The position numbers and the translations under genes were made by a program. Positions 1-64,000 of a stretch of 64,000 nucleotides of DNA are shown here, one piece after another. The stretch is from contig CANLUT010000001.1 in the NCBI GenBank assembly GCA_947494335.1, positions 434,001 to 498,000 of the forward strand, given 5' to 3'. Positions within the stretch are counted from its first letter, which is position 1. The number at the start of each line of letters is the position of its first letter. The notes beneath the pieces were generated by a model. It saw only the letters and a list, made by a program, of their open reading frames with translations, searched no databases and was not told the origin of the DNA. The DNA comes from Oligoflexales bacterium. Its GTDB lineage: Bacteria > Bdellovibrionota_B > Oligoflexia > Oligoflexales > RGVZ01.

Positions 1-113
1 GGTCCCTGAAATAACCCGCAGTCAACGAGAACAGAATAGCCGTCGAATTTAACCAAAGTGCGGCTACCGGTCACACCGCCAGCCGCACCCAAAAAATCCA
101 TCGTAAATGTCAT
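1..113 (-). CDS. Metallo-beta-lactamase/beta-CASP RNA-processing nuclease, N-terminal fragment
   Basis: The minus strand from an ATG at 113 is open to the window edge and encodes 37 residues. The fragment contains [10 protein letters not shown] followed by a VDCGLFQG-like strand. This is the characteristic start of the MBL-fold beta-CASP family (YsaA/CPSF73-like RNA exonucleases), where the LGAA..VTGS loop begins the first beta sandwich. Only the first strands are visible, so the HxHxDH metal site and the beta-CASP insert lie outside the window. The family call rests on this N-terminal signature alone. A protein with a related fold but a different substrate cannot be excluded. Confidence 0.75.
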
Positions 114-154
114 AAGCGCACCTTCTAAACACTGGGTTGATACCCAGCCCTTCG

Positions 155-1306
155 TCAGCGTTTGATCATCGTGCGAAGCTCTTCGAGATTCGCTTGAACA
201 TCCTCGGGGATGTGCGTCCCTCCAGATCCTGAATACTCCATCAGGATTTGCTGCTCAAGAGAATCAAATGCCTTCGTAGCAACTTTACTTTTTGGAGCTG
301 ATCGTACGGCTGCCTCAAAGTAGTAATCAGTTTGTGTCAACCAAGTACTACGTCCTATCAGCGACTCGGTAACTCCTAGCAGATAATAAGCCTCGGCAGA
401 GCTATCTGCTTTGATGTTCTTCTGGGTTAAATATTGATTCAGCAAGCCACTTGCCACGATGTAGTCGACCAGACCCGTACGATCCATTGGGTACTCCATG
501 GTGCGCTTGGCGCGTTGAATAATTTTTTCAGCGCGATCAAGTTCATTGCCTTTTTTGCTGACGTCAGAAGCCAGTCGTTTCAATGCGGCCTTCCAGGCAT
601 TGACTTCACGCGACATAAACTTGGGTAGATCCGTGCGCTTTGACAATTGATCAAGCGTCGCTGACGCGCGTTTTGCATCTCCCTTAACGCGAATGACGAC
701 TTTCAGGTATTCAGGCAAAGCATCCATGGCGAATAGTTCGCTTGGCTTGGGCCAGGTTTTAAACATGTCTTCCCAAGTCGCAAGGGCTTCATCGAACTGA
801 CGCAAAGCAACTTGAAGGCGCGCTTTTTCCGGAGCCGACAGATTGCTGATCGCAACGTTCTTAAAGAAGTTATCCATGCGCGGAGCGTGTCCAGGATCTG
901 GAAGCTTCATGTGACAGCTGATGCAGTTTTCGCTGACTTGATGAAGTAGGTAGCGAGACTCGGCTGTTGCACCTTTGTCATACCATTTATAGATGTCTTT
1001 GATGTCGCGAGACATGGATTTGGCAATGAATCCGTAGCTGCCTTCAAGTTTTTTTGTGTGATCAACTAAACTATCAGAGCCGTCGCGCATTTTGCGTAGA
1101 TCAGCCAGAATCTTATCTTTGTTCTTTGGATCCGAAAATTGTTTTGAATCCAGACTTAACGGTAAAACGTTCGTCAGGCTGGAGAACATCTGCGCCATGA
1201 TACTTCGAGTTGCAGCTTGTTCCTGAAACGGTGTGGTTTCTGCTGCGCTGGTTGCTTCAGCGCCAATCATCAGGGAAGTTATTAAGACGTAAACGCGAAA
1301 CATCAT
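155..1306 (-). CDS. Exported mono-heme c-type cytochrome-like protein
   Basis: This 383-residue protein starts with a signal peptide (residues 1-22, ending near TSAA) and carries one heme c motif, CISCH, at C128, C131 and H132. An alpha-helical N-terminal part before the motif and a long helical, TPR-like C-terminal part follow. It is probably a periplasmic c-type cytochrome or heme sensor. No partner oxidoreductase lies beside it. The start is the first of two tandem ATGs at 1306, placed behind a GAGGAG ribosome site. An in-frame upstream start at 1501 would add 65 residues ahead of the signal peptide and is unlikely. The exact electron-transfer role is unknown. Confidence 0.75.
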
Positions 1307-1343
1307 GACAGTTCTCCTCGTTTGATTCCAAAATCCGAGCTCT

Positions 1344-1349
1344 ATCATA
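1344..1349 (-). promoter_or_regulatory. Possible -10 element of the cytochrome gene
   Basis: The minus strand reads TATGAT about 38 bases before the ATG at 1306, a good match to the sigma-70 -10 consensus. No convincing -35 hexamer is visible at the usual spacing, so this is only a suggestion. Confidence 0.25.
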
Positions 1350-1560
1350 GCACGTTGCACGCTAACTTGCTGAAATGTCGATAGCATCGCATCTGTTTGA
1401 TTAGATCGCGCGTCGTTTGCGGGATTTGCCGCAGGGATTTGCTTGATAAAAGCTAAAATTTCAATAAACAACTGTAATAATTGAAAAAAATTTCTTGGCA
1501 CGTGCGTTGCTCCGGTATCGGCATGGTGAATGACTGAATTTTTTACGAGGAGCCACTGTT

Positions 1561-1920
1561 ATGTCTGCTTATGTTGTTTGGATGGATTCGAAGCATGCAA
1601 AAATTTTCCACATCGAGGGTGAGAAGGTGAAGGCGTCCCGTGCTTTACGTCGTGATCACGATCATCACACGCAAAACAAACTAGACGCCAAGCAAAAAGA
1701 CTCACCAAAGTTTTTTACCGATATTGCCAATGAATTGATTGACACAACGGATGCGGTGTTACTTGTTGGTCCTGGTGTGGCAAAAAATCACTTCGTCTCG
1801 TATCTTGGTAGCCATCACCGTGGTGAGTTGGCGCGTCGTATCATTGGCACGGAGAATATGGATCATCCAAGTGACGCTCAGATTGTTGCGTACGCTCGGC
1901 GATACTTCCCGAAGGTTTGA
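1561..1920 (+). CDS. eRF1/Pelota-like 'translational machinery' family protein
   Basis: A 119-residue protein with a short N-terminal strand (YVVWMDSKHAKIF), a histidine-rich turn (RRDHDHHTQ) and a central alpha/beta segment ending in LLVGPGVAKNHFVSYL. This resembles small bacterial proteins related to the middle and C-terminal domains of eRF1 (BaeRF-type families), often annotated as translational machinery or host attachment proteins. They are thought to touch the ribosome, but the function is not established. The AGGAG site nine bases before the ATG supports this start. It is transcribed away from the cytochrome gene, with a 254-base divergent gap between them. Confidence 0.65.
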   Translation: MSAYVVWMDSKHAKIFHIEGEKVKASRALRRDHDHHTQNKLDAKQKDSPKFFTDIANELIDTTDAVLLVGPGVAKNHFVSYLGSHHRGELARRIIGTENMDHPSDAQIVAYARRYFPKV

Positions 1921-1956
1921 TGGTCTACTTTTAATTGATCGCTCTAGTGAATGACT

Positions 1957-3138
1957 TCACAAGAGTTTGGCGATGAAGCGAGCAATCTCTGATTTGCTCG
2001 CTAATTCCTGCTTGGAGCCATCTGCGGAAACGGCCCAGGCGTGATGGTTTGTCGCGCTCACTGAGCTGAGCTTATTTACGATGAGACAGCTTAGGCTGTA
2101 TTTTTTGCAGTAATCATCAGCGATCGCAGTAATCTGGTGATCGTTTACGGCAACCTCCAGTTTGAAGCCAACTTTTGGTTTGCCCTTTAAGTCGATGCTG
2201 CCGATGATCTTTGGTGTGGGTTTGAACGAAACGCTGAAATCTGATTGTCCAGATTTGATTTTGCCGTCTGATCGCTGGTTGGGCTCGTAATCCAGCACTG
2301 ACGCACAAAAGACAGCGCCCGATAATCCCCCGGCGTTTGCTGTCTGACATGCAGTCAGCATGTCAGAGGTAGTTAGGATATTTTCGATCTTTGAATAGGA
2401 TGCGGGCTTGTACTCGCAAGGGCCAGCAACAACGTGGGTTTTGAAACCTTGGCGGAAAATTTCCTCTGCGATCGCTGTACCGAGGCTGCCCGACGAGTAG
2501 TTGGACATGTAGCGCACGTCATCGATGTAACCACGGGTTGTTCCCATCGTGATCAACACGGGATTACTTGCTCTTTTGCTGCGGTTCATGATGTGTGCGA
2601 CATGATCGGCGAGAATTTTTGGTTCCGGGAATTTCTGTTTTCCCTCTTCGAGTCGTCCTTGCTGAACGTGTACATTTTTCCAGGATGCGATTTTTGCAAG
2701 GTGCTCTTGCATGGCGGGAGCAGCCATCATGCTGTCATGCATCGCCGGCAAAATGATAACCGGTTTTGATTGGCCAAGAGCAGATGCTACTAAAGCGGTG
2801 CAATGACTATCAGTCATGCCGCGAGCGATTTTAGCAATGATACTCGAAGACGCTGGCGCGATAACAACGGCGTCACTGGTTGCAACATGGGAGGCACTCC
2901 CAGAAAAGCCAGTTACAGCTTCCTTGCCAGCCGCCCACGTTAATGACATTGGAGTAATGAAGGAAGATCCGCCATGAGATAACCATGGCGTTACGTCTGC
3001 GCCGAGTCTGCGCAGCGCACGAATAAAGCGAACTGATTCAACGGATGCTATGGAACCAGTGACCACCACATCGACACGACGACCCGCAAGGGCATCGGAC
3101 GATGCAATGACGTGGAGATCATCGACATGCTGTTCCAT
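1957..3138 (-). CDS. coaBC: Bifunctional phosphopantothenoylcysteine decarboxylase / phosphopantothenate-cysteine ligase
   Basis: Coenzyme A biosynthesis: CoaB joins cysteine to 4'-phosphopantothenate using CTP, and CoaC decarboxylates the product with FMN. The N-terminal flavoprotein half (residues 20-185) shows the catalytic histidine in SASHV (H84), the VVIAPAS segment and a PAMHDSM motif at 131-137. The C-terminal ligase half shows ITMGTTRGYIDDVRYMSN, the SSGSLG nucleotide loop and VGFKLEV. At 393 residues it has the usual length. It is a divergent member: the asparagine of the PxMNxxMW motif is histidine and the tryptophan is methionine. It follows a small basic-protein gene by 56 bases on the same strand and may be cotranscribed with it. 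Confidence 0.85.
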   Translation of the reverse strand: MEQHVDDLHVIASSDALAGRRVDVVVTGSIASVESVRFIRALRRLGADVTPWLSHGGSSFITPMSLTWAAGKEAVTGFSGSASHVATSDAVVIAPASSSIIAKIARGMTDSHCTALVASALGQSKPVIILPAMHDSMMAAPAMQEHLAKIASWKNVHVQQGRLEEGKQKFPEPKILADHVAHIMNRSKRASNPVLITMGTTRGYIDDVRYMSNYSSGSLGTAIAEEIFRQGFKTHVVAGPCEYKPASYSKIENILTTSDMLTACQTANAGGLSGAVFCASVLDYEPNQRSDGKIKSGQSDFSVSFKPTPKIIGSIDLKGKPKVGFKLEVAVNDHQITAIADDYCKKYSLSCLIVNKLSSVSATNHHAWAVSADGSKQELASKSEIARFIAKLL

Positions 3139-3194
3139 GAGAGATCCAACAACGACCGAGCGCCACGCAAGGCAGCATCTCGATCTGAGAGAGC

Positions 3195-3362
3195 TTACTT
3201 GGTTTTAGCCTTGGCTTGCGCTTTTTCGTTTGCGTTTGGCTTGTTGAGCGGCAAATTCGGGGCTGTAGAGCCATTTGCACGAAGTTTGTTTTTGCGATCT
3301 GCGCCAAACTTGGCAGCTTTGCGTTCACGAATATTTGTCAGTTTGCGTGTTTTCGATGCCAT
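3195..3362 (-). CDS. Small, very basic protein of 55 residues
   Basis: The minus strand from an ATG at 3362 to a TAA at 3195 encodes a 55-residue protein. It begins MASKTRKLTNIRERKAAKFG and contains 16 Lys/Arg against three acidic residues. The second half is rich in Asn, Ala and Lys and looks disordered. An AAAGGAT ribosome site precedes the ATG. There is no signal peptide or cysteine. The composition suggests a nucleic-acid- or ribosome-associated protein, but I do not recognise the family. It lies directly upstream of coaBC in the same orientation. The call rests on the ribosome site, the continuous reading frame and coherent composition. Confidence 0.6.
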   Translation of the reverse strand: MASKTRKLTNIRERKAAKFGADRKNKLRANGSTAPNLPLNKPNANEKAQAKAKTK

Positions 3363-3447
3363 GGGAAGGGATCCTTTCTTATTTCAGAGCCCCGCAAAGT
3401 AATGGAATGTCTGGTAGATTTCAAGCCTAAAAGGTGTCAACCCAGGC

Positions 3448-4023
3448 TTAGGATAGGTTCTCGAGAATGTAGTAACACGGCATGGTATCACCAGTTTGGC
3501 CGACCTTCGGGGAGCCAGTCGTAACCGGCCTGAATCCATAGCGAATAAAGAGTTTTCGGGCTTGTTCCATTTGTGGCGTAGTCTCAAGATATAGTCGCTG
3601 ATAGCCCAGGCGCTTAGCCTCGTCGAGGCTTCGCTTGATAAGTCTGGCTCCAATACCGTGGCCTCTCCATCGGGGGTCTACGACGAGGTCCCGGATCTCA
3701 CCGAGGCCTTCCATCGGCGAAAGACCGTGAAGGGGGCCAAGACCTGCTCCCCCGATAATCAAACCGTTATTACTTTTGTCGCGCGCGACGATGTAGATAG
3801 AGCCTGGAGATTCGTAAACAGCAGAGACGTTGTCCAAGCGACGAAATGTGCTGGCGAGAACGGTTCCTGCTTCGTCATAAGCACCAATTCCCCTGCGGAT
3901 CATCTCTGTCACGACGTCCCGATCCTCGGCAATTATAGGGCTGATCACGACGTCTTCTGCAGACATCATTCCCAGTGCAGCGACATTTAAGCCGGGGGTA
4001 AGGTTCGGGTCATTATGAATCAC
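3448..4023 (-). CDS. GNAT family N-acetyltransferase
   Basis: A 191-residue protein with the acetyl-CoA binding motif A of the GNAT fold, RWRGHGIGARLI, followed by the helix KRSLDEAKRLGY and the motif B strand RLYLETT. The C-terminal IRYGFRP is also typical. Such enzymes move an acetyl group from acetyl-CoA to an amine; the substrate cannot be read from sequence. The frame opens with a GTG at 4023 preceded by GGGATA. An internal ATG at 3969 is possible but has no spaced ribosome site. It lies upstream of the small basic-protein gene on the same strand, with an 85-base gap. Confidence 0.85.
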   Translation of the reverse strand: MIHNDPNLTPGLNVAALGMMSAEDVVISPIIAEDRDVVTEMIRRGIGAYDEAGTVLASTFRRLDNVSAVYESPGSIYIVARDKSNNGLIIGGAGLGPLHGLSPMEGLGEIRDLVVDPRWRGHGIGARLIKRSLDEAKRLGYQRLYLETTPQMEQARKLFIRYGFRPVTTGSPKVGQTGDTMPCYYILENLS

Positions 4024-4199
4024 TGATCGCTATCCCACACAAAATATATTGGAGTGAATCCGACTGTTACTCCCGTAACAATTTGAAATAACACCGGTTC
4101 ACTTCATTTTACGTCTCGTTGAGGGCCGACTCTACCCAAAAGCAAAACGGGAATCCACCATTAATGGCTGTGGTGAGTGTGATTGATGAATAAATGAAC

Positions 4200-5366
4200 T
4201 TAGTGTGCGAGAGATGGTGTTCCGTTCGTAATAATCTCACGTCCTTGTAATGGCTGCACGGGTCGATTGGTGGGGCCATGAAAGACGCTGGTGTACATCT
4301 CGATCTGGCCGCCGGACATGGTCACTGGGTCTTTTAATACAAACCATCGCACGCCCTCGGAGCAGGGTGGGGTGGTGAGGCTACCCTGATAGTGGAAATA
4401 CTGGCGGCCAGCTGGAATGAGGGACTCTAGGGCTACCGTCACAGGATTTTGTACTTTCGTGTGAAACTCGCGAGGCAGCACATCCCAGATTGGTTTAAAA
4501 AACTTATTCTCGCGACCGGCTAACTCGTTAATCATGACGCCAACGACGGCCAGCCCACCCGATGCGTTTTTGTGTACGAAGTGAAGTTCCATGTCAGAAG
4601 GGATGCCGGAAATACGATGTTCGCTTGGGGCATGAAAGTGAAACTGAGCCAATTTGAAGATCTCGCCATCGATTTTGATTCCGAACTTTTCGCCGACAAT
4701 ATTTGACTGAACTGTGTGGCCGTTGTTTTCAATCTGAATACTCGCCGCACCGTAATCCCATTCAAGTTTTGGAGCAATTTTGGATGAGCTGGCGCGACCG
4801 ATATCGATAGGTGATTGCTCGCGTCCTTTTTCGCACATCGCAAAGTTACGGGCTAGGTCTCCCCAGTGCGATGGCCCCCCTGCGTCGTTTTTCGCGTAGG
4901 ACCAGTGTGGCGCCGCTTGCTTGTCTTTATCGGCAGCATGAGCATCCTTCACTTCTGCATGTTCGTCAGCTTTTTCATGGTGTGATTTGGCGCCCTCATG
5001 GGGTGAAGCATGGTGATCCCCCCGCATCGTAGTTTCTGTTTTGTGTTCATCGTGCTGCGAGTCCTTGCTGGCGTGCACAGTGGATTGTTGTTTTTTAGCC
5101 TGATGAGCTGAGTCGTGCGCAGACTCGGTGCCGTGATCATTTCCATGCTCGCTATCGGCGACTGGCGCATCGTGCGTATTTCCATGAACGCCCGCGTCGG
5201 TGGAGTGGGTCCCCTTGGATTCGTGAGCTGATGCCTGATCGGCATGAGATTCATGATCCTCGTGCGCGCTGGTTTTCTTTAACCAGAAAGCTCCACCGCC
5301 ATAAACGGTAGCAGACAAACCAAAAGCCATCGTCCACGCCATAAACTGCTTTGCACCATCGCTCAT
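4200..5366 (-). CDS. Membrane-anchored alpha-type carbonic anhydrase with histidine-rich linker
   Basis: This 388-residue protein interconverts carbon dioxide and bicarbonate with a zinc ion. The C-terminal domain (from about residue 155) has the alpha-class signatures HWSYA, EQSPIDI, the zinc ligands in QFHFH and ELHFVH, and GSLTTPPCSEGV. An N-terminal hydrophobic segment (about residues 8-28) would anchor or export it to the periplasmic side. Between anchor and enzyme lies a linker of more than 100 residues, dense in His, Asp, Glu, Ala and Ser, with about 25 histidines. Linkers like this can bind metal, but that is inference. The start at 5366 is set by GGGAGG eight bases upstream. No bicarbonate transporter is adjacent. 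Confidence 0.9.
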   Translation of the reverse strand: MSDGAKQFMAWTMAFGLSATVYGGGAFWLKKTSAHEDHESHADQASAHESKGTHSTDAGVHGNTHDAPVADSEHGNDHGTESAHDSAHQAKKQQSTVHASKDSQHDEHKTETTMRGDHHASPHEGAKSHHEKADEHAEVKDAHAADKDKQAAPHWSYAKNDAGGPSHWGDLARNFAMCEKGREQSPIDIGRASSSKIAPKLEWDYGAASIQIENNGHTVQSNIVGEKFGIKIDGEIFKLAQFHFHAPSEHRISGIPSDMELHFVHKNASGGLAVVGVMINELAGRENKFFKPIWDVLPREFHTKVQNPVTVALESLIPAGRQYFHYQGSLTTPPCSEGVRWFVLKDPVTMSGGQIEMYTSVFHGPTNRPVQPLQGREIITNGTPSLAH

Positions 5367-5492
5367 GAAAAAGCCTCCCACCTGCATTGAACTTTCGGGT
5401 GAAAGACCACGCAGACGGAGTTGATATTCGGGATGATTTTTTGGAACTTTATGGTTTTGACCAAATTATTTTTAAATGCCTGATATAATGAC

Positions 5493-6191
5493 TCAATTTC
5501 TAGCTGGGCAGGGGTCTGATGAGGGGCTGTCGAGCATATCAATAATTTCGGCAGTTTCTGCATTAAAGTAGACGGTTGCATCGATACCGCAGGCAGTTCC
5601 GTAAAGAGCGAACCATGGGTGGTTCCAGGTCGTTGGATGAAGGTGACGATAGATTTTAACACCGTCCCGGTATTTGAATGTCTTGTAGTGGGTTTCAGCC
5701 TTCTCGACGGCCTGCTTCACGCTGAATTTGATCTTGTCGAATGTTCCGATTTCAGCAAGCGGAGAGCTCTCCATGAGGGCGCGTGAGGCTTCATTGAAGT
5801 TTTTAATCTCGGTATCTAAAACCAGGCCGCAAGGTCCATTCATGGGCATTGGTTTTGCGCTGAAAACGTAAATTTTCTCAGCCGCATCTTCAGCGCTTTG
5901 ATCAATCATGTAATAGGATTCGATCGCTTTACCAGGGCAGGGAGAGTCCTGCTGTGGTTCCTCAAGGAAGGCCGACCAAAGTCCAAGTTTTGTCATTGCA
6001 GGATCCTGGGCATTGGCAAGATGAGCTTTGAGTGTCTTCACATCAAACGACAAAACAGATTCAGCGATGACAGGTGTTTGTTGATTGCGACGAAGATTTT
6101 GGTTTTTAAGCCCGCTTCCTTCGGAAGTGGTTTTGCAGGAAGCAGCTGCCAGCGTTGCGATCACTGTCATCGAGAAGAGCGCTGAATGCAT
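5493..6191 (-). CDS. Predicted lipoprotein, unknown function
   Basis: The 232-residue product begins with a hydrophobic signal and a lipobox-like AASC at residues 16-19, so it is probably lipid-modified and held in a membrane. The mature part has several cysteines (near SPCPGKA, GPCGL, TACG and DPCPARN) that could form disulfides in the periplasm. No known domain is apparent. An AGGAG site nine bases before the ATG at 6191 supports the start. It lies upstream of the carbonic anhydrase on the same strand with a 126-base gap, so a functional link is only possible. Confidence 0.65.
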   Translation of the reverse strand: MHSALFSMTVIATLAAASCKTTSEGSGLKNQNLRRNQQTPVIAESVLSFDVKTLKAHLANAQDPAMTKLGLWSAFLEEPQQDSPCPGKAIESYYMIDQSAEDAAEKIYVFSAKPMPMNGPCGLVLDTEIKNFNEASRALMESSPLAEIGTFDKIKFSVKQAVEKAETHYKTFKYRDGVKIYRHLHPTTWNHPWFALYGTACGIDATVYFNAETAEIIDMLDSPSSDPCPARN

Positions 6192-6410
6192 GTTCGAGAT
6201 CTCCTAAGTACAGGTGATTTTTGTAATAAGTGATTGCAGAGGCTATCGGCCTCCTGGAGGTCTGCTTAAGTTGTGTGCTGGCGTCTGCAATGTGGAGTGA
6301 GGCACAAGTTCCAAATATTCCTTGCTGAATTAGGCATTCGGGGTAAACTCTCAACCTCTTTGCCGGAGTTCCGCTCGGGCTCAAGATTAATTTTTTCCGG
6401 GAGACGCCCC

Positions 6411-7070
6411 ATGTTGTTTGGCTCCAATGCTCGTATTTCCGCTCTAGCCTTGATAGTTTTGACAGTATCGACATCAGCTCTTGCAGCAGACGTGACCTTA
6501 CTATCTGGCTTCTATCAGCGTTCAAGTCCCAAAATCGAAGGTAAAAATACAGGTTCCACCAGCACCATCAGTTTGGGTGGTCGTTATACGGACGATCTGA
6601 CCACGGACATGGCATGGATTGGCGGTGCTGAGATCGCGCTGCGCAGCTACTCCGGAAGTGGGGGTACTCCGACCCCTGACAACTCGGTCGGGATGGTTCT
6701 TCGTGGTGGAGCGCGTCATTATTTTAAGCCATTTGCTGATGCAATTGTTCCGTATGTCTCGGGAATTGCTAGCTTAGTTAACACTAAAACAGCCGTCTGG
6801 GTTACGGATGGGTACAACCAGACCACAACAAGTGGCTTGTATTACGGCGGAAATGCAGGTATTCGAACGGGTCTCGGTGGCGACTTTTTCGTTGAGGTCG
6901 AGATCCCCCTGTTCGAGAGCCCGCTGTTTGCAGTAACGGAAACAGAGAGTGTTCGAAAAGTTGGTAATGATACAGTTACGACGAAGCAAGAAAGCACTGA
7001 TACTGCGCTCTTCGTCGACACATCAGCGCCGATCACCGAGATTCGACTTGGACTGGGCATGAAGCTCTAA
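6411..7070 (+). CDS. Outer-membrane beta-barrel protein
   Basis: This 219-residue protein has a clear signal peptide ending ALAAD. The body alternates polar and aromatic strands with Gly-rich turns, such as YTDDLTTDMAWIGGAEIALRS, MVLRGGARHYFKPF and NAGIRTGLGGDFFVEVEI. This pattern is typical of small OmpW/OmpA-like eight-stranded barrels. It ends with a strand, ITEIRLGLGMKL, consistent with barrel insertion. GGGAG eight bases upstream fixes the start at the ATG at 6411; the frame stays open to 6273 without a matching ribosome site. It is followed after 53 bases by a tiny basic-protein gene. Confidence 0.7.
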   Translation: MLFGSNARISALALIVLTVSTSALAADVTLLSGFYQRSSPKIEGKNTGSTSTISLGGRYTDDLTTDMAWIGGAEIALRSYSGSGGTPTPDNSVGMVLRGGARHYFKPFADAIVPYVSGIASLVNTKTAVWVTDGYNQTTTSGLYYGGNAGIRTGLGGDFFVEVEIPLFESPLFAVTETESVRKVGNDTVTTKQESTDTALFVDTSAPITEIRLGLGMKL

Positions 7071-7123
7071 GTCGATGTGTCATAAACTCGTAAGGATTAT
7101 TTTTCAAATAAAGGATTTAAGTT

Positions 7124-7270
7124 ATGCGTAAGAACCGTCCACCACGTAACCGTAAGAGAACTGCAAAGCTACGCGCGAAAATGAAAATTGCTCGTCGTCG
7201 CAAGCAAGTTAAGAGTATTCCTGGCCAGCGCGCTGGTTTGACATTCCGTCGCGGCTTCAAGAAGAAATAA
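7124..7270 (+). CDS. Tiny arginine/lysine-rich protein of 48 residues
   Basis: An ATG at 7124, eight bases after AAGGA, opens a 48-residue frame ending at TAA 7270. The product begins MRKNRPPRNRKRTAKLRAKM and ends FRRGFKKK; 22 of 48 residues are Lys or Arg and none is acidic. The composition is like small ribosomal proteins or nucleoid peptides, but I cannot match it to a ribosomal family. Codons for basic residues are mostly CGT, CGC and AAG, as expected for a well-expressed gene. It lies 53 bases after the barrel protein gene and converges on the receiver-TPR gene. Confidence 0.65.
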   Translation: MRKNRPPRNRKRTAKLRAKMKIARRRKQVKSIPGQRAGLTFRRGFKKK

Positions 7271-7297
7271 GCTTCGCGGATCGTGTATCTAAGATTA

Positions 7298-8485
7298 TCA
7301 AGAAGCGGTCTTGGTCAATGTGGCCAAGGCCGTTTTTGCTTTTTCATATGTCGGCTCTAGCTCGAGAGCCTTGAGAAGAAAGACCTCAGCCTTCTTCGCA
7401 TCATCAGCGGTTTTAAGTTGAAGGTGTGCCAGAGCGAGGTTGTAATAGATCCGGTAGTTTTCTTTGAACTTCGGATAAAACTTGAGGGCTCGGCCATACT
7501 CTTCGATCGCCTCTAAAAGTTTTCCATCTTTGGCGAGGAGTACGCCTTTGTTGTTGTAGTGGCGAACAATCTCCATGGGGTTTGCCACTTCTTTTCCAAA
7601 CGCAATCGCGTGACTGTCATATCCTGCGTCGTAAAGTTTTTTGAACGCCTCGAACTTATAGTCTGGTTGCTCCGGATTCAGTTTAATCAGCTCTTTAAAT
7701 CGTTCGACTGATTTTTCCGGTTCTTTAAGTTTTAGGTACATTGTCGCAAGTTCAGTCAGGCGATCGATATTTTGAGGAGCCAATTGATCGGCTTTTTCAA
7801 TGAAGGGCTTTGCCAATGTGAACTTTCCAAGCTTCATGTACATTCGTCCGGCCGTGTTATTGAGGCCGATGTCATTTTGCTTGGTCTCTAGCATTTTGAG
7901 TGCGGTATCGAGTGTGTCTTGCCAGCGTGATGCGCCTTCGTAAATATCCAAAAGCAGTTTGCGGCCTTTGTCTCCGATCTGAGCAATCATCCCTTGGACT
8001 TTGTCGATCGCTTTTTGAGTGTTACCTGATTTTACGTAAGGTGTCACAATCTTGTCTTTGAATTCGGCAAAGGTAAGGAGTCGCTGTTTAGTCGCCGCAG
8101 CTTTGGCTAAAACTGGGAGGATTTGAATGTCTTTAAACGGTTTTGCTACGATCTCAATATCGTCAAGTTCTTTGGCGAGACCCTCTTGGCCTGAGGTTCT
8201 TTGATTACTCGCCATGACAATAAAGCCTGTGTGTCGTTTCTCGCTGATGTCGTGTTGACGCCATTTCTGGATGAATGCAAGTCCGGGAAGAGGGCCAAAA
8301 TCAAGCTCGATCAAGACGACATCAAAGCGATTTTGGTTGTACAAATACAGAGCGCTATCTAGATCACTGGCTTTCAAAACCGTGATTTGATGTTTAGCAA
8401 ACATTTGCTCGAGTGAATTCAAAAACGCAGGATCATCGTCAATCACGAGGATCTTTCCTGGCATTGAGGGTGCTGGTGCGTTCAC
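7298..8485 (-). CDS. Receiver-like domain fused to TPR repeats
   Basis: A 395-residue cytoplasmic protein. Residues 10-125 form a response-regulator receiver fold with the acidic triplet DDD (16-18), the conserved Ser in VMASN and the Lys in VAKPF. The usual phosphoacceptor Asp at the end of strand 3 is Glu60 (VVLIELDFG). From about residue 140 to the end are TPR helices, for example LNNTAGRMYMKLGKFTLA and YYNLALAHLQLK. It therefore looks like a pseudo-receiver or constitutively 'on' receiver controlling a TPR protein-interaction scaffold. The start is GTG with GGGAG upstream. No histidine kinase is adjacent. Confidence 0.8.
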   Translation of the reverse strand: MNAPAPSMPGKILVIDDDPAFLNSLEQMFAKHQITVLKASDLDSALYLYNQNRFDVVLIELDFGPLPGLAFIQKWRQHDISEKRHTGFIVMASNQRTSGQEGLAKELDDIEIVAKPFKDIQILPVLAKAAATKQRLLTFAEFKDKIVTPYVKSGNTQKAIDKVQGMIAQIGDKGRKLLLDIYEGASRWQDTLDTALKMLETKQNDIGLNNTAGRMYMKLGKFTLAKPFIEKADQLAPQNIDRLTELATMYLKLKEPEKSVERFKELIKLNPEQPDYKFEAFKKLYDAGYDSHAIAFGKEVANPMEIVRHYNNKGVLLAKDGKLLEAIEEYGRALKFYPKFKENYRIYYNLALAHLQLKTADDAKKAEVFLLKALELEPTYEKAKTALATLTKTAS

Positions 8486-8639
8486 GTTAACTCCCTTGTC
8501 AGTAGCTCTTTATTATCATAAGTTGGTCGGTCATTTTTCGAGATAGGTAAGTTTTGCCCAGGTTGGTTGCAAGTGATCAGTGACTTCGCTTACGATGAGC
8601 ATGTGGGAACAACTAACCTGAAGTTGAGGTAATAATCCG

Positions 8640-9698
8640 ATGAAAATCGGCATTTGTACTGGCGGCGGCGACTGCCCGGGTCTGAACGCGGTGATTCGAG
8701 CAGTCACACGACATGCGATTTTGAATCATAAAATGGATGTTTATGGGATCCAGGACAGTCTCAATGGACTACTTTGTGATCCCCCAGCTGTTCAAAAGCT
8801 AAGCCTACCAGATGTCGCAGGAATCATCGACAAAGGAGGAACGATCTTAGGGACCTCGAATAAGGGTAGTCCCTTCAAAGACCCACAAAAAGGTGCAGAA
8901 GCGAAAGCAAAGGCATTTAAAAATTGGCAGGCTTTGGGCCTCGATTGTCTCATTGTTGTTGGTGGAGACGGAACCCAGCGCATGGCTCTGCAGCTCCATG
9001 ACGCCGGGATGCCAATTATTGGTATTCCGAAAACGATCGACAACGACTATCTCGCAACAGATATATCAATTGGTTTTATGACGGCTGTCGACGTGGCAGC
9101 CGAATCCATCAGTCGCTTACATTCAACCGCAGAAGCCCATAGTCGGGTGATGGTGGCTGAAGTGATGGGGCGCGATGCGGGGTTTATTGCTCTGCATGCA
9201 GGCATTGCCGCCGCCGCCAATGTGATTCTAATCCCAGAAATACCGTTTGATTTTGACGCGATTGTCAGAGCAATGGACGATCGCCGCAAGCGCGGTCGTA
9301 ACTTTTCGGTCATTGTCGTTGCCGAAGGTGCCCGGGAGCAGGGTAAAGATCCGATGTTTCGCAAGTCATCTACTGGATCATTGCATTTGGGTGGTATTGC
9401 TGGCGAGGTGGCAAGTAAAATCCATCAGAAAACCGGTATTGACACCAGAGTTACCGTTCTGGGGCATATTCAGCGCGGTGGGTCGCCGGTGACAATTGAC
9501 CGCATTCTTGCAACGGCCTTTGGAGTTCATGCTGTGGATTTGGCTGCGCAGAAAAAATATGGGCGAGTCGTGGGGTATCGTGGCGGTCAAATCGGAGATA
9601 TTGGTTACGACGAGTTCGATAACGGAACACGAGCCATCTCGCTGACCGATCCTTATCTTCGCGCTGCAGAATCGATTGGCATTTGTCTCGGACGCTAA
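8640..9698 (+). CDS. pfkA: 6-phosphofructokinase
   Basis: Phosphorylates fructose 6-phosphate to fructose 1,6-bisphosphate in glycolysis. The 352-residue protein begins with the nucleotide-binding KIGICTGGGDCPGLNAVIR, then GGDGT (108-112), PKTIDND (130-136, catalytic Asp134) and HIQRGGSP. In this family a Gly at the position of Gly111 favours ATP, while Asp there marks PPi enzymes. Lys131 is the residue usual in PPi and group III enzymes. The combination suggests an ATP-dependent group III enzyme, but the donor should be tested. The ATG at 8640 follows the sequence GAGGTAATAATCCG. Confidence 0.9.
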   Translation: MKIGICTGGGDCPGLNAVIRAVTRHAILNHKMDVYGIQDSLNGLLCDPPAVQKLSLPDVAGIIDKGGTILGTSNKGSPFKDPQKGAEAKAKAFKNWQALGLDCLIVVGGDGTQRMALQLHDAGMPIIGIPKTIDNDYLATDISIGFMTAVDVAAESISRLHSTAEAHSRVMVAEVMGRDAGFIALHAGIAAAANVILIPEIPFDFDAIVRAMDDRRKRGRNFSVIVVAEGAREQGKDPMFRKSSTGSLHLGGIAGEVASKIHQKTGIDTRVTVLGHIQRGGSPVTIDRILATAFGVHAVDLAAQKKYGRVVGYRGGQIGDIGYDEFDNGTRAISLTDPYLRAAESIGICLGR

Positions 9699-9700
9699 AT

Positions 9701-10333
9701 TTATTTCGATGTTGCTAAAGTTGTGAATGCGGTCACGATGGCCTCATACTCTGGCGGAAATGGCGTTGCACTTGAAATGAATACAACGCGCAATGGAGTG
9801 GGCACGCCCGTCCTTGCATGTAGGTATTCAAAATTGATGCCGTCAAATGACGTTGGCAACAGGTGGGAAAGCTTATCTGCCTGAGCGAAGGTCGATGTGA
9901 AGCGATCAAACTGCTTTTTTGTAATTGATCTTTTTGTGCATGACTTTTGGGTTTGTTTTATTTCACACAAAGAGATGGCATCTTTTCCCGGAGTGTTGGT
10001 GCGAATGATCCACCGCTGACCCGGAAAGCTCATGCCGGCTTCTGAAAATAATGCCCAACCCTCAGCTTTGGGACCAGCAGCGGCCAACTGTCGCGCAAAT
10101 TCATTTTGAAATTCAGGCTGGATTTTAGCAGGGTCCGCACTGTCTGTGCCCGGTTTCAGTGCTGCCGATTTTGAATCTGCAGCAGCGGTAGAGTTTAGTT
10201 TGGACTGCTCGGCTGCAGTGGGCTTCTTTACTGCTGACGTGCGAACCGTTTCTGCTTCAGCAGGAGACGACGAAACGCAAGATCCGAGTGAGCTGGCAGT
10301 GATGAGAGAAAGCATCAGAAGATTCTTTTTCAT
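9701..10333 (-). CDS. Predicted lipoprotein, unknown function
   Basis: A 210-residue protein with a short signal peptide and a lipobox LGSC at residues 16-19, so it should be lipid-anchored. Residues 20-80 are a low-complexity Ala/Ser/Lys/Thr linker. The rest is a compact domain with two cysteines (SLCEIKQTQKSC) that may form a disulfide. I do not recognise the domain. It ends two bases after the stop of the convergent phosphofructokinase gene and is preceded by another lipoprotein gene nine bases upstream, so the two are probably cotranscribed. Confidence 0.65.
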   Translation of the reverse strand: MKKNLLMLSLITASSLGSCVSSSPAEAETVRTSAVKKPTAAEQSKLNSTAAADSKSAALKPGTDSADPAKIQPEFQNEFARQLAAAGPKAEGWALFSEAGMSFPGQRWIIRTNTPGKDAISLCEIKQTQKSCTKRSITKKQFDRFTSTFAQADKLSHLLPTSFDGINFEYLHARTGVPTPLRVVFISSATPFPPEYEAIVTAFTTLATSK

Positions 10334-10342
10334 GTATCAACC

Positions 10343-10654
10343 CTATTTAGATGAGCAATATTTTATACTTTTGATTACTCGTGGCATTTTGCTGATATCG
10401 GAATCAATGTCCACGTATTTAAATTTCTTTTCGAACGCCGATTTTGCAAAGTCGAGTGACGCTTGAAATCGACAGTCCTGCTTGTTGGTTTTCCGATTAC
10501 GAGCACAAACCGGAATCATGCCTGGCTCCGATGTGGTGCCAATTAGGCTCGGCTCAGGCTCAAGAGTCCACTGGCATTCTTTTTTGCCTTCGGGGTCGCA
10601 GCCCAGGAGAAAAAGCACCGGAACCGCCATCAAAAATTTGCCAAAATGACTCAT
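10343..10654 (-). CDS. Small predicted lipoprotein
   Basis: A 103-residue protein with a hydrophobic N-terminus and lipobox LLGC around residue 19. Four further cysteines (KKECQW, PVCARN, KQDCRF, KYCSSK) suggest a disulfide-stabilised periplasmic domain. The family is unknown. The start at 10654 is chosen because AGAGGA lies nine bases upstream; an ATG nine bases earlier would abut that ribosome site. It lies nine bases before the next lipoprotein gene, and the two probably form one transcript. Confidence 0.6.
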   Translation of the reverse strand: MSHFGKFLMAVPVLFLLGCDPEGKKECQWTLEPEPSLIGTTSEPGMIPVCARNRKTNKQDCRFQASLDFAKSAFEKKFKYVDIDSDISKMPRVIKSIKYCSSK

Positions 10655-10743
10655 AATGTCCATTCCTCTGAGAGGTCTGTTTAGGCTATTATGCCAAAGT
10701 TTCTCACAAATTTCGAATTCTTAGCCCCAGGAGATCACCCCCC

Positions 10744-11787
10744 ATGGTCGATGCGCAGTCTGGTAAGATGCGAGATCCTCTAGACACCGTCCAATCGTTC
10801 CTGACGCAGTTTGATGCGTTGATTGACGAGGCCCGGGCATATTACAGAGTCGAAACATTAGCCCCTCGGGTCCACGTCCTCTCACCAAAGGAAAGCCAGC
10901 ACCCCCCTAAGGAGACGCTCACAAAGGACGTTGCATTGACTGTTGCGGCACTGATCCACGGGGTTGAGGTGGCAGGGCTAGGGGTCATGGTTGAGTTTTT
11001 AGAGCTTGTCACAAGGGGGGCAGTCCGTCTTGAGCAACCTCTTGGATTGGCATTGGGAAACATCCCTGCGGCCCTGAAGGGCGTGCGGTTTGTAGAGCGT
11101 GATTTAAACCGCTCCTTTGGTCGAACCAGTATAGAGACAGCCGAAGATCGACGTGCAGACGAGCTGGAAGCTTTGCTATCTCGATCCAGGCGGCTTCTGG
11201 ATTTTCATCAGGTGAAACTGACAATTGATCGTCCATTTTGGATCTTTCCTTATTCGAAAAGTGGCTTTCAGTTTGCTCGTCTGGTTGCGCCGGACGTCAC
11301 ATTGATTACTCATTGGGGAAAGGGCTTTTCAGCCGACGGCAAGTGCTCGGACGAATGGTTGAATTCAGTCGGCGGTATGGGAGTGACGATGGAGCTTGGG
11401 CAAAACGGTTTTGACCCTAAACAAATTAGTCACGGAGTTGCTGTTATCACGCGCGCGCTTGAGGTGGCTTCTGCCCTCGATAAAGGTGGATCGGTGCCGC
11501 CCGCTGTAGGTTCGAAAGCACCTATTTTTACTTGGGGCGAGATCATCCCGTACCCACAGACGGGTTCTCCCGTGCTGGATCCGGGTTGGCATAACTTCAA
11601 ACATGTGAAGGCAGGCGAGCGACTAGGTGAGTTTTCGGGAAAGGTCATCACAGCGAGTGTCTCTGGCCCAGTCTTATTCCCTAAATATCCAGATCGCCTT
11701 GGGGATGGGACGTACGGTCAGAATCCCCCTGCAGCCGAACTTGTGAGGGTTTTAAAAGAGATCACCGAGGCTGAGTTGCCAAGGTGA
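10744..11787 (+). CDS. Succinylglutamate desuccinylase/aspartoacylase family zinc hydrolase
   Basis: The 347-residue protein belongs to the AstE/AspA branch of zinc-dependent carboxypeptidase-like amidohydrolases. The visible zinc ligands are His72 and Glu75 in LIHGVEVAG and His155 in LDFHQ. The substrate-binding RDLNRSF motif is at 119-125. A catalytic Glu probably lies in VTMELGQ. The C-terminal part is a beta domain as in AstE-like proteins. The substrate, an N-acyl amino acid or related amide, cannot be predicted because no arginine-succinyl pathway genes are adjacent. An AGGAG site nine bases before the ATG supports the start. Confidence 0.85.
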   Translation: MVDAQSGKMRDPLDTVQSFLTQFDALIDEARAYYRVETLAPRVHVLSPKESQHPPKETLTKDVALTVAALIHGVEVAGLGVMVEFLELVTRGAVRLEQPLGLALGNIPAALKGVRFVERDLNRSFGRTSIETAEDRRADELEALLSRSRRLLDFHQVKLTIDRPFWIFPYSKSGFQFARLVAPDVTLITHWGKGFSADGKCSDEWLNSVGGMGVTMELGQNGFDPKQISHGVAVITRALEVASALDKGGSVPPAVGSKAPIFTWGEIIPYPQTGSPVLDPGWHNFKHVKAGERLGEFSGKVITASVSGPVLFPKYPDRLGDGTYGQNPPAAELVRVLKEITEAELPR

Positions 11788-11794
11788 GATGACA

Positions 11795-12235
11795 CTAGTG
11801 GTTTGTGTTTTTCTCGTTGCGTTTATCAGAACCGGGAATGTCACAGTATGGACTTTCAGCGCAGGCGTAAATATCAGCTTTGCGTCGGGGCAAGTAGGGG
11901 CGTACGAGTACGAAAAAATGGTAGCCGATGTTTAGGAAAAATCTGACAAGTCCGAGGCGCGCGGTTTTCGCAAGAATCCAGTACCCTGGCAAAGTGCTCC
12001 ATATAGTTATAAATGCATCCACCTTTGTCGCGAGCGTCCCATCAGCCCTGCGAACGTGCATCACTTTATGCACGGCCTTGGGATCAAGGCCGTGAGCCTT
12101 GGGGTCAAAACCTGGAGCACAAATGTCGACGAAACTGATGCGCTCTGATCCCCTCGACTTTCGGTAATGGTTTATTTCGGTGGAACAGAGCACGCATAGT
12201 CCGTCAAAGTAAACGGTGACTTTGGGAGCGTCCAT
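11795..12235 (-). CDS. DCC-family thiol-disulfide oxidoreductase-like protein (DUF393)
   Basis: A 146-residue protein starting with a strand and the signature YFDGLCVLCSTEINHYRK, where DGxCxxC defines the DCC family. The thioredoxin-like fold continues with FVDICAPGFDP and a conserved C-terminal helix rich in hydrophobic residues. Members are assumed to have redox activity but no substrate is established. The ATG at 12235 has AGGAG six bases upstream; an ATG 15 bases earlier is too early. It lies 25 bases after smpB on the same strand and is probably cotranscribed with it. Confidence 0.85.
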   Translation of the reverse strand: MDAPKVTVYFDGLCVLCSTEINHYRKSRGSERISFVDICAPGFDPKAHGLDPKAVHKVMHVRRADGTLATKVDAFITIWSTLPGYWILAKTARLGLVRFFLNIGYHFFVLVRPYLPRRKADIYACAESPYCDIPGSDKRNEKNTNH

Positions 12236-12260
12236 ATTATCTCCTCGCATCGAAGGTTTC

Positions 12261-12716
12261 TTAACGTTTCATCGCTCGTTGGATGGCACGATTAGCGTCT
12301 CGCTCCTTGGATGTATCCCGCTTGTCATGCAGCTTCTTACCCTTGGCGAGCGCAATTTCAACTTTGACGCGTTGACCGCGCAGATAAATTTTAGTCGCGA
12401 CACACGTCATGCCCTGGGCTTCAATGCCTCGCTGAATTTTGGAGATTTCTTTCTTGTTTAAAAGGAGCTGGCGTGGGCGCTTCTCTTCGTGGTTCATAAT
12501 ATTGCCATGGGAGTAATGACCGATGTGTACGTCGCGCAGTGTTGCGATAAAACCGTCGATATCGACCCATCCGTCGGTGAGATTGCATTTTCCAGCTCTG
12601 AGACTTTTCACCTCAGTACCGGTTAGCGCAATACCAGCCTCCCACGATTCACCAACAGAGAACTCGTGATAGGCTTTCCGGTTTGATGCAATAATTTTTA
12701 TTCCAGGTCCCGCCAT
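12261..12716 (-). CDS. smpB: SsrA-binding protein SmpB
   Basis: SmpB binds tmRNA and delivers it to stalled ribosomes in trans-translation. The 151-residue protein has the complete family pattern: IIASNRKAYHEF, GIALTGTEVKSLRAG, the HIGHYSHGN loop, RPRQLLLNKKEI, and the basic tail KGKKLHDKRDTSKERD ending in an Arg/Lys-rich helix. The tail enters the mRNA channel in known structures. No tmRNA gene was seen nearby. It follows mnmG by 52 bases, which suggests a tRNA/translation-quality operon. Confidence 0.97.
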   Translation of the reverse strand: MAGPGIKIIASNRKAYHEFSVGESWEAGIALTGTEVKSLRAGKCNLTDGWVDIDGFIATLRDVHIGHYSHGNIMNHEEKRPRQLLLNKKEISKIQRGIEAQGMTCVATKIYLRGQRVKVEIALAKGKKLHDKRDTSKERDANRAIQRAMKR

Positions 12717-12768
12717 AGCTGCTCTGACTGTAACTCAAAGGGTCAGTCTTGGCAAATGAGTCCAGCGA

Positions 12769-14661
12769 CTACTGGACTGCGGCTACGCCGTTACGCAAAT
12801 GAATCTGGAGGACCTGCAGGGCGGCGGGGGTAATGCCACTGATACGGCTTGCTTGGCCGAGAGTTTCGGGCTTGAATCGTGTGAGTTTTTCGCTCACCTC
12901 GAAGGACAGGCCAGGTATTGATTTGAAGTTCATATCGCGAGGGATTAGCACCTTGTCCAAGTACTGGCTATCTTTGATCGCTCTCTGCTCGCGAGCAATA
13001 TATCCTTCATATTTGATTTCAATAGCGACTCGCCGAACAATTTGCCGAGGATATGTTTGCAGTTCCGGTACCAAATCGATCAGCGTCTCGACGTCAAAGT
13101 CTGGACGGCGTAACAACAATTCAAGCTTTGTTCCTGAATTGTCATTTCCGACGTATAGGTCAGCTGGCAAGTTGGACTCGCCAAAGGTCCTCGTCTTTAC
13201 GAATTGTGTAACGTCTCGAATGAGTCTCTGGCGGTCCGAGAACAGCTGATAATCGTGATCGGAAACCAACCCTATGGAGCGACCGAGATCTGTCAGACGA
13301 GAGTCAGCATTGTCTTCACGCAAGTAGAGACGATGTTCTGCCCTCGACGTGAACATACGGTAGGGTTCTTGGGTCCCTTTGGTGATGAGATCGTCAATGA
13401 GAACCCCGATATAAGCCTCGCTTCTACCAAGTACAAACTTGTCGAGTCCTGCCACCTTGCGAGCTGCATTTATGCCAGCCAATAGACCCTGAGCCGCAGC
13501 CTCTTCATAACCTGTTGTACCGTTGATTTGTCCCGCAAGGAATAATCCAGGACACTTCTTAACTTCGAGGTTGGCATAAAGTTCCGTGGGATCCACGTAG
13601 TCATACTCGATGGCGTAACCCGGTCGAATAATCTCTGCGTTTTCAAGACCCCGCACCGAGCGCACGAATTTTATCTGTGCCTCCAGAGGAAGCGAAGTGG
13701 AAAGACCATTCGGGTAAACCTCTACGGTGTCGTAGCCCTGCGGCTCTAAAAAGATTTGATGGCTTTCACGGTCAGCGAATTTGACCACTTTGTCCTCAAT
13801 GCTTGGACAGTAGCGAGGGCCAATGCCTTGAATTGTACCGCTGTAAAGCGGTGACATGTGCATATAGTCACGAATAATTTGATGGGTTTGAGCATTCGTA
13901 TGCGTGATGTAGCAAGGGATCAACTTTTGCTCGATCTTGTCATTTGAAAAACTGAAAGGGATGATGTCTTCATCTGAGTGCTGAGGATCCAGTAGCTCCC
14001 AGTTAATCGTTTTCGCATCAAGGCGCGGCGTGGTGCCAGTTTTTAGACGGCCTACGCGCAGTCCTGTTGAACGGATGAATTCTGCTAGACCGATACTCGG
14101 CGCATCGCCAGCTCGACCCGCACTTATACGCTCGTGGCCGATATGTATCAGGCCATTTAAAAATGTTCCTGTGGTGATGACCACAGCACCAGCTAAGAAT
14201 GAGCCAAAAAACTTTGTTTCAACGCCGATAACGCGCGATGTGCCCTCGCTATCCTTGTCGATGATCAAGCCCTCGACGGAGTCTTGTCGAATTCTTAAGT
14301 TGGTCGTGTTCTCCAGTTTGTGCTTCATGTACCGCCGGTACAAATCCATATCAGCCTGCGCTCGCGAGGACCAAATGGCTGGACCTTTTTTACGGTTGAG
14401 AACACGGTATTGGATACCGGTCGCATCGATCGCTTTGCCCATCTCGCCACCAAGGGCATCAATCTCTTTAACGAGGTGTCCCTTTGCTGTTCCACCGACC
14501 GCTGGATTACAGCTCATGGCTCCAATGCGATCAACGTTTTGGGTGACCAGTAAAGTTTTTGCTCCCGTGCGAGCCGCGCTAAGAGCTGCCTCGCAGCCTG
14601 CATGGCCGCCACCTACGATGATGACGTCAAATCGTTCAAATGTATTTGCCTGCGTGGACAC
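12769..14661 (-). CDS. mnmG: tRNA uridine-5-carboxymethylaminomethyl modification enzyme MnmG
   Basis: FAD-dependent enzyme that, with MnmE, builds the carboxymethylaminomethyl group on wobble uridine 34 of several tRNAs. The dinucleotide-binding motif FDVIIVGGGHAGCEAA is near the N-terminus, followed by SCNPAVGGTAKGHLVKEIDALGG, the family hallmark, and GTFLNG, RLKTGTTPR and the C-terminal helical MnmE-binding domain. The GTG at 14661 gives 630 residues, the normal family length. A TTG at 14739 would add 26 residues without a ribosome site, so the start is uncertain. mnmE is not in the window. smpB follows on the same strand. Confidence 0.95.
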   Translation of the reverse strand: MSTQANTFERFDVIIVGGGHAGCEAALSAARTGAKTLLVTQNVDRIGAMSCNPAVGGTAKGHLVKEIDALGGEMGKAIDATGIQYRVLNRKKGPAIWSSRAQADMDLYRRYMKHKLENTTNLRIRQDSVEGLIIDKDSEGTSRVIGVETKFFGSFLAGAVVITTGTFLNGLIHIGHERISAGRAGDAPSIGLAEFIRSTGLRVGRLKTGTTPRLDAKTINWELLDPQHSDEDIIPFSFSNDKIEQKLIPCYITHTNAQTHQIIRDYMHMSPLYSGTIQGIGPRYCPSIEDKVVKFADRESHQIFLEPQGYDTVEVYPNGLSTSLPLEAQIKFVRSVRGLENAEIIRPGYAIEYDYVDPTELYANLEVKKCPGLFLAGQINGTTGYEEAAAQGLLAGINAARKVAGLDKFVLGRSEAYIGVLIDDLITKGTQEPYRMFTSRAEHRLYLREDNADSRLTDLGRSIGLVSDHDYQLFSDRQRLIRDVTQFVKTRTFGESNLPADLYVGNDNSGTKLELLLRRPDFDVETLIDLVPELQTYPRQIVRRVAIEIKYEGYIAREQRAIKDSQYLDKVLIPRDMNFKSIPGLSFEVSEKLTRFKPETLGQASRISGITPAALQVLQIHLRNGVAAVQ

Positions 14662-14772
14662 GACTAAGAGCGAACCTTTCTTGCATGGGAATGCATAGAA
14701 TTGTTCGCTCTTGTTAATGGAAACCGAAGGGGAATTCAATGAAATTCAGGCCCCATTATGGCCAGGGCATAA

Positions 14773-14979
14773 CTATGCGACTTTCTTGTGGGGAGCCTGA
14801 GAAGCCTGATCGTTGATTGATTTCCTTGAAGTTTCTTCTGACTGCTGTTGGAGGCTGCGCAGTAAACGCCTAATTTTAAGAGGATCTTTACGCAGAGCCT
14901 CAATTTGGCGTCGAGACTCCTCGTGGAAGTACTTCTCCTCGATGTTGTATCCATTCTTACCTAGAGCTTCTTTTAGCAT
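14773..14979 (-). CDS. Small charged helical protein of 68 residues
   Basis: An ideal ribosome site, AAGGAGGT, lies seven bases before the ATG at 14979. The frame runs to a stop at 14773. The product has a highly charged helical core, EESRRQIEALRKDPLKIRRLLRSLQQQS, that could form a coiled coil, and a polar tail. It lies upstream of mnmG on the same strand. No domain is recognised, and the strong ribosome site is the main support for a real gene. Confidence 0.65.
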   Translation of the reverse strand: MLKEALGKNGYNIEEKYFHEESRRQIEALRKDPLKIRRLLRSLQQQSEETSRKSINDQASQAPHKKVA

Positions 14980-15190
14980 GGGGCTAACCTCCTTCATTCA
15001 ATATGTAGGGTAAGGTCGACACCGCCACGTTTTCCTGCAGGTTTTTTTATTTTTTCATTTAATTCAGTGGCTTAAGCCCCACAAATCAAACGCGGGTCCG
15101 CCTTGATTTGGATGGCTTTTGCCTGGCATCCCAGGACCAAGGGAAACGCATTGTTTATTTTTTGGGTTCTTTCAGGTATCCGAGGGCCAT

Positions 15191-16177
15191 ATGGAAAATG
15201 ATTCCGAAAATTTAGCGGCCGCTTCCGCTTGGCGGGGCCTCGGGGGACCCATATCTGACCGTGATGCTGGTGTGCGGGCTGATCTGTATCTGGCAAAAGC
15301 TTATCCATTTCTGACTCGCAGTGGGTGGCAAAAACGGATGGACCTTGGCGAGGTGCTCATCAACGAGCGTGCCATCAAGGGTAGCTACAAACTCAAAACG
15401 GATGATCGCGTCAGTTTTTATCATCCGGAGTCAGAGGAGCCGGATGTTGATCGCAATATTTTTGTGATCTGGCAGGAAGGTTCTGTGATGGCTGTCTTTA
15501 AGCCGGGCAATCTTCCCATGCATGAAAATGGTGCCTATCGTAAGAATACGTTTGCGCACCTTATGAACGAAAACATTGGGTCTGAATGGTCGGCGGTGCA
15601 TCGGCTAGATCGCGAAACCAGTGGGATTGTTTTGTGCGGTGCCAACAATGTCGTGAGGCAAAAACTTGCCGCTGATTTTGAAGCAAAGAACATCAAAAAA
15701 GAATATTTGCTAATCGCCAAAGGTGTTCCTTCAATTTCGTCCTGGTCGATTGATGGGGCCATCGGTGACCTGACACAAAGTAAAATTCGGATCAAAAAAT
15801 GGGTTGTTGATGGAGGCTTGTCCGCGCAAACAGATTTTGTTGTGGAGAAGACGATTGGAGAAGGTGCGGCCGGATACTCATTGATTCGAGCATTTCCCAA
15901 AACTGGACGTACAAATCAGATCCGTATTCACGCCGCCTATTCAGGACACTGGATTTTGGGTGACAAACTCTATCACCCCAATGAAGAAGTTTTTCTAGAT
16001 TACTGGGAAAGCCAGCGCACAACTGACTTCTGTGTTGAGCAGACGCTATTTAATCGCTGCTGTTTGCATGCGGCAGCATTGACATTTGTACATCCTGAAA
16101 CCGGCAAGACTGTTCGCGTTGAGAGTCTATTGCCAGTTGATATGCAGCAACTATGGGCTCGCCTCGAGTCGCTGTAA
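15191..16177 (+). CDS. RluA-family pseudouridine synthase
   Basis: A 328-residue enzyme that isomerises uridine to pseudouridine in structured RNA. It has a compact N-terminal S4-like RNA-binding segment (about residues 20-90) and the catalytic motif HRLDRETSGIVL, whose Asp is the nucleophile. The motif GRTNQIRIHAAYSG closes the active site. Which rRNA or tRNA uridine it modifies cannot be told from sequence. GAGGG lies just before the ATG at 15191. The frame is open further upstream without a better ribosome site. It starts 211 bases from the divergent small-protein gene. Confidence 0.9.
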   Translation: MENDSENLAAASAWRGLGGPISDRDAGVRADLYLAKAYPFLTRSGWQKRMDLGEVLINERAIKGSYKLKTDDRVSFYHPESEEPDVDRNIFVIWQEGSVMAVFKPGNLPMHENGAYRKNTFAHLMNENIGSEWSAVHRLDRETSGIVLCGANNVVRQKLAADFEAKNIKKEYLLIAKGVPSISSWSIDGAIGDLTQSKIRIKKWVVDGGLSAQTDFVVEKTIGEGAAGYSLIRAFPKTGRTNQIRIHAAYSGHWILGDKLYHPNEEVFLDYWESQRTTDFCVEQTLFNRCCLHAAALTFVHPETGKTVRVESLLPVDMQQLWARLESL

Positions 16178-16289
16178 AATTTGACGCTATTTGTTGAAAA
16201 TTTCCCTCTTTGACGTGGGCTGAAATCAGGCGTAGGTCAACCGCTTGGCGGTATGCCTGGAATTTTACACGCAAGGGAGACGTACAACT

Positions 16290-17456
16290 ATGAAGACTGT
16301 CATGTCAGTTTTTGGCACAAGACCTGAAGCCATTAAAATGGCACCCGTGGTGAACGCGCTGAATAATCAACTAGGAATCACTGGTACTGTCTGTGTCACG
16401 GGGCAGCATCGCGGTCTCTTAGATCAAGTCTTGGACTTGTTTAAAATAAATCCGATTCATGACTTGGACGTTATGACGCCAGCACAAAATATTTGGGATG
16501 TGACCACGCGAGTCGTAAATGGTCTCGTTCATGTTTTTGAACGGTTTAGGCCTGATATGGTCCTGGTTCATGGGGATACATCGACGTCCCTTGGCGCCGC
16601 TCTTGCAGCATTCTACCGCAAAATTCCTGTGGGACACGTGGAGGCCGGTTTAAGGACCAAAAACATCTACTCTCCGTTTCCTGAGGAGATGAATCGAAAG
16701 CTGGTCGCTGATATTGCCTCGATACATTTTGCTCCAACTAAAAATGCGGCGCGTAATCTACTTGCTGAAGGAGTAAGCGCCGATGACATTCACGTTACGG
16801 GTAATACAGCTATTGACGCGCTGCTCGCAGTCGTCGGAATGGATAAACCACAGGTCGAGTTGGCTGACTTGATTGATGATCGCCCGATGGTTCTAATCAC
16901 GGCGCATAGGCGTGAAAATTTCGGCGAACCACTTCGAGAAATTTTTACAGCTATTAGAGACTTTGCTATCGATCATCCTCACATGTGCTTTATTTACCCT
17001 GTTCACCCCAATCCCGGGGTGAAGCAGCCTGCAGAGGAGATTCTGGGTGGACTTCGTAACGTCCATCTGATTGCCCCTGTTGGCTACGAAGAGATGACCT
17101 ATTTGATGAAGCAGGCGCTTTTTATCATGACTGATTCTGGAGGGATTCAGGAGGAAGCGCCATCACTTGGAAAGCCAGTGCTGATTCTTCGTGAAAGCAC
17201 TGAGCGTCCAGAGGTCGTAGAGGCAGGTTGTGCCAGCCTTGTTGGTAGCCACCGCGAATTGATTCTGGGCATGATGAATGAGTTGAACCAAACTGGAAGC
17301 GAGACATACAGGCGCATGAGTCGCGTCAAAAATCCATTTGGTGACGGTACGGCTGCTGAGCGAATTGCCGCGCTAATAAGTGCGAGGCTCGCCGGTCCAG
17401 TGCCGTTTTCATCATTGGTGCCTGAAGAGATTTCCCCGCGCGTGTCTATTAATTAA
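16290..17456 (+). CDS. wecB: Non-hydrolysing UDP-N-acetylglucosamine 2-epimerase
   Basis: Converts UDP-GlcNAc to UDP-ManNAc for cell-surface polysaccharide synthesis. The 388-residue protein begins VMSVFGTRPEAIKMAPVV, contains VLVHGDTSTSLGAALAAFY, GHVEAGLRT and FPEEMNRKL, and near the C-terminus DSGGIQEEAPSLGKPVLILRESTERPE, all family signatures. Catalytic acidic residues (Asp in HGDT, Glu in HVEAG) and the substrate His in HRRENF are present. An AAGGGAG site precedes the ATG at 16290. It is not next to a dehydrogenase (wecC), so the end product is unclear. Confidence 0.95.
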   Translation: MKTVMSVFGTRPEAIKMAPVVNALNNQLGITGTVCVTGQHRGLLDQVLDLFKINPIHDLDVMTPAQNIWDVTTRVVNGLVHVFERFRPDMVLVHGDTSTSLGAALAAFYRKIPVGHVEAGLRTKNIYSPFPEEMNRKLVADIASIHFAPTKNAARNLLAEGVSADDIHVTGNTAIDALLAVVGMDKPQVELADLIDDRPMVLITAHRRENFGEPLREIFTAIRDFAIDHPHMCFIYPVHPNPGVKQPAEEILGGLRNVHLIAPVGYEEMTYLMKQALFIMTDSGGIQEEAPSLGKPVLILRESTERPEVVEAGCASLVGSHRELILGMMNELNQTGSETYRRMSRVKNPFGDGTAAERIAALISARLAGPVPFSSLVPEEISPRVSIN

Positions 17457-17553
17457 TCAGATTCCAACCCTCTGCTGACTCTCCCTTGACGCCCCGACTG
17501 GCAAGTGAGTAACCTCCAGGCCTTGCTATAGAAGATGTTAAGGGGGAGTCCTG

Positions 17554-18603
17554 ATGAGGCGTTTTGCTAACGTGCGTTCTGCACTAATTTCCGTGGCTTT
17601 GGTGTTTACTGCTGCATTTACGGCGGTGATGCCCGCGGGATCTGTTTGGGCCGATGAAGATCCAATGAACCCAGGTATCGATATGGCGGCCTTTGAGGCG
17701 GCTTTGACGACCACCGGTGTTGAGGGTTGGGTTCACGGACGGCTTGGTCCTTTGGCTGTTTTTGTGTTTCGTGAAAAAGGTGAGTTTTTCCGTTATGCGA
17801 TTTTCCCCATGGTTTCCCACGTTCCAAACGTCAAATCCGAACTCGAGACGCTTAAGCGTCACGATAAGGTGCGAATCAATGGTGAATTTATTGATAACGG
17901 TGCTCCACAGAAGCATATTTATGTGACTGAACTCAGTGTTGTTGAGCGCTGGGATGGTGGAGGGGGCGAGAATGTTCCTCCTTATGAGCATGAAGCAAAG
18001 ATTCCTGAAGATCTGATGACTCGCAGCGAGTTTATTGGCAAGGTTCACTTTGCGGCCCAAGACGGCTCCATGGTGGTTTGCGAGTATAAAGATGCTGTGG
18101 TTCCAGTCGTTGGGATCCCGGGAAAAGCCAATAACCTATACCGCGGCGATAAAGTAAAAATCCGTTTTAAAATTCAAAGCCATCCTCGCCGTCCAAGCCA
18201 TTTGGTTCTGGATGACTCCGTCGAAACACCTGTTGAGGTTCTAGAGCGCTTGGTTGACCTACATGGTCGCGTTACCTGCGTTGAAGGCACGCTGGTCAAG
18301 TTTCCGAAAAGTCCCGAGGTCTCATTTGACGTGTTTGCTCTGCAACGCACTGATAGTGACTTTGTAACTTTGGACTACACGCTCGTTAATTTTGAAGATG
18401 TCGAGCTTTTCAAGGCGATTCGTGAAAAGTCTGCCGCAGCGTGGAATGCTCATCCTGAAACGGTGGTCAATGGCCGCAACAAACTTCATAACCCAAGGCT
18501 TCAAGTCAAAGCTTGTGGAACACTGAACGTTGTAGCTCCAAGCCAAGCAAACCCACAGGTTCTCATTAATAAGATTGAAGACCTGACCTTTGACTATCAC
18601 TGA
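17554..18603 (+). CDS. Exported protein with repeated beta-rich domains, unknown
   Basis: A 349-residue protein with a signal peptide ending VWADED. The mature part is beta-rich, with repeated short patterns such as HDKVRINGEF and GDKVKIRFKI that look like small OB-fold or barrel strands joined by conserved Gly and Val residues. No catalytic motif is visible. A GGGGGAG site sits before the ATG at 17554. It stands alone between wecB and a convergent carboxypeptidase gene. A periplasmic binding role is possible but not supported further. Confidence 0.6.
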   Translation: MRRFANVRSALISVALVFTAAFTAVMPAGSVWADEDPMNPGIDMAAFEAALTTTGVEGWVHGRLGPLAVFVFREKGEFFRYAIFPMVSHVPNVKSELETLKRHDKVRINGEFIDNGAPQKHIYVTELSVVERWDGGGGENVPPYEHEAKIPEDLMTRSEFIGKVHFAAQDGSMVVCEYKDAVVPVVGIPGKANNLYRGDKVKIRFKIQSHPRRPSHLVLDDSVETPVEVLERLVDLHGRVTCVEGTLVKFPKSPEVSFDVFALQRTDSDFVTLDYTLVNFEDVELFKAIREKSAAAWNAHPETVVNGRNKLHNPRLQVKACGTLNVVAPSQANPQVLINKIEDLTFDYH

Positions 18604-18627
18604 AATCGTCCTTTTTACGGGACGGCC

Positions 18628-20130
18628 TCAGAGGCTGTATAACTCACTATACTTGCGCGTCAGATAGTTCATGTACGCATCAACGGACAGATCCGACCCG
18701 GTGGCGTGTTTGATCACCTCACCGGGTGGGAGCATGGCCCCCCACCGATGAACCTTGCGTGTCAACCAGCTGCGCAGGTTGAAAAACTCTCCACGAGAAA
18801 ACTCTGACTCCATCGTTGGCATCTCTTTGAGCGCGCTGTCGTAAAGCTGCGCGCTGAGCATATTGCCAATGGTGTAGCCTTGAAATGATCCCCCGAAAGG
18901 CCCGCTAAACCAGTGTACGTCCTGGAGACAGCCGTCTTTTAGCGATGGCACTTCCACGCCCAAATCAGAATTATAACGAGCATTCCAGGCCTCTGGCAGG
19001 TCTTTGATTTTCAATTTTCCCTCGAGAACATCACACTCGAGATCAAACCTGATCATCACGTGTAAGTTATACGTGAGTTCGTCAGCATCCACACGAATTA
19101 ACCCTGGCTCTACTTTGTTGATGGCCTTCAGGAAATCCGATTGGCTCGTGTTTTTAAAGTTGGGGAACTCTTGCTGTAATACAGGATAAAAATAATCCCA
19201 GAACGGCTTGCCCCGTCCAACCCGATTCTCCCACAGACGCGACTGACTTTCGTGGACGCCACTTGAAACGCCGTTACCCAGAATGTTTCCATCGAGATTT
19301 TCCGAAATTCCCATCTCGTAAAGCGCATGTCCGACTTCGTGTATGACGCTGAACAAACAATCGGTCAAATCATCACGGCGTGCGCGGGTGGTGATGCGGA
19401 TGTCGTTACCAGATAGTCGCGTCATGAATGGGTGCGGTGACAGGTCTATGCGTCCTCGTCTGAAGTCATAGCCGAGTCGCTCTGCCACTAGCCGGCAAAA
19501 TTTAAGCTGAGAGGCGTCATCAAAATTTCCCGTAAGGCAGTCGTTTTTGAGTTGCTTGGCGGACGTTACTTTTTTGACGAGTGGCACTAGCTGCGATCGC
19601 AAGTTTTGAAACATTTGTCGTGCGGTACGCACTGACGTGCCTGGGTCGCTAAACTGAATCAACGCATCCATTGGGTGTTCGAGGTCCGAAAAACATTCGG
19701 CCATTTTCAAACTTAATCGAACTGACTCCTCCAATAGCGGCTGCAGGGTTGCAAAATCGCTTTTGGGGCGAGCATCGGTCCACGCGGCGTACATTCTGGA
19801 GAAGTGTTCGGCCATGGCTGCGCTGAGGCTTGCGGGGACTTTGGACTCAAGGCTGTGAATGCGTCGGGCTTCACGCACAAATGCTGCGTCCTGATTTTCA
19901 AAACTTTGATTTGCGGCCCATGAAAACGCGCTGTCGATGAGATTTGATGTTTCTCGATCGACGAGTAGCTCGTGCGACAAATTTGCCAGAGTCGCGAGTT
20001 GGCGACCGCGCTGCTCTGCTCCAATGGCTGGCATCATGGTGGCCTGATCCCAGTAGAGTATGCTTGAGGCAAGTTTTAAATCAGTGTAGGTGGCCAGTCG
20101 TTTTTTTAGCGGTGAAAGATCTGGTGTCAT
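18628..20130 (-). CDS. M32 family carboxypeptidase (thermostable carboxypeptidase type)
   Basis: Metallocarboxypeptidase that trims residues from peptide C-termini. The 500-residue protein has the zinc motif HEVGHALYEMG around residue 263, the family motifs GVHESQSRLWEN and RVDADELTYNLHVMIRFDLE, and ends in the typical helical region PFGGSFQGYTIGNM. Length agrees with the M32 family. There is no signal peptide, so it is probably cytoplasmic and used in peptide turnover. The next gene downstream on the other strand is the convergent exported protein, 24 bases away. Confidence 0.95.
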   Translation of the reverse strand: MTPDLSPLKKRLATYTDLKLASSILYWDQATMMPAIGAEQRGRQLATLANLSHELLVDRETSNLIDSAFSWAANQSFENQDAAFVREARRIHSLESKVPASLSAAMAEHFSRMYAAWTDARPKSDFATLQPLLEESVRLSLKMAECFSDLEHPMDALIQFSDPGTSVRTARQMFQNLRSQLVPLVKKVTSAKQLKNDCLTGNFDDASQLKFCRLVAERLGYDFRRGRIDLSPHPFMTRLSGNDIRITTRARRDDLTDCLFSVIHEVGHALYEMGISENLDGNILGNGVSSGVHESQSRLWENRVGRGKPFWDYFYPVLQQEFPNFKNTSQSDFLKAINKVEPGLIRVDADELTYNLHVMIRFDLECDVLEGKLKIKDLPEAWNARYNSDLGVEVPSLKDGCLQDVHWFSGPFGGSFQGYTIGNMLSAQLYDSALKEMPTMESEFSRGEFFNLRSWLTRKVHRWGAMLPPGEVIKHATGSDLSVDAYMNYLTRKYSELYSL

Positions 20131-20175
20131 AGTCTTTTCTGATTCCTTTATTTATATCTAAGTCAGTTGTCGTTG

Positions 20176-20565
20176 TTAGAATGTTACTGCATGGGTGACT
20201 GGTTCGAGCTGATTTAGTTCTTCATCGGTAAATACCCGTGACCGGGTAAGAAATCGAACGCCTTCGGGGTTTTCGAGCGAAAACATCCCACCGCGCCCCT
20301 GCACCACATCAATAATCAATTGTGTGTGTTTCCAGTACTCAAATTGGCTGTCGCTCATGTAGAAGCCAGCGCCACCAATCTCACCCAATTTTACATCCGA
20401 TGGGCCGAGAATAAAGCCATCTATGGGGTAGCACATCGGGGAGCTGCCATCACAGCAGCCCCCCGATTGATGGAACATGAGATCGCCATGTTTAATGCGC
20501 AGATCTGCAATCAAATCCAAAGCAGAATCCGTTGCAAGCACGCGTTTGACATGGCCCTGGTGCAT
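20176..20565 (-). CDS. DUF779 family protein
   Basis: The 129-residue protein matches the DUF779 pattern: FHQSGGCCDGSSPMC with a Cys pair, then YPIDGFILGPSDVKLGEI and FYMSDSQFEYWKHTQL. These proteins are commonly encoded beside NAD-dependent aldehyde dehydrogenases, as here, and the cysteines suggest metal or redox function, which is unproved. The ATG follows the stop of the dehydrogenase gene by one base, so translation is probably coupled and the two act together. Confidence 0.9.
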   Translation of the reverse strand: MHQGHVKRVLATDSALDLIADLRIKHGDLMFHQSGGCCDGSSPMCYPIDGFILGPSDVKLGEIGGAGFYMSDSQFEYWKHTQLIIDVVQGRGGMFSLENPEGVRFLTRSRVFTDEELNQLEPVTHAVTF

Positions 20566-20566
20566 C

Positions 20567-22090
20567 TTAGAAGAATCCCAGCTTCTTGGGGTTGTAGCTA
20601 ATCAAAACGTTTTTCACTTGCTGATAATGATCGAGCATCATCTTGTGTGTTTCGCGACCGATTCCCGACTGCTTGTAGCCCCCGAAGGTAGCATGAGCAG
20701 GGTAGGCATGGTAGCAGTTCGTCCAAACGCGTCCAGCCTGGATCTCACGACCGAATCGGTATGCCGTGTTGATGTTGCGAGTCCAGATACCGGCGCCAAG
20801 ACCGTAAAGTGTGTCGTTAGCGATGGCGAGTGCTTCCGCCTCATTTTTAAATGTTGTGACGCTGACAACTGGACCAAAGATCTCTTCTTGGAATACCCGC
20901 ATCTTGTTGTTACCGAAGAACACAGTCGGCTCAACATAGTAGCCATCAAGTAATTCGCCGGCAAGTTTTGCGCGATTACCGCCTGTCAGACACTGTGCAC
21001 CTTCTTTCTTGCCAATATCGATGTAGCTCAGGATCTTTTCGACTTGCTCCATGGATGCCTGAGCGCCGATCATTGTGGATTCGTCGAGCGGATGACCCTG
21101 TTTAACTTTTTTGACACGCTCAACAGCGCGAGCGATGAAGTCTTTGTAAATGGATTCGTGAACCAAAGCTCTGGAAGGACAGGTACACACTTCACCTTGG
21201 TTGAGGGCAAACATCGTAAAGCCTTCGAGAGCTTTGTCAAAGAAGTCATCGTCTTTGTCCATGATGTCTGGGAAGAAAATATTGGGGGATTTGCCGCCCA
21301 GCTCGAGCGTGACTGGTATGAGATTGTTTGATGCGTACTGCATAATCAACCGACCGGTGGTGGTCTCTCCAGTGAATGCAATTTTGGAGATACGCTTGTT
21401 GCTAGCGAGGGGCTTTCCTGCCTCAAGTCCAAAGCCGTTGACGATATTGAGAGTGCCGGCAGGCAAGAGATCCTGAATCAGTTCTGCAAACAGCAAAATT
21501 CCAGCTGGCGTTTGTTCTGCTGGTTTCAAAACTACGCAGTTACCTGCCGCTAGCGCTGGAGCAAGTTTCCATGCGGCCATGAGTAAAGGAAAATTCCACG
21601 GGATGATCTGTCCCACAACCCCGAGTGGTTCGTGGAAATGGTACGCCACCGTGTCATGATCGATTTCGCCGATGCTACCTTCTTGGGCGCGAATACATGA
21701 GGCAAAATATCGGAAGTGGTCAATCGCTAGCGGTAAATCTGCAGCCTTGGTCTCGCGGATTGGCTTACCGTTGTCCCATGTCTCTGCAATGGCAAGTTTC
21801 TCAAGATTTTGCTCCATGCGATCAGCGATTTTGAGCAGAATATTGCTGCGCTCAGTTGTTGAGGTTTTGCCCCAAGACTCCTTAGCACGATGAGCTGCAT
21901 CAAGAGCTAGCTCAATATCGTTGTGATCAGAACGGGCGATTTCGCAGAAAACTTTTCCAGTCACAGGGGTGATATTTTCAAAATACTTTCCAGCCTTAGG
22001 CTTAACCCACTCTCCACCAATGAAGTTGTCATATTTGGATTTAAATTGGACGGGAGATCCTTTGTCATTTGGATTTAAGTGTTTCGTCAC
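20567..22090 (-). CDS. NAD-dependent aldehyde dehydrogenase (ExaC/AldB type)
   Basis: Oxidises an aldehyde to a carboxylic acid. The 507-residue protein shows the Rossmann-type cofactor site ITPVTGKV...[23 protein letters not shown], the catalytic Glu in LELGGKSPN and the nucleophilic Cys in [11 protein letters not shown]. The C-terminal [11 protein letters not shown] is also conserved. The start is GTG with AAAGGGG upstream. The next gene downstream is DUF779, and a TetR repressor gene lies upstream on the same strand, with palindromes between. This arrangement suggests aldehyde-induced expression, with TetR as the likely sensor. Confidence 0.93.
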
Positions 22091-22194
22091 TTGCGACCCC
22101 TTTCTTCTCTGATATTTGATTTCAGGACATTATTTGCGCTTTTTCTCGGTCAGTCACGTACAAATTTTAGAGCGCAACGAGGGGTATTCTTATA

Positions 22195-22233
22195 TGGCCA
22201 TACGGCCAAATATGGTCATTATCGAAATGACCA
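22195..22233. promoter_or_regulatory. Palindromic operator candidates before the aldehyde dehydrogenase
   Basis: Two inverted repeats sit between the tetR gene and aldehyde dehydrogenase: TGGCC-ATAC-GGCCA at 22195-22208 and TGGTCATT-ATCGA-AATGACCA at 22213-22233. The second has perfect 8-base arms. They are placed before the dehydrogenase start, where a TetR dimer would repress. That the neighbouring TetR binds here is inference. Confidence 0.5.
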
Positions 22234-22296
22234 AATGGACATCAGTCCCTGATTCCATTGGTTAATGCAGATGGTTTTATTCAGTGAAAGTCTGGG

Positions 22297-22890
22297 TCAA
22301 CAGACGCCTAACAGTGTTTTAACTAAACGCTCAATACGATTAATGGGGATGATGCTGCTTCCAGCTCGTCCCACTTGGATCGCGCCCTGTAGCATGTCTG
22401 GAATTGATTTTATGATATCCACAGTCATCGCTTGGGGGTTAAACGATCCATCGCTGAGACCATCACGGACCAGATCGTCCAGAAATGATATTTGCTGTTT
22501 GTGCATTTCAACCAAAGCATCGCGCACTTTACCAGGCAGAAGCGGCCATGATACCGCGAACGCCCCTCCGGGGCAGACCTGTCCGTGGCTTATCATGGCT
22601 CTATAATGATCAAAGTAGCTTGCAAGCCGCTGAACGGGCGCCTGTGTCTCGACTTTGTGACTCCATTGCTCAAACATTTTCATATCCGAGTCGACAACGG
22701 CGCATGCCAGGTCGTCCTTACTTGAGAAATAATGAAAAATGCTTGCCTTGCGTATGCCGAGTTCGTCGGCGAGTTCTTGCAGGCTGAGAGCATCATAGCC
22801 AACGGTTTGTGATAAGGCTGCAGCCTTTGATAGGAGCTTTGATCTGGTGTCGTTGCCCGCTGCGGTAAACGAAGATCTTTGACCAGCCAT
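22297..22890 (-). CDS. TetR/AcrR family transcriptional regulator
   Basis: A 197-residue repressor. The N-terminal helix-turn-helix is clear: LSKAAALSQTVGYDALSLQE followed by ELGIRKASIFHYFSSKDDL. The C-terminal ligand domain is variable, as usual. It is encoded directly upstream of the aldehyde dehydrogenase and DUF779, on the same strand, and the 206-base gap between them holds two palindromes. The simplest reading is that it represses the aldehyde-oxidation genes until an inducer, probably an aldehyde or alcohol, is present. Confidence 0.9.
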   Translation of the reverse strand: MAGQRSSFTAAGNDTRSKLLSKAAALSQTVGYDALSLQELADELGIRKASIFHYFSSKDDLACAVVDSDMKMFEQWSHKVETQAPVQRLASYFDHYRAMISHGQVCPGGAFAVSWPLLPGKVRDALVEMHKQQISFLDDLVRDGLSDGSFNPQAMTVDIIKSIPDMLQGAIQVGRAGSSIIPINRIERLVKTLLGVC

Positions 22891-23280
22891 GGAATTTATC
22901 CTCTATGCGAAGCATCGAAAATCCGAGAATTTTACACTTCAATTATTGTCTTACGAAAATGCCCGAATGTGAAGTTTTAGCCTGCAAAGAGTGAAATGCC
23001 GACAACACGATGTAAGTCATGAACAGTCAGTTTCAATGATTGTCAGCATCCATGTTACCGAGGCTTTTACCGATTTCGACTGTTGCTCGTAGGGGGGGGG
23101 CTCAAGGTTGTCCATAGTGTGAAATTATATTCATAATTTCGATTGCTTAGCGTTGTGTTTATAGTTTTACGCTGCCTTCAGTGGGCTAGCTTTGCGAAAC
23201 GACTGAAGCTAACCAGCGAAAATAAGTTGGCTCGGTTAGTCAGCTGCTGTAGGTTCAAGTGCCTTGTCGGAGGGTTAATC
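22891..23280. other. Intergenic stretch with a G9 tract
   Basis: This 390-base gap separates the tetR gene (leftward) from the FkbM gene (rightward). It contains no convincing ORF and no strong hairpin. A run of nine G residues lies at 23092-23100, about 180 bases before the FkbM ATG. The frame of FkbM extends back to 23143 but has no good ribosome site before 23281. Confidence 0.7.
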
Positions 23281-24069
23281 ATGCGTTTCAAAGAGTTTGC
23301 CAAGAAAATTGTCGCAAAAATTATTCCTGAATTTAGTGTTCAGTATGGGGCCTTGACAATCCGAGGCCCTCTTGAAGATCGCGGCTTTCTTAAAGCCCTT
23401 AGTCGTGGCGAACGCGAGCCATTTATGACGAAAACATTGGTGGATTTTGTAGCCCACGATACCGTTTTTCTCGATGTTGGTGGGCACCTTGGACAATACT
23501 CGCTGGCGGTTGCAGAAAAGCTTCCGCGAGGCGGTGCGGGGCGGGTCGTAGTATTCGAACCACACCCGAGGTCACGTAAATATCTTAAGCGTAATGTTTT
23601 GATGAACGGCGTGGATGATAAGGTCACGGTCGAGGAGTTCTGTGCTGCGGCCTCAACCGGAACAGTTCTTTTTTATTCCGACGATCTTCAATCAGATTAC
23701 TCAAGCACAGTACCTAATGCGGCAGGTAGCTCGTCGAGAACTGTAGTGGAGGTGCCCGCGATCCCTCTAGATGAGTATTTTGCAGGAAAAGATTATCCAA
23801 CGGTCGTGAAAATTGATGTTGAGGGTGCGGAGTTGTCTGTACTGGAGGGGATGCGAGAGATCATGAAGCAGAAAAAGCCTCTACTTTTTATCGAATGTAA
23901 TGGACCGGCTTTGAAACGGTCGGGTAGCTCAGCCAAGGATCTTCTTGAAGTTCTTGCAAGAAGCTACTCAAAAATTTCCATCATTGATGAGGCGACAAAG
24001 TCACTCGTTACCGTCAACAAGTCTTCAAATTTAAACGACAAATGTGAGAACCTCCTTTGCCTTCCTTGA
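23281..24069 (+). CDS. FkbM family SAM-dependent methyltransferase
   Basis: The 262-residue protein has the SAM-binding motif I FLDVGGHLGQYSLAVA, the acidic end of strand 2 in VVVFEPHPRS, and the family-specific VVKIDVEGAELSVLEGM. FkbM enzymes O-methylate sugars or small molecules, often in surface glycans. The ATG at 23281 has GGAGGG seven bases upstream, so the longer upstream frame is not used. No other glycan genes adjoin it, and the substrate is unknown. Confidence 0.85.
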   Translation: MRFKEFAKKIVAKIIPEFSVQYGALTIRGPLEDRGFLKALSRGEREPFMTKTLVDFVAHDTVFLDVGGHLGQYSLAVAEKLPRGGAGRVVVFEPHPRSRKYLKRNVLMNGVDDKVTVEEFCAAASTGTVLFYSDDLQSDYSSTVPNAAGSSSRTVVEVPAIPLDEYFAGKDYPTVVKIDVEGAELSVLEGMREIMKQKKPLLFIECNGPALKRSGSSAKDLLEVLARSYSKISIIDEATKSLVTVNKSSNLNDKCENLLCLP

Positions 24070-24279
24070 GTAAATCTCGAAGATCCTAAGGGTCTGACTT
24101 GCCATTGTGTGGTCTAAATCCGCCTGGAAAACGCAAAGTCAACCCGCTGTAATTGCCGGATAAAACTAATTAATTTTTTAAAAATCTAAAGAAATTTCGG
24201 GCGTTGACGAACCAACTGTCGGCTGCGAAACCGGGCTTTGAGTGCTCGGAGGATCGCTGTTCAGATAGGACTTGCAGCG

Positions 24280-25077
24280 ATGAAAGTTGATAAGATCGAG
24301 ACTCGATTGGATCCAATGGAGCCGGCTATCTCCAAGCCGCTGGATTTAAAGTCTGCGCGGGAGTCGAACGTCGCGACTCAATCAGTGACGGATTTAAAAG
24401 CGAAAGAGCAACTGGACCCCTTGAAGGAAAAACGCGATGCCCCAAAGAACACGGTGGATAATCCAAACTTCGCCGCCTTTGAGAAAGAGAAGATTGAATC
24501 TACGATTTATCAGCTTTTTTTCTTACGCGAGGTGCGTAAGCAGGCAATTGAGATGGATATCGTGAAGCGCAACGAATTGCGGGAATACATTAAGAACATG
24601 TATGTAAAAGATGACTCAAAAAGTTATTTTATGAGTCAGATGAATGAACAGCGATTGCGAATGCTATTTACTTGGCTAGATCGCTTCTGGAATGAGAAAA
24701 AATTTCGCCACCTGAGGGAGTGGGCAAATATTCAGTATAAAGACCTGCAACAAATGAAGCGGGACGCCTTCATGTATGTTCTAAAATTCGAGCGTCTGGT
24801 AGCTACGAGAAAGTCCGAGCTGGAGAGGCTGAAGCCAAGGGTCAATCTGCTGGAAGAGCGTCGCGAAGAACGAGCAGAAGATCTCGCGCGTCTGAAACTC
24901 GACAAGATGAAAGAAAAAATCATCATAAAGTTTGATGATCGTCAGAGGATGGCTGAGTACATGATTTCATCGACCGCCCTTGAGAAAATCGACAGCCATC
25001 GGCGTGTGGAAAACCTCATCAAAACAGATCTATTCAAAGACAAAGATCGTTCAAGAGCGCTTCGTAAAGTGGATTGA
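24280..25077 (+). CDS. Charged coiled-coil protein, unknown function
   Basis: A 265-residue protein, very rich in Glu, Lys and Arg. Residues 85-265 are predicted helical with heptad-like stretches (for example RKSELERLKPRVNLLEERRE), while the N-terminal 80 residues are polar and probably disordered. There is no signal peptide. No domain is recognised. The ATG at 24280 follows an AGGA; a TTG at 24238 would add 14 residues. It converges on a TetR gene nine bases downstream. Confidence 0.55.
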   Translation: MKVDKIETRLDPMEPAISKPLDLKSARESNVATQSVTDLKAKEQLDPLKEKRDAPKNTVDNPNFAAFEKEKIESTIYQLFFLREVRKQAIEMDIVKRNELREYIKNMYVKDDSKSYFMSQMNEQRLRMLFTWLDRFWNEKKFRHLREWANIQYKDLQQMKRDAFMYVLKFERLVATRKSELERLKPRVNLLEERREERAEDLARLKLDKMKEKIIIKFDDRQRMAEYMISSTALEKIDSHRRVENLIKTDLFKDKDRSRALRKVD

Positions 25078-25086
25078 AAGATGGCT

Positions 25087-25683
25087 TCACTTTGAAACAG
25101 CCCGCCAACTTAAGTCTTCAAAGTCGGACATTAGTTTATCCGTCAACGGAACGCCTCTATGTAAAGAATCGCGAGCAAACCGAGCTAAAGCTCCAACTGT
25201 TACGGCAAATAATACATCGATATCAGCGTCGGCGAAGATCCCCTTCTGTTGGAAATAGGTAATCCAGTTAATCCATTGAATATAGACTTTTTCTGAGATC
25301 CGTCGGCTAGCATCATTCAAGAATGTTGCGCCAAAACTTGATTCGAAAAAAAGGTACTCATGTGGTCTGGACTGAATTCGTTCGGCAGCTCTTCGCATAA
25401 GGTTGCGAAAAGAGTCTTTGGGGTTGTGGAGAGACGGCTCTGTGATACCTGACTGAATGTTTATTTGTTCCTGTTCTGCACAGGCATGCTGAAACAGTGT
25501 GTTGGCCAAGTCTTCCTTGCTAGGAAAAATCCGAAAAATTGTACCGACAGCAACGCCCGCGTCTTTTGCGATCAGCTCAGTGTTGGCTCCGGAAAAACCA
25601 AATGTTGCAAAATGTTTTGCGGATGCCGCCAAAATTGCGGTGCGCTTACCCTCGGGGTCCATGACTCGCCGTTTTTTGCTCAA
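25087..25683 (-). CDS. TetR/AcrR family transcriptional regulator
   Basis: A 198-residue regulator with N-terminal helix-turn-helix: ILAASAKHFATFGFSGANTE then IAKDAGVAVGTIFRIFPSKE. The C-terminal helical domain has aromatic residues (ESSFGATF, KVYIQWINWITYF) and probably binds a hydrophobic ligand. No obvious target gene is adjacent: upstream on the same strand is tRNA-Thr, and the next gene downstream is convergent. It may act at a distance or regulate itself. Confidence 0.9.
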   Translation of the reverse strand: MSKKRRVMDPEGKRTAILAASAKHFATFGFSGANTELIAKDAGVAVGTIFRIFPSKEDLANTLFQHACAEQEQINIQSGITEPSLHNPKDSFRNLMRRAAERIQSRPHEYLFFESSFGATFLNDASRRISEKVYIQWINWITYFQQKGIFADADIDVLFAVTVGALARFARDSLHRGVPLTDKLMSDFEDLSWRAVSK

Positions 25684-25723
25684 GAGGCAGCCTCCCGAAA
25701 AGATGCTGATAACTTTGACTGGA

Positions 25724-25799
<76 letters not shown>

Positions 25800-25819
25800 G
25801 TATTGCCATGAAACCTGCC

Positions 25820-26218
25820 TCAATTAGGGAATTTAACAGGAAGTCCAGCGTCTTTCCAAGCCTGAAATGCACCAGCATTAAAGGTTCGAAATCCCAATGT
25901 GCTAAAATGGTCGGCGGCTTTTTCTGCGCGTTTTCCAGATCGGCAATAAAATATAAGGTCTCTGGATCTGTCCCAGCCCTCAACGGCTTTATGATATGCG
26001 TCACTTTGCGCTTCGATCTCACTAGTGGCAAGCCACTGCGCTGGAGCAGCCATTCCTGAGTCAGCGATTTCTGATTCTTCTCGCACATCCACGAGAATCG
26101 CAATGCCGGAAATCACAGCCATGTAAGCATCCCGCGGGCTGATTGCAGTGGCTGCATTTGCTTGCGATGAAAAAAGAGCGCCGATGAAAAGCATTAGTGA
26201 TAACAGTAATCGCTCCAT
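25820..26218 (-). CDS. Periplasmic rhodanese-like protein
   Basis: A 132-residue protein with a signal peptide (LLLSLMLFIGALFSSQANA) and a single rhodanese domain: ILVDVREESE near the start and the active-site loop YCRSGKRAEKAA. The catalytic Cys is present, so sulfur transfer or thiol chemistry in the periplasm is plausible. The ATG at 26218 is preceded by GGAGGG, so nine upstream codons are not used. It follows the azurin gene by 26 bases on the same strand and is very probably in the same operon. Confidence 0.85.
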   Translation of the reverse strand: MERLLLSLMLFIGALFSSQANAATAISPRDAYMAVISGIAILVDVREESEIADSGMAAPAQWLATSEIEAQSDAYHKAVEGWDRSRDLIFYCRSGKRAEKAADHFSTLGFRTFNAGAFQAWKDAGLPVKFPN

Positions 26219-26244
26219 CGGCGCCCTCCGAAAACTTTTAGTCA

Positions 26245-26679
26245 TTAAAATGTAACGTCACCAACCATCACAGCACTGTGGCCTGGGAAGGTGCAGAAAA
26301 ATTTATACTTGGTACCTTTTTTGAGCTTACTAGTTGCAAAGGACACCTCAGTAGACTCACCGCCGCCAACCAATTTTGACGCAACCACAACGGATGCGCT
26401 GGTCGGTGTGTAGTCTTTTGCTGGGCCGGCTTTTGTCGCGTCAGCGATGACATTTTTCATTTCAGATTCTGGTGCGATAACCACGTTATGTCCCATCGCA
26501 GCTTTTGGCAATTTACCGGTGTGCTTTAGCGAAAGCTTCACGTCAGTGCAGCCTGCAACAGCGATGGTTTTTGTGTTGTAGCTCATGGCGTCAGTACCTT
26601 CGACTTTGACGTCACAGGTCTTGGCGTAAGAGGCCCCAGCGATCATGGTGGACGCGATAAATAAAGCGACTTTTTTCAT
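26245..26679 (-). CDS. azu: Azurin (periplasmic blue copper protein)
   Basis: A 144-residue type 1 copper electron carrier. A signal peptide ends near SYAKT. The copper ligands fit the family pattern: His64 (GHNVV), Cys129 and His134 (FCTFPGH) and Met138. The two Cys near the N-terminus (C22, C44) match the conserved disulfide. Azurin shuttles electrons between periplasmic enzymes. Here it is cotranscribed with a rhodanese-like gene. A palindrome about 50 bases upstream of the start may regulate the pair. Confidence 0.95.
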   Translation of the reverse strand: MKKVALFIASTMIAGASYAKTCDVKVEGTDAMSYNTKTIAVAGCTDVKLSLKHTGKLPKAAMGHNVVIAPESEMKNVIADATKAGPAKDYTPTSASVVVASKLVGGGESTEVSFATSKLKKGTKYKFFCTFPGHSAVMVGDVTF

Positions 26680-26722
26680 AACTTCGACTCCTCATTTTAT
26701 TTGGCAAAAGTGCATCGTCATT

Positions 26723-26736
26723 CGGACTTGAGTCCG
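26723..26736. promoter_or_regulatory. Palindrome upstream of azurin
   Basis: A 14-base perfect palindrome-like repeat, CGGACT-TG-AGTCCG on the plus strand, lies just before the azurin gene. On the minus strand a TAAGAT, which could be a -10 box, ends three bases upstream of it, so the palindrome would overlap or abut the transcription start. An operator is plausible; the binding protein is unknown. Confidence 0.35.
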
Positions 26737-26808
26737 AGATCTTAGCAAGAAAGTTGTGAGGTTGGAACAGCTGACAGAAGGGGTTAGTTTCTTTTTTTGG
26801 TCGCTTTT

Positions 26809-27727
26809 TTAGAACTTGTACGTGTCTAAGAAACGATCTATCCGTTGATTAACATAGATAGGGTCATCAAGGTGGGGGCAGTGGCTACCATGGGCCATGA
26901 TCTCTAGCTCAGCCATCGGAAGGCGTTTGGCCAGCCATTTGCATTCCTCCAGGGGCACCAACTGGTCCTTCCCCCCTGCAAGGATTAGAGTGGGCGCCTC
27001 AATGGGACCTTCCAGATTGCTCAGGTCAAAATCACACAAGTCCTCTGCTAATTCGAAAAATATGTTCGGGTCTGTCGCAAAAAAGTGGCGCAGGTACTCC
27101 TCAATGTCCTCTGTTTTGGCCAAGTGGGGATTGAAGCCTTTTAAGCGGACCACCTCTCGGGCGATGGACGGCGCCATCGCGGCCGTTTTATTCACAAAAC
27201 GGACCCAGTCTGGGACCAGCTTATTGAGGGTTATCATGATTTTAAGAGCCGCCTTGCCGGTATCTCCAATTTGCATGTGTCTGTAGGGGTCACGTCCCGG
27301 TGACCCCTGCAGAACCATCCCCAGGCACCGCTCTGGGTAATCATGCGCAAACTGCATGGCCACGGTGCCCCCCATCGACTGACCAAGAATTACGGCCTGT
27401 TCAATGGATAGCTGGTCCATGACCTCCTTAAGGTCTTCGCTTAAGCCCTTAATGGTCAGCGGTCGCAGAGGGTTGCCAAGGCTGGAGGCACCGTGTCCCC
27501 TGTAGTCCATATGTACGGTCAGGCGTCCCGCCTTACGGGCGTGGGCCAATTGATATTTCCAATGGGCAATCGAGCAGCCCAGTCCATACAGAAAAACCAG
27601 AGGTGTACCGTGCCCATCGTGGACCCAGGTTTGAATTAAGGCTCCGTCTCGAAGCTCAACCGGTGATGCGGCGACTGGTTTCAGTGGTTCTGGATTGAGG
27701 TCTACTGGGATAGGGCCCCCTCGACAT
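26809..27727 (-). CDS. Alpha/beta hydrolase, start region frameshifted
   Basis: The coding region has a full alpha/beta hydrolase fold: VFLYGLGCS before the oxyanion loop, the nucleophile elbow GQSMGG, the acid GGKDQLVP and the catalytic His in GSHCPHLDDP. The first legal start codon in this frame is a TTG at 27549, inside the fold, after YGLGCS. Upstream the same frame stays open to beyond 27727 but has no ATG, GTG or TTG. An ATG at 27727 lies in the next frame and would join exactly if one G of a GGGGG run (27716-27720) were missing. The gene is therefore either frameshifted or uses an unusual start. Substrate unknown. Confidence 0.7.
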
Positions 27728-27782
27728 TTTTTCTTAAAGTCGGCCTGAAGATTTTCCGAAGACTCCGCTGAGGGAGGGCGGC

Positions 27783-28028
27783 ATGGAAAAGATTCCCGTC
27801 GAAATATTCGTAACCGAGCAACTTAACCATCCACGTTATAAATCAATTATAGCACAGATGGCGGTTAACGAGACCCTTGTGCATCTAACCTTGGTTAGAT
27901 TTTTTAAAGACCAGGGGATCAATTTTATTACCCCGGGGTTAGCATCTATTCTGGCAGATCGTTTTGCACATGAGCTTGAACAGCGTCACGGTGTGAGTGG
28001 TGTTGTGGGTCGGATGCTTCAGAAATAA
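27783..28028 (+). CDS. Small protein of 81 residues, unknown
   Basis: An ATG at 27783 has GGGAGG a few bases upstream. The 81-residue product looks helical, with a hydrophobic pattern in IIAQMAVNETLVHLTLVRFF and a basic end. There is no signal peptide. It diverges from the hydrolase gene, their candidate starts lying only 55 bases apart, so the two may share a promoter region. No family recognised. Confidence 0.6.
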   Translation: MEKIPVEIFVTEQLNHPRYKSIIAQMAVNETLVHLTLVRFFKDQGINFITPGLASILADRFAHELEQRHGVSGVVGRMLQK

Positions 28029-28046
28029 ATCAATTCATGGAAGATC

Positions 28047-28823
28047 TTATCCGCGTGTTTGTAATAAGTGAGCCGCGATACTGACAGCAATTTCTTCGGG
28101 TGTGTTATTTCCGATCGGAAGTCCCATGGGACAATGAAATCGTTCAGTTTCTTCTCGCGTTAATCCTTCTTCGAGGAGGGTGGCGCGAATTTTTCTTGCT
28201 TTGACTGTGCTGCCGATAACGCCAATGTACGGAGCACTTTTCAATTTAAGTGCCTCGCGAACGACGACCAAATCGTGCACGTGTCCTGGGGTGGCAATAA
28301 CATGGTAGGTTTTTTCCGGGAACGTCGCGGGGATCTTTGCCAGATCATCAGTTAAAATAGTCTTTACGCGAGCGCCGTGGCGATCCTTTATTTTTCCTAG
28401 CCAATCTTCACGGGTATCGGTCACCGTAAGCTGACAATTCAAACTGACCAGCAAATTAGTTAGTGCTTGGCTAACATGACCAGCTCCGTAGATGGCAATG
28501 CTCCAGGAATCATGGATGGTGGCTTCAATGAAAATGGTTGCAACACCTCCGCACACCATCCCTAGATCCTGATTGAGATCGATTCGGTGAAGTTGAGCAG
28601 CATGTTTCTTATCCACGAGCTGCTGCTGCGCAAGTTGTATACCTTTGGCCTCTAATTTTCCTCCGCCGATGGTTCCAGCGTGAAGACCTGCTGCTGTCAC
28701 AATCATCTTGGCTCCCACTTCCTGCGGAACGTGGGCGTCAATCCGAATCATGGTCACAAGCGCGTAGCTTGTGCCCGTAAGGTCTAAATCATGACAAGTT
28801 TTTATGACGTGAGATAAATTCAC
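28047..28823 (-). CDS. xdhC: XdhC-family protein, molybdenum enzyme maturation factor
   Basis: XdhC binds molybdenum cofactor, promotes its sulfuration and loads it into xanthine dehydrogenase. The 258-residue protein has the N-terminal XdhC pattern around GTIGGGKLEAKGIQLAQQ and a C-terminal NAD-like domain (IAIYGAGHVSQALTNLL, ATPGHVHDLVVV, GVIGSTVKARK). The start is GTG. It is the last gene of the xdh operon, four bases after xdhB. Confidence 0.93.
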   Translation of the reverse strand: MNLSHVIKTCHDLDLTGTSYALVTMIRIDAHVPQEVGAKMIVTAAGLHAGTIGGGKLEAKGIQLAQQQLVDKKHAAQLHRIDLNQDLGMVCGGVATIFIEATIHDSWSIAIYGAGHVSQALTNLLVSLNCQLTVTDTREDWLGKIKDRHGARVKTILTDDLAKIPATFPEKTYHVIATPGHVHDLVVVREALKLKSAPYIGVIGSTVKARKIRATLLEEGLTREETERFHCPMGLPIGNNTPEEIAVSIAAHLLQTRG

Positions 28824-28827
28824 AATC

Positions 28828-31287
28828 TCATTCCTTTACCGATTCAAAGCGTGCGAATAGCGCTGGACTCAAGTGACGTAGAGTGCGCTCGGCGGTCGCG
28901 GGAATGGTCAAGCTGTGCTGGCGGTTAAAATCCATGATCGATTTGTCGATCTCTGACGCGTAGCGAATGGCATCTTTCACTGCCGTCCAAACGGATAGCG
29001 ATAGAAGCAGAGGTGGTTCGCCTACAGCTTTTGTTCCGCGAATGTTCACTACGTTGTCGTTGTTGTGGGCCAATTTCACATTGAATATGCGGGGCGTGTC
29101 TTGAACGCTGGGGATTTTGTAAGTACTTGGAGAATGAGAAAGCAGGAGTCCCTCTTTGTTGTAGACGAGATTCTCTGTGGTCACCCAGCCCATTCCCTGA
29201 ACGAATGCGCCCGTCACCTGCCCAAGGTCTAACCCCTCATTAATGGGGCGACCAAGATCCATCAGGATATCGACGCGCCGAACTTTTATCTCTCCAGTCA
29301 GGCGATTGATTTCGACTTCGCTGACCGCTGTTCCTTGCGTGAAATAGTGGAAAGCTTGACCCTGGCCCTTCAATTTGTCAAAGCCAAGGTTCTCGGTTTT
29401 ATGAAACCCGTACTCACCGAGCGACGTTCGATTCAAGTAGGCTTCGACAACCAAATCTGCAAAAGCAATTTTGAAATTTGAGCCGGTAACGCGAACTTCG
29501 TTGTTCTCGAAAGTTGTCTTCGCCAAGGCCTCGTCATAGGGGATTTTTTTGATATCAATTTCCGGAGCTGTGCCAAGGCCTGCAGTTTTGGATGGCCAGG
29601 CGTCATTCCATGTGTGCGAAAGTTGAAGGGCCAGTGATGCCAATCGCTCTTTTAACCGTCGTGCAGCGATCCAAGCGGCCGCGCCGTTTATGTCAGTCCC
29701 TGTAGACGCAGCGGTGGGGGAGGTGTTTGCATTTTTTTCAGTCGATGTGGACATGACGCGAATTTTGTCCATAGACAAACCAAGTTCTTCGGCAACGAGC
29801 ATGCCAATGCGTGTGTTGACCCCTTGTCCCATTTCGACGGCACCAGTAGATACCTGGACTGAGCCGTCGCGGTGAATATTCACGAGCGCGTTACCTTGGT
29901 TGAGAAAGCGGGTCGTAAACGATATGCCAAACTTGACGGCTGTCATAGAGAGTCCGCGTATATATTGCACATCTTCGGAGAAGCAATTTGTGGCTTTTAA
30001 TGCCTTCTCGTTGTGCGCCGTAATCTCTTGGCGGCGATGACGATAGTCTGCGCTTACCTCAAGTTCATCAAATAGTAGCGGAAGCATGTTGTTTTCAACG
30101 GTTTGGCCGTAATGAGTGACATCCCAGCCGGCGCGATATACGTTGGCTTTTCGGATATCCAAGGCGTCCATTTTGAGTTCTCGCGCGATATCCTCAATAA
30201 CTCCTTCGATGGCTGCCACCCCCTTGGGTCCACCAAAACCGCGGAACGCTGTGTGCGGGTGGTAGTTCAACTTGCATACCTGACCAATCACCTCCACGTG
30301 GGGGATATAGTACGCATTGTCAGAGTGTAGCATGGCCCGTTCCATGATCGCCGTTGACAGATCGGCATAGGCTCCACCGTCTGAATAGAGTCTAGAACGC
30401 AAAGCCAGGATCTTACCTTTTCCGTCAAACCCAACCTCGTAATGAATTTCAAATGGGTTGCGTTTGCCGGTCATGATCATGTCATCATCTTTGGTCAACA
30501 CGATGCGCGCAGGTCGCCTTGCTTTTGCTGCCACAAGGGCTGCGTAGGCTGCAATGGGGCTAGCTTGAGACTCTTTACCACCAAAGCCTCCGCCTAACCT
30601 TTTTACAACACAGACCACGTCGCTGAAGTTTACACCGAGCGCGTGGGCTACGGTGTGCTGCGTTTCAGTTGGATGCTGAGTCGATGAGTGAACCTCCATC
30701 TGTCCTTGCTCTTTTGGGTAGGCAACAGCCCCTTGGTTTTCAAGGTAGAAGTGATCAGCTCCCTGGATGACTAATTTTCCACTTAAACGGTTCGGGGCAG
30801 AGGTAAGTGCCTGGTCTGCATTGCCGCGTCGGATAAATCTTTCAGATCCAATAAATGACTTTTTGGCAATGGCATCGGTAATATTCATCACTGAAGGTAG
30901 CGGCTTATACTCAACGCTGATCGCGTTCAGTGCTTCGCGTAAAGACTCTGGAGACGATGCTCCGACGACCGCTAAAACCTCACCGGCGAACCAGGTGACC
31001 TTGTCTGCTATGATCGGCTGATCCTGAAATATTGGTCCCCATGCGTTGTGATGGACATCTTTTGCCGTCACGATGCAGGCTACACCGGCAACCTGGGAGG
31101 CCTTGCTAACGTCCAGTTTTTTAATCTCTGCGTGCGCGACCTTGCTGTAGAAACAGCCAACAAATAGCTCGCCCGGCAGCATGGTCCGATCATCGACATA
31201 TTCTGACTGTCCGGTCACATGCGTCAAAGAGGAATCGTGTGGCAGTGATGCCGAAGTATCTTGGTGCGATTTGGTGGGCGTTGTCAC
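28828..31287 (-). CDS. xdhB: Xanthine dehydrogenase, molybdopterin-binding subunit
   Basis: The 819-residue catalytic subunit oxidises hypoxanthine and xanthine using molybdenum cofactor. Its N-terminal domain (YVDDRTMLPGELFVG, YFKVAHAEI-type strand) is followed by the conserved FGGKESQ loop, the FRGFGGPKG segment and RGTKAVGEPPLLL near the C-terminus. Length suits XdhB. The stop overlaps nothing, and the start overlaps the stop of xdhA by four bases (ATGA), typical of tight coupling. The purine specificity is inferred from the neighbours and could also be another aldehyde or purine oxidase. Confidence 0.93.
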   Translation of the reverse strand: MTTPTKSHQDTSASLPHDSSLTHVTGQSEYVDDRTMLPGELFVGCFYSKVAHAEIKKLDVSKASQVAGVACIVTAKDVHHNAWGPIFQDQPIIADKVTWFAGEVLAVVGASSPESLREALNAISVEYKPLPSVMNITDAIAKKSFIGSERFIRRGNADQALTSAPNRLSGKLVIQGADHFYLENQGAVAYPKEQGQMEVHSSTQHPTETQHTVAHALGVNFSDVVCVVKRLGGGFGGKESQASPIAAYAALVAAKARRPARIVLTKDDDMIMTGKRNPFEIHYEVGFDGKGKILALRSRLYSDGGAYADLSTAIMERAMLHSDNAYYIPHVEVIGQVCKLNYHPHTAFRGFGGPKGVAAIEGVIEDIARELKMDALDIRKANVYRAGWDVTHYGQTVENNMLPLLFDELEVSADYRHRRQEITAHNEKALKATNCFSEDVQYIRGLSMTAVKFGISFTTRFLNQGNALVNIHRDGSVQVSTGAVEMGQGVNTRIGMLVAEELGLSMDKIRVMSTSTEKNANTSPTAASTGTDINGAAAWIAARRLKERLASLALQLSHTWNDAWPSKTAGLGTAPEIDIKKIPYDEALAKTTFENNEVRVTGSNFKIAFADLVVEAYLNRTSLGEYGFHKTENLGFDKLKGQGQAFHYFTQGTAVSEVEINRLTGEIKVRRVDILMDLGRPINEGLDLGQVTGAFVQGMGWVTTENLVYNKEGLLLSHSPSTYKIPSVQDTPRIFNVKLAHNNDNVVNIRGTKAVGEPPLLLSLSVWTAVKDAIRYASEIDKSIMDFNRQHSLTIPATAERTLRHLSPALFARFESVKE

Positions 31288-32756
31288 GCGGAACCCCCCA
31301 TCGCAAAGTGTTCATGAATATATTTACTGAATAGTTGATGGACGAGAACTCGACGGAATGCGCCTGTTCCGCGCACATCAGATATAGGGTGAATCTCATC
31401 ATTTAGTAAATCCAGTGCGCGGTCCAAAAGTTTCTGTGTCATCGGTTTCCCAACAAGAAACGTTTCCAGTTTGTGGATTCGCACCGGAGTTGCCGCGATT
31501 CCACCGAAGGCAAGCGCCGCGTTCTTGATGTCCCCTGATTTTGAGGTTTCTATGGATAGTGCTGCGCTCACTGCCGAGATGTCGAGGTCTTTGCGTTGAG
31601 AGGTCTTGAATAGTTTGATGGATGTTGTTTGCGACGTCAGTGGGATTTCCACCGCCGTGATAAACTCCCCCGCCTTTAAAGAGAGTTTTTTATAGCCCAG
31701 GAAGAATTCTGTGATCGGAATTTTTCGTTTAATGACTTTACCCGCTGAAAACTTGGCAGCATGAACAACGGCGTCACTTGCGAGTAGAAACGGGATTGTG
31801 TCTCCGATCGGGGAGGCGTTTGCGAGGTTTCCGACGAGGGTTGCCACATTTTTAATTTGAGGTGACGCAAAAAGATCAAGAAACTTGGAAAATTCGGGAA
31901 TACGTTTTTCGGTGGCTTTACGCAGGCGACTTAAACTTGCCCGAGCACCAACGACCAATGATGTCTTGCTTGTGCTGATTTCATAGAGCTCGGGGATGTT
32001 TTGCAGGCTTAACAGATGTTTGGGAAGAGGTCGTCCCTTATTGGTTTGAACGCCGAGGTCTGTTGTTGCAGCGACCATTCTGGTGTCTTTGTGTTTGGCG
32101 CAAAATTTACATGCGTCCTGAAGTCGCATCGGAGCGCTAAATAGCCGTCCTTGTGTATCGCTTAGTAACACAGGCAGTTTAATCTCTTTTTTGAGCTGCT
32201 GAAGGTTTTGATTGGTCAGGTAGCGTTTACTGAGATTGTGGGTTTCAGAGGCTTTAGCCTTTTCTGCCGCATCAAGGATTGGACTGTATCCAGTGCATCG
32301 ACAAAGATTTCCCGTCGTATAATTGGCGGCTGTCTTACGATCCAGGTGGGTCTTAACTTCTAAGGCGCCTGAAAGTGCCATTACAAAACCTGGGGTGCAA
32401 TAACCACACTGTGAACCGTGACAAACGCGCATGGCAGCCTGTGCCGGAGCAAGCTCTCCGTTTACTTCTAGTCCTTCGACTGTTACCAGGTGGCTACCAT
32501 CCATCTGTGCGACGGTGGCAATACAGGAGTTCATCGACATGAAAGTTGGCTTTTTTGACGAATTTGTAGGTTCGAACGCGCGTAGTATTGTGCATGCGCC
32601 GCAATCACCTTCCGCACAAACGATCTTGGTCCCGGTTCTTAACGCTCGCTTTCTGAGCCACTCAGCAAGCATCATAAAGGCGTCATCGCCCTGGACGCGT
32701 GTCAATTCGCCATTGAGGTAAAATGCAACGTGATGTCTACTGGTCTTGTCACTCAT
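31284..32756 (-). CDS. xdhA: Xanthine dehydrogenase, iron-sulfur/FAD subunit
   Basis: The 490-residue subunit passes electrons from the molybdenum site to NAD. The N-terminal plant-type [2Fe-2S] cluster ligands are CAEGDCGAC (Cys47, 52, 55) plus C-terminal CIAT, and the second cluster is CHGSQCGYCTPGF and CRCTG. An FAD domain follows, with the flavin loop in NVATLVGNLANASPIGDTIP. The start lies four bases inside the upstream membrane-protein gene (ATGA overlap), so translation is coupled. Length is normal for XdhA. Confidence 0.95.
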   Translation of the reverse strand: MSDKTSRHHVAFYLNGELTRVQGDDAFMMLAEWLRKRALRTGTKIVCAEGDCGACTILRAFEPTNSSKKPTFMSMNSCIATVAQMDGSHLVTVEGLEVNGELAPAQAAMRVCHGSQCGYCTPGFVMALSGALEVKTHLDRKTAANYTTGNLCRCTGYSPILDAAEKAKASETHNLSKRYLTNQNLQQLKKEIKLPVLLSDTQGRLFSAPMRLQDACKFCAKHKDTRMVAATTDLGVQTNKGRPLPKHLLSLQNIPELYEISTSKTSLVVGARASLSRLRKATEKRIPEFSKFLDLFASPQIKNVATLVGNLANASPIGDTIPFLLASDAVVHAAKFSAGKVIKRKIPITEFFLGYKKLSLKAGEFITAVEIPLTSQTTSIKLFKTSQRKDLDISAVSAALSIETSKSGDIKNAALAFGGIAATPVRIHKLETFLVGKPMTQKLLDRALDLLNDEIHPISDVRGTGAFRRVLVHQLFSKYIHEHFAMGGSA

Positions 32757-33763
32757 GATTTAAACTCCGAAGCATCGGGCCGCGAGCTGGCATCGGTCTG
32801 CTCGTCCCGGCCACGGATTACAAGTATAGCACTGCGCAGTGCCCGTGCATGCCTATTTTCTGGGTTTAGCCAGCGATCCCAAGGCAATAGTCTGAGTAAA
32901 AGATAAACAATGAAGACGCCGGCTAACCCCCTTAATGTGATCCAAACAGCGTCGATAAATGCGGAGTCCAAAAAATAAGACAAGCCACCCATGAGGGCAG
33001 CTGAAATCCAAACCATTGGGTGGCTAAGGTCTTTCAAAGCAAGTTTCATGTTAATCAATAAACCGGTATGGCCCTGCGCAGGGAGTGGGGGTGTTGGCAT
33101 GGCTCCGGCGGTGATGCGTCGATTTATGAATGTTTCCCACCTGGAAAGCAGCGTGTTGGGACGCCCAACCGGAGAGTTCCAAGCTAAAATAGCTAGGATG
33201 CCAGCTAGCAAACATTTGGCTGCAAGAAGAATAAAAAGTGCAGTGACCAGTGAAAAATTTTCAAGAAGTGTAACGTCAGCTACAAGCTTTTCCCAGGCGT
33301 CTTGGATGCGTTGCCACTCGGTTTCAGACAACGTTGCAACCATAACTCCCGCAAGAATTGCTGGTTGCACGATACCCCATACTGCTAACAGCATGGAGCC
33401 AGCAATCACGCCGATGAGTGTTGGTCCAAAAATAGTCGTACCCGCAGTGAATAAGAGTCCCTGCACTCCTATCGCAAGCATTGGAGTCAACCGTTTGCCC
33501 ACAGGTGCAAATGATTTAAGAAGGGCCGTCACGGAAGAGATTTCAAATCCCAGTGATCTTGCACCCGGCAGGTCATGATTAAGACGGGTGATTCTCGATA
33601 AAAAAAGGGCCTGATTCAGCGACAGCATGGTACCCGTCATGGGAATGTGCGCCGCATGCAGGAAGCTTCCAACGCCAACTTCAGCCAGTGCAAGCGTCCC
33701 AGCCCAAGTGCCTACTTGATCTGCATGGGATGGTTTTTGAGACTCGGATGCACCCGAAGTCAC
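32753..33763 (-). CDS. Polytopic membrane protein in the xdh operon
   Basis: A 336-residue protein with about eight hydrophobic spans, including the segment LFTAGTTIFGPTLIGVIAGS and a C-terminal pair around YFLDSAFIDAVWITLRGLAG. The N-terminal segment (GSFLHAAHIPMTGTMLSLNQ) is faintly similar to substrate-binding subunits of ECF-type transporters, but this is a weak impression. Its GTG start immediately follows the bolA stop, and its end overlaps xdhA. A purine or cofactor transporter for the xdh genes would make sense. No family is recognised with confidence. Confidence 0.65.
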   Translation of the reverse strand: MTSGASESQKPSHADQVGTWAGTLALAEVGVGSFLHAAHIPMTGTMLSLNQALFLSRITRLNHDLPGARSLGFEISSVTALLKSFAPVGKRLTPMLAIGVQGLLFTAGTTIFGPTLIGVIAGSMLLAVWGIVQPAILAGVMVATLSETEWQRIQDAWEKLVADVTLLENFSLVTALFILLAAKCLLAGILAILAWNSPVGRPNTLLSRWETFINRRITAGAMPTPPLPAQGHTGLLINMKLALKDLSHPMVWISAALMGGLSYFLDSAFIDAVWITLRGLAGVFIVYLLLRLLPWDRWLNPENRHARALRSAILVIRGRDEQTDASSRPDASEFKS

Positions 33764-33994
33764 TTAGAGGGCCTTTGTAGTTAGAGCCAGAGCATGAATC
33801 TCTTGCTTCATCCAATCGCCCAGAGCTTTATAGACCAGTTGATGCTGTTCCACGAGTGACTTGCCTGAAAACTGCGAAGATTCAATTGTTACCTGCCAGT
33901 GATCGCCTCCACCAGTCATGTCTGAAGCTTTAATTCTTGCATCTGGAAACGATTCGAGAAGCTTTTTTGTAAGAATTTCGGCGGTCATTTGCAT
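33764..33994 (-). CDS. BolA/IbaG family protein
   Basis: A 76-residue BolA-fold protein with the core signature SFPDARIKASDMTGGGDHWQ and the motif KSLVEQHQLVYKALGDWM. BolA proteins pair with monothiol glutaredoxins to handle [2Fe-2S] clusters. It is the first gene of the xdh operon, which encodes an iron-sulfur enzyme, so a role in supplying clusters to XdhA is reasonable. The ATG at 33994 is 11 bases after GGAG. Confidence 0.92.
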   Translation of the reverse strand: MQMTAEILTKKLLESFPDARIKASDMTGGGDHWQVTIESSQFSGKSLVEQHQLVYKALGDWMKQEIHALALTTKAL

Positions 33995-34090
33995 TGGCTT
34001 AAGATCTCCAAATAAATGAGGAAACTATGGAACAAAGAGGCTCGATTGTGCCATGATCAGCCTGAAACGCAAGATGTAGTAGGGGGATGT

Positions 34091-34687
34091 GTGGCCATTG
34101 AATGCCAGAGACGAGACCTGGTGGTTGCGACGAACAACCAACACAAACTTCAGGAAATCCAGTCGATTTTGGGTCCAAGGTGGAGGATTTTGGGCGCTCA
34201 GGACGTAGCTTCCGGTCTGTCATGGGATGAGACGGGGACATCGTTTTTAGAGAACGCCCGAATCAAGATTACGGCCCTCCGTGGGCATTTTAAAGGTTGC
34301 ATTCTGGCCGACGATAGTGGGCTATGTGTCGATGCGCTTCAGGGTGCTCCGGGTGTGGTTTCCAGTAGCTACGGCGGCGTGGAAGGAGATCACTCACGAA
34401 ATGTGGCCCGGCTTCTAGCAGATTTGCGAGGCGTGCCGGAATCGTTACGTGGAGCTCACTTCTACTGCCTGATTCTTTTTTCAAATGAAAAAGGCGAAGA
34501 AAAAGTATTCGAGGGTAAGTGCAACGGACGAATACTTGAGTCCCCACGCGGTCATGGTGGGTTCGGTTACGATCCTGTTTTTGCCCCGGATGGCTACTCG
34601 ATCTCGATGGCTGAAATGGCTGCCAGCGATAAGAATGCCATCAGTCATCGTGGTCTTGCTATGAACGCGTTCAAAGAGGCATTCTAA
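34091..34687 (+). CDS. rdgB: Non-canonical purine NTP pyrophosphatase (RdgB/HAM1)
   Basis: Hydrolyses ITP, dITP and XTP to keep deaminated purines out of nucleic acids. From a GTG at 34091 the protein has 198 residues, the usual length, and shows ATNNQHKLQEIQSIL, SFLENARIK, the metal-site ADDSGLCVDAL, GFGYDPVFAP and SHRGLAM. An ATG at 34016 would add 25 residues that are not typical of the family, so the start is uncertain. It diverges from bolA. Its activity fits a purine-handling neighbourhood. Confidence 0.92.
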   Translation: MAIECQRRDLVVATNNQHKLQEIQSILGPRWRILGAQDVASGLSWDETGTSFLENARIKITALRGHFKGCILADDSGLCVDALQGAPGVVSSSYGGVEGDHSRNVARLLADLRGVPESLRGAHFYCLILFSNEKGEEKVFEGKCNGRILESPRGHGGFGYDPVFAPDGYSISMAEMAASDKNAISHRGLAMNAFKEAF

Positions 34688-34698
34688 AAGAATGATAT

Positions 34699-35682
34699 CT
34701 ATGGTCGGGTACTGCCCAGCTTGCGCTCAGCGGCCACCTTGAATTCTTGATACTCTTTTGATGTATGAATCCAGCCAAAATCCTTGTGTTTCAGGGACTG
34801 TTGTAACTCGCTTCGATATTTACGAGCATCGAGTAGGAAAGCGTTTAGATAATAAACGGCGCCGGATGCATCGCCGTTTTTAGCTTCGCATCTGGCTAGT
34901 AAAAATACACCACGACGGGCATCCATCTCTTCGTCGGCAAACACTTTACTCGCTTGCTGCAAAGCCCATATTTTCTTGAGAGGTCTCGTAGCGAGATCGC
35001 ATCGTTCCAACTCGCGGTAGGAGTTTCCTAGACGGAACAATCCTTTGACGTCCATATCTTTTGCTTCTTCTGCTTTAAGGTAAAACTTAACGGCTTCGCG
35101 GTATTTCTTTGTCGCGTAGAATTTTTCAGCTTCAGCGTAGTCCTTGCCGGGGGGTTTCCGGGTCTTTTTTTCGATGCCCTCACCAACCATTGCTTCACCA
35201 GCGACCTTGACGTCACTTAGAATGTAACCATTACCCAGGAGGCAAGGAGCGTCCCCGGTGCCATTGCAGCATTTCTCTGAAAGATTGGCTGTAATGCGCT
35301 TTTGTTTGATCGTGTCACAAGTGAGGCTGCCAGGGGGAATAAACATAATGGTATTTTTGCCCTGGAGTACGCCTTTGCTTGTACTGACTCCTTCTTTGAT
35401 GGCCTGGCTCAAGACAACAGTGCCTTTAAGAATCAAGCCACGATAGCTGTCAAGAAGTTGCTTTTTTCCTTCGGTATCCAAATCATCAATAAATTTATAC
35501 TTAGGCTTGCTGGTGTCAAAAATGGCTGGATCAAAAGGTTTGCAGATTTCGACGTCAAATGAAATTGGTCCTTTGACAAGGGAGAAACAACTTCCTTGAG
35601 CGAAAAGATTCTGCGACGCCAGCGCTGTGATGATGCCAACAATCAGTCCGACAAGTCTTTTTGTTCTGTCAAGTCTGTCCAC
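34699..35682 (-). CDS. Exported TPR-containing protein
   Basis: A 327-residue protein with a signal peptide (LVGLIVGIITALASQNLFAQGS). The middle has several cysteines (SLTCDTIKQ, SEKCCNGTGDAPC). The C-terminal half contains TPR-like helices, for example YAEAEKFYATKKYREAVKFY and GLFRLGNSYRELERC. It starts at a GTG inside the end of the upstream VWA gene (40-base overlap), preceded by AAGGACAG, so the two are translated as a pair. Its role is unknown, probably periplasmic protein interaction. Confidence 0.7.
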   Translation of the reverse strand: MDRLDRTKRLVGLIVGIITALASQNLFAQGSCFSLVKGPISFDVEICKPFDPAIFDTSKPKYKFIDDLDTEGKKQLLDSYRGLILKGTVVLSQAIKEGVSTSKGVLQGKNTIMFIPPGSLTCDTIKQKRITANLSEKCCNGTGDAPCLLGNGYILSDVKVAGEAMVGEGIEKKTRKPPGKDYAEAEKFYATKKYREAVKFYLKAEEAKDMDVKGLFRLGNSYRELERCDLATRPLKKIWALQQASKVFADEEMDARRGVFLLARCEAKNGDASGAVYYLNAFLLDARKYRSELQQSLKHKDFGWIHTSKEYQEFKVAAERKLGSTRP

Positions 35683-36782
35683 AGTATCTGTCCTTGAGTT
35701 GCGTAAATATTGTTATGGCGATCTCGGTATTCGAATTCAACCTCTAGTCCGGAAGGCGCATGGCTCTTATCTATTGTAATCGAGGGCAAAGAAAAACTAT
35801 AGTCGCGTAAATTAGGAATGAGAGGAATCTCTTGCCAGGTTGTGCTTCCTTTTGCTCGGTATTTCATCTTGCCATCAACAATGTCATTTTCTGCAAGCTT
35901 ACTCAGAGCAGCGGCAAGATTCGATGCCTGAACCGATCCGACATGAAGTACCTGCCCATCGGCAGTTTTACTTGCAATTTCGTTACGAAGGACAGAGTCG
36001 TTGGCGTTTCCAAGCATGACTGTCGCAATTGACACCGGATAATATTTTTTGCTGATCATCACGCCGGGCGACTGCAGGCGTTGGGACACGGCAGGGCCCC
36101 CGTTGTCGTAAGGCTCTCCATCGGATATGAAGTAAATCTCTTTCATTGCACCTGAGCGACTGCCTGATAGAATTTGTTCGGCTGCTTCGAGAGGTGGACC
36201 ATAGCTGGTATCGCCTTGTGCTGCGCATAAAGTATTGATAATCGAACCATTGCGAGATATGTCTGCGAAGAGGTTGGCGCGATCACCGAACATGGCGTTC
36301 GACTTTGCAACAACCTGGTCGGAAAATGTGATGATGCCATAGCGGGAATCACCGCGACGCGACGTGACATCATTGATGATTGCCTCGACAGATTTTAAGC
36401 GCCCACAGCTATTTGAAACTTTTGGATCATTGTCACGCATGGACCCAGATGTATCGATCACAAAGATAATATCCCGCGGATAAGTGACGGGAGGGCAAAC
36501 TTTTCCGCTGAATTGAAGTGGTGTTTTGTCGAAAGACGCAGACTTGAATCGATGCTCTCCGCCGCCACTGATGACGACTTTGTTATTTAAGGTCGTGGGA
36601 GCAACCGCTGGCGCGCTGTCACACTGCCAAAACCAAGTCAGTTGATCCACTTTCTGACCATTGTATGCATCTGAACTGGGACGCGCAGTGCTTCCCCCGT
36701 CAAATGTTGCCTCGCCACAGCTGTTTAAAGCAAGTATCGATAAAAATACTGCTGCCGGCACTTTGGTCGTGCGCGTGTTCAT
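35643..36782 (-). CDS. Lipoprotein with von Willebrand factor A domain
   Basis: A 379-residue protein. Its signal has a lipobox-like LNSC, and the mature part carries a VWA domain with the metal-ion site IIFVIDTSGSM (DxSxS), the later Thr in GDTSYGP and the Asp in YFISDGEPY. Such domains bind partners through a metal ion. A beta-rich C-terminal region follows. The ATG at 36782 has GGAGG nine bases upstream; a longer frame to 36854 lacks this. It is coupled to the TPR protein downstream. The pair may form an envelope-associated complex. Confidence 0.8.
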   Translation of the reverse strand: MNTRTTKVPAAVFLSILALNSCGEATFDGGSTARPSSDAYNGQKVDQLTWFWQCDSAPAVAPTTLNNKVVISGGGEHRFKSASFDKTPLQFSGKVCPPVTYPRDIIFVIDTSGSMRDNDPKVSNSCGRLKSVEAIINDVTSRRGDSRYGIITFSDQVVAKSNAMFGDRANLFADISRNGSIINTLCAAQGDTSYGPPLEAAEQILSGSRSGAMKEIYFISDGEPYDNGGPAVSQRLQSPGVMISKKYYPVSIATVMLGNANDSVLRNEIASKTADGQVLHVGSVQASNLAAALSKLAENDIVDGKMKYRAKGSTTWQEIPLIPNLRDYSFSLPSITIDKSHAPSGLEVEFEYRDRHNNIYATQGQILWTDLTEQKDLSD

Positions 36783-37040
36783 GATTGTGTTCCTCCAAAT
36801 GCGGCGTCGGACGTTAGGCCAAGCCGAGAGGGGGATCGGCCGGATAGGATCCAAATTGAGGTGATTTGTCTAAATACCCGAAACTAATGAGAAAAAATTA
36901 GTCCTTTGCTATGAGAGCAATCAGAGATGTGCTGCATGGAGGTGTATTTTATGAATTTCCTAAGCGAAACTCACGGACTACAGATAAAGTTTGATAACAT
37001 AGAGTTAACAGCATGGTTTGATTTTTTGAGGAGACATAAC

Positions 37041-37748
37041 ATGATGTTTACGTCCAAAAAACAGTGGCTTGTCATTGCAGCCTTGTCCATTGTCAATGTT
37101 GCTTCTTGTACATCCAACGACTCTGAGGATGATGAGTCAATGGAGGTCGAAGAGCCCATTGATGCGGCTCCAGAGTCGGCCGAGGCAGCACAATCTCCCG
37201 AGCCATCCGACGCAGCTTCGGCAGCGCCTGGATCAGATCCGGCAACGTCGCCTGAAGCTAAACCATCGGAATCCGCCGCAACTGCTCCCGCCAACTCGTC
37301 GTCTGATGTTCCTGCAGTCGACGCAACAGCAAAAGCGCCAAGCACCGAGCGAGTCATGTACGTGAAGTATGATGGCGTTGCAATTCGTGAAAAACCAGAC
37401 TCCAAGTCAAAGCGCCTTGGAAAATTAAACCGCGGAGATCACAGACTGGTGACAATCGAGGGTGATTGGGCACGCACTTCGGACGGTAAATATATCGCAA
37501 TGAAGAGTTTAAGTGAAAAAGGTCTTGGTGCTAAAAGAAAAGGTGCGCAGTGGTCCGGAGGCGGATCTGGTGCGGTTGAATCAGCTCCATCTGCCGCTCC
37601 TGCGCCATCAACCGAACAGGCCGAGCCTCCTAAAAAGCTCCCCAAGAAGACAAAGTCTGCAAAGAAAAAAGCAGAGGAATCTCCGGCGGCATCCACTGCT
37701 GCACCGGCAGAAGCAGCGGGTGATCAGGGTGCCAAGGCTGCCGAGTGA
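37041..37748 (+). CDS. Lipoprotein with SH3-like domain and low-complexity linkers
   Basis: The 235-residue protein has a signal and lipobox VASC, an acidic Ala/Pro/Ser/Glu-rich linker, then a bacterial SH3 domain (GVAIREKPDSKSKRLGKL, RGDHRLVTIEGDWART) and a second Ala/Lys-rich tail. SH3b domains often bind cell-wall peptides. The start at 37041 has GAGGAG eight bases upstream. A second in-frame ATG at 36951 also has a good GGAGGTG site, so a longer form with an additional 30 residues is possible, but the lipoprotein signal favours 37041. Confidence 0.75.
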   Translation: MMFTSKKQWLVIAALSIVNVASCTSNDSEDDESMEVEEPIDAAPESAEAAQSPEPSDAASAAPGSDPATSPEAKPSESAATAPANSSSDVPAVDATAKAPSTERVMYVKYDGVAIREKPDSKSKRLGKLNRGDHRLVTIEGDWARTSDGKYIAMKSLSEKGLGAKRKGAQWSGGGSGAVESAPSAAPAPSTEQAEPPKKLPKKTKSAKKKAEESPAASTAAPAEAAGDQGAKAAE

Positions 37749-37806
37749 CGCTCACGGTCTTTGATGGTGGCGTTACAGCACCTAAAAGGTGATATCAGAG
37801 GTTATC

Positions 37807-38628
37807 GTGAAAAAATTGGCGCAATGGATTGAAATATCCGGCCTGGACGGCGTCATACAGGCGTCTATCGTCCAGCCCGTGACGTTTACGGGAGCATTGA
37901 CTCAGTTTATCGGAAATACCTTGCTAAGGTCCTTTCGGCCACGAATGTCGATCCAGCTTTTCATGCGACAGTGTGAATTTGTTGGTAATCAAAGTATTGG
38001 CGTTATGATTTTAGCGGGGATGATGATCGGCGCAGTTTTCGGATTGCAGTTCGGTGAGATATTCAGAATTTTTGGCGCAGAAGGCATGATCGGCGCTGCA
38101 GCGGGCTATGCTTTGAGCAAAGAGTTGGCTCCAGTTGTTGGGTCTTTTCTCGTAACAGCTCGAGCCGGCAGTTCAATGGCCGCAGAAATTGCGACGATGC
38201 GTGTTAATGAGCAAATTGACGCCATGCGCGTAATGGCGGTAAATCCATATAACTATCTCGTTGCCCCACGAATCTGGGCCAGTATTGCGATGATGCCGCT
38301 TCTCACGATGATCTTTATTTTATCGGGAGTTTTTTGTGCATATTTGATCGGCGTTGCCATTTATGACGTAGACCTCGCTGTGTTTTTTGACAAGATTCAA
38401 TGGATCGTGAAGCCCAGACATCTCTGGGAGGGCGCTCAGAAAGCCATGGTTTTTGGAATGATTCTTTCCGCCGTTGGCTGCTTTAAAGGATTTCATGCGT
38501 CCGGAGGAGCAAAGGGTGTCGGCAGGGCAACAACTGAAGCAGTCGTAATTTCTCTCGTCACGATCCTTGTGGTGGACTTCTTTATCAGTTACTGGAACTA
38601 CATTCAGGTTCAAGACAGTATTTTATGA
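37807..38628 (+). CDS. MlaE/YrbE-family ABC transporter permease
   Basis: A 273-residue inner-membrane permease of the phospholipid-transport type. The signatures are ALSKELAPVVGSFLVTARAGSSMAAEIATM and MRVNEQIDAMRVMAVNPYNYLVAPR, with five or six hydrophobic spans. In Mla systems such a permease works with an ATPase and an MCE-domain protein, but neither is adjacent. The start is GTG at 37807 with AGAGG before it; GTG at 37789 is less suited. Its end overlaps the next gene by four bases (ATGA), a tight coupling to a peptidoglycan glycosyltransferase. Confidence 0.9.
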   Translation: MKKLAQWIEISGLDGVIQASIVQPVTFTGALTQFIGNTLLRSFRPRMSIQLFMRQCEFVGNQSIGVMILAGMMIGAVFGLQFGEIFRIFGAEGMIGAAAGYALSKELAPVVGSFLVTARAGSSMAAEIATMRVNEQIDAMRVMAVNPYNYLVAPRIWASIAMMPLLTMIFILSGVFCAYLIGVAIYDVDLAVFFDKIQWIVKPRHLWEGAQKAMVFGMILSAVGCFKGFHASGGAKGVGRATTEAVVISLVTILVVDFFISYWNYIQVQDSIL

Positions 38629-40760
38629 AGTCTTTATTCCCTCACGGTGATGATTTGATCACTCACCGCAATATGATGCGGGTATTGGGCGGTGTTGTTG
38701 TCGCATGTGTTCTTTTTGCGCTGGGTATTTACCTGAGTGGATTGCTGGACAAGCATACTCTAAGCTTGATGAACGATCTCAGGGGACGAATTAAACAGCG
38801 CTATGGCGTGTCTACATCCATCGGACACGTGGAAACAGGTTTTGGTTCTCTTCGTCTTGGCGAGGTGAATGTAGGCGAGCCGACGTGGATGACGGTTGAT
38901 CGGGTTGACATTTCTGTTTCACTCAATCCGCTATCAGGTTTCCTAAGGCCCAAAGCAATGACGATTGGTCGCGCCGTCGTAAAGGTTCCCTGGAACAAGG
39001 AGCGATGGCCTCAAGAGGTCCGTTTACTCTATGAGGCGATCAAAAGGCGAGGTCAGACCAGTGATGGGAGTGCTACGGGCTCCGTGCCCTCTGCATTTCA
39101 CAGTTTTGTGCCGCAGAAACTAAACGTCAATGCTGCAAGAGTTGAATCCGCCGATGGTGATCAAACAAAGTTTCTTGGTGAAGATCTCAATGTGGCTCTG
39201 AACCTTGCCGACAGAAAAATGACGTTTGGTGCGCGTAGAGTGCAGATCTTGGAATGGGTTGATGAATCATTTGTTGGTGGAGATTTTGATTTTAAAAAAG
39301 AAGAGGTTGTGTCTGCATCTTTCTTTAGTCGTCTTGCACCGGGGGAACCACTGACTTGGAGCTTTGCTTGTGAGGGCAAACGGGACGCCTCATTGGTCAG
39401 CTGCCAGATCGATGCTAGCCACTTACCGCGTTCCTTGCTTTCACCCGTAACGCGATGGTTCGGGAAGGGGTTTTCTCCTTCTTATCGCGGAGCGATCATT
39501 GTTGATCGATCTTCACCAGGTGTTGGTGATGCGCCAATAAAAATAACGCTCGATGGTCAACTTGGAGATGTGTTTGTGGAGCATTCGTCGATCGCAATTG
39601 GCGTTGTGGGACCGGGATTTCTCGGTTTGAAGCTGCAGGGCGAAATAGATCTGCAGCGCAAAATTGTGAGATTTTCTCCATCGAGCTTTGCATTATCGTC
39701 AGCCGATCAGCAGCGTGGGCCGGCTACCCATCAAATAATTCCAGTCAATTTTGATGGTGAACTGTCACTTCAAAAAAACGCCAGTTCGGATTCGCTGCGT
39801 CCAACTGGTTTTATTAATGCAGACATGCCAGCAACTGAGTGTCAGTCTATCTTAAAAGCCATACCTCAATCCTTTCTTCCAGATGTCGCTGCATTTAGAC
39901 TAGGTGGCGCTGTGCAGTTTCAAGCAGCGGCAACATTGGTGGATGGTATCCCCGAGATCAAGATAGAAAAAGGTTCCGTACTTGGTTGCGAGGTGCTTGG
40001 TGTACCTGAAATTTATTCGTCCGCATACCTTAGTGGCCCATTTAATATCGAACGCAACCTGCCCGATGGGAAGATTTACATCCCGGTCGATCCCGCGCGA
40101 CCATATTTTGCTGCCTACCACGACGTTCCCCCTTTGGTAAGAGCGGCATTTGTGAGTAGCGAAGACGCAGGTTTTTTTCAGCACAAGGGAGTTGAACTTT
40201 CAGCCATAATTGGTGCGCTTGAGCGAAATACTGAAGAGGGTCGTGCTGCCGTTGGCGGGTCAACTATTACGATGCAGACGGTCAAGAATTTATTTTTAGC
40301 GCGGGATAAAACGATCTCTCGCAAAGTACAAGAAATTTTCCTGGCTTGGCATCTTGATCGAACGATTTCCAAGGAGCGGATTCTTGAAATTTATTTGAAT
40401 ATGGTTGAGTTTGGTCCCGGTCTTTACGGCATTGGCCTGGCCAGCCAGAGATTTTTCGGGATTTCTCACAAGGACCTCTCATTGAAACAGGCAATATATT
40501 TGGCTTCTTTGCTTCCCGCACCGGTTCCACGGTATCGATATTTCTGTAAAGGTGAGACGACCCCTAATTATGAGCGATTGCTGCGACAGTTGCTGGATCG
40601 GATGTTGGGTTTAGGACGGATAACGCCGGCGCAGCATGCGATGGCCGTTTCTGAAAAAATTCAGTTTTCAGATCTTGAACGAGAAAGTGCCTGCGGGAGT
40701 AAGAGTTACGCTGGAAGTGAAGGCGAAGTGGATGTTGAGATTGGTCAACAGCAGCGCTAA
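38625..40760 (+). CDS. GT51 peptidoglycan glycosyltransferase with long N-terminal domain
   Basis: A 711-residue protein. A membrane anchor (residues 17-43) is followed by about 450 residues of beta-rich sequence with no clear family; it looks AsmA-like in style, but that is weak. The C-terminal 230 residues are a GT51 glycosyltransferase, which polymerises lipid II: SSEDAGFFQHKG holds the catalytic Glu near residue 512, then GGSTITMQTVKNLFL, EIYLNMVEFGPGLYGIGLASQRFFG and KQAIYLASLLPAP. No transpeptidase domain is present. Its start overlaps the MlaE gene, and its stop codon overlaps the stop of the convergent hydrolase gene. Confidence 0.85.
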   Translation: MKSLFPHGDDLITHRNMMRVLGGVVVACVLFALGIYLSGLLDKHTLSLMNDLRGRIKQRYGVSTSIGHVETGFGSLRLGEVNVGEPTWMTVDRVDISVSLNPLSGFLRPKAMTIGRAVVKVPWNKERWPQEVRLLYEAIKRRGQTSDGSATGSVPSAFHSFVPQKLNVNAARVESADGDQTKFLGEDLNVALNLADRKMTFGARRVQILEWVDESFVGGDFDFKKEEVVSASFFSRLAPGEPLTWSFACEGKRDASLVSCQIDASHLPRSLLSPVTRWFGKGFSPSYRGAIIVDRSSPGVGDAPIKITLDGQLGDVFVEHSSIAIGVVGPGFLGLKLQGEIDLQRKIVRFSPSSFALSSADQQRGPATHQIIPVNFDGELSLQKNASSDSLRPTGFINADMPATECQSILKAIPQSFLPDVAAFRLGGAVQFQAAATLVDGIPEIKIEKGSVLGCEVLGVPEIYSSAYLSGPFNIERNLPDGKIYIPVDPARPYFAAYHDVPPLVRAAFVSSEDAGFFQHKGVELSAIIGALERNTEEGRAAVGGSTITMQTVKNLFLARDKTISRKVQEIFLAWHLDRTISKERILEIYLNMVEFGPGLYGIGLASQRFFGISHKDLSLKQAIYLASLLPAPVPRYRYFCKGETTPNYERLLRQLLDRMLGLGRITPAQHAMAVSEKIQFSDLERESACGSKSYAGSEGEVDVEIGQQQR

Positions 40761-41635
40761 AGAACGAAATGCACCGGATCAGCGACATCATCGTAGGGTG
40801 TGTAGCGATGAGATGAGTCGAGTCGCACGCGACTCATGGCGAATTCGTGATCATGAGTAAAGAAAATCCAGGAATTTTCATTTGCAAATAGGTCATAAAA
40901 TGATTTTTTTTCATCAATGAGCATTTCTGGATAGCGGTCATACCCCATGGTGATGGGTAGGTGTACCCATGCCCGTCCCGGTATCAGATCACCTGCAAAT
41001 GCGATGGCGGAATTATTGCTCTTAGCAATGGTGTGCATGTGGCCCGGTGTGTGTCCCTCAGTGAAAACAAAGGACAAGTAATCTGGAAGAACGTCTGGAT
41101 GTTGGTTTCCATCAACCAAAATCAGGCGGCCAGATGTTTTTAGTTTGTCCGATAATCCAGGAATAAATGACGCACGGTCTCGCGTGTGCGGGTTTTCCGC
41201 GCGAGAAAAAGCGGTTTTTCCTACGACATATTTTGCATTAGGGAATAGGAGTCCCGTTTTACCCTGCTGTTGCTCCGTCCAGGACGGTAGAAGGCCTCCT
41301 GCATGGTCAAAATGAAGATGGGATAAAATGACGAAATCGATGTCACTATCTTTTAGCCCGAGTGCTAAAAGATTTTCTACTAGTCGATGAGACGATTCAA
41401 TGACGCCATATCGATCTGCGAGCTTGGGTTCAAAAAACGCGCCTATTCCAGTTTCACAAAGAATGCGCTTATCGCCGATTTCAAGAAGCATGGCACGACA
41501 GTTTAATTCAATGCGACTGCGATCGTCCGGTGAAATCCATTTCTCCCAAACAGCCCGGGGCGCATTACCAAACATCGCGCCGCCGTCGAGCCTCTGAGTG
41601 TTTCCCTTGATCGCTGAAACCTTGATGGACTGCAT
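40757..41635 (-). CDS. Metallo-beta-lactamase fold hydrolase
   Basis: A 292-residue protein with the zinc motif ILSHLHFDHAGG and later ligands in GHTPGHM, AGDLIPGRA and FFTHDHEFAM. This layout fits the AHL-lactonase/AttM-like branch of the MBL superfamily, but substrate specificity cannot be assigned. There is no signal peptide. Its stop overlaps the stop of the convergent GT51 gene (40757-40760). Confidence 0.88.
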   Translation of the reverse strand: MQSIKVSAIKGNTQRLDGGAMFGNAPRAVWEKWISPDDRSRIELNCRAMLLEIGDKRILCETGIGAFFEPKLADRYGVIESSHRLVENLLALGLKDSDIDFVILSHLHFDHAGGLLPSWTEQQQGKTGLLFPNAKYVVGKTAFSRAENPHTRDRASFIPGLSDKLKTSGRLILVDGNQHPDVLPDYLSFVFTEGHTPGHMHTIAKSNNSAIAFAGDLIPGRAWVHLPITMGYDRYPEMLIDEKKSFYDLFANENSWIFFTHDHEFAMSRVRLDSSHRYTPYDDVADPVHFVL

Positions 41636-41763
41636 TAACTATGAACTCTGATTCGTTATTTTAAATTTCGAAAGTTGGTGATCCTGACAAAAAAAAAGTG
41701 ATTCATCAACAACTTCATTTGCTTCTTTTTTGACTTGAGCAATTACTGTGCGAATCGGTAAAA

Positions 41764-42015
41764 CCTTTGGTGCCAAAGGCCTTTACGCAAAATTAATCGG
41801 ACTTTATTCACACTGTCTGTGGATAAGTTTTTTTCCAATCTTGTGGATTAATTTTTCACCATGTGCGCCTTGAGCTGGTGCAATTTTGACAAAAACTCAC
41901 GATTTCAAATATTTAGGGATAAATGGCCGATTGGCCAACAAAATTTAGTCATGGGTAATCAATGAGTTAGGAAATGTCCTGAAATTTGATTTCAAGGGGT
42001 CGGCATTTTTTGCCG
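41764..42015. other. AT-rich gap with palindromes before a secreted protease gene
   Basis: The gap from 41636 to 42086 has no ORF. It contains a perfect CCTTTGG-TG-CCAAAGG (41764-41779), TGGCC-GATT-GGCCA (41924-41937), GAAAT-TTG-ATTTC near 41981, and CGGCA-TTTTT-TGCCG (42001-42015), plus the DnaA-like sites listed separately. It may be a regulatory or replication-related region, or the 5' region of the protease gene. Confidence 0.55.
41804..41850. promoter_or_regulatory. Cluster of DnaA-box-like sites
   Basis: Three 9-base matches lie within 47 bases: TTATTCACA at 41804-41812 (TTATNCACA), TGTGGATAA at 41818-41826 (the perfect reverse complement of TTATCCACA) and TGTGGATTA at 41842-41850 (one mismatch). 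The surrounding DNA is AT-rich. No replication gene is adjacent, so this may be a DnaA-titration or regulatory site rather than an origin. Confidence 0.5.
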
Positions 42016-42086
42016 ATAAGACGTCTACGAGGGAAGGACGTTGTGATCCGGTTTCGCGACACCTGACCACGTGGAGCCATTACTTT

Positions 42087-43913
42087 ATGTTGAAGCAATA
42101 CATATCCGTTTTGTTAACCATGGGGCTAATTCTTTGTCCTGCGATGTTGCATGCCGGATCATTGTTTCCAACCTTGCCAAAGATGATTGAAACAGAGTGG
42201 CAATCTCACAGCATCATGCAGTCCACAAGATTGCGGCATTCCGCTGCCGGCGGTCTCAGTTTGGATCATTACGATCGCCACCGAGTGCTGAGAGAAATTT
42301 TGCAGATTCGTGGTGTCCATCCTTTGATGCAGCTCGTTGAAAGGCCTTCAGATTATGAGGGAGCGCGCCAAGGGATCAGGCTAACCGGAGCCGCGCACTT
42401 GAACGTTCGGCACTATTTGCTGCGTGTTGGTAAATACGATGTTTGCGATGCGAACTTTCGCACAGTCGAGTCGCCGTCTGGCACACTCAATGCGATGGGG
42501 GTCATCCCTAATGTTTCGGCAGTATACCCGTTCGTCGACGACGCATGGCCGGGTAAAGATGAGGCTGTTTCATCGGCGCTCTCAAGCTTAATGGCAGCTG
42601 GTGTCGATCCCCGCTCATATATTCTTACCCAAGCCTCGATGTGTCTCTACCCGGAACATGAGCAGCTTACTCCCGCATGGAAAATCGTTTTGCGCATCGG
42701 CCATGTTCCCTATCAGTTCTATGTCGGTGACGCAGGTGTCCTTGAGGGTGATATCCTGGGTTTTGATATCGACGCCAAAGTACGCGCTTATCGTAAGAAT
42801 CCAAAAGATGGTCAGATCTCTGATTTTACCGTCAACGTGACTGGAGACGGATTTTTAACGAATGAGTACTTCACCACGACATCATCAGATCCGGCGCGCC
42901 CTCGTCAGCAGGCATCAAATAATATTTTCGCGCAGTCCATGAGTAGTGGGTACGCTCCGGAACAGTCGGCATTTGCTCACGTAAATGAACACTTTGATTT
43001 CGCTAGCAGTAAAGGATATCTTTGGAAGGGACCGAAACCACTCACTGTAAAGACGAATGTTACATTTTCAGGGGGTGATGTTAACAACGCGCTGTATACC
43101 CCGTTCGACGGTCGATTTGGTCCTTTTATTATCATTGCAAATGGAGACGGTGTCGGTTTCCAGGGCCTTGCACTGGACAGTGACGTCGCCAGTCACGAGT
43201 TCGGTCACCATATTATTTTTGGATCTGTTACCAGCACTCAGGGCGAATCGCTTGTCATTCATGAAGGGTTATCCGACGCCATAGCCTTTATGAAATCTGG
43301 TGACGGATGTCTTGGAGAATCCATTTGTCCTGTCAAAGCAAATCCAAGTGACAGCAGATGCCAAATAAACGGAGCATGCCTGCGGAGTGGGTCGACCTCC
43401 ATGAAGTATGGGGATTCAACTTACAACTCGACTCAGTCCCACTTTAAAGGGCAGATAGTGTCAGGGCTCTTTTGGGATTTGTATCAGAGTGGCAAGATTC
43501 CAAAAGACGAGATGGGTAAGCTTGCCATCGGAACAGTCGCCTACCTGCCCGCCAGGGCTAATATTGCGGCTTTAGTTACGGCCATTCTCGACGCTGACTT
43601 TGCATTGTTCAATCGCCAATATCAATCGGCCATTATCGAGGCAGCTGCGGGACGTGGCATGGGCGTTGATAAGCTTGGAATAAACCTGGCATCGATTGAT
43701 GGTATCGCTCCACCTTCAGAGGAGGAGTCAAAGTCCAAATCTGACCGCGGAGGGTTTTTGGGGCTTTGTTCCATTGGGTCAGGTCACATGTCGATGGAAT
43801 CATCGCTTTTGATTGCAATTATTTTGATTTTGCCAATCGCGGCTCAGATAATTGTCACCAGGCGTAGGCCAGTTCTTGTTCCTATCCCGAAAAAAACCGG
43901 AAAAGTACCGTAA
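42087..43913 (+). CDS. Secreted zinc metalloprotease, thermolysin-like/M36-like
   Basis: A 608-residue exported enzyme with signal peptide ending MLHAGS. After a propeptide-like region comes the zinc site SHEFGHHIIF (about residue 370) and the downstream Glu in HEGLSDAIAF, the two-part pattern of gluzincin proteases. The C-terminus has a Gly/Cys motif (GGFLGLCSIGSG), a hydrophobic span and an Arg cluster (RRRP), which looks like a processed anchoring tail. It probably acts at or beyond the cell surface, perhaps degrading protein. It is preceded by a complex intergenic region. Confidence 0.8.
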   Translation: MLKQYISVLLTMGLILCPAMLHAGSLFPTLPKMIETEWQSHSIMQSTRLRHSAAGGLSLDHYDRHRVLREILQIRGVHPLMQLVERPSDYEGARQGIRLTGAAHLNVRHYLLRVGKYDVCDANFRTVESPSGTLNAMGVIPNVSAVYPFVDDAWPGKDEAVSSALSSLMAAGVDPRSYILTQASMCLYPEHEQLTPAWKIVLRIGHVPYQFYVGDAGVLEGDILGFDIDAKVRAYRKNPKDGQISDFTVNVTGDGFLTNEYFTTTSSDPARPRQQASNNIFAQSMSSGYAPEQSAFAHVNEHFDFASSKGYLWKGPKPLTVKTNVTFSGGDVNNALYTPFDGRFGPFIIIANGDGVGFQGLALDSDVASHEFGHHIIFGSVTSTQGESLVIHEGLSDAIAFMKSGDGCLGESICPVKANPSDSRCQINGACLRSGSTSMKYGDSTYNSTQSHFKGQIVSGLFWDLYQSGKIPKDEMGKLAIGTVAYLPARANIAALVTAILDADFALFNRQYQSAIIEAAAGRGMGVDKLGINLASIDGIAPPSEEESKSKSDRGGFLGLCSIGSGHMSMESSLLIAIILILPIAAQIIVTRRRPVLVPIPKKTGKVP

Positions 43914-44059
43914 CATTCGCACTCCATTAAATCACCCGTCTCGAGGCCTTCGCTCACAGGGGTAAATTTTGTCTCGCTGTCTTTAGTTCAAGGCGCAAAT
44001 TCCGACAAAGTTCTACCAGTTGGTACTGATTTTTGAATGGCGAAAGGGTTGCGTCTCTT

Positions 44060-45157
44060 ATGCTGAATCGTCGAGCCTGCGTGGTTTCGTTATTAGTTTT
44101 ATTTTTATTCATTCAGGGAATCGCCACCGCGGGTCCTGCGGTAGAAATTATCCCAGTTGCGGTTTGGCAGGGGCGTTCTCAGTCACTAGCTAGTGGAGCC
44201 ATGATTGACGATTTACGCAAGGCTTGGCCAGATGCCCGGATTGCCCATGCCGTCAGTGCGGCGCCCTTTTTGCGCGGTGATGCTGCCAGACGTTCCTACA
44301 AGGAGCGATTGAATGCTCAAATTAGGATTGGTGATGACATCGTCCTGCACATGGCTCCATGGAAGACTATTGCGGATAAAGCTTCAGTTTCATACAAGTA
44401 TGCTCCGACTCTTTTTGGAGTGAGGATCGCAGAGCAAGAGTGCACTGAGGATTGTGGTTTAGATCTTAGTTTTTCAGCATTTTCATCCAGTGACGTTAGC
44501 AAAATGATTGCAGTGTCGCGAAAGATTTTTTCGGAAAACGACATGGGCTCACCAGCGGCAGTTTACTTTGAGGAGGGTGCAACGTCCGATGTTTTGCAGT
44601 CTGCAGCTCGTCGGCAAGGTATCGTGCAGAATTGGTCAGGAATTGAGATGTCACAATTGAAATCGTCTCTTGGACGTTTTCCTGTTTATCATTTGAATCG
44701 TGACTATGTTGAAAAGCTTCCTCTGGGCGATTATAGCCGAGCGGAAAGTGAAGGACTTTTTCTTGATCATGTTCGTTATGGTGTTCATGCTGAAATCGCG
44801 GATATGGAGTCGAGCCTTGTAGTTTTTAATTCGGCTCTCGAACAAGCAAAAAAATCCGGTCGTTTGGTTCGGATTCCCATTGTCTTTAATGTTGATGATC
44901 TCTACTACACCCACGAGTTTGTGAGGGAGGCTGTGTTGAAGGCGCGAGATGTTGCAATGCAGGCTGGCGTGCAGATCGTCGCGTGGACACCTCAAAATCT
45001 GACTTGGAGCCTCGGCAACAAGACGCCTGCCGCTCGGCCAGTGTCCCTTGTCATCGCGACACAAAAATCAGAGAATAATAACGGAGAAGCTGTGTTTGTC
45101 TCCCAGGAAGAATCAGAGCTAGATCGGGCCAATGATTTTGATGTGATTGCCCATTAG
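44060..45157 (+). CDS. Exported protein, unknown function
   Basis: The 365-residue protein has a signal peptide (VVSLLVLFLFIQGIATAGP). The mature part is alpha/beta: repeated hydrophobic strands and helices with a central FNVDDLYYTHEFVREA segment and a C-terminal VQIVAWTPQNL. The pattern loosely resembles a polysaccharide-deacetylase-like TIM barrel, but no catalytic motif is clear. The ATG at 44060 has AAAGGG about ten bases upstream; an earlier TTG at 44033 is less likely. It precedes tatD by 28 bases and may be cotranscribed with it. Confidence 0.6.
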   Translation: MLNRRACVVSLLVLFLFIQGIATAGPAVEIIPVAVWQGRSQSLASGAMIDDLRKAWPDARIAHAVSAAPFLRGDAARRSYKERLNAQIRIGDDIVLHMAPWKTIADKASVSYKYAPTLFGVRIAEQECTEDCGLDLSFSAFSSSDVSKMIAVSRKIFSENDMGSPAAVYFEEGATSDVLQSAARRQGIVQNWSGIEMSQLKSSLGRFPVYHLNRDYVEKLPLGDYSRAESEGLFLDHVRYGVHAEIADMESSLVVFNSALEQAKKSGRLVRIPIVFNVDDLYYTHEFVREAVLKARDVAMQAGVQIVAWTPQNLTWSLGNKTPAARPVSLVIATQKSENNNGEAVFVSQEESELDRANDFDVIAH

Positions 45158-45185
45158 ATTAAAGCCAACTTCAAGAGGTGTCAGC

Positions 45186-45986
45186 ATGTCGTATTACGTG
45201 GATGTGCACACGCATCTTACGCACGATGACTTTGAGCAAGATCGTATCGGCGTTATCGAGCGCGCTCGGTCGGCCGGGCTTGGTGCTATCGTTGTCAATG
45301 GCCTGGAGCCCAAAAGCAATCGAATGATTCTTCAAATGGCGAAAGCAGATCCATTAATCCGGCCCGCTCTTGGAATTTATCCTTTGGATGCTGTTTGTCA
45401 TGATATACCAGCTGATTTTCCATTCTCGGTAGCGAAGTTTGACTTGGCAGAGGAAATTCGATTTATTCGCGCCGAAGCCTCGGCTGGTCGTCTGGCAGCC
45501 ATTGGAGAGTGTGGGTTGGATGGGTATTATCTTGGTCCCGAGCATCTCCCGGGACAGGAGAAAATATTTGAGCAGCTGATTGACATTGCGATGATCCACA
45601 ACTTGCCGGTCATTATCCATACCCGTAAATGTGAGCAGAGGGCTGGAGAGATCCTCGCCAATTTAGGCGCAAAGAAAGTTAATTTTCATTGCTTTGGCGG
45701 GCGGGCGACCATGGCCCGGGATTACGCTGAAAAATATGGATGGTGGTTCTCCATACCAGCCAACTGCACAGTCAATGAGGGCTTTCAAAAAATGATGAAG
45801 ATACTGCCAGCGGAATCCATTTTGACGGAGACGGATGCTCCCTATTTGGCGCCGGTACGTGGACAACGGAATGAGCCCGCGAATGTTGTTGGAACCGTCA
45901 ATAGATTAGCCGAATACCGAGGCTGGACTGAGGAAGACGCAAAAAACCGGGTGTTTGAAAATTTCACCCGGTTATTTGGAACTTAA
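45186..45986 (+). CDS. TatD family metal-dependent hydrolase
   Basis: A 266-residue TIM-barrel hydrolase. The metal motifs are VDVHTHL (His8, His10), IGECGLDGY, PVIIHTRK, VNFHCFGG and TETDAPYL. TatD enzymes act as 3'-5' exonucleases or D-aminoacyl-tRNA deacylases, and substrate cannot be told apart here. The ATG at 45186 follows GAGGTG; the frame is open further upstream. It is close behind the exported protein gene. Confidence 0.9.
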   Translation: MSYYVDVHTHLTHDDFEQDRIGVIERARSAGLGAIVVNGLEPKSNRMILQMAKADPLIRPALGIYPLDAVCHDIPADFPFSVAKFDLAEEIRFIRAEASAGRLAAIGECGLDGYYLGPEHLPGQEKIFEQLIDIAMIHNLPVIIHTRKCEQRAGEILANLGAKKVNFHCFGGRATMARDYAEKYGWWFSIPANCTVNEGFQKMMKILPAESILTETDAPYLAPVRGQRNEPANVVGTVNRLAEYRGWTEEDAKNRVFENFTRLFGT

Positions 45987-46000
45987 TCTTTAGGTAACAG

Positions 46001-46023
46001 GCCATCGACCTCTAAGAGATGGC
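46001..46023. terminator. Inverted repeat between convergent genes
   Basis: GCCATC at 46001-46006 pairs with GATGGC at 46018-46023, with a nested CTCT/AGAG. It lies between tatD and a convergent outer-membrane protein gene, where a bidirectional terminator is expected, but there is no T tract, so the call is weak. Confidence 0.3.
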
Positions 46024-46041
46024 AATAACAATCGATTCAAA

Positions 46042-46692
46042 TCAGAGCCAGAGTGTAAATCCTGTACCAATGTTTGTGGTGCGGGAGTTGATGGACTTCG
46101 CTTCAGAATTTCCACCCGTGCGAACAGAGTGTTCATCGATAGACTTTGCTTGTCCAAAGAACGAAACACGTTCGCTCATGAAGTAGTTAAAACCTAAGCT
46201 GTAATACAAACCACTTCCGTAAAAGTCAGAGGTGCTAAGATAACGCTGATAGTCATAACGTGTTCCGATGACTCCACCGCCGGCTTCAAGATTGGCTAGT
46301 GGTGCTGTGAAAACTAGCTTGGCTCCGCCGGAGAACCTGCTTCCGCCCAGTCGCTCCAGACTTGATGCCGATGAGCGCATGTTCATCATGCTGTGAGATA
46401 CGTTGAACTGGATAAACTTCATGATTTCAACACCCAAAGTTTGACTCAAATTATAGCCGCGCCACTTTGAAACTTTCGGAGAGCTGGAAGAAAGGCCAAG
46501 AGTGCCTCCGGCGCCCGAAATTTCAAACTCCCCATATTCGCCCTCAACCGATTGAGATACGAGGATATGAGCGATGGCGCTTGACCGCGTCGTGTTCACA
46601 TAATTATGTGTCACCGACTGGGACCAAGCAGTTCCGGTAAATGTTCCAAGTGCCAGAAGCACCAGGACCGTATGTAAGATTTTCTTTCTCAT
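46042..46692 (-). CDS. Outer-membrane beta-barrel protein
   Basis: A 216-residue protein with a signal peptide ending TAWSQS. The mature sequence alternates strands of aromatic and polar residues (FIQFNVSHSMMNMRS, GLYYSLGFNYFM, RVSFFGQAKS) and ends GFTLWL, a terminal aromatic typical of barrel proteins. It resembles small OmpW-like barrels but I cannot place it. The start at 46692 has GGAG eight bases upstream. It converges on tatD; the next gene is hslO in divergent orientation. Confidence 0.7.
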   Translation of the reverse strand: MRKKILHTVLVLLALGTFTGTAWSQSVTHNYVNTTRSSAIAHILVSQSVEGEYGEFEISGAGGTLGLSSSSPKVSKWRGYNLSQTLGVEIMKFIQFNVSHSMMNMRSSASSLERLGGSRFSGGAKLVFTAPLANLEAGGGVIGTRYDYQRYLSTSDFYGSGLYYSLGFNYFMSERVSFFGQAKSIDEHSVRTGGNSEAKSINSRTTNIGTGFTLWL

Positions 46693-46983
46693 AATTGTTC
46701 TCCACTTCAATGGCTAAAAACCAAGGAACCAATGTCAGCAATTCGGACGCTTGCCTAGGAGTTCAGCAAGAGGCATGCCAAGGAGGCTGTGTTAAATAAG
46801 GAAGTCGAATTCGTGGTTTAAGTCATTGGGACGTCGCTTCGTCTGTCAAATTTCTTTACAGATTGTCATGGGGTCCAATCCGCTGGTGGATAACCCCTCT
46901 ATTTTTCATAGAAATACGGGCATTTGACGTTGCTCATTGGGCTCAGCCTGTGCCAGAATGTCTAGTATTGTTGGAGGTATAGC

Positions 46984-47868
46984 GTGCAGCGTGTCTTTCG
47001 CTTCTATAGCGACGACCTGTTTATTCGGGCGACATCGGTTATTTCTACTCCCGTAGTTAAGGCCATGTGTGAGGTCCAGAACACGGGACCCCTGGCGACT
47101 ATGGCCCTTGGGCGAGCTGTAACTGGGGCGGTTCTAATGGCGGCTCAGCTTCGGGACCACCAAGTGGTCGGTTTGCATTTTCGTGGAAACGGTCCCCTGG
47201 GCTCTGTTTACGCTGAAGCCTCTTATGAAGGGGAGTGTCGGGGGTGGGTCGATCAGCCCGACGCCCAGGTTCCCCTTAAAGATGGGCGAATTGACGTTGC
47301 AGCGGGACTGGGAATCGGCCTACTCAATGTCATTCGTAGCCAGCCATTTGAAAAGGCGCCGCACATCGGAACCGTCGAATTGATCTCCAGTGAAATTGGG
47401 GACGATATCGCCTATTACCTTCAACAAAGTCACCAGATACCGTCTGTAACTGCGCTGGGTGTGATTCTAACACCTAATGGTGACGTGCAAGTGGCCGGTG
47501 GCGTTCTGATTGAATTAATGCCCGGAGCGACGGAGGCAGTTATCTCTGCACTTGAAGAGTCGGTTGCTAGCGCGAAATCGCTCTCGTCACTTTTGTCTGA
47601 AGGTAGGAGTCCCGAGGAGCTTTTGAAGAATTATACCGGGCCCATCAAGATGAATCAGGTCGAACATCCCTTTGAGATAAAATATTCGTGTCGTTGCAGT
47701 ATCGATCGCGTCGAACGCTCCATCACGATGCTGGGTCGTGATGAAGTACAGAAAATTGTTGATGATGGCGTTGATGCAAAAGTTCGCTGCGAATTCTGTG
47801 GTCGTACCTACGTCTTAGAGATGACAAAGTTACTAGAGATCCTTGCCGGATTTTCGCAAATGAATTGA
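46984..47868 (+). CDS. hslO: Redox-regulated chaperone Hsp33
   Basis: A 294-residue chaperone that is active under oxidative and heat stress. The C-terminal redox switch contains SCRCSIDR (CxC) and CEFCGRTY (CxxC), which bind zinc when reduced. The N-terminal Hsp33 domain has RFYSDDLFIRATSV, LMAAQLRDHQVVGLHFRGNGPLG and the conserved ALGVILTPNG. The start is GTG with GGAGG seven bases upstream. The 291-base gap before it holds no ORF and no clear heat-shock promoter. Confidence 0.96.
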   Translation: MQRVFRFYSDDLFIRATSVISTPVVKAMCEVQNTGPLATMALGRAVTGAVLMAAQLRDHQVVGLHFRGNGPLGSVYAEASYEGECRGWVDQPDAQVPLKDGRIDVAAGLGIGLLNVIRSQPFEKAPHIGTVELISSEIGDDIAYYLQQSHQIPSVTALGVILTPNGDVQVAGGVLIELMPGATEAVISALEESVASAKSLSSLLSEGRSPEELLKNYTGPIKMNQVEHPFEIKYSCRCSIDRVERSITMLGRDEVQKIVDDGVDAKVRCEFCGRTYVLEMTKLLEILAGFSQMN

Positions 47869-47877
47869 CGGTTTTCT

Positions 47878-48456
47878 TTAACGTCGAGAGATGGCAGTCC
47901 CACGCTCTTCATCCTGAGGATGTAAGCCCGCTTCAATATCAAGAATTGGCTCCCCATTTTTGTCGCGGAAAATTCTCCGAGCTGTTCCGTTCAGCATAAA
48001 TAGTCCATCGTCTTGTTTGCTAAGGACTCCAGTGAGCATCACGGAGCCGAGACTTTCCTCCAGCTGGCCAAGGTCGCCTAGGCGCTGGAACACTTCGAGT
48101 CTGACTTGATACTGATTGCTGCGCTTCAACCAGCGCACAGGAGTCGTCTGCACGCGCCATTGACCCAGGTAAAAATCATTGGATCGCTCGATTCTTGCGC
48201 GTAGAACCTGAGTTGTTGATTTTCCAGCGACCCTTGCCTTGCGCGTGGTTCCGTCGACTCCTCGTGTCTCGATATCGTTCCAGGTTTTGAACGTGAAAGG
48301 AATACGAACGCGTTGAGCTTTGGAGAACTCTGCATTGGGATCCTCCGGAGAATTGTATAGGCTGCTGGAAGCGACTCCAAGATCAGTTTTAGATGCCGCA
48401 AAGCTGACGTCTGACATCGATGATGCAAGGATGCTGCATAACAAAACTGCGCGCAT
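47878..48456 (-). CDS. Exported protein, unknown function
   Basis: A 192-residue exported protein with signal peptide LLCSILASSMSDVSFAASK. The mature part appears beta-rich, with strands such as QVRLEVFQRLGDLGQ, and no cysteine or known motif. The ATG at 48456 has GGAGG seven bases upstream; a longer frame to 48516 lacks this. It converges on hslO. Function unknown. Confidence 0.6.
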   Translation of the reverse strand: MRAVLLCSILASSMSDVSFAASKTDLGVASSSLYNSPEDPNAEFSKAQRVRIPFTFKTWNDIETRGVDGTTRKARVAGKSTTQVLRARIERSNDFYLGQWRVQTTPVRWLKRSNQYQVRLEVFQRLGDLGQLEESLGSVMLTGVLSKQDDGLFMLNGTARRIFRDKNGEPILDIEAGLHPQDEERGTAISRR

Positions 48457-48670
48457 GAGAAACCTCCGAATCGTTGTTCCAAGGTGACCGTACCGAACTT
48501 GCAGAAGGGATTTCATTTATTTTACCATGGAATCATGGCAAGGCCGCCTCACCACCAGTGGATGAGCGTTGTCAGTTGTTAAAACGTGCCCGTAATCGCG
48601 AGACTTTTTGACGTGTTTTTGATTTGTGGCAAGTTTAAAACAAAATCACTTTGAATTGAGGATAGAGGCA

Positions 48671-49954
48671 GTGGCTGTTATCAACAGAAATACATGGATT
48701 GTGGGGCCACTTGCAGCAGCCGTCTTCGTTTTGACGTGGATTTTATGCATACAGTTTAAACTGATGATCGATGATCCCGACCAAATGACGGCAGCACTTA
48801 TCAAGTCCAACGAAAAGGTAATTCGCAACTATGTGCGCGCATGGGGTGAAACTCCAGCTTCGCTCAATGATATCAGGCTTTATGCCAGACAAACGGGGAC
48901 GCAATTTGTTAACTACGATGTTTGGGGCGAGCGTCTCGAGTATTTGCGTTTAGGAAAGGTTAACTATACCCTTCGTAGTTTTGGTGCTGATGGTGTCCAG
49001 AACAGGCCGGGCACTCGTCTTGATCCAGGTGTCTTCCACTGGGGTCTTCTTCTGGAAAAAGGTCTTCGCTATGACGAGGAAAGCGGACCTATGCACGCAC
49101 GTCCTTCGGTCGTTTTGTTCGCAGGAGCAGATGACTCCCGGGGGCTTTGGCATGCGAAGCTTTTTGTTGATCCTATCTCTGGATCCCGTCGTCTGCTCGT
49201 CCGAAGTCGTCAGAAAAAGAATCTTTATATGTTAGCCCCACATGATGGTGTTGAGGAGTTTCTCTGGGTTCCTGGGCAACAGAAAATTATCTTCACTGCA
49301 AGTCAAAGTGCTCGTTACGCAGATGGACTGTATATCTGGGACTTAGAGAAAGATGAGGCCAATAATTTATTTATGCTTGATGGTGATATGGCTGAACTTG
49401 ATCCGGGGAATAAACAAAAGAATTTCTACGTTGCGTTATCAGCGATTCGAAACGAAAATCCGCCGAGCGTCGCAGTGTTCGTTCAGTCAGCCTCGAGTAT
49501 TTTGCTAGATCCTCGCGCTTTCTTCCATCCGACGAACCTCCATGTTTTTAATCTCGGGGATAAAATTGAACATGTATACCCCGATAAAGCAGCAATCCAA
49601 CAGAAGACGCTTTTCAATATGGAGTTTCTGGGTTTTGCAACAGTCAGCCCTGGCGGCACTGGTAATACACTTCAGTCTGCCTGGATGCGACTTCCTATGG
49701 GAGGCGATTGGGATAAGGCGGTTCTCGCATGGCAGGACTTCGCATCATCATATGGCAAGTCGATGCTGGCTCCTTACGCAGTCTGGGGCATTTCAATGAT
49801 TTATAGCGAGGCATCGAAATCTGCCGGCCGCGGCTCCAAGAATGGTCAAATATTTGCCTCGTACAGCCTAGAGTTGGGGCGCGCTCTTAGCCAGATGTCT
49901 GTGGCCCCGGGATATGCCCGCGCAATAGGCGCTTGGATTGGGGCCAAAGATTGA
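48671..49954 (+). CDS. Membrane-anchored protein with pseudopilin-like and beta-propeller-like parts
   Basis: The 427-residue protein has an N-terminal membrane span (WIVGPLAAAVFVLTWILCI). Residues ~45-110 look like the mature part of a GspG pseudopilin, ending in DVWGERLEYLRLG...RSFGADGVQ, which resembles the DPWG...YSxGADG of type II pseudopilins. The C-terminal two thirds have repeated strands typical of a beta propeller (for example LYMLAPHDGVEEFLWVPGQQKIIF). The start is uncertain; GTG 48671 has GAGGA upstream, and the GTG at 48626 lacks one. No other secretion genes adjoin. Confidence 0.55.
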   Translation: MAVINRNTWIVGPLAAAVFVLTWILCIQFKLMIDDPDQMTAALIKSNEKVIRNYVRAWGETPASLNDIRLYARQTGTQFVNYDVWGERLEYLRLGKVNYTLRSFGADGVQNRPGTRLDPGVFHWGLLLEKGLRYDEESGPMHARPSVVLFAGADDSRGLWHAKLFVDPISGSRRLLVRSRQKKNLYMLAPHDGVEEFLWVPGQQKIIFTASQSARYADGLYIWDLEKDEANNLFMLDGDMAELDPGNKQKNFYVALSAIRNENPPSVAVFVQSASSILLDPRAFFHPTNLHVFNLGDKIEHVYPDKAAIQQKTLFNMEFLGFATVSPGGTGNTLQSAWMRLPMGGDWDKAVLAWQDFASSYGKSMLAPYAVWGISMIYSEASKSAGRGSKNGQIFASYSLELGRALSQMSVAPGYARAIGAWIGAKD

Positions 49955-50024
49955 AAACACTTGGATTACCGGCGTTCACTGGGTAGACTTTTCTTTCGTC
50001 TACCCATCCTGACGTGAGGTCATC

Positions 50025-51122
50025 GTGCAGAAAAATGAGCTACCAAAAAATGTTTATGCAGTGATTTTAGCCGGTGGAAGCGGTACCAGGTTTTGGCCAA
50101 AATCACGTCAGGCATCACCCAAACAATTATGTGCGCTTGGTGGTAGCAAAGAAACAATGCTTGAGATTACCTTGGCGCGTCTCGATGGGTTCGTCCCGCC
50201 GGAGAGGCGACTGATTGTTACGCACAAGGATCAGGCTGAAGCTACCCGAAAGGTTGTGGGCTCTCGCTGCCCCTTGATCGTTGCCGAACCCGAGGCTCGA
50301 AATACGGCTAACGCCTTGGCCTTGGCAGCTCTTGAAATCGGAAAAATGGGTGGCGGCGCAGATGCTGTAATGATCAGTTTACACGCAGATCATGTCATAG
50401 CGAACGTCGAAGCTTTTAAGAACTCGCTGCGGACAGCTGTTGCTGTGGCTGAGTCTGGCGATTTGTGTTTGATCGGTATTGTACCCAAGTATCCGGAGAC
50501 AGGTTACGGATACATCGAGCGAGGTACTGCGCGACCGGAGCCAGGTGCTTACAGAGTCGCTTCATTTCGCGAAAAACCAGAGCGAAAGCTGGCTGAAGAG
50601 TTTGTAGCGAGCAAACAGTTTTACTGGAATGCTGGCTTATTTGTGTTTCCAGTGAGCACCTTGTTGGCTGAGCTTTCTGCGAAGCTGCCGTCCACGGTTT
50701 CTGCTCTTGAGGGGGTGGCTGCTGGTTGTAAGAGTCTTGCGCAAGTTAGTGGGGAGAAACTAGCTGCAGTTTATGGATCCTTGCCGAAGATATCGATAGA
50801 CCATGCCGTTCTTGAAGTGTCAAAAAGGGTTAGCGTCGTTGAGGCTGACATTGGCTGGCAGGACGTTGGGAGTTGGGATGCCTTGTCCCAGTGTTTTTCT
50901 GTGGATCAGCTACGAAACTTTACTAGCGGTGATGTTCTGCTCATTGACAGTGAGGATTGCACGGTAGATTCAGATGGACCGATGACTGCAGTCCTGGGAA
51001 TGAAAGATGTCGTCGTGGTTCATGCGAAAGGTGCGATTCTGGTTTGTCCAAAAAATCGTGCCCAGGATGTGAAAATGATTGTTGATAGACTCAAGGAATC
51101 CGGTCGATCCGAGTTGACTTGA
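50025..51122 (+). CDS. manC: Mannose-1-phosphate guanylyltransferase
   Basis: Makes GDP-mannose for surface glycans from mannose 1-phosphate and GTP. The 365-residue protein has the nucleotidyltransferase signature ILAGGSGTRFWPKSR and ASPKQL, the acidic SLHADH metal region, YGYIERG and FREKPERKLAEEF. It lacks the C-terminal isomerase domain seen in bifunctional AlgA-type enzymes, so it is monofunctional. The start is GTG, with GAGGTC upstream. Confidence 0.95.
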   Translation: MQKNELPKNVYAVILAGGSGTRFWPKSRQASPKQLCALGGSKETMLEITLARLDGFVPPERRLIVTHKDQAEATRKVVGSRCPLIVAEPEARNTANALALAALEIGKMGGGADAVMISLHADHVIANVEAFKNSLRTAVAVAESGDLCLIGIVPKYPETGYGYIERGTARPEPGAYRVASFREKPERKLAEEFVASKQFYWNAGLFVFPVSTLLAELSAKLPSTVSALEGVAAGCKSLAQVSGEKLAAVYGSLPKISIDHAVLEVSKRVSVVEADIGWQDVGSWDALSQCFSVDQLRNFTSGDVLLIDSEDCTVDSDGPMTAVLGMKDVVVVHAKGAILVCPKNRAQDVKMIVDRLKESGRSELT

Positions 51123-51160
51123 CCTCTGCTGATAAAGTCCCGTTACTACAAGCGAGGCTT

Positions 51161-52273
51161 TTACTGAATTTGATAGCCGTAGATATTGCGTAATCCGGTG
51201 GACACATACATCTTGTTGCCAACGACAATTGGACTTGTGCTTAGCCGGCTGCCTAGGTCGTCGCCCCACTGATAAGTACCAGTACCCACATCGAGCGAGG
51301 TGATCCGGCCGTTTGCTCCAAACACGTAGATGTTTGTTTCGCTAGCAATCATAAATGACGGCGTCGTTCCGGTATGTGCGCGCCAGTTAATACGTCCTGT
51401 AGAAGCATCGTACGAAAGGACCTCTCCATTGGTTAGTCCTACATAGTAGCGCCCTGATCTAAATGTCGATGTTGAAGCAGATGACTGTCGATCCTGCCAG
51501 ATCACTTGACGCTCTTGTGTGATATCTACAATCGCAATCAGACCGTCATAACGTGTCACCAATAACTTTCCGTTGTGTACCGTCATCTCGCCAATGACGT
51601 CCTTAAATTTGGCTTCTTGGTAAAATGGATTGTAGCGCCAAAGACGCTTACCATCTTCTACGCGTAACGCCATCAGCTCACCGGTCGCCAGTCCAATGAT
51701 CATTCGGCCATCATGGATGACCGGGGCTGGTGGGCGGCGGACGGTTACCATATCAGGAAAGCCGGCATCATGAACCCAGAGGCGCTTACCCGAGCTTGCC
51801 TCGATCGAGTATGCCACCTGACCAGCCGTGACGATGTAAATGAGCCCGTTAGAAAGTGTAAGGGGGCGTTCACTGAAGGAGTCCAGCGTGATGTCCCAAA
51901 GCTTGTCGCCATTTGTTGGGTTAAATGCCGCCAAACGCCCCGATCGTGTACTCACAATCAATGCATTTTCCGTGAGAAGAGGCGGAGCTGTGACTTCGCT
52001 ATCAATACTCTGCCACCACAATGTCTTGCGATTGGTCATGTTGTACGCGCGAATATTTTTAGAGTCGAAGCTGCCGATGATGATATCACCGCGGATCACA
52101 AAACCGCCATTGTCAGAAGCTGCAAGCGGCTTGATCTCGTCAAGTTCTGGGTTCATGCGCATCACGCCTAGACGAAATGGGCGTTGCTGCTGAGCTTGCG
52201 CTGTGGCAGCCGAGCCAAACAAAGCAATCGTCAGAAAGATAACGCAGAAATGATTTTTCAAGTAACCCGTCAT
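51161..52273 (-). CDS. bamB: BamB-like outer-membrane assembly beta-propeller protein
   Basis: The 370-residue periplasmic protein is a beta-propeller with repeated Gly-x-Trp turns (KTLWWQ, GDKLWDI, GKRLWVH, GKRLWRY, RINWRA, GTYQWGD). BamB helps BamA insert outer-membrane barrels. Unlike classic BamB, the signal peptide ending TAQAQ lacks a lipobox Cys, so it may be soluble in the periplasm. A YfgM-like gene is encoded just upstream on the same strand, as in Escherichia coli, which supports the call. A PQQ-type dehydrogenase is excluded by its short length and lack of catalytic motifs. Confidence 0.85.
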   Translation of the reverse strand: MTGYLKNHFCVIFLTIALFGSAATAQAQQQRPFRLGVMRMNPELDEIKPLAASDNGGFVIRGDIIIGSFDSKNIRAYNMTNRKTLWWQSIDSEVTAPPLLTENALIVSTRSGRLAAFNPTNGDKLWDITLDSFSERPLTLSNGLIYIVTAGQVAYSIEASSGKRLWVHDAGFPDMVTVRRPPAPVIHDGRMIIGLATGELMALRVEDGKRLWRYNPFYQEAKFKDVIGEMTVHNGKLLVTRYDGLIAIVDITQERQVIWQDRQSSASTSTFRSGRYYVGLTNGEVLSYDASTGRINWRAHTGTTPSFMIASETNIYVFGANGRITSLDVGTGTYQWGDDLGSRLSTSPIVVGNKMYVSTGLRNIYGYQIQ

Positions 52274-52313
52274 AAGCGCCTCTCATCAGGAAGCAAACAA
52301 GTAAATTAAGAAA

Positions 52314-53144
52314 TTAGCTTGGCCCCATCATGGCGATCATGCCACGAGCCTTGGTTGCTTCTGGTGTAGATCCATGTTTTTCAATCAGCTCGTTGAGCAC
52401 TGTTCGAGCCTCTGGCATGGATTTCTTGAAATATTGCAGACGTCCTTTTGCGAGTAGAACGGCTGGTTTTGATTCGTCGGTTGCGATTGTTGACAGTGTA
52501 TCGCACTCTTTGATGCCTGCGTCATACTCGGCTGCATCCTCAAGTATGCCGATCAGCATGAATCGTGATGTGAGCTGGTAAAACTTGTGGGAGCCGCTCG
52601 CCTTTGAAATGGATTCAACGATGGGTCGCGCGTCCGCGGTCTTGTCGTTTTGTAGCTGACCTGCAGCCCAAGCCAGTCCTGCCATCCAGCCCTCCGGCTT
52701 GTCTTTATTACTTTCGTAGAATTTTTTGAAAGCATCCAGGGATTTTGAGTTGTCAGGTTTCAAGGATGAGATTTTCTTTTCAAGCTCGGTCACCTTGGCA
52801 AGTTGATCTGCCGAAAGTTCTGCCTTTTTTCCCTTAGCGTCAGTCTTGCGATCGGCGCGGATAGCATCGATTTCTTTCTGAATTTCTTCCCGACGCTTGC
52901 CTACGTCTGACTGTTCGTCTGTTTGTATCGCTAGAATCTTTGCTAGCTCTGCACGACGAGCCTCGGTTTTGTGATTGGTCCACGACTGCACAGCGTAGAA
53001 AGCCAGCGCTACGACAAAGACTGGAGCAACAAACATGAAAAGGCGGGCTTTGTTGTTAACCAGTGATTGAATGCCCTTCATCACATGGTCTTGAAAGGAA
53101 TCCGGCTTTCTAAGTGAATGTTCGACTTGCTTTTGTCCTGTCAT
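52314..53144 (-). CDS. YfgM-like membrane protein with TPR region
   Basis: A 276-residue protein with one membrane span (LFMFVAPVFVVALAFYAVQ), a charged coiled region rich in Glu and Lys, then helical repeats ending KGRLQYFKKSMPEARTVLNELIEKHG, which fit TPR-like pairs. E. coli YfgM is a similar protein encoded beside bamB and linked to periplasmic chaperones. Here the gene is 40 bases before bamB. The ATG has GAGGA seven bases upstream. The coiled insert is longer than in the E. coli protein. Confidence 0.75.
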   Translation of the reverse strand: MTGQKQVEHSLRKPDSFQDHVMKGIQSLVNNKARLFMFVAPVFVVALAFYAVQSWTNHKTEARRAELAKILAIQTDEQSDVGKRREEIQKEIDAIRADRKTDAKGKKAELSADQLAKVTELEKKISSLKPDNSKSLDAFKKFYESNKDKPEGWMAGLAWAAGQLQNDKTADARPIVESISKASGSHKFYQLTSRFMLIGILEDAAEYDAGIKECDTLSTIATDESKPAVLLAKGRLQYFKKSMPEARTVLNELIEKHGSTPEATKARGMIAMMGPS

Positions 53145-53419
53145 CTTGAGTCCTCACCCGATCTATTTAAGTCTATTGGTCAAATTTCTGGAGCGTCACC
53201 AAAGTTTGGCAAACGACCAAAACCAGCAAAACTAATCCTGATTCCAGTGATTTGTTGCTTGTCATCCACTATCGATGTTGCCAGTCAAAGGCGGGGATCA
53301 CAAGCGCTTTTACCTCTTCGGGAAGCTCCAGGAGGTTAATTTTTGTGTTAAAATCAATAAAATATGGAAACTGATTAATATTAATTCAGCAGGCGAACCG
53401 CCGCTTCGTAAGGGGCCCT

Positions 53420-55156
53420 ATGTCGCGTCTTGGTGCATTTTTAGTCCAGGAAGGAATTTTGTCGGCGGCTGATCGGCAGATGATCAAGCGGGAGAGTGCG
53501 GCTTATCATGGCAGTTTCGCAAGATCAGTTCTAGCCATGGGGCTTTTGGACGAAGATGAGCTTACGGCTTTAATGGCTTCCAAGACAGGATGCCTCCAAG
53601 TGGCTAAAGATATCATGCATGATTTGGATCCTGCTGTTGCGACCCTCGTGCCATTACATGTTTTGGCATGGTTGGAGGTGGTTCCTTTATCTGTTAACGA
53701 TGGGTTACTGCGTTTGGCGATGGTCGATACAACGGATCAGGACGCTATCAATCAAGTGCGATTTTTCACCGGTTTGCGGATCAAGCCGATGATCGCAAAA
53801 CTAAGTGAAATTCATCGAGCCTTGCAACGGATTGGGGCTCCCATGGATATCGGAGAAAGCGGATTTGAAGGTTTACTGCGCACATTGGGCAGGCCTCCAC
53901 TTCCAGCGACCAGTAGAAAATCAACGGGAATGTTCAAACAGACCGACAGCCACATTTCTAATGCACGCGAGATGGTGGCTCCGCCAGCCTCGGCGTCTAG
54001 CAGCGTCGCCTCCAGTGTGCCATCTGGTGGATGGCTTGATGATGGTTTCCAAGAGCTAAATGATGAGTCGGATTTGGTGCAAGCGTCAAATCAAGTCGCC
54101 GCTGAGTCTGTGAGCTCTGATTTGGGATCAGATCCTTCTACCTCTGCAAATATGCAGGAGATAGCAGCCCCTCAAGATTATGAACAGAGCGTGCAAACAG
54201 ACATGGGTCCAGCGGATGAGCAGGCTATGCCGGCTCAAACTGAACAGGAAGATGAATTGCTGACTTCCAACGCAGAGCAAACGGCGAATCTTGACGCGAC
54301 CTTGAATGGTGAATTGAGCGAACGGACGGAAAAAGAAAACCAGATTGATGAGCTTGGGGCGCTTGATGTAGCTGCCCAAAATCTCGAGGCATCACAGACT
54401 CCAGCTGATTTTGATGCTTCAGGTCAAGACGTGGATTTGTCGTTAGATAAATCGGTCAAAGTGCAGCCTGAAGAAACTCTAAATCCAGAGATCCAGTCTG
54501 ATGAGAGCCTAGAGGCGTCAAAAGATTTTGCTGAGGATTTCGAGTCTGAAGAAACGGTCAAAGACGCCTTAGGTGATCAGGCCAACTCATTTGAACCGCA
54601 GTTTGGTGACCATCAGGATTTACCTGGCGATGTACAACCAGAGATTAGTGGAATTGAAGTCACTGCTGCGAATGAGCCTGACCTTGATTTGATTGGCTCG
54701 GAAGAGGCTATAATTGAGTCATCAAGTCATACTGGAATTGCAGATCTAAATCGTGTTTTAGTTTCGCTGCAAGTGACAACTGACACGGCGCGGGCTCTCA
54801 CCAAGGTAGCTGACGTGGCGTGCCGGGTTGGTATTGGGCAAGGGTTGCTGGCCATTGTTCGCGCCAACAATGAAGTTGTCTGTGTACGATGGGTGAAAGA
54901 TGGAACGCGATCAGACGTCTATCTTGAGCTGCCAGAGGGTCATGATGATGCCTCACTCAGAACAATAGTAGAAGGTCGGGAGCCTGATGCATGGTTTGAT
55001 CATTCTGATGTGGTCTTGGGGAATGTCACGCATGCCTTGGTGATGCACCCTGGGTCTCATACGGCGATTTGCCTGGCTGCATTTGTCGACTCTGCAAACC
55101 ACGAGGGGCTACGCCAGACATTCGCAGATGTGATCCGGGCCGTTCCTTTAGAGTAA
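53420..55156 (+). CDS. MshEN-domain protein with acidic linker and C-terminal domain
   Basis: A 578-residue cytoplasmic protein. Residues 1-140 match the MshEN (GspE N-terminal) domain: RLGAFLVQEGILSAADRQMI repeated in a second half, then SVLAMGLLDEDELTALMASKTG. MshEN domains of this type bind cyclic di-GMP in known ATPases. Residues 175-430 are low complexity and very acidic. The C-terminal 140 residues form an alpha/beta unit similar in outline to a GAF domain. There is no ATPase domain, unlike GspE. AAGGGG lies before the ATG. Its function, perhaps a c-di-GMP sensor, is inference. Confidence 0.7.
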   Translation: MSRLGAFLVQEGILSAADRQMIKRESAAYHGSFARSVLAMGLLDEDELTALMASKTGCLQVAKDIMHDLDPAVATLVPLHVLAWLEVVPLSVNDGLLRLAMVDTTDQDAINQVRFFTGLRIKPMIAKLSEIHRALQRIGAPMDIGESGFEGLLRTLGRPPLPATSRKSTGMFKQTDSHISNAREMVAPPASASSSVASSVPSGGWLDDGFQELNDESDLVQASNQVAAESVSSDLGSDPSTSANMQEIAAPQDYEQSVQTDMGPADEQAMPAQTEQEDELLTSNAEQTANLDATLNGELSERTEKENQIDELGALDVAAQNLEASQTPADFDASGQDVDLSLDKSVKVQPEETLNPEIQSDESLEASKDFAEDFESEETVKDALGDQANSFEPQFGDHQDLPGDVQPEISGIEVTAANEPDLDLIGSEEAIIESSSHTGIADLNRVLVSLQVTTDTARALTKVADVACRVGIGQGLLAIVRANNEVVCVRWVKDGTRSDVYLELPEGHDDASLRTIVEGREPDAWFDHSDVVLGNVTHALVMHPGSHTAICLAAFVDSANHEGLRQTFADVIRAVPLE

Positions 55157-55186
55157 AGATTGAAACAATACTGTGAGGTCCGAACA

Positions 55187-55618
55187 ATGAATCAAAGTGC
55201 TCCGAATCAGCAATCTAAGCCTCTCGTGCTTGGCTACATGCTAACCGCGGGATTTATCATGTTTCAGCTTGTGCTGCTGTTGCTTTTGAAGTTTGTACTA
55301 GCTCCTGAGCAAACTCCTTCGTTCTCTGGTTTTTTGGCTGCAGTCTCAGGAGACATTCAGTGTAAAATTTTTCTGGGTCTCGGTGTGCTTTTGTTATTAG
55401 CGCAACAGTTTGCGAAAGCAAGGCTTCTTGAAGGTGTCAAGGTGAACTTGTTGCACCTGATTATATTGCTGGCGATGGGGGAGCTTCCAGGATTGATGGG
55501 GCTTGTGGTAGTGATATTAAACCCTGAGCATTTGAGTTTTGGTATTCCCATGATTCTTATGAGCATCATGTCCTTCATGACGCTCAAGCCCATTATCGTG
55601 AGTTTGCCTGCTAACTAA
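55187..55618 (+). CDS. Small membrane protein, four spans
   Basis: A 143-residue hydrophobic protein with four predicted membrane spans (GFIMFQLVLLLLLKFVL, IFLGLGVLLLLAQQF, LLHLIILLAMGEL, and PMILMSIMSFMTLK). The ATG at 55187 has GAGGTC seven bases upstream. It follows the MshEN gene by 30 bases and may be cotranscribed with it. No family is recognised. Confidence 0.65.
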   Translation: MNQSAPNQQSKPLVLGYMLTAGFIMFQLVLLLLLKFVLAPEQTPSFSGFLAAVSGDIQCKIFLGLGVLLLLAQQFAKARLLEGVKVNLLHLIILLAMGELPGLMGLVVVILNPEHLSFGIPMILMSIMSFMTLKPIIVSLPAN

Positions 55619-55623
55619 GTCTA

Positions 55624-56394
55624 CTAGGAAATCTCTTTGGCTAAGGACATGAAACTGGCCGTAAGCTTGTGTTTTGGTTTTGACTTTACCAGCGGCAGGC
55701 GATCGTCGTGACTCTCGCGCATGGCAACCGATGTTTGTAAAAATGGTTCAAACACCTTGATCCCAAGTGCGCGCACTCTTTCAAGTACTGACTTTGATTG
55801 CTTTGCATTGGCAATCCATTGATTCACAATCACTCCAGCGATTTGAAGATTGGGATTATGATCCTCTCTGACATCATCCACGACCCGTATAACTTCACTG
55901 AGCCCCGATACAGCAAAAGCGTCGCAATCAAATGGAATGAGTACTCGATCTGCTGCCATTAGGGCGCTCATGCTGTAAAAGTTCATCGCTGGTGGACAGT
56001 CGAGAATCACCTGCGAGAACTTTCCAGACTCAGTTAGTTCATTCAAAGCGTCACGAAGTTTAAAGATTTTGTAACGAGCTTCGAGTTTTGGTTGCATCTC
56101 GAATAGGCGACCATCAGCCGGTAAAACGAATAGATCGCTAATGGGCGTTGACTGCACGAATTCAGATAAAGAAGAGCCAAATAGGTTGATGCCGATGGTT
56201 GATTGGAAAAAATCACTGATAGTTTTTCCCTCAGGATGATCCGAATCAAATCCAAGGTAGTGAGACGCGTTGCCTTGGGCGTCCAAGTCAACCACAAGCG
56301 TCCTTTTCCCCTGCTGAGCAAAGCAAGCGGCAATATTGCAGGCAACTGACGTCTTGCCGACGCCACCTTTTTGATTGAAAACGGCAAACTTCAT
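55624..56394 (-). CDS. ParA family ATPase
   Basis: The 256-residue protein is a deviant Walker ATPase of the ParA/Soj group: FNQKGGVGKTSVACNIA with the signature Lys, VVDLDAQGNAS (motif A') and VILDCPPAMNF (Walker B). Such proteins position DNA or protein cargo. No parB is adjacent, so the cargo is unknown and chromosome partitioning is uncertain. The upstream side is the structured intergenic element at 56.46-56.74 kb. Confidence 0.88.
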   Translation of the reverse strand: MKFAVFNQKGGVGKTSVACNIAACFAQQGKRTLVVDLDAQGNASHYLGFDSDHPEGKTISDFFQSTIGINLFGSSLSEFVQSTPISDLFVLPADGRLFEMQPKLEARYKIFKLRDALNELTESGKFSQVILDCPPAMNFYSMSALMAADRVLIPFDCDAFAVSGLSEVIRVVDDVREDHNPNLQIAGVIVNQWIANAKQSKSVLERVRALGIKVFEPFLQTSVAMRESHDDRLPLVKSKPKHKLTASFMSLAKEIS

Positions 56395-56459
56395 GAGTCT
56401 CTCCGTACGAAAGCTTAAACGATCCGAGGCATTCTATAGTTTAGCATATCAAGGATTGT

Positions 56460-56738
56460 TTACGGAGAATTTATGATGAAGATTTTGATGGGGATTGGAA
56501 GAGTTGAGAGAGAGTTGCTCGGCGGTTTAGAGGAGTGAGAGAGAAGAGTGGCAACAGGAAGAGCAACAGAATGGAATTTGATGAATCTTTATGACTGTTT
56601 CAAAAAAAGTGTCATGGTTTGATTCAATGTGAAAACCGCCGAACAACTCCACCAACCTGTTGGTTGGATGAGCTCTATTGTGCAGGACCCATGCCACAGC
56701 CTGGAGGGGGTGCATGGGGGCTGGGTCCTGTTATTTTA
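56460..56738 (+). ncRNA. Candidate structured RNA, family unknown
   Basis: This gap between two minus-strand genes contains nested complementary segments on the plus strand. GTTG (56514-17) plus CGGCGGTTT (56520-28) pair with AAACCGCCG (56633-41) plus CAAC (56644-47), a 13-pair stem with a small internal loop. Inside it TGAATC (56582-87) pairs with GATTCA (56621-26) and ATGAC (56591-95) with GTCAT (56611-15). Next comes a CCAACC-TGTT-GGTTGG hairpin (56652-67), then a terminator-like hairpin. It does not match tmRNA, RNase P RNA, SRP RNA or 6S RNA in a way I can recognise. A short ORF (56473-56538) overlaps its 5' part. An opposite-strand role is possible. Confidence 0.55.
56683..56738 (+). 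terminator. Rho-independent terminator of the candidate RNA
   Basis: CAGGACCCA at 56683-56691 pairs with TGGGTCCTG at 56722-56730. A T-rich tract (TTATTTTA, 56731-56738) follows. The inner sequence also allows CCCATGC to pair with GCATGGG. The T tract occurs only on the plus strand, so transcription from left to right would end here. Confidence 0.6.
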
Positions 56739-56798
56739 GGCAGTTAGATCCATTAGCGTAAGCTCAGCTGTCCGTTAACCCGACAAATTGTCTCAGAC

Positions 56799-57782
56799 TT
56801 AGACAGTCGTCCGACCCTTTGAGTGAGGGAATACGGAGCGAAGGTTCTCTTTAAGTGATTCTAAAGTATGGATCTGTAAAACTCGGTTTAAAAGTTCTGG
56901 GTTTTTGAGGGTGCAGACGCCGCCCCACCAGATCTGACATGAAGGTGAAATCTTATTTTGAAGATCTCGCGCATAGGTTTCCTGCCGCTGTTCGCCAAAA
57001 GGTTCAGCTGAGGGCGTGTTGCCCACAATGACGATGTCAGCGTTGACCGCGCGGGCAGCATCCGCTAGAGCCGCTGACGGCAAGTTTGGACCGAAGTAGT
57101 GAGGCACGTGACCTTCGTTGGCAACCAAGATAGCTGAGGCTAGAATTCCGAATTCATGGAGGTCACCGTCACGGGTCGCGAGACATATGGAGAGGCCGTG
57201 CTCTTGATCTTTTCGCGTGAATGCGCGGACGGCGATCGCATTTCTTAGATTAAATAACGTTTGCATCAATTGAGCGCGCAGGATGGATGACAATGCGTGC
57301 TCTTGTGCAATGCTGAAGGTCCCATTGTAAACACGCGCCCCGACATCGCGCAAAAGAGGCACAGCAATCTGCGTCAAAAAATGCTCTGCTGATATCAGAT
57401 TTCGCGCCGCTTCAAGTTCGGCTTGAATCAATACCAGTTCATACTTTTCCAAGGCAGCGATACAGCGGCCAAGAATCAATTGTTCAACGGGTGGCGCTGC
57501 TATTTTGGCATCACCGGGTTCGCTCATCAACATCGTCTCGAGAATGTCATTGGACAGTCCTGCGATGTGACTGATTTGATGACCTTGACGCACGAGTCTA
57601 GCCAACAGTGAGAGGCGCTCGACGTCGCGCTGGGAGTATTGACGGCGGTTGTTGGCCTCGTTGCGATCGGGGTCGAGAGCTTTGTAGCGACGCTCCCAAG
57701 CGCGAATCGTATGGGAGTTCATATCAACAATGCGCGCTGTCGTTTTAATACTAAATTTTTGGATCAGGCTTGGCTCACTCAT
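56799..57782 (-). CDS. MerR-type regulator with B12-binding domain (CarH/LitR-like)
   Basis: A 327-residue protein. Residues 10-75 are a MerR helix-turn-helix (FSIKTTARIVDMNSHTIRAWERRYKAL). The C-terminal part matches the B12 domain of CarH/LitR photoreceptors: helix with EH at 161-162 and the cobalamin-ligand motif DLHEFG (His209). The tryptophan ten positions before the EH pair, W-x9-EH in CarH, is Val151 here. Light sensing through coenzyme B12 is therefore possible but may be altered. It lies six bases after folE on the same strand, in the mrp-folE operon. Confidence 0.85.
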   Translation of the reverse strand: MSEPSLIQKFSIKTTARIVDMNSHTIRAWERRYKALDPDRNEANNRRQYSQRDVERLSLLARLVRQGHQISHIAGLSNDILETMLMSEPGDAKIAAPPVEQLILGRCIAALEKYELVLIQAELEAARNLISAEHFLTQIAVPLLRDVGARVYNGTFSIAQEHALSSILRAQLMQTLFNLRNAIAVRAFTRKDQEHGLSICLATRDGDLHEFGILASAILVANEGHVPHYFGPNLPSAALADAARAVNADIVIVGNTPSAEPFGEQRQETYARDLQNKISPSCQIWWGGVCTLKNPELLNRVLQIHTLESLKENLRSVFPHSKGRTTV

Positions 57783-57787
57783 GATGA

Positions 57788-58420
57788 TTATTTCCCTTCT
57801 AATGCAGCAAAAAGTCTTTGCTGTTCCAAATTCGTTAAGGTCTCAACACCGAGAGTTGTTTCGCTTAAAGTTGAGGACATTTGTTTTTCAACGCCGCGCA
57901 TCATCATACAAAGATGCTTGCCACTGATGCGCACCGCTAAAGCACGCGGCTGAAGTAATTCGTTGAGGGCTTGTGCAATCTGGCTCGTTAGATGTTCTTG
58001 GACTTGCAAACGGCGAGCAAACAAGTCGACCAATCTGGGTATTTTGCTGAGTCCGATAATTTTACGAGTGGGGTAGTAGGCGACAGAAACTTCGCCCCAG
58101 AAGGGAAGCATGTGATGTTCACAAAGGCTGTAAAATTCAACATTGTTGACGCTAACGACACCGGAGTTATCTGATGTAAATAGTCCTTCACCAACGACTT
58201 GTTCTGGCGTCGTCTCGTAGCCAGACAGCAAAAACCCCATGGCTTTAGCAAAGCGGTCTGGCGTGCGCTGGAGTCCTTCGCGAAGTGGGTTTTCTGACTT
58301 GGCAGAGCCAATGATTAACTGGCCTGCGATAGCTAGACGCTGCTTCTGATCAAGGCCTGTAAAGATATCAGGAAGTCGTGCGTAGCTTTTTGAAATGGAA
58401 TCTTTATTGGGCATGGTCAT
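57788..58420 (-). CDS. folE: GTP cyclohydrolase I
   Basis: Converts GTP to dihydroneopterin triphosphate for folate and other pterins. The 210-residue protein has the zinc/catalytic pattern SLCEHHMLPFWG, GLSKIPRLVDLFARRLQ, and HLCMMMRGVEKQ, with the catalytic Cys and His in place. Its ATG overlaps the stop of the mrp gene by four bases (ATGA), and the MerR/B12 gene follows six bases later, so the three form one operon. Confidence 0.96.
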   Translation of the reverse strand: MTMPNKDSISKSYARLPDIFTGLDQKQRLAIAGQLIIGSAKSENPLREGLQRTPDRFAKAMGFLLSGYETTPEQVVGEGLFTSDNSGVVSVNNVEFYSLCEHHMLPFWGEVSVAYYPTRKIIGLSKIPRLVDLFARRLQVQEHLTSQIAQALNELLQPRALAVRISGKHLCMMMRGVEKQMSSTLSETTLGVETLTNLEQQRLFAALEGK

Positions 58421-59598
58421 AGCTGCTTCTCCAGATTTGTATCTACTCGCAGTGTTTGCGAGATTGCCGTTTTTACGAAGTCCGCCAGTTGGCGGTATGG
58501 ATGTGATGATTTGCTGGTATCGTCAAGAACTACGGGTTGCCCTTGGTCACTCAGCTCTCTGATATTTCGGCTCAAAGGAATTGACGTAATCAAGCCAAGT
58601 TTGCGTGAGGTCAAAAAGCCAGCGAACGACTCGGAACCAAAGATATGCTCTTCATGCCCGCAAGCCGTACACGTGTAGTGGGACATATTCTCCACAACGC
58701 CTAATACGGGTACATTCATTTTCTCAAACATGGAAACTGCTTTGTGAGCGTCGATCAAGGCAACGTCTTGCGGCGTTGTGACAATGACGGAACCTGTCAG
58801 AGGGAGTTTTTCTGCTAATGTCATCTGGACATCGCCCGTTCCGGGTGGAAGATCCAGCACCAGAACATCAAGCTCTCCCCAAGCCACGTCGTAGCAAAGT
58901 TGCTCGATCGCCTTGGCAACCATTGGTCCTCGCCAAATGACGGGAGATTTTACATCGGTAAGAAACCCAAAGCTGACAACTTTGACGCCGTGCCCTTCGA
59001 GCGGAACCAACTTGGATTTTTCAACGGGCATGGATCCCGATACGCCGAGCATGAGTGGTGACGAGGGTCCATAAACGTCACAATCCATGAGCCCAGTCTT
59101 AAGCCCAACTCTTGCAAGACCAGCGGCTAAATTTGTTGAAACTGTTGATTTGCCAACGCCACCTTTACCGGAGGCGACGGCGATGATCGCTTTAACTCCA
59201 GCAATGGGTTTAGTCTCAAGATTAAGTCCGAGTGGATGTTTCTTTTTCACAGGCGCCGGAGCGGATTCGCCGGCGCGTGCAGAGCTCGATCGCTGGAAGT
59301 AAATGGCAACGTCCGATAATTCCTGGTTGCCAAAGTGACGGAGTAGCGTGCGCTCAACGACGAGTTTTTGATCAAGCGATAGGCCGGTTGAGTCAACGCG
59401 CACTTGAGGACGGCCGTCACTGGCGGAGGAGACTCCTAGCACTCTAGCTCTAGTTTGAGCGTGATCGGCGTCGCTTAATCCTGATTCTGGAAGCTGCGCG
59501 GCCATGACTAAGCCTGCCATCGCTTCGCGCCTGATGCTTTCGGCTATCTGCGGTGATAATTGCTGTTGATCGTTATGGGTCATTTCGATTCGGTCCAA
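58417..59598 (-). CDS. Mrp/ApbC-family Fe-S cluster carrier ATPase
   Basis: A 393-residue ATPase of the Mrp/NBP35 group. The N-terminal ~110 residues resemble the MIP18 (DUF59) fusion domain. Residues 130-160 hold the deviant Walker motif VASGKGGVGKSTVSTNLA, then GLMDCDVYGPSSPLMLG, and the cluster ligands CTACGHEEH. Such proteins carry Fe-S clusters to apoproteins. A TTG start at 59598 has AGGAG eight bases upstream; an ATG five codons later is the alternative. It heads the mrp-folE-MerR/B12 operon. Confidence 0.92.
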   Translation of the reverse strand: MDRIEMTHNDQQQLSPQIAESIRREAMAGLVMAAQLPESGLSDADHAQTRARVLGVSSASDGRPQVRVDSTGLSLDQKLVVERTLLRHFGNQELSDVAIYFQRSSSARAGESAPAPVKKKHPLGLNLETKPIAGVKAIIAVASGKGGVGKSTVSTNLAAGLARVGLKTGLMDCDVYGPSSPLMLGVSGSMPVEKSKLVPLEGHGVKVVSFGFLTDVKSPVIWRGPMVAKAIEQLCYDVAWGELDVLVLDLPPGTGDVQMTLAEKLPLTGSVIVTTPQDVALIDAHKAVSMFEKMNVPVLGVVENMSHYTCTACGHEEHIFGSESFAGFLTSRKLGLITSIPLSRNIRELSDQGQPVVLDDTSKSSHPYRQLADFVKTAISQTLRVDTNLEKQL

Positions 59599-59882
59599 CT
59601 TTGGATCTCCTAAGGTGGGTAGTCGACACCTCTGTCTAGGATTTGAATAAAATAAATTTTAGACAATGTCCACGATTTGTCAAAAATCCGTCTAGGATTT
59701 AGGTCCTTTAATTTGAGACATTTACTAGAAATATATAAAATAATGGTTGATTTTTTAATAAAATTTTCATAATGTCCGCCCGCATTAATAGATCCCGTCA
59801 ATTAAGCGGCTTGCAGTTTGCCGGGACATTGCAATGGGTTATCCCCAATCCTCATTTTCGCGGGCCGTCAGGATAAAATTAC
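59599..59882. other. AT-rich gap between divergent genes with an 11-base direct repeat
   Basis: The 284-base gap between mrp (leftward) and the RNA helicase (rightward) has no credible ORF. GTCTAGGATTT occurs at 59634-59644 and again at 59690-59700. The last 100 bases before the helicase ATG could form a long 5' untranslated region. A ribosome site AGGAT is near 59872. Confidence 0.55.
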
Positions 59883-61532
59883 ATGACAACTGATAACGTA
59901 GTAGCCTCTGTCGGCCTTGAAGCAGAAGCGGTCCAAGGGTTTGAGACCCTCGGTCTAAGCCCCGAAATTCTTGAAGGTGTGAAGGCCGCAGGATTTAAGA
60001 CCCCAAGCCCCATCCAGGTGGAGGCAATCCCAGCAATTATTGAAGGAAGCGACATCATCGGTCAGGCTCAGACGGGTACCGGCAAAACGGCAGCCTTCGG
60101 TCTTCCAGCCATGAGTCGGCTACGTAACGATAAAACAGTGGAGGTGTTAGTTTTAACGCCCACGCGTGAATTAGCGATTCAGATCAGCGATGAGTTGTTC
60201 CGCCTCGGTCGATTTGCCGGTGTAAAGACCGTTCCCGTGGTTGGGGGACAAGGTTACCTTAGACAGGTTGAACTTATTAACCGTGGTGCACAGGTTGTGG
60301 TGGCTACACCGGGCCGTCTCATGGATCACATGCGCGAAGGCCGCCTCAAGCGGTTTACGCCACATATCATCGTTCTTGATGAAGCAGATGAAATGTTGGA
60401 TCGCGGCTTTATCGATGACATCCGCGAAATACTGAGCACCATGCCAAGTGATCGCCAGACGTTACTTTTCTCGGCGACCATGCCTCCAGAAGTCAAAGCT
60501 CTGACGCGCGAGTTTATGAAGGAACCGACACACATTCAGCTCAATGCGGGACAGCAGACAAACCTTGATATTGAGCAGCGTCTAATCGTGGTCCGTGGTC
60601 ACGAAAAAGAAGCCGCATTAGTACGGATTTTAGAAGTTGAAGAGCCGGAAAAAGGCATCATCTTCTGTAGAACGAAGCGTGATGTTGATGAACTTCAAGA
60701 GATACTTTCTGCTCGTGGTGTTGCATCTAAATCTATCCATGGCGATATGTCACAAGCCATTCGTAATCAGGCTGTGCAGTCTTTGAAAGACGGCCGTGCA
60801 AAAGTCATTATCGCAACTGATGTCGCAGCGCGTGGAATTGATATTCCAAATGTGACACACGTGATCAACTTCAGTGTTCCAGAAAATCGTGAGCGTTACG
60901 TTCACCGCATCGGTCGTACGGGTCGTGCCGGTAAGCAGGGCGTAGCTATCACGTTCGCAACACCTGGTGATCTTCGTGGCGGTGATGTTTTCACAGCGAA
61001 ACACGCTGGTGAGTTTGTCGTATCAGAAGTTCCAAGTTTAGCCACTGTTAAGGCTCGTCGCGCAGAAAAACTTGCACGTGACGTCGACGGCGTACGTTTG
61101 CAGTTGGATCTGTCATCATTGGCATCGGAACTGGCGGCGAAGTACACGGGTGAAGAATTGGCACTCCGCCTCGTTTCCTGCCTTTCAAGCGGACGCACTG
61201 TTTCAGGTGAAGACCGCATTGGCATGAGCGAGGCTGAAGGCAAGCGCATGCTCGGTAACAATGACCGTATGGGTGGCGGAGGAAAATTCCAATTCGGCGG
61301 TAAGAGGCCTGGTGGCTTCGGCGGGCGAAAAGGAAAGTTTGGCGGAGGAGGATTCGGTAAAGGCGGTCCTCGTGGATTCGATCGCGGAGAACGACGTCCT
61401 TTCCGCGGTGAAGGTAAGCCCGATTCTTTCGGTTCGTCCAGGCCATGGGCAGCAAAAGGTGACGGCGGGCAGAAAAAACCCTGGCATGCTAAGAAGCCTG
61501 CAGAGGCCGGTGCTCGTAACGACTGGCATTAA
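59883..61532 (+). CDS. DEAD-box ATP-dependent RNA helicase with RGG tail
   Basis: A 549-residue helicase that unwinds RNA for ribosome assembly or mRNA decay, often induced by cold. Motifs in order: Q motif (FKTPSPIQ), AQTGTGKT, PTRELA, TPGR, DEAD, SAT, then ATDVAARGID and HRIGRTGR. The C-terminal ~90 residues are Gly-, Arg- and Lys-rich (GGRKGKFGGGGFGKGG), which helps RNA binding. It ends in a perfect terminator. The start ATG at 59883 follows AGGAT. It resembles DeaD/CsdA or RhlE-type enzymes; subtype not settled. Confidence 0.93.
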   Translation: MTTDNVVASVGLEAEAVQGFETLGLSPEILEGVKAAGFKTPSPIQVEAIPAIIEGSDIIGQAQTGTGKTAAFGLPAMSRLRNDKTVEVLVLTPTRELAIQISDELFRLGRFAGVKTVPVVGGQGYLRQVELINRGAQVVVATPGRLMDHMREGRLKRFTPHIIVLDEADEMLDRGFIDDIREILSTMPSDRQTLLFSATMPPEVKALTREFMKEPTHIQLNAGQQTNLDIEQRLIVVRGHEKEAALVRILEVEEPEKGIIFCRTKRDVDELQEILSARGVASKSIHGDMSQAIRNQAVQSLKDGRAKVIIATDVAARGIDIPNVTHVINFSVPENRERYVHRIGRTGRAGKQGVAITFATPGDLRGGDVFTAKHAGEFVVSEVPSLATVKARRAEKLARDVDGVRLQLDLSSLASELAAKYTGEELALRLVSCLSSGRTVSGEDRIGMSEAEGKRMLGNNDRMGGGGKFQFGGKRPGGFGGRKGKFGGGGFGKGGPRGFDRGERRPFRGEGKPDSFGSSRPWAAKGDGGQKKPWHAKKPAEAGARNDWH

Positions 61533-61545
61533 AACTTCTAAAATG

Positions 61546-61598
61546 GTGCCACCCGACGTATTCAGATTTTTATGAATACGTCGGGTGGCACTTATTTT
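61546..61598 (+). terminator. Perfect 19-base-pair Rho-independent terminator
   Basis: Positions 61546-61564 and 61573-61591 are exact reverse complements, with an 8-base loop (GATTTTTA). A T-rich tract (TTATTTT) follows at 61592-61598. It closes the helicase transcript, whose stop codon ends 13 bases earlier. Confidence 0.93.
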
Positions 61599-61669
61599 GG
61601 CGCGAATTTGTCTCTTTGCACCTCAAATTGGATTTGGTCGTGTGGCCCCAAATTGTGTAAACTTAGGAC

Positions 61670-61936
61670 ATGAAACTGGTAAGAATTTATACAACAACGG
61701 TTTGTCCCTACTGTGACTCAGCAAAACGGCTGTTCAAGTCTCTGGGCGTTCCTTATGAGGAAATTTCGCTGGATGGTCGGCATGAAGAGCGCCAGCGTTT
61801 GTCAGAGGCCAATGGCGGTTGGCGAACCGTTCCGATGATTTTCATTGGTGACAAGTTCATGGGCGGGTTCATGGATGTGAAGGCCGTTCATGATCGCGGT
61901 GAGTTACTTCCCCTCATTAATGGTTTAGAGCCGTGA
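61670..61936 (+). CDS. grxC: Glutaredoxin 3
   Basis: An 88-residue thiol-disulfide oxidoreductase that uses glutathione to reduce protein disulfides. The active site is CPYC (Cys12, Cys15), with the TVP cis-proline turn (WRTVPMIF) and the glutathione-binding IGDKFMGGFMDV. Its end overlaps the following gene by four bases (GTGA), so the peptidase-like gene is translationally coupled to it. Confidence 0.93.
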   Translation: MKLVRIYTTTVCPYCDSAKRLFKSLGVPYEEISLDGRHEERQRLSEANGGWRTVPMIFIGDKFMGGFMDVKAVHDRGELLPLINGLEP

Positions 61937-63321
61937 ATAAATCGTCACTCACAAACGTGATCCTGCTCCTGGTGGTCCTGGCAGGGGCTGTCGCCTATCT
62001 CCTAGACGATCCTGATAAAAACGATCCTGTTAAAAATAAAAAGTTGCAGGCAGCACTGACGGCAGAGCCAGCGCCACAGTTGGAAGTTCCTAAAGATCCT
62101 TTCGCAGAACTAGAGATGGCCACCTACCGTCGTATCGTAGCGGCTTACACAACGGGTGATTTTGATGGGGCGCTCAAATTGTCGAATCAAGCATTAGCTG
62201 CGCCGGAGGCGTCACCAGCCTTTAAGGATTGGTTGACGCGCCAATGGCCTGTGTTGATGACAAGCGTGGCTTGGATGAAAATCAAGACCCAGGATTGTGA
62301 CGAGGCGAGCAAGATTTTTTACAAGGTCCTCGGTGTCGCGCAGGTACCCGAGGCTCAGAAGGGATTAGGGTTTTGCCTACGCGTTTCCAAAAACTGGCCT
62401 GAGGCCGCTAGTTATTTGGCGACCTATGTTCTAGCGAGACCAGAAGACATTGAAGGCCGTCTTATCTATTCAGACACGTTAGAGTCATTGGGACGATTTG
62501 ATGAAGCAGTGACGATTCTTGAAGGAGCGCAGACAGCTGGCGAGGGACAGGAGGCTGCCATGTCCGAATTGGCCAAACAACGCCTCCAAGCCATGAAGGC
62601 GAAGGCCAAGTCTGGCGCTAAACAGAAGACAGAGCGCAGCGAGCACTTCTATGTGAGCTACCGGGAAGATGATCATGAGGCCATCTTGAGGCCGGTGCTT
62701 GATATCCTTGAGGCCGCCGTTCAGGAGTATTCTGAGATTTTCGGTGTGGCGCCACCCTCAACACCAGTAGAAGTCATTCTTTATCGCAAAGAAGAGTTTC
62801 GCGATGTGATTCCCGGAGGTCCTGGCTGGGCTGAAGGGGTTTTTGATGGGCGCATGCGAATTCCGGTGGCGTCACATATGCTAAATCAAGTTCAGGGACC
62901 ACTGGCGACGGTTCTGCGTCATGAGTTATCTCATGCTTTGTTATCGTTGCGCTCAAACGGTCGTGCATGGCCTACATGGTTTGACGAGGGCACGGCGCAG
63001 TATCTTTCTTGCCGGCAAAGAGACTGTGATCAATTTCGATTTCCTCCGACGCCCGGGGTGTTTAGTCCGGTAGATACCCTCAATCAGCCCTTTGTAACAC
63101 TGGATTCGGTTGAGGCAGGTCGTGCCTACTTGCACAGTCTTTATATGGTTCGTGGGATTGTGCGGAAGAAAGGTGAGTTGGGTTTTACGGATGTTGCGTC
63201 CCGAGTTCCTGCAACTGGGCCGCTAACCTCTGAGTTCATCGCAGAGATTTCTGGATGGGACTCCTTTGCGCTGCTATGGCGTGACGTCAATGCGTGGTGG
63301 GGACAAAAAGAAATCTTGTGA
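61933..63321 (+). CDS. Membrane-anchored TPR protein with gluzincin peptidase domain
   Basis: A 462-residue protein with an N-terminal span (LTNVILLLVVLAGAVAYLL). Residues ~60-230 are helical repeats (AAYTTGDFDGALKLSNQAL, SLGRFDEAVTILEGAQ) like TPRs. The C-terminal part has a zinc motif RHELSHALLSL around residue 330 and a downstream WFDEGTAQYLS, the HExxH plus Glu layout of the peptidase-MA family. The protease role is probable but the substrate is unknown. It starts with a GTG within the end of the glutaredoxin gene. Confidence 0.75.
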   Translation: MNKSSLTNVILLLVVLAGAVAYLLDDPDKNDPVKNKKLQAALTAEPAPQLEVPKDPFAELEMATYRRIVAAYTTGDFDGALKLSNQALAAPEASPAFKDWLTRQWPVLMTSVAWMKIKTQDCDEASKIFYKVLGVAQVPEAQKGLGFCLRVSKNWPEAASYLATYVLARPEDIEGRLIYSDTLESLGRFDEAVTILEGAQTAGEGQEAAMSELAKQRLQAMKAKAKSGAKQKTERSEHFYVSYREDDHEAILRPVLDILEAAVQEYSEIFGVAPPSTPVEVILYRKEEFRDVIPGGPGWAEGVFDGRMRIPVASHMLNQVQGPLATVLRHELSHALLSLRSNGRAWPTWFDEGTAQYLSCRQRDCDQFRFPPTPGVFSPVDTLNQPFVTLDSVEAGRAYLHSLYMVRGIVRKKGELGFTDVASRVPATGPLTSEFIAEISGWDSFALLWRDVNAWWGQKEIL

Positions 63322-63364
63322 GTGCTGTCTCCAAGAATGCGCAACTCTTACCACATTCATTCTG

Positions 63365-63396
63365 GTAAATTATCTAGTAAATTATCTAATAAATTA
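63365..63396. repeat. Short AT-rich tandem repeat
   Basis: The 12-base unit GTAAATTATCTA occurs twice in a row (63365-63388) and is followed by a third partial copy (ATAAATTA). It lies in the 199-base gap between the peptidase and the next lipoprotein. It could form part of a promoter, but no role is clear. Confidence 0.6.
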
Positions 63397-63520
63397 AAAG
63401 TGTTGAACTATTCCCCGCAGGAATTTTGTCTGCCCTGAGAAACTTTGATACCATCGATTTATTGTGTTTTACGAAGTTTGTCAGTTTATCGTCTAAGATT
63501 TCAATGCAAAGGATTGCGCC

Positions 63521-64000
63521 ATGAAACGAACAAGTCGACAAAAATTAGCTCTCGTGAGCAGCTGCCTGATTGCAGGCGGACTGATGTGGAATGCGTGCGG
63601 TAAGAAGAAGAGTAACAATGATAGCGCTGCTAATTCGGAAGCCACAGCAGCTTATCCATCTGGGTTGGCGATTGCTGTTTACCCGCAGACAAATTCGACA
63701 GCTCTTAGTCTTGATGACGACAAAGAGCAGAGCGTTAAGGCTAAAAACGAAGACGCAGGAAAGCGACTCCGCGGCGAAGGCGAGTGTTTCCCTCCCGCCT
63801 TAGCGAAAGCTGGTCCAAATGACACGAGCGAAACCTGCTACGAGTTCGATTCAGAGATGATTGTTGTCAATAACGCAACCAGTGGCACCCCGGTTTACTT
63901 GTCCGGTACCAGTGATGGTAAGTCCAAGATCACCGGCTCATCGGAAGCTTGCATGGTGAGTTTCACCCGCGGCAAAGTAAAACAATTATCCGCGATGGTT
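63521..64000 (+). CDS. Predicted lipoprotein, 5' part (runs off the window)
   Basis: An ATG at 63521, with AAAGGAT upstream, opens a frame of at least 160 residues to the window end. The signal has a lipobox-like NAC (MWNACGKKK), so the product is probably a lipoprotein. A polar linker and a domain with four cysteines (EGECFPPA, SETCYEF, EACMVS) follow. No family is recognised, and the C-terminus lies outside the window. Confidence 0.7.
   Translation, partial: MKRTSRQKLALVSSCLIAGGLMWNACGKKKSNNDSAANSEATAAYPSGLAIAVYPQTNSTALSLDDDKEQSVKAKNEDAGKRLRGEGECFPPALAKAGPNDTSETCYEFDSEMIVVNNATSGTPVYLSGTSDGKSKITGSSEACMVSFTRGKVKQLSAMV

Follow-up and report, generated by a model that had tools for sequence, protein, structure and literature searches.

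A conserved alpha/beta hydrolase gene of an Oligoflexales bacterium lacks a standard start codon and may be initiated at ATC

In the genome of an Oligoflexales bacterium, the reading frame of an alpha/beta hydrolase gene is open and conserved ahead of its first standard start codon. This absence of a standard start is real, unusual within the genome, and beyond what chance would give. From the observed open frame, the missing standard start, a stretch resembling a Shine-Dalgarno (SD) sequence, and the conserved protein core, we infer that translation most likely starts at an in-frame ATC (27711-27709, minus strand). We hold this reading tentatively, and the weights given here to it and to the competing readings are matters of judgment. 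Coordinates are those of the window, the whole stretch of 64,000 nucleotides that was analyzed. The gene comprises the following features:

26809-27822, minus strand: alpha/beta hydrolase open frame, 337 codons from one stop to the next, lacking any ATG, GTG, or TTG ahead of 27549
26809-27711, minus strand: hydrolase coding sequence as proposed, from ATC 27711 onward, 300 residues (from open frame, SD energy, and AlphaFold2 model)
27709-27711, minus strand: ATC, candidate non-canonical start codon, in frame, SD energy -9.2 kcal/mol
27716-27722, minus strand: GAGGGGG, SD-like stretch that includes the GGGGG run at 27720-27716 (from sequence and SD energy)
27547-27549, minus strand: TTG, the earliest standard start codon of the frame, at residue 55 of the protein as proposed, past strands 14-19, 25-31, and 34-41 of the model

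The hydrolase frame is open upstream of its first standard start codon

The open frame begins directly 3' of a TAA (27825-27823) and runs to a stop at 26809. The first in-frame ATG, GTG, or TTG is the TTG at 27549-27547, and none occurs between 27822 and 27672. A sequence-only reading of this region had claimed that the first segments of the fold, GHGTPLVFLYGLGCS, are encoded 5' of this TTG and that no ATG, GTG, or TTG stands before them in frame. Reading of the minus-strand frame confirmed both points: the conserved core of the hydrolase has no standard start codon upstream of it in frame.

The predicted protein is an ordinary alpha/beta hydrolase

The product belongs to the alpha/beta hydrolase family PF00561 (98.2 bits versus a cut-off of 25.8). 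AlphaFold2 modeling of the 300-residue product starting at 27711 (12 sequences; mean pLDDT, 84.3) yielded the three strands listed above and placed TTG 27549 within the first helix. Since three strands precede this TTG, a working enzyme would, according to the model, need a start upstream of about 27672. TTG 27549 was rejected as the start; its use would delete the three strands and a conserved GLG loop.

Residues S112, D249, and H277, which we take from the family to be the Ser-Asp-His triad, are invariant in all 12 aligned sequences. The model matches experimentally solved structures of hydrolases, with a TM-score of 0.78 for a PhaZ depolymerase (8ynw_A). This depolymerase and the esterases 5egn and 3om8 have the same fold, the GxSxG nucleophile loop, and the Asp and His of the triad, but share only about 24% identity or less with the hydrolase in the Foldseek list, PhaZ being the best match at 24%. 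Among the 25 listed of 35 NCBIfam models, no named enzyme (3-oxoadipate enol-lactonase, PHA depolymerase, and others) reached its cut-off; the PcaD model, for example, scored 110.1 versus 255.85. The hydrolase is an ordinary enzyme, of interest only in that a gene other than infC may start at ATC. Immediately ahead of the GLG loop (27588-27586, minus strand) it has Tyr (LYGLG), as do L009-L012, while L007 and L008 have His (LHGLG); His-Gly is the usual form.

The missing start is exceptional among the genes surveyed

Stretches of this genome (864 kb including the window) were compared by tblastn with stretches of another genome of the genus, G001, and with parts of five more (1.35 Mb in total; a relative was required at E <= 1e-25). 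The survey yielded 163 genes with a relative and 174,165 aligned bases. In 10 of the 163, the first standard start lies at least eight codons inside the alignment. Inspection of seven accounted for them by a start after a leader or overlapping frame, or by a stretch cut at its edge; two others show 35-36% identity before the start. The hydrolase gene, with a lag of 41 codons and 83% identity before its first standard start, is the only one in the survey with a conserved pre-start stretch that neither an overlap nor a cut edge explains. Because it is the sole unexplained case among the 163 genes compared, its missing start is more than a chance occurrence. A smaller earlier round (85 genes) had given nine flags, eight of them explained.

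The 174 kb of coding DNA aligned for these 163 genes contained no convincing broken frame (sampled stretches, open reading frames of at least 80 residues). The frame-break search, with 264 open reading frames of relatives giving a strong hit, listed two split frames in this genome; one proved to be 6S RNA and the other a match of 25-28% identity. As neither counts as a broken gene, indel errors are probably not frequent in the part sampled, and a poor assembly with frequent frame breaks was discarded as an explanation. The 6S RNA (L062 143-330, minus strand; RF00013, 74.4 bits) mimics a broken frame. When G001 was surveyed in turn (162 genes), three possible split frames emerged relative to open reading frames of the window's genome: C8 7061-8141, C13 37761-38230, and C14 15024-15384, the coordinates being positions in the joined survey stretches.

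ATC 27711 has the strongest candidate ribosome-binding site

Three near-cognate codons of table 11 lie in frame between 27822 and 27672: ATA 27807, ATC 27711, and CTG 27684. At usable spacing their SD energies are -2.9, -9.2, and -0.1 kcal/mol, respectively; TTG 27549 has -3.3. No 16S rRNA was found in the genome sequence examined, and the anti-SD sequence behind all these energies is therefore an assumed one. With this anti-SD, ATC 27711 has a putative ribosome-binding site at the right distance, GAGGGGG. As this is the strongest such stretch near the gene start, the G run is part of the best candidate ribosome-binding site there.

An SD of -9.2 or better is seen for 1.2% of the 8475 near-cognate triplets in the window, and the probability that at least one of three near-cognate codons reaches it by chance is 3.5%. 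An SD as strong occurs at just 2 of 25 reference starts of the window (median, -4.6), a set that we picked and that includes some starts without support from a relative; the SD thus favors ATC 27711 only a few-fold. Along the open frame, codon scores stay near zero for the 31 codons upstream of 27727, turn negative in the five codons spanning 27726-27712, and average +0.23 bits per codon over the 17 codons from 27711, resembling the later coding part; with segments this short, the test is a weak one. A promoter and terminator scan found nothing.

Initiation elsewhere (at ATA 27807, CTG 27684, TTG 27549, or a codon outside the table 11 list) appears quite improbable. The three named codons are all in frame, but their SD energies fall far behind that of ATC 27711, and TTG 27549 carries the structural cost described above. 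The sequence-only reading had offered four causes for the missing start: a mutation, a slippery site, an assembly error, or a rare start codon such as CTG or ATC. The last is the best supported because ATC 27711 has its strong SD-like stretch; CTG 27684 does not share in this.

If translation starts at ATC 27711, the hydrolase gene would be intact, and GAGGGGG just 5' of the ATC, G run included, would serve as the ribosome-binding site. The enzyme would then be 300 residues long, of which about 13 precede the first strand. The ATC would be read by the initiator tRNA with low efficiency, and IF3 should hold it down, as for infC and Streptomyces sigR.

Orthologs in the genus have standard start codons

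Of five further genomes in the genus, three carry an ortholog of the hydrolase: G001 (71% identity), G003 (66%), and G004 (55%). The two remaining genomes, 66% and 85% complete, gave no ortholog at E <= 1e-30. At the same threshold, 7 of 43 genomes of the order have a match, its own genome counted, and a search of genome contigs gave nine distant relative loci with 22-31% identity. The neighborhood contains the following genes:

28047-28823, minus strand: xdhC-like gene, a neighbor also in G001 and G003
26245-26679, minus strand: azurin/plastocyanin-like gene, a neighbor also in G001 and G003
27783-28028, plus strand: divergent 81-residue open reading frame with no Pfam or NCBIfam match and a relative only in G004

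The order xdhC, hydrolase, azurin is common to G001, G003, and the window, save for the 81-residue frame of the window, which is absent in G001 and G003. Among 55 other genomes, the sole relative of this frame is that in G004 (39% identity), where it likewise diverges from the hydrolase gene.

The three orthologs share the whole hydrolase core but differ from the window gene in having a standard start before it, as predicted from sequence: TTG in G001 and G003 and ATG in G004. In G001 and G003, the TTG has GGAG six bases upstream and lies 18 residues ahead of an I(V/L)LRDGA stretch; with a start at 27711, VELRDG would be preceded by 17 residues, compared with 18 ahead of the corresponding residue in these two. 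In G004, the ATG is 37 residues ahead of the matching stretch and overlaps the start of the divergent 81-residue gene. ATC is not a conserved start, since the orthologs use TTG or ATG. Comparison with the start sequences of relatives, proposed earlier as a check, thus supplied standard starts, but the pre-core stretches of the four orthologs are too divergent to place a lesion.

The neighboring frame and the G run

A second frame on the same strand contains two ATG codons near the start of the hydrolase:

27656-27727, minus strand: ATG 27727, whose frame closes after 23 residues; SD energy -0.1 when confined to usable spacing and -2.5 when any position within 20 bases is allowed
27734-27784, minus strand: second ATG in the same frame, 16 residues, then TAA 27736-27734; SD energy -4.0 at usable spacing

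The sequence-only reading had joined ATG 27727 to the hydrolase by way of the G run. The positions of both and the difference in frame were borne out, ATG 27727-27725 lying outside the hydrolase frame. A frameshift at the run, as its title had it, was not established: ATG 27727 is almost without an SD (its -2.5 within 20 bases is close to the background median of the window, -3.0), and in the alignment with the three same-genus orthologs neither this ATG nor the run, which lie in an extra stretch of the window, has a counterpart. The run moreover sits inside GAGGGGG, placed for the in-frame ATC 27711. Out-of-frame start codons near an open frame are probably not rare, which makes the joint presence of ATG 27727 and the run weak evidence on its own. 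Furthermore, ATG 27784 shares the frame of ATG 27727, and any lesion therefore need not sit at the G run.

Programmed frameshifting could in principle start at ATG 27727 and shift at the G run, or start at ATG 27830 and shift at an A run (27732-27727), both runs being placed where frames could join. A slippery site should be conserved in orthologs, however, and the slippage proposed earlier is unsupported because ATG 27727 and the run lack a counterpart in all three. Together with the near absence of an SD at ATG 27727, this makes programmed slippage the least credible reading, and we rejected it. The short frame from ATG 27830 to TAG 27704-27702 (27702-27830, minus strand) crosses the A run and ends just past ATC 27711; its termination at this TAG could couple to a nearby start.

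Alternatively, an assembly or base-calling error may have altered the length between ATG 27784 and the conserved core, with an ATG really in frame. Such an error could lie in the G run, in the A run next to ATG 27727, or in a C-rich stretch that follows ATG 27784. ATG 27727 is out of frame with ATC 27711, 16 bases upstream of it, and short single-base runs occur between the two and before them. ATG 27784 overlaps the start of the divergent 81-residue frame (the two start codons overlap on opposite strands as CATG), and the G004 ortholog shows a similar arrangement, its predicted start ATG overlapping the beginning of the divergent gene there. In addition, long-read metagenome assemblies do contain frameshift errors (PMC13087279), which is relevant if the present assembly is of that kind. 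The sampled 163 genes and 174 kb, free of any convincing broken frame, and the poor SD of ATG 27727 speak against such an error, which we consider rather unlikely but retain.

The hydrolase gene shows no excess of changes

If instead a short indel or a start substitution had recently removed the start, the gene would be newly silenced or weakly expressed. Consistent with this, the start is gone while the rest is open and conserved, and the GGAGTCT found 5' of the TTG in G001 and G003 is retained in the window without the TTG that follows it. Relative-rate counts of the window gene against orthologs argue the other way: with L009 as outgroup they were 13 against 21 and 20 against 24, and with L010 15 against 19 and 14 against 24. 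None of these four counts points to excess change in the window gene. Any such mutation would therefore have to be young, and we judge it unlikely, somewhat more so than an assembly error. Both options of the sequence-only reading are thus kept at reduced weight, the lack of a convincing broken frame in the sampled 174 kb and of relaxed evolution counting against them. Taken as a one-base difference in length, whether from assembly error or recent mutation, they rank close behind the ATC start.

No decay is apparent, with no stop in 337 codons and no rate excess. With a rate of change no higher than that of its orthologs, the gene is not an old pseudogene; a very young one is still compatible with the counts. 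No dN/dS was obtained for the window gene, because its dS values to relatives are saturated.

Discussion

Non-canonical starts are rare, which counts against the reading of ATC 27711 as the start. Known cases include infC, which starts at ATT in E. coli and at ATC in Streptomyces, and Streptomyces sigR, which starts at GTC; IF3 represses non-canonical starts of this type (PMC5472188). Both infC and sigR resemble the hydrolase gene in having a conserved coding sequence without an ATG, GTG, or TTG before it, and Streptomyces infC has the same codon, ATC, as the hydrolase candidate. In those genes initiation was demonstrated by experiment, whereas the hydrolase start is deduced and its orthologs use TTG or ATG. 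Within the genus, infC has standard start codons in all four genomes examined; it was therefore dropped as a precedent, and the ATC start has none in the genus.

A more far-reaching proposal, that a metabolic enzyme, and not only infC, is kept low in an IF3-dependent manner by an AUC start with a strong ribosome-binding site that replaced the TTG of its relatives, is doubtful, and we offer it as speculation. If the ATC start is true, it would add to the few AUC starts known in bacteria, and gene finders limited to ATG, GTG, and TTG would shorten the enzyme by 54 residues, with the loss of three strands. If a one-base error or mutation is responsible, the case would become a routine annotation matter. 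Either way, the enzyme should be annotated from the open frame and not from TTG 27549.

Elsewhere in the window, a tRNA gene (25727-25799, minus strand; RF00005, 72.3 bits) is the only Rfam match above the gathering score.

Follow-up and report, generated by a model that had tools for sequence, protein, structure and literature searches.

A sigma-54-associated structured RNA family in Oligoflexales, predicted to act in trans and possibly as a decoy

An intergenic element in the window (the whole 64,000-nucleotide stretch of Oligoflexales DNA analysed here) very probably encodes a sigma-54-dependent structured non-coding RNA, and comparison with related genomes assigns that predicted RNA to an uncatalogued family spread across Oligoflexales (Bdellovibrionota). 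On this comparative evidence, all of the stems in the element are parts of one minus-strand RNA that runs from about position 56669 down to 56508 (Table 1). The inferred +1 lies near 56669 and the closing stem ends at 56512, with 56508 serving as a working limit rather than an established 3′ end. Structure, strand, promoter, palindromes, conservation, and regulon were all computed here.

Table 1. Features of the RNA locus, in window coordinates.
Feature	Position	Strand	Evidence
Predicted structured RNA	56508..56669	-	~160 bases; covariance models R1-R3, 21 homologues, covariation
5′ hairpin CCAACC-AACA-GGTTGG	56652..56667	-	7/7 helix pairs with two-sided changes in the model-fitted alignment A7
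Long closing stem, 5′ arm	56633..56649	-	17/18 modelled pairs with two-sided changes
Long closing stem, 3′ arm	56512..56528	-	Pairs with 56633..56649; 17/18 modelled pairs with two-sided changes
Inner two-part hairpin	56582..56626	-	4/6 modelled pairs with two-sided changes; 92.4% of cells paired
Unpaired, pyrimidine-rich strand carrying YGUUG repeats (CTGTTGCTCTTCCTGTTG)	56529..56581	-	YGTTG enrichment compared with shuffles
Putative sigma-54 -24/-12 promoter TGGCATGGGTCCTGCA	56681..56696	-	GG and GC 10 bases apart; counterpart in 21/21 homologues
Proximal enhancer-like palindrome UAS2 TGTCgggttaacgGACA	56769..56785	-	Exact TGTC-N9-GACA at -89
Distal enhancer-like palindrome UAS1 TGTCtaagtctgaGACA	56789..56805	-	Exact TGTC-N9-GACA, 109 bases upstream of the -24 element
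Rest of GC-rich hairpin and TTATTTTA tract, earlier taken for a terminator	56699..56738	+	Upstream of the RNA's promoter; weak 5-pair terminator-like match

The stems described in a sequence-only reading of the element are present. The long closing stem is complementary at 16 of 17 positions and extends slightly beyond the 56514-28/56633-47 pairing proposed in that reading, and the inner two-part hairpin and the small hairpin, which reads CCAACC-TGTT-GGTTGG on the plus strand, lie where they had been placed. The element folds better than 200 of 200 dinucleotide shuffles on either strand. Compensating base changes in relatives, which had been proposed as a check on the structure, occur in number: among 13 homologues, 28 of 31 pairs show two-sided changes compared with 14.7 in shuffles, with 84 two-sided-change cells compared with 26.5, and none of 500 shuffles reaches any of these measures. 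In the same 13 homologues 88.0% of cells are paired, against 22-46% in slid controls. Alignments A6 and A7 were fitted to the model and are biased to its structure, whereas A5 was not fitted; a six-sequence MAFFT alignment that was not model-fitted gives 17 two-sided pairs compared with 6.4 in shuffles (0/500). The closing stems of G004, from the same genus, and G038, from another family, have been rewritten in sequence with pairing retained. The 5′ hairpin is missing from the G007-G009 group, and CCACATT or a close variant precedes the inner hairpin in most members.

The family was assembled with three covariance models. R1, seeded with four RNAs and leaving out the promoter, gained two members, G004 (E 2.6e-8) and G038 (E 0.0056), with E-values that are rough because calibration was short and genomes that are drafts. 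With the promoter included, R2 and R3 enlarged the set to 21 RNAs from 19 of 43 Oligoflexales genomes in four families, a lower bound because the first pass scored part of the candidates and absence from the other 24 genomes is unproven. Among 53 genomes from beyond Oligoflexales, only two partial, weak matches were found; weak partial model matches in G059 and G047, which lack the promoter end, were left out of the count. One genome, G035, carries three copies (L069, L088; C13), two of them in tandem ~400 bases apart, and the third copy has an array of CCCGTTGTT units (CCCGUUGUU-like) in place of the pyrimidine-rich strand. Kept separate from the members is L073 of G014 (L073:1501-1647; C23:88201-88347), which has a weak model match, a sigma-54 promoter, a palindrome at -146, C/U-rich GTTG repeats, and a strong intrinsic terminator, lacks the long closing stem, and is possibly a divergent paralogue judging from these features. 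The earlier reading had matched the element to no known structured RNA class, and Rfam agrees, returning nothing credible for the element or its homologues at gathering or relaxed thresholds. The tmRNA was set aside as a candidate, the genome's own copy being elsewhere (C2:71429).

The RNA gene is apparently switched on by a sigma-54 promoter, judging from conserved elements just upstream on the minus strand. In an alignment of the window with BLAST matches from three genomes of the same genus, the minus-strand -24/-12 elements are TGGCATGGGTCCTGCA, TGGCATGGGTCGTGCA, TGGCACGGGAGCTGCA, and TGGCACGGCTCGTGCA, and a conserved ATCC/ATCT start always lies 11 bases past them. Because R2 and R3 include the promoter, its presence in members known only through these models is not independent support. 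For G004 and G038, found by the promoter-free R1, support for the -24/-12 element is independent of the model: in each, a perfect element, TGGCAC-N6-TGCA, closely precedes the RNA, with TGTC-N9-GACA at -112 and -122. Sigma54_DBD / RpoN is encoded in 13 of 13 genomes tested, the window's genome (G000) encodes 11 full-length PF00158 activators, and a scan of the window stretch found no sigma-70 promoter.

Upstream of the promoter are two enhancer-like palindromes, the distal of which overlaps the 3′ end of a merR gene. The same TGTC-N9-GACA palindrome occurs in eight other homologues, from -91 to -132, and is exact in 9/21 members and not exact in the other 12/21 (for example G007-G009, G023, and G035). 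It is part of no model, and is found in 4/13 members outside the R1 seed compared with 0.02 in shuffles. With spacers from N5 to N14 tested, 10 of 12 occurrences have N9 and none has N10, a spacing that disfavours a plain GlrR site for the activator.

The window's genome contains four instances of the palindrome together with the promoter, compared with none in a backward control. The four sites precede the RNA, an Endonuclease_NS protein (a non-specific endonuclease), an M14 peptidase, and a lipoprotein, and the three proteins have signal-peptide-like starts by eye. The genes for the exported nuclease, lipoprotein, and M14 peptidase lie at loci L041, L043, and L044 of this genome (C1:298988, C1:633828, C7:11878). 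The pattern is kept before lipoprotein orthologues in G002 and G005 and before M14 orthologues in G001 and G003; some matches in other families lie within genes and look like chance. Since the same palindrome and promoter precede genes for exported proteins, the RNA would be a member of a small sigma-54 regulon. At L101 (G004 C221:7288-7411), a lipoprotein mRNA start with the same promoter pattern holds CCGTTGTTGCTCTTGCTG, close to the repeated word of the RNA, which may merely reflect the leucine codons of a signal peptide.

We consider it likely that this is a sigma-54-driven, trans-acting RNA, with decoy action as the preferred mode. In this model, an enhancer-binding activator would bind TGTC-N9-GACA, ~90-130 bases upstream of the promoter, and enable sigma-54 RNA polymerase to produce a free-standing minus-strand RNA of ~160 bases. 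The predicted fold consists of a 5′ hairpin plus a long closing stem that keeps a large loop open, with the inner hairpin on one side and the pyrimidine-rich YGUUG strand on the other, and the RNA would act in trans within the small sigma-54 regulon of exported proteins. Once the regulon is switched on, the YGUUG repeats could titrate away an RNA-binding regulator, much as CrcZ titrates Hfq, and thereby release or repress other transcripts. Transcription, action in trans, and decoy behaviour are our inferences, the last of these tentative, at slightly below an even chance. The word itself is strongly over-represented, with YGTTG occurring 24 times in 13 of 16 representatives compared with 2.6 in shuffles, motif counts here being inflated by shared ancestry. 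A variable copy number of a short, exposed word is the pattern expected of a protein decoy. A still more specific proposal, that the RNA founds a new class of sigma-54-controlled decoys with its own word, YGUUG in a pyrimidine-rich strand, and by titrating an RNA-binding regulator couples a programme of exported proteins to post-transcriptional control, we regard as rather unlikely on present evidence.

The same loop could instead base-pair in trans, its C/U-rich strand pairing with purine-rich ribosome-binding regions and repressing several mRNAs when the regulon is on. This mode is a genuine possibility, if a minority one: pyrimidines make up 62-84% of the strand, which is mostly unpaired, TTCC is found 22 times compared with 13.4 in shuffles, and sigma-54 sRNAs of such a kind are known in Qrr, which is of the multi-target type, and GlmZ. 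However, the most enriched word, YGUUG, is not an anti-Shine-Dalgarno sequence, and CTCC is not enriched (19 compared with 14.6). When the loop strand was screened for duplexes with the three co-regulated start regions, the result was also unremarkable (ranks 34, 9, and 44 of 65), the co-regulated mRNAs pairing no better than background. This screen weakens the case for antisense control of the three co-regulated genes; it does not thereby prove the decoy.

Both modes suppose a minus-strand RNA, whereas the sequence-only reading implied the plus strand, with an RNA ending at the GC-rich hairpin followed by TTATTTTA. The hairpin repeat exists (56683-56698 with 56715-56730, 81% complementary), but its proposed role as a terminator gives way to the conserved minus-strand sigma-54 promoter at the same place. 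A weak terminator-like match is indeed found on the plus strand, and this strand, too, is more stably folded than its shuffles (z = -4.19). Against this, the terminator-like match is near chance expectation (1 found, 0.5 expected), and its counterpart is weak in G002 and absent in G003; folding is stronger on the minus strand (z = -6.40; 200 dinucleotide shuffles, 0/200 as good on either strand). The strand is indicated further by 29 GU cells on the minus strand compared with 9 AC cells, which would be GU on the plus strand, an asymmetry that the covariance models do not use. With this asymmetry and the conserved promoter both pointing to the minus strand, a plus-strand RNA is very improbable. 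A CsrA sponge built on plus-strand GGA motifs was dropped once the strand was settled as minus. A point against the minus-strand reading is that, in the window, the closing stem is not followed by an intrinsic terminator.

Gene order bears on the other readings proposed for the element. The window's order, mrp-folE-merR-RNA-parA-MshEN, unites contexts that are seen separately in relatives. Just upstream of the RNA are mrp in G014, G025, G029, G032, G033, and G035, folE-merR in G000, G002, and G005, and merR in G004, and an MshEN protein gene is convergent downstream in G003, G005, G007, G008, and G009. Such synteny, on either the upstream or the downstream side, is found at 14/20 loci tested and was not used in the models; by eye, G038, G023, and G029 also have a downstream gene in common. 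In the window, three minus-strand genes at 56799-59598 follow one another: one for a MerR-type regulator carrying B12-binding domains, folE (encoding GTP cyclohydrolase I), and mrp. This row, whole or in part, adjoins the RNA across the order. The MshEN-domain protein (53420-55156), whose gene is convergent with the RNA in several relatives, has a long, acidic, low-complexity middle. Between it and the RNA in G000 is the gene for a ParA-like ATPase (55624-56394).

That the element is a 5′ leader, a cis regulator of this ParA-like gene, is highly improbable. The gene is on the same strand in G000 and G002, with a gap in the window of ~118 bases from the closing stem, and in G002 it directly follows the RNA. 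However, these are the only two genomes in which parA stands beside the RNA; an opposite-strand gene is convergent in G003-G005 and G007-G009, and the third G035 copy is closed by an intrinsic terminator right after its stem. Because parA is absent beside most homologues, gene order appears largely to refute the leader reading, and parA in this position looks like a recent insertion. Nor does the suggestion of a mobile repeat fit, since the RNA is single-copy in the window's genome, with one full match. A small regulatory RNA is thus the survivor of the three options first offered. The least probable reading of all is a short secreted-peptide gene, suggested by a signal-peptide-like frame of 44 codons in G002: ATG frames of 44-59 codons occur in G002, G003, and G004, but in G000 and G005 the frame is broken after 8 and 4 codons, respectively, an ATG frame is lacking in the G023 RNA, and base pairs are what selection acts on. 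No conserved reading frame was found in the RNA, and the peptide as a family-wide property was rejected.

A limited literature search found no paper describing a small RNA in Oligoflexia. The predicted family, found in several families of this poorly known order with kinship to bacterial predators, can now be defined by its promoter, enhancer motif, structure, and genomic setting. The enhancer motif is shared by a small regulon of exported hydrolases and lipoproteins, which would allow a single activator, a single RNA, and a single secretion-type programme to be tested together. If the RNA is a decoy, the YGUUG word would point to a new RNA-binding regulator.

Known RNAs share individual traits with the present one. 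6S RNA likewise has a long rod-like stem with an internal loop; it was rejected as an identity for the element, as the genome's one 6S match (RF00013) is elsewhere, at C1:300143-300330. The c-di-GMP riboswitch RNA merRNA differs in that the present RNA matches no riboswitch family. In the wider predator group, merRNA is described as a non-coding RNA of Bdellovibrio bacteriovorus (PMC3627812). Qrr RNAs (sigma-54/LuxO, Vibrio), described as base-pairing sRNAs of gamma-proteobacteria (PMC10162802, PMC3352281), resemble the present RNA in being sigma-54-driven and possibly multi-copy (three in G035), but the present RNA has no Rfam match to them. CrcZ/CrcY (sigma-54/CbrB, Pseudomonas) are also sigma-54-dependent with repeated short motifs, and in CrcZ several A-rich motifs serve to titrate Hfq (PMC4063720). 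In contrast, the repeats of the present RNA are YGUUG in a C/U-rich strand rather than A-R-N, again with no Rfam match. GlmY/GlmZ (sigma-54/GlrR, Enterobacteria) are sigma-54-dependent sRNAs with the same activator half-sites, and GlmY is described as a decoy for RapZ (PMC7073468). The GlrR site is TGTC(N)10GACA (PMC4987338), whereas the spacer here is N9 in 10 sites and N10 in none, and the present RNA comes from a different phylum, has no Rfam match to either RNA, and consists of one long stem with a pyrimidine-rich loop. Therefore, with no Rfam match, an N9 rather than N10 spacer, and YGUUG rather than A-rich repeats, the present RNA belongs with none of GlmY/GlmZ, CrcZ/CrcY, or Qrr; it would work like these sigma-54-controlled RNAs and yet appears to form a new family.
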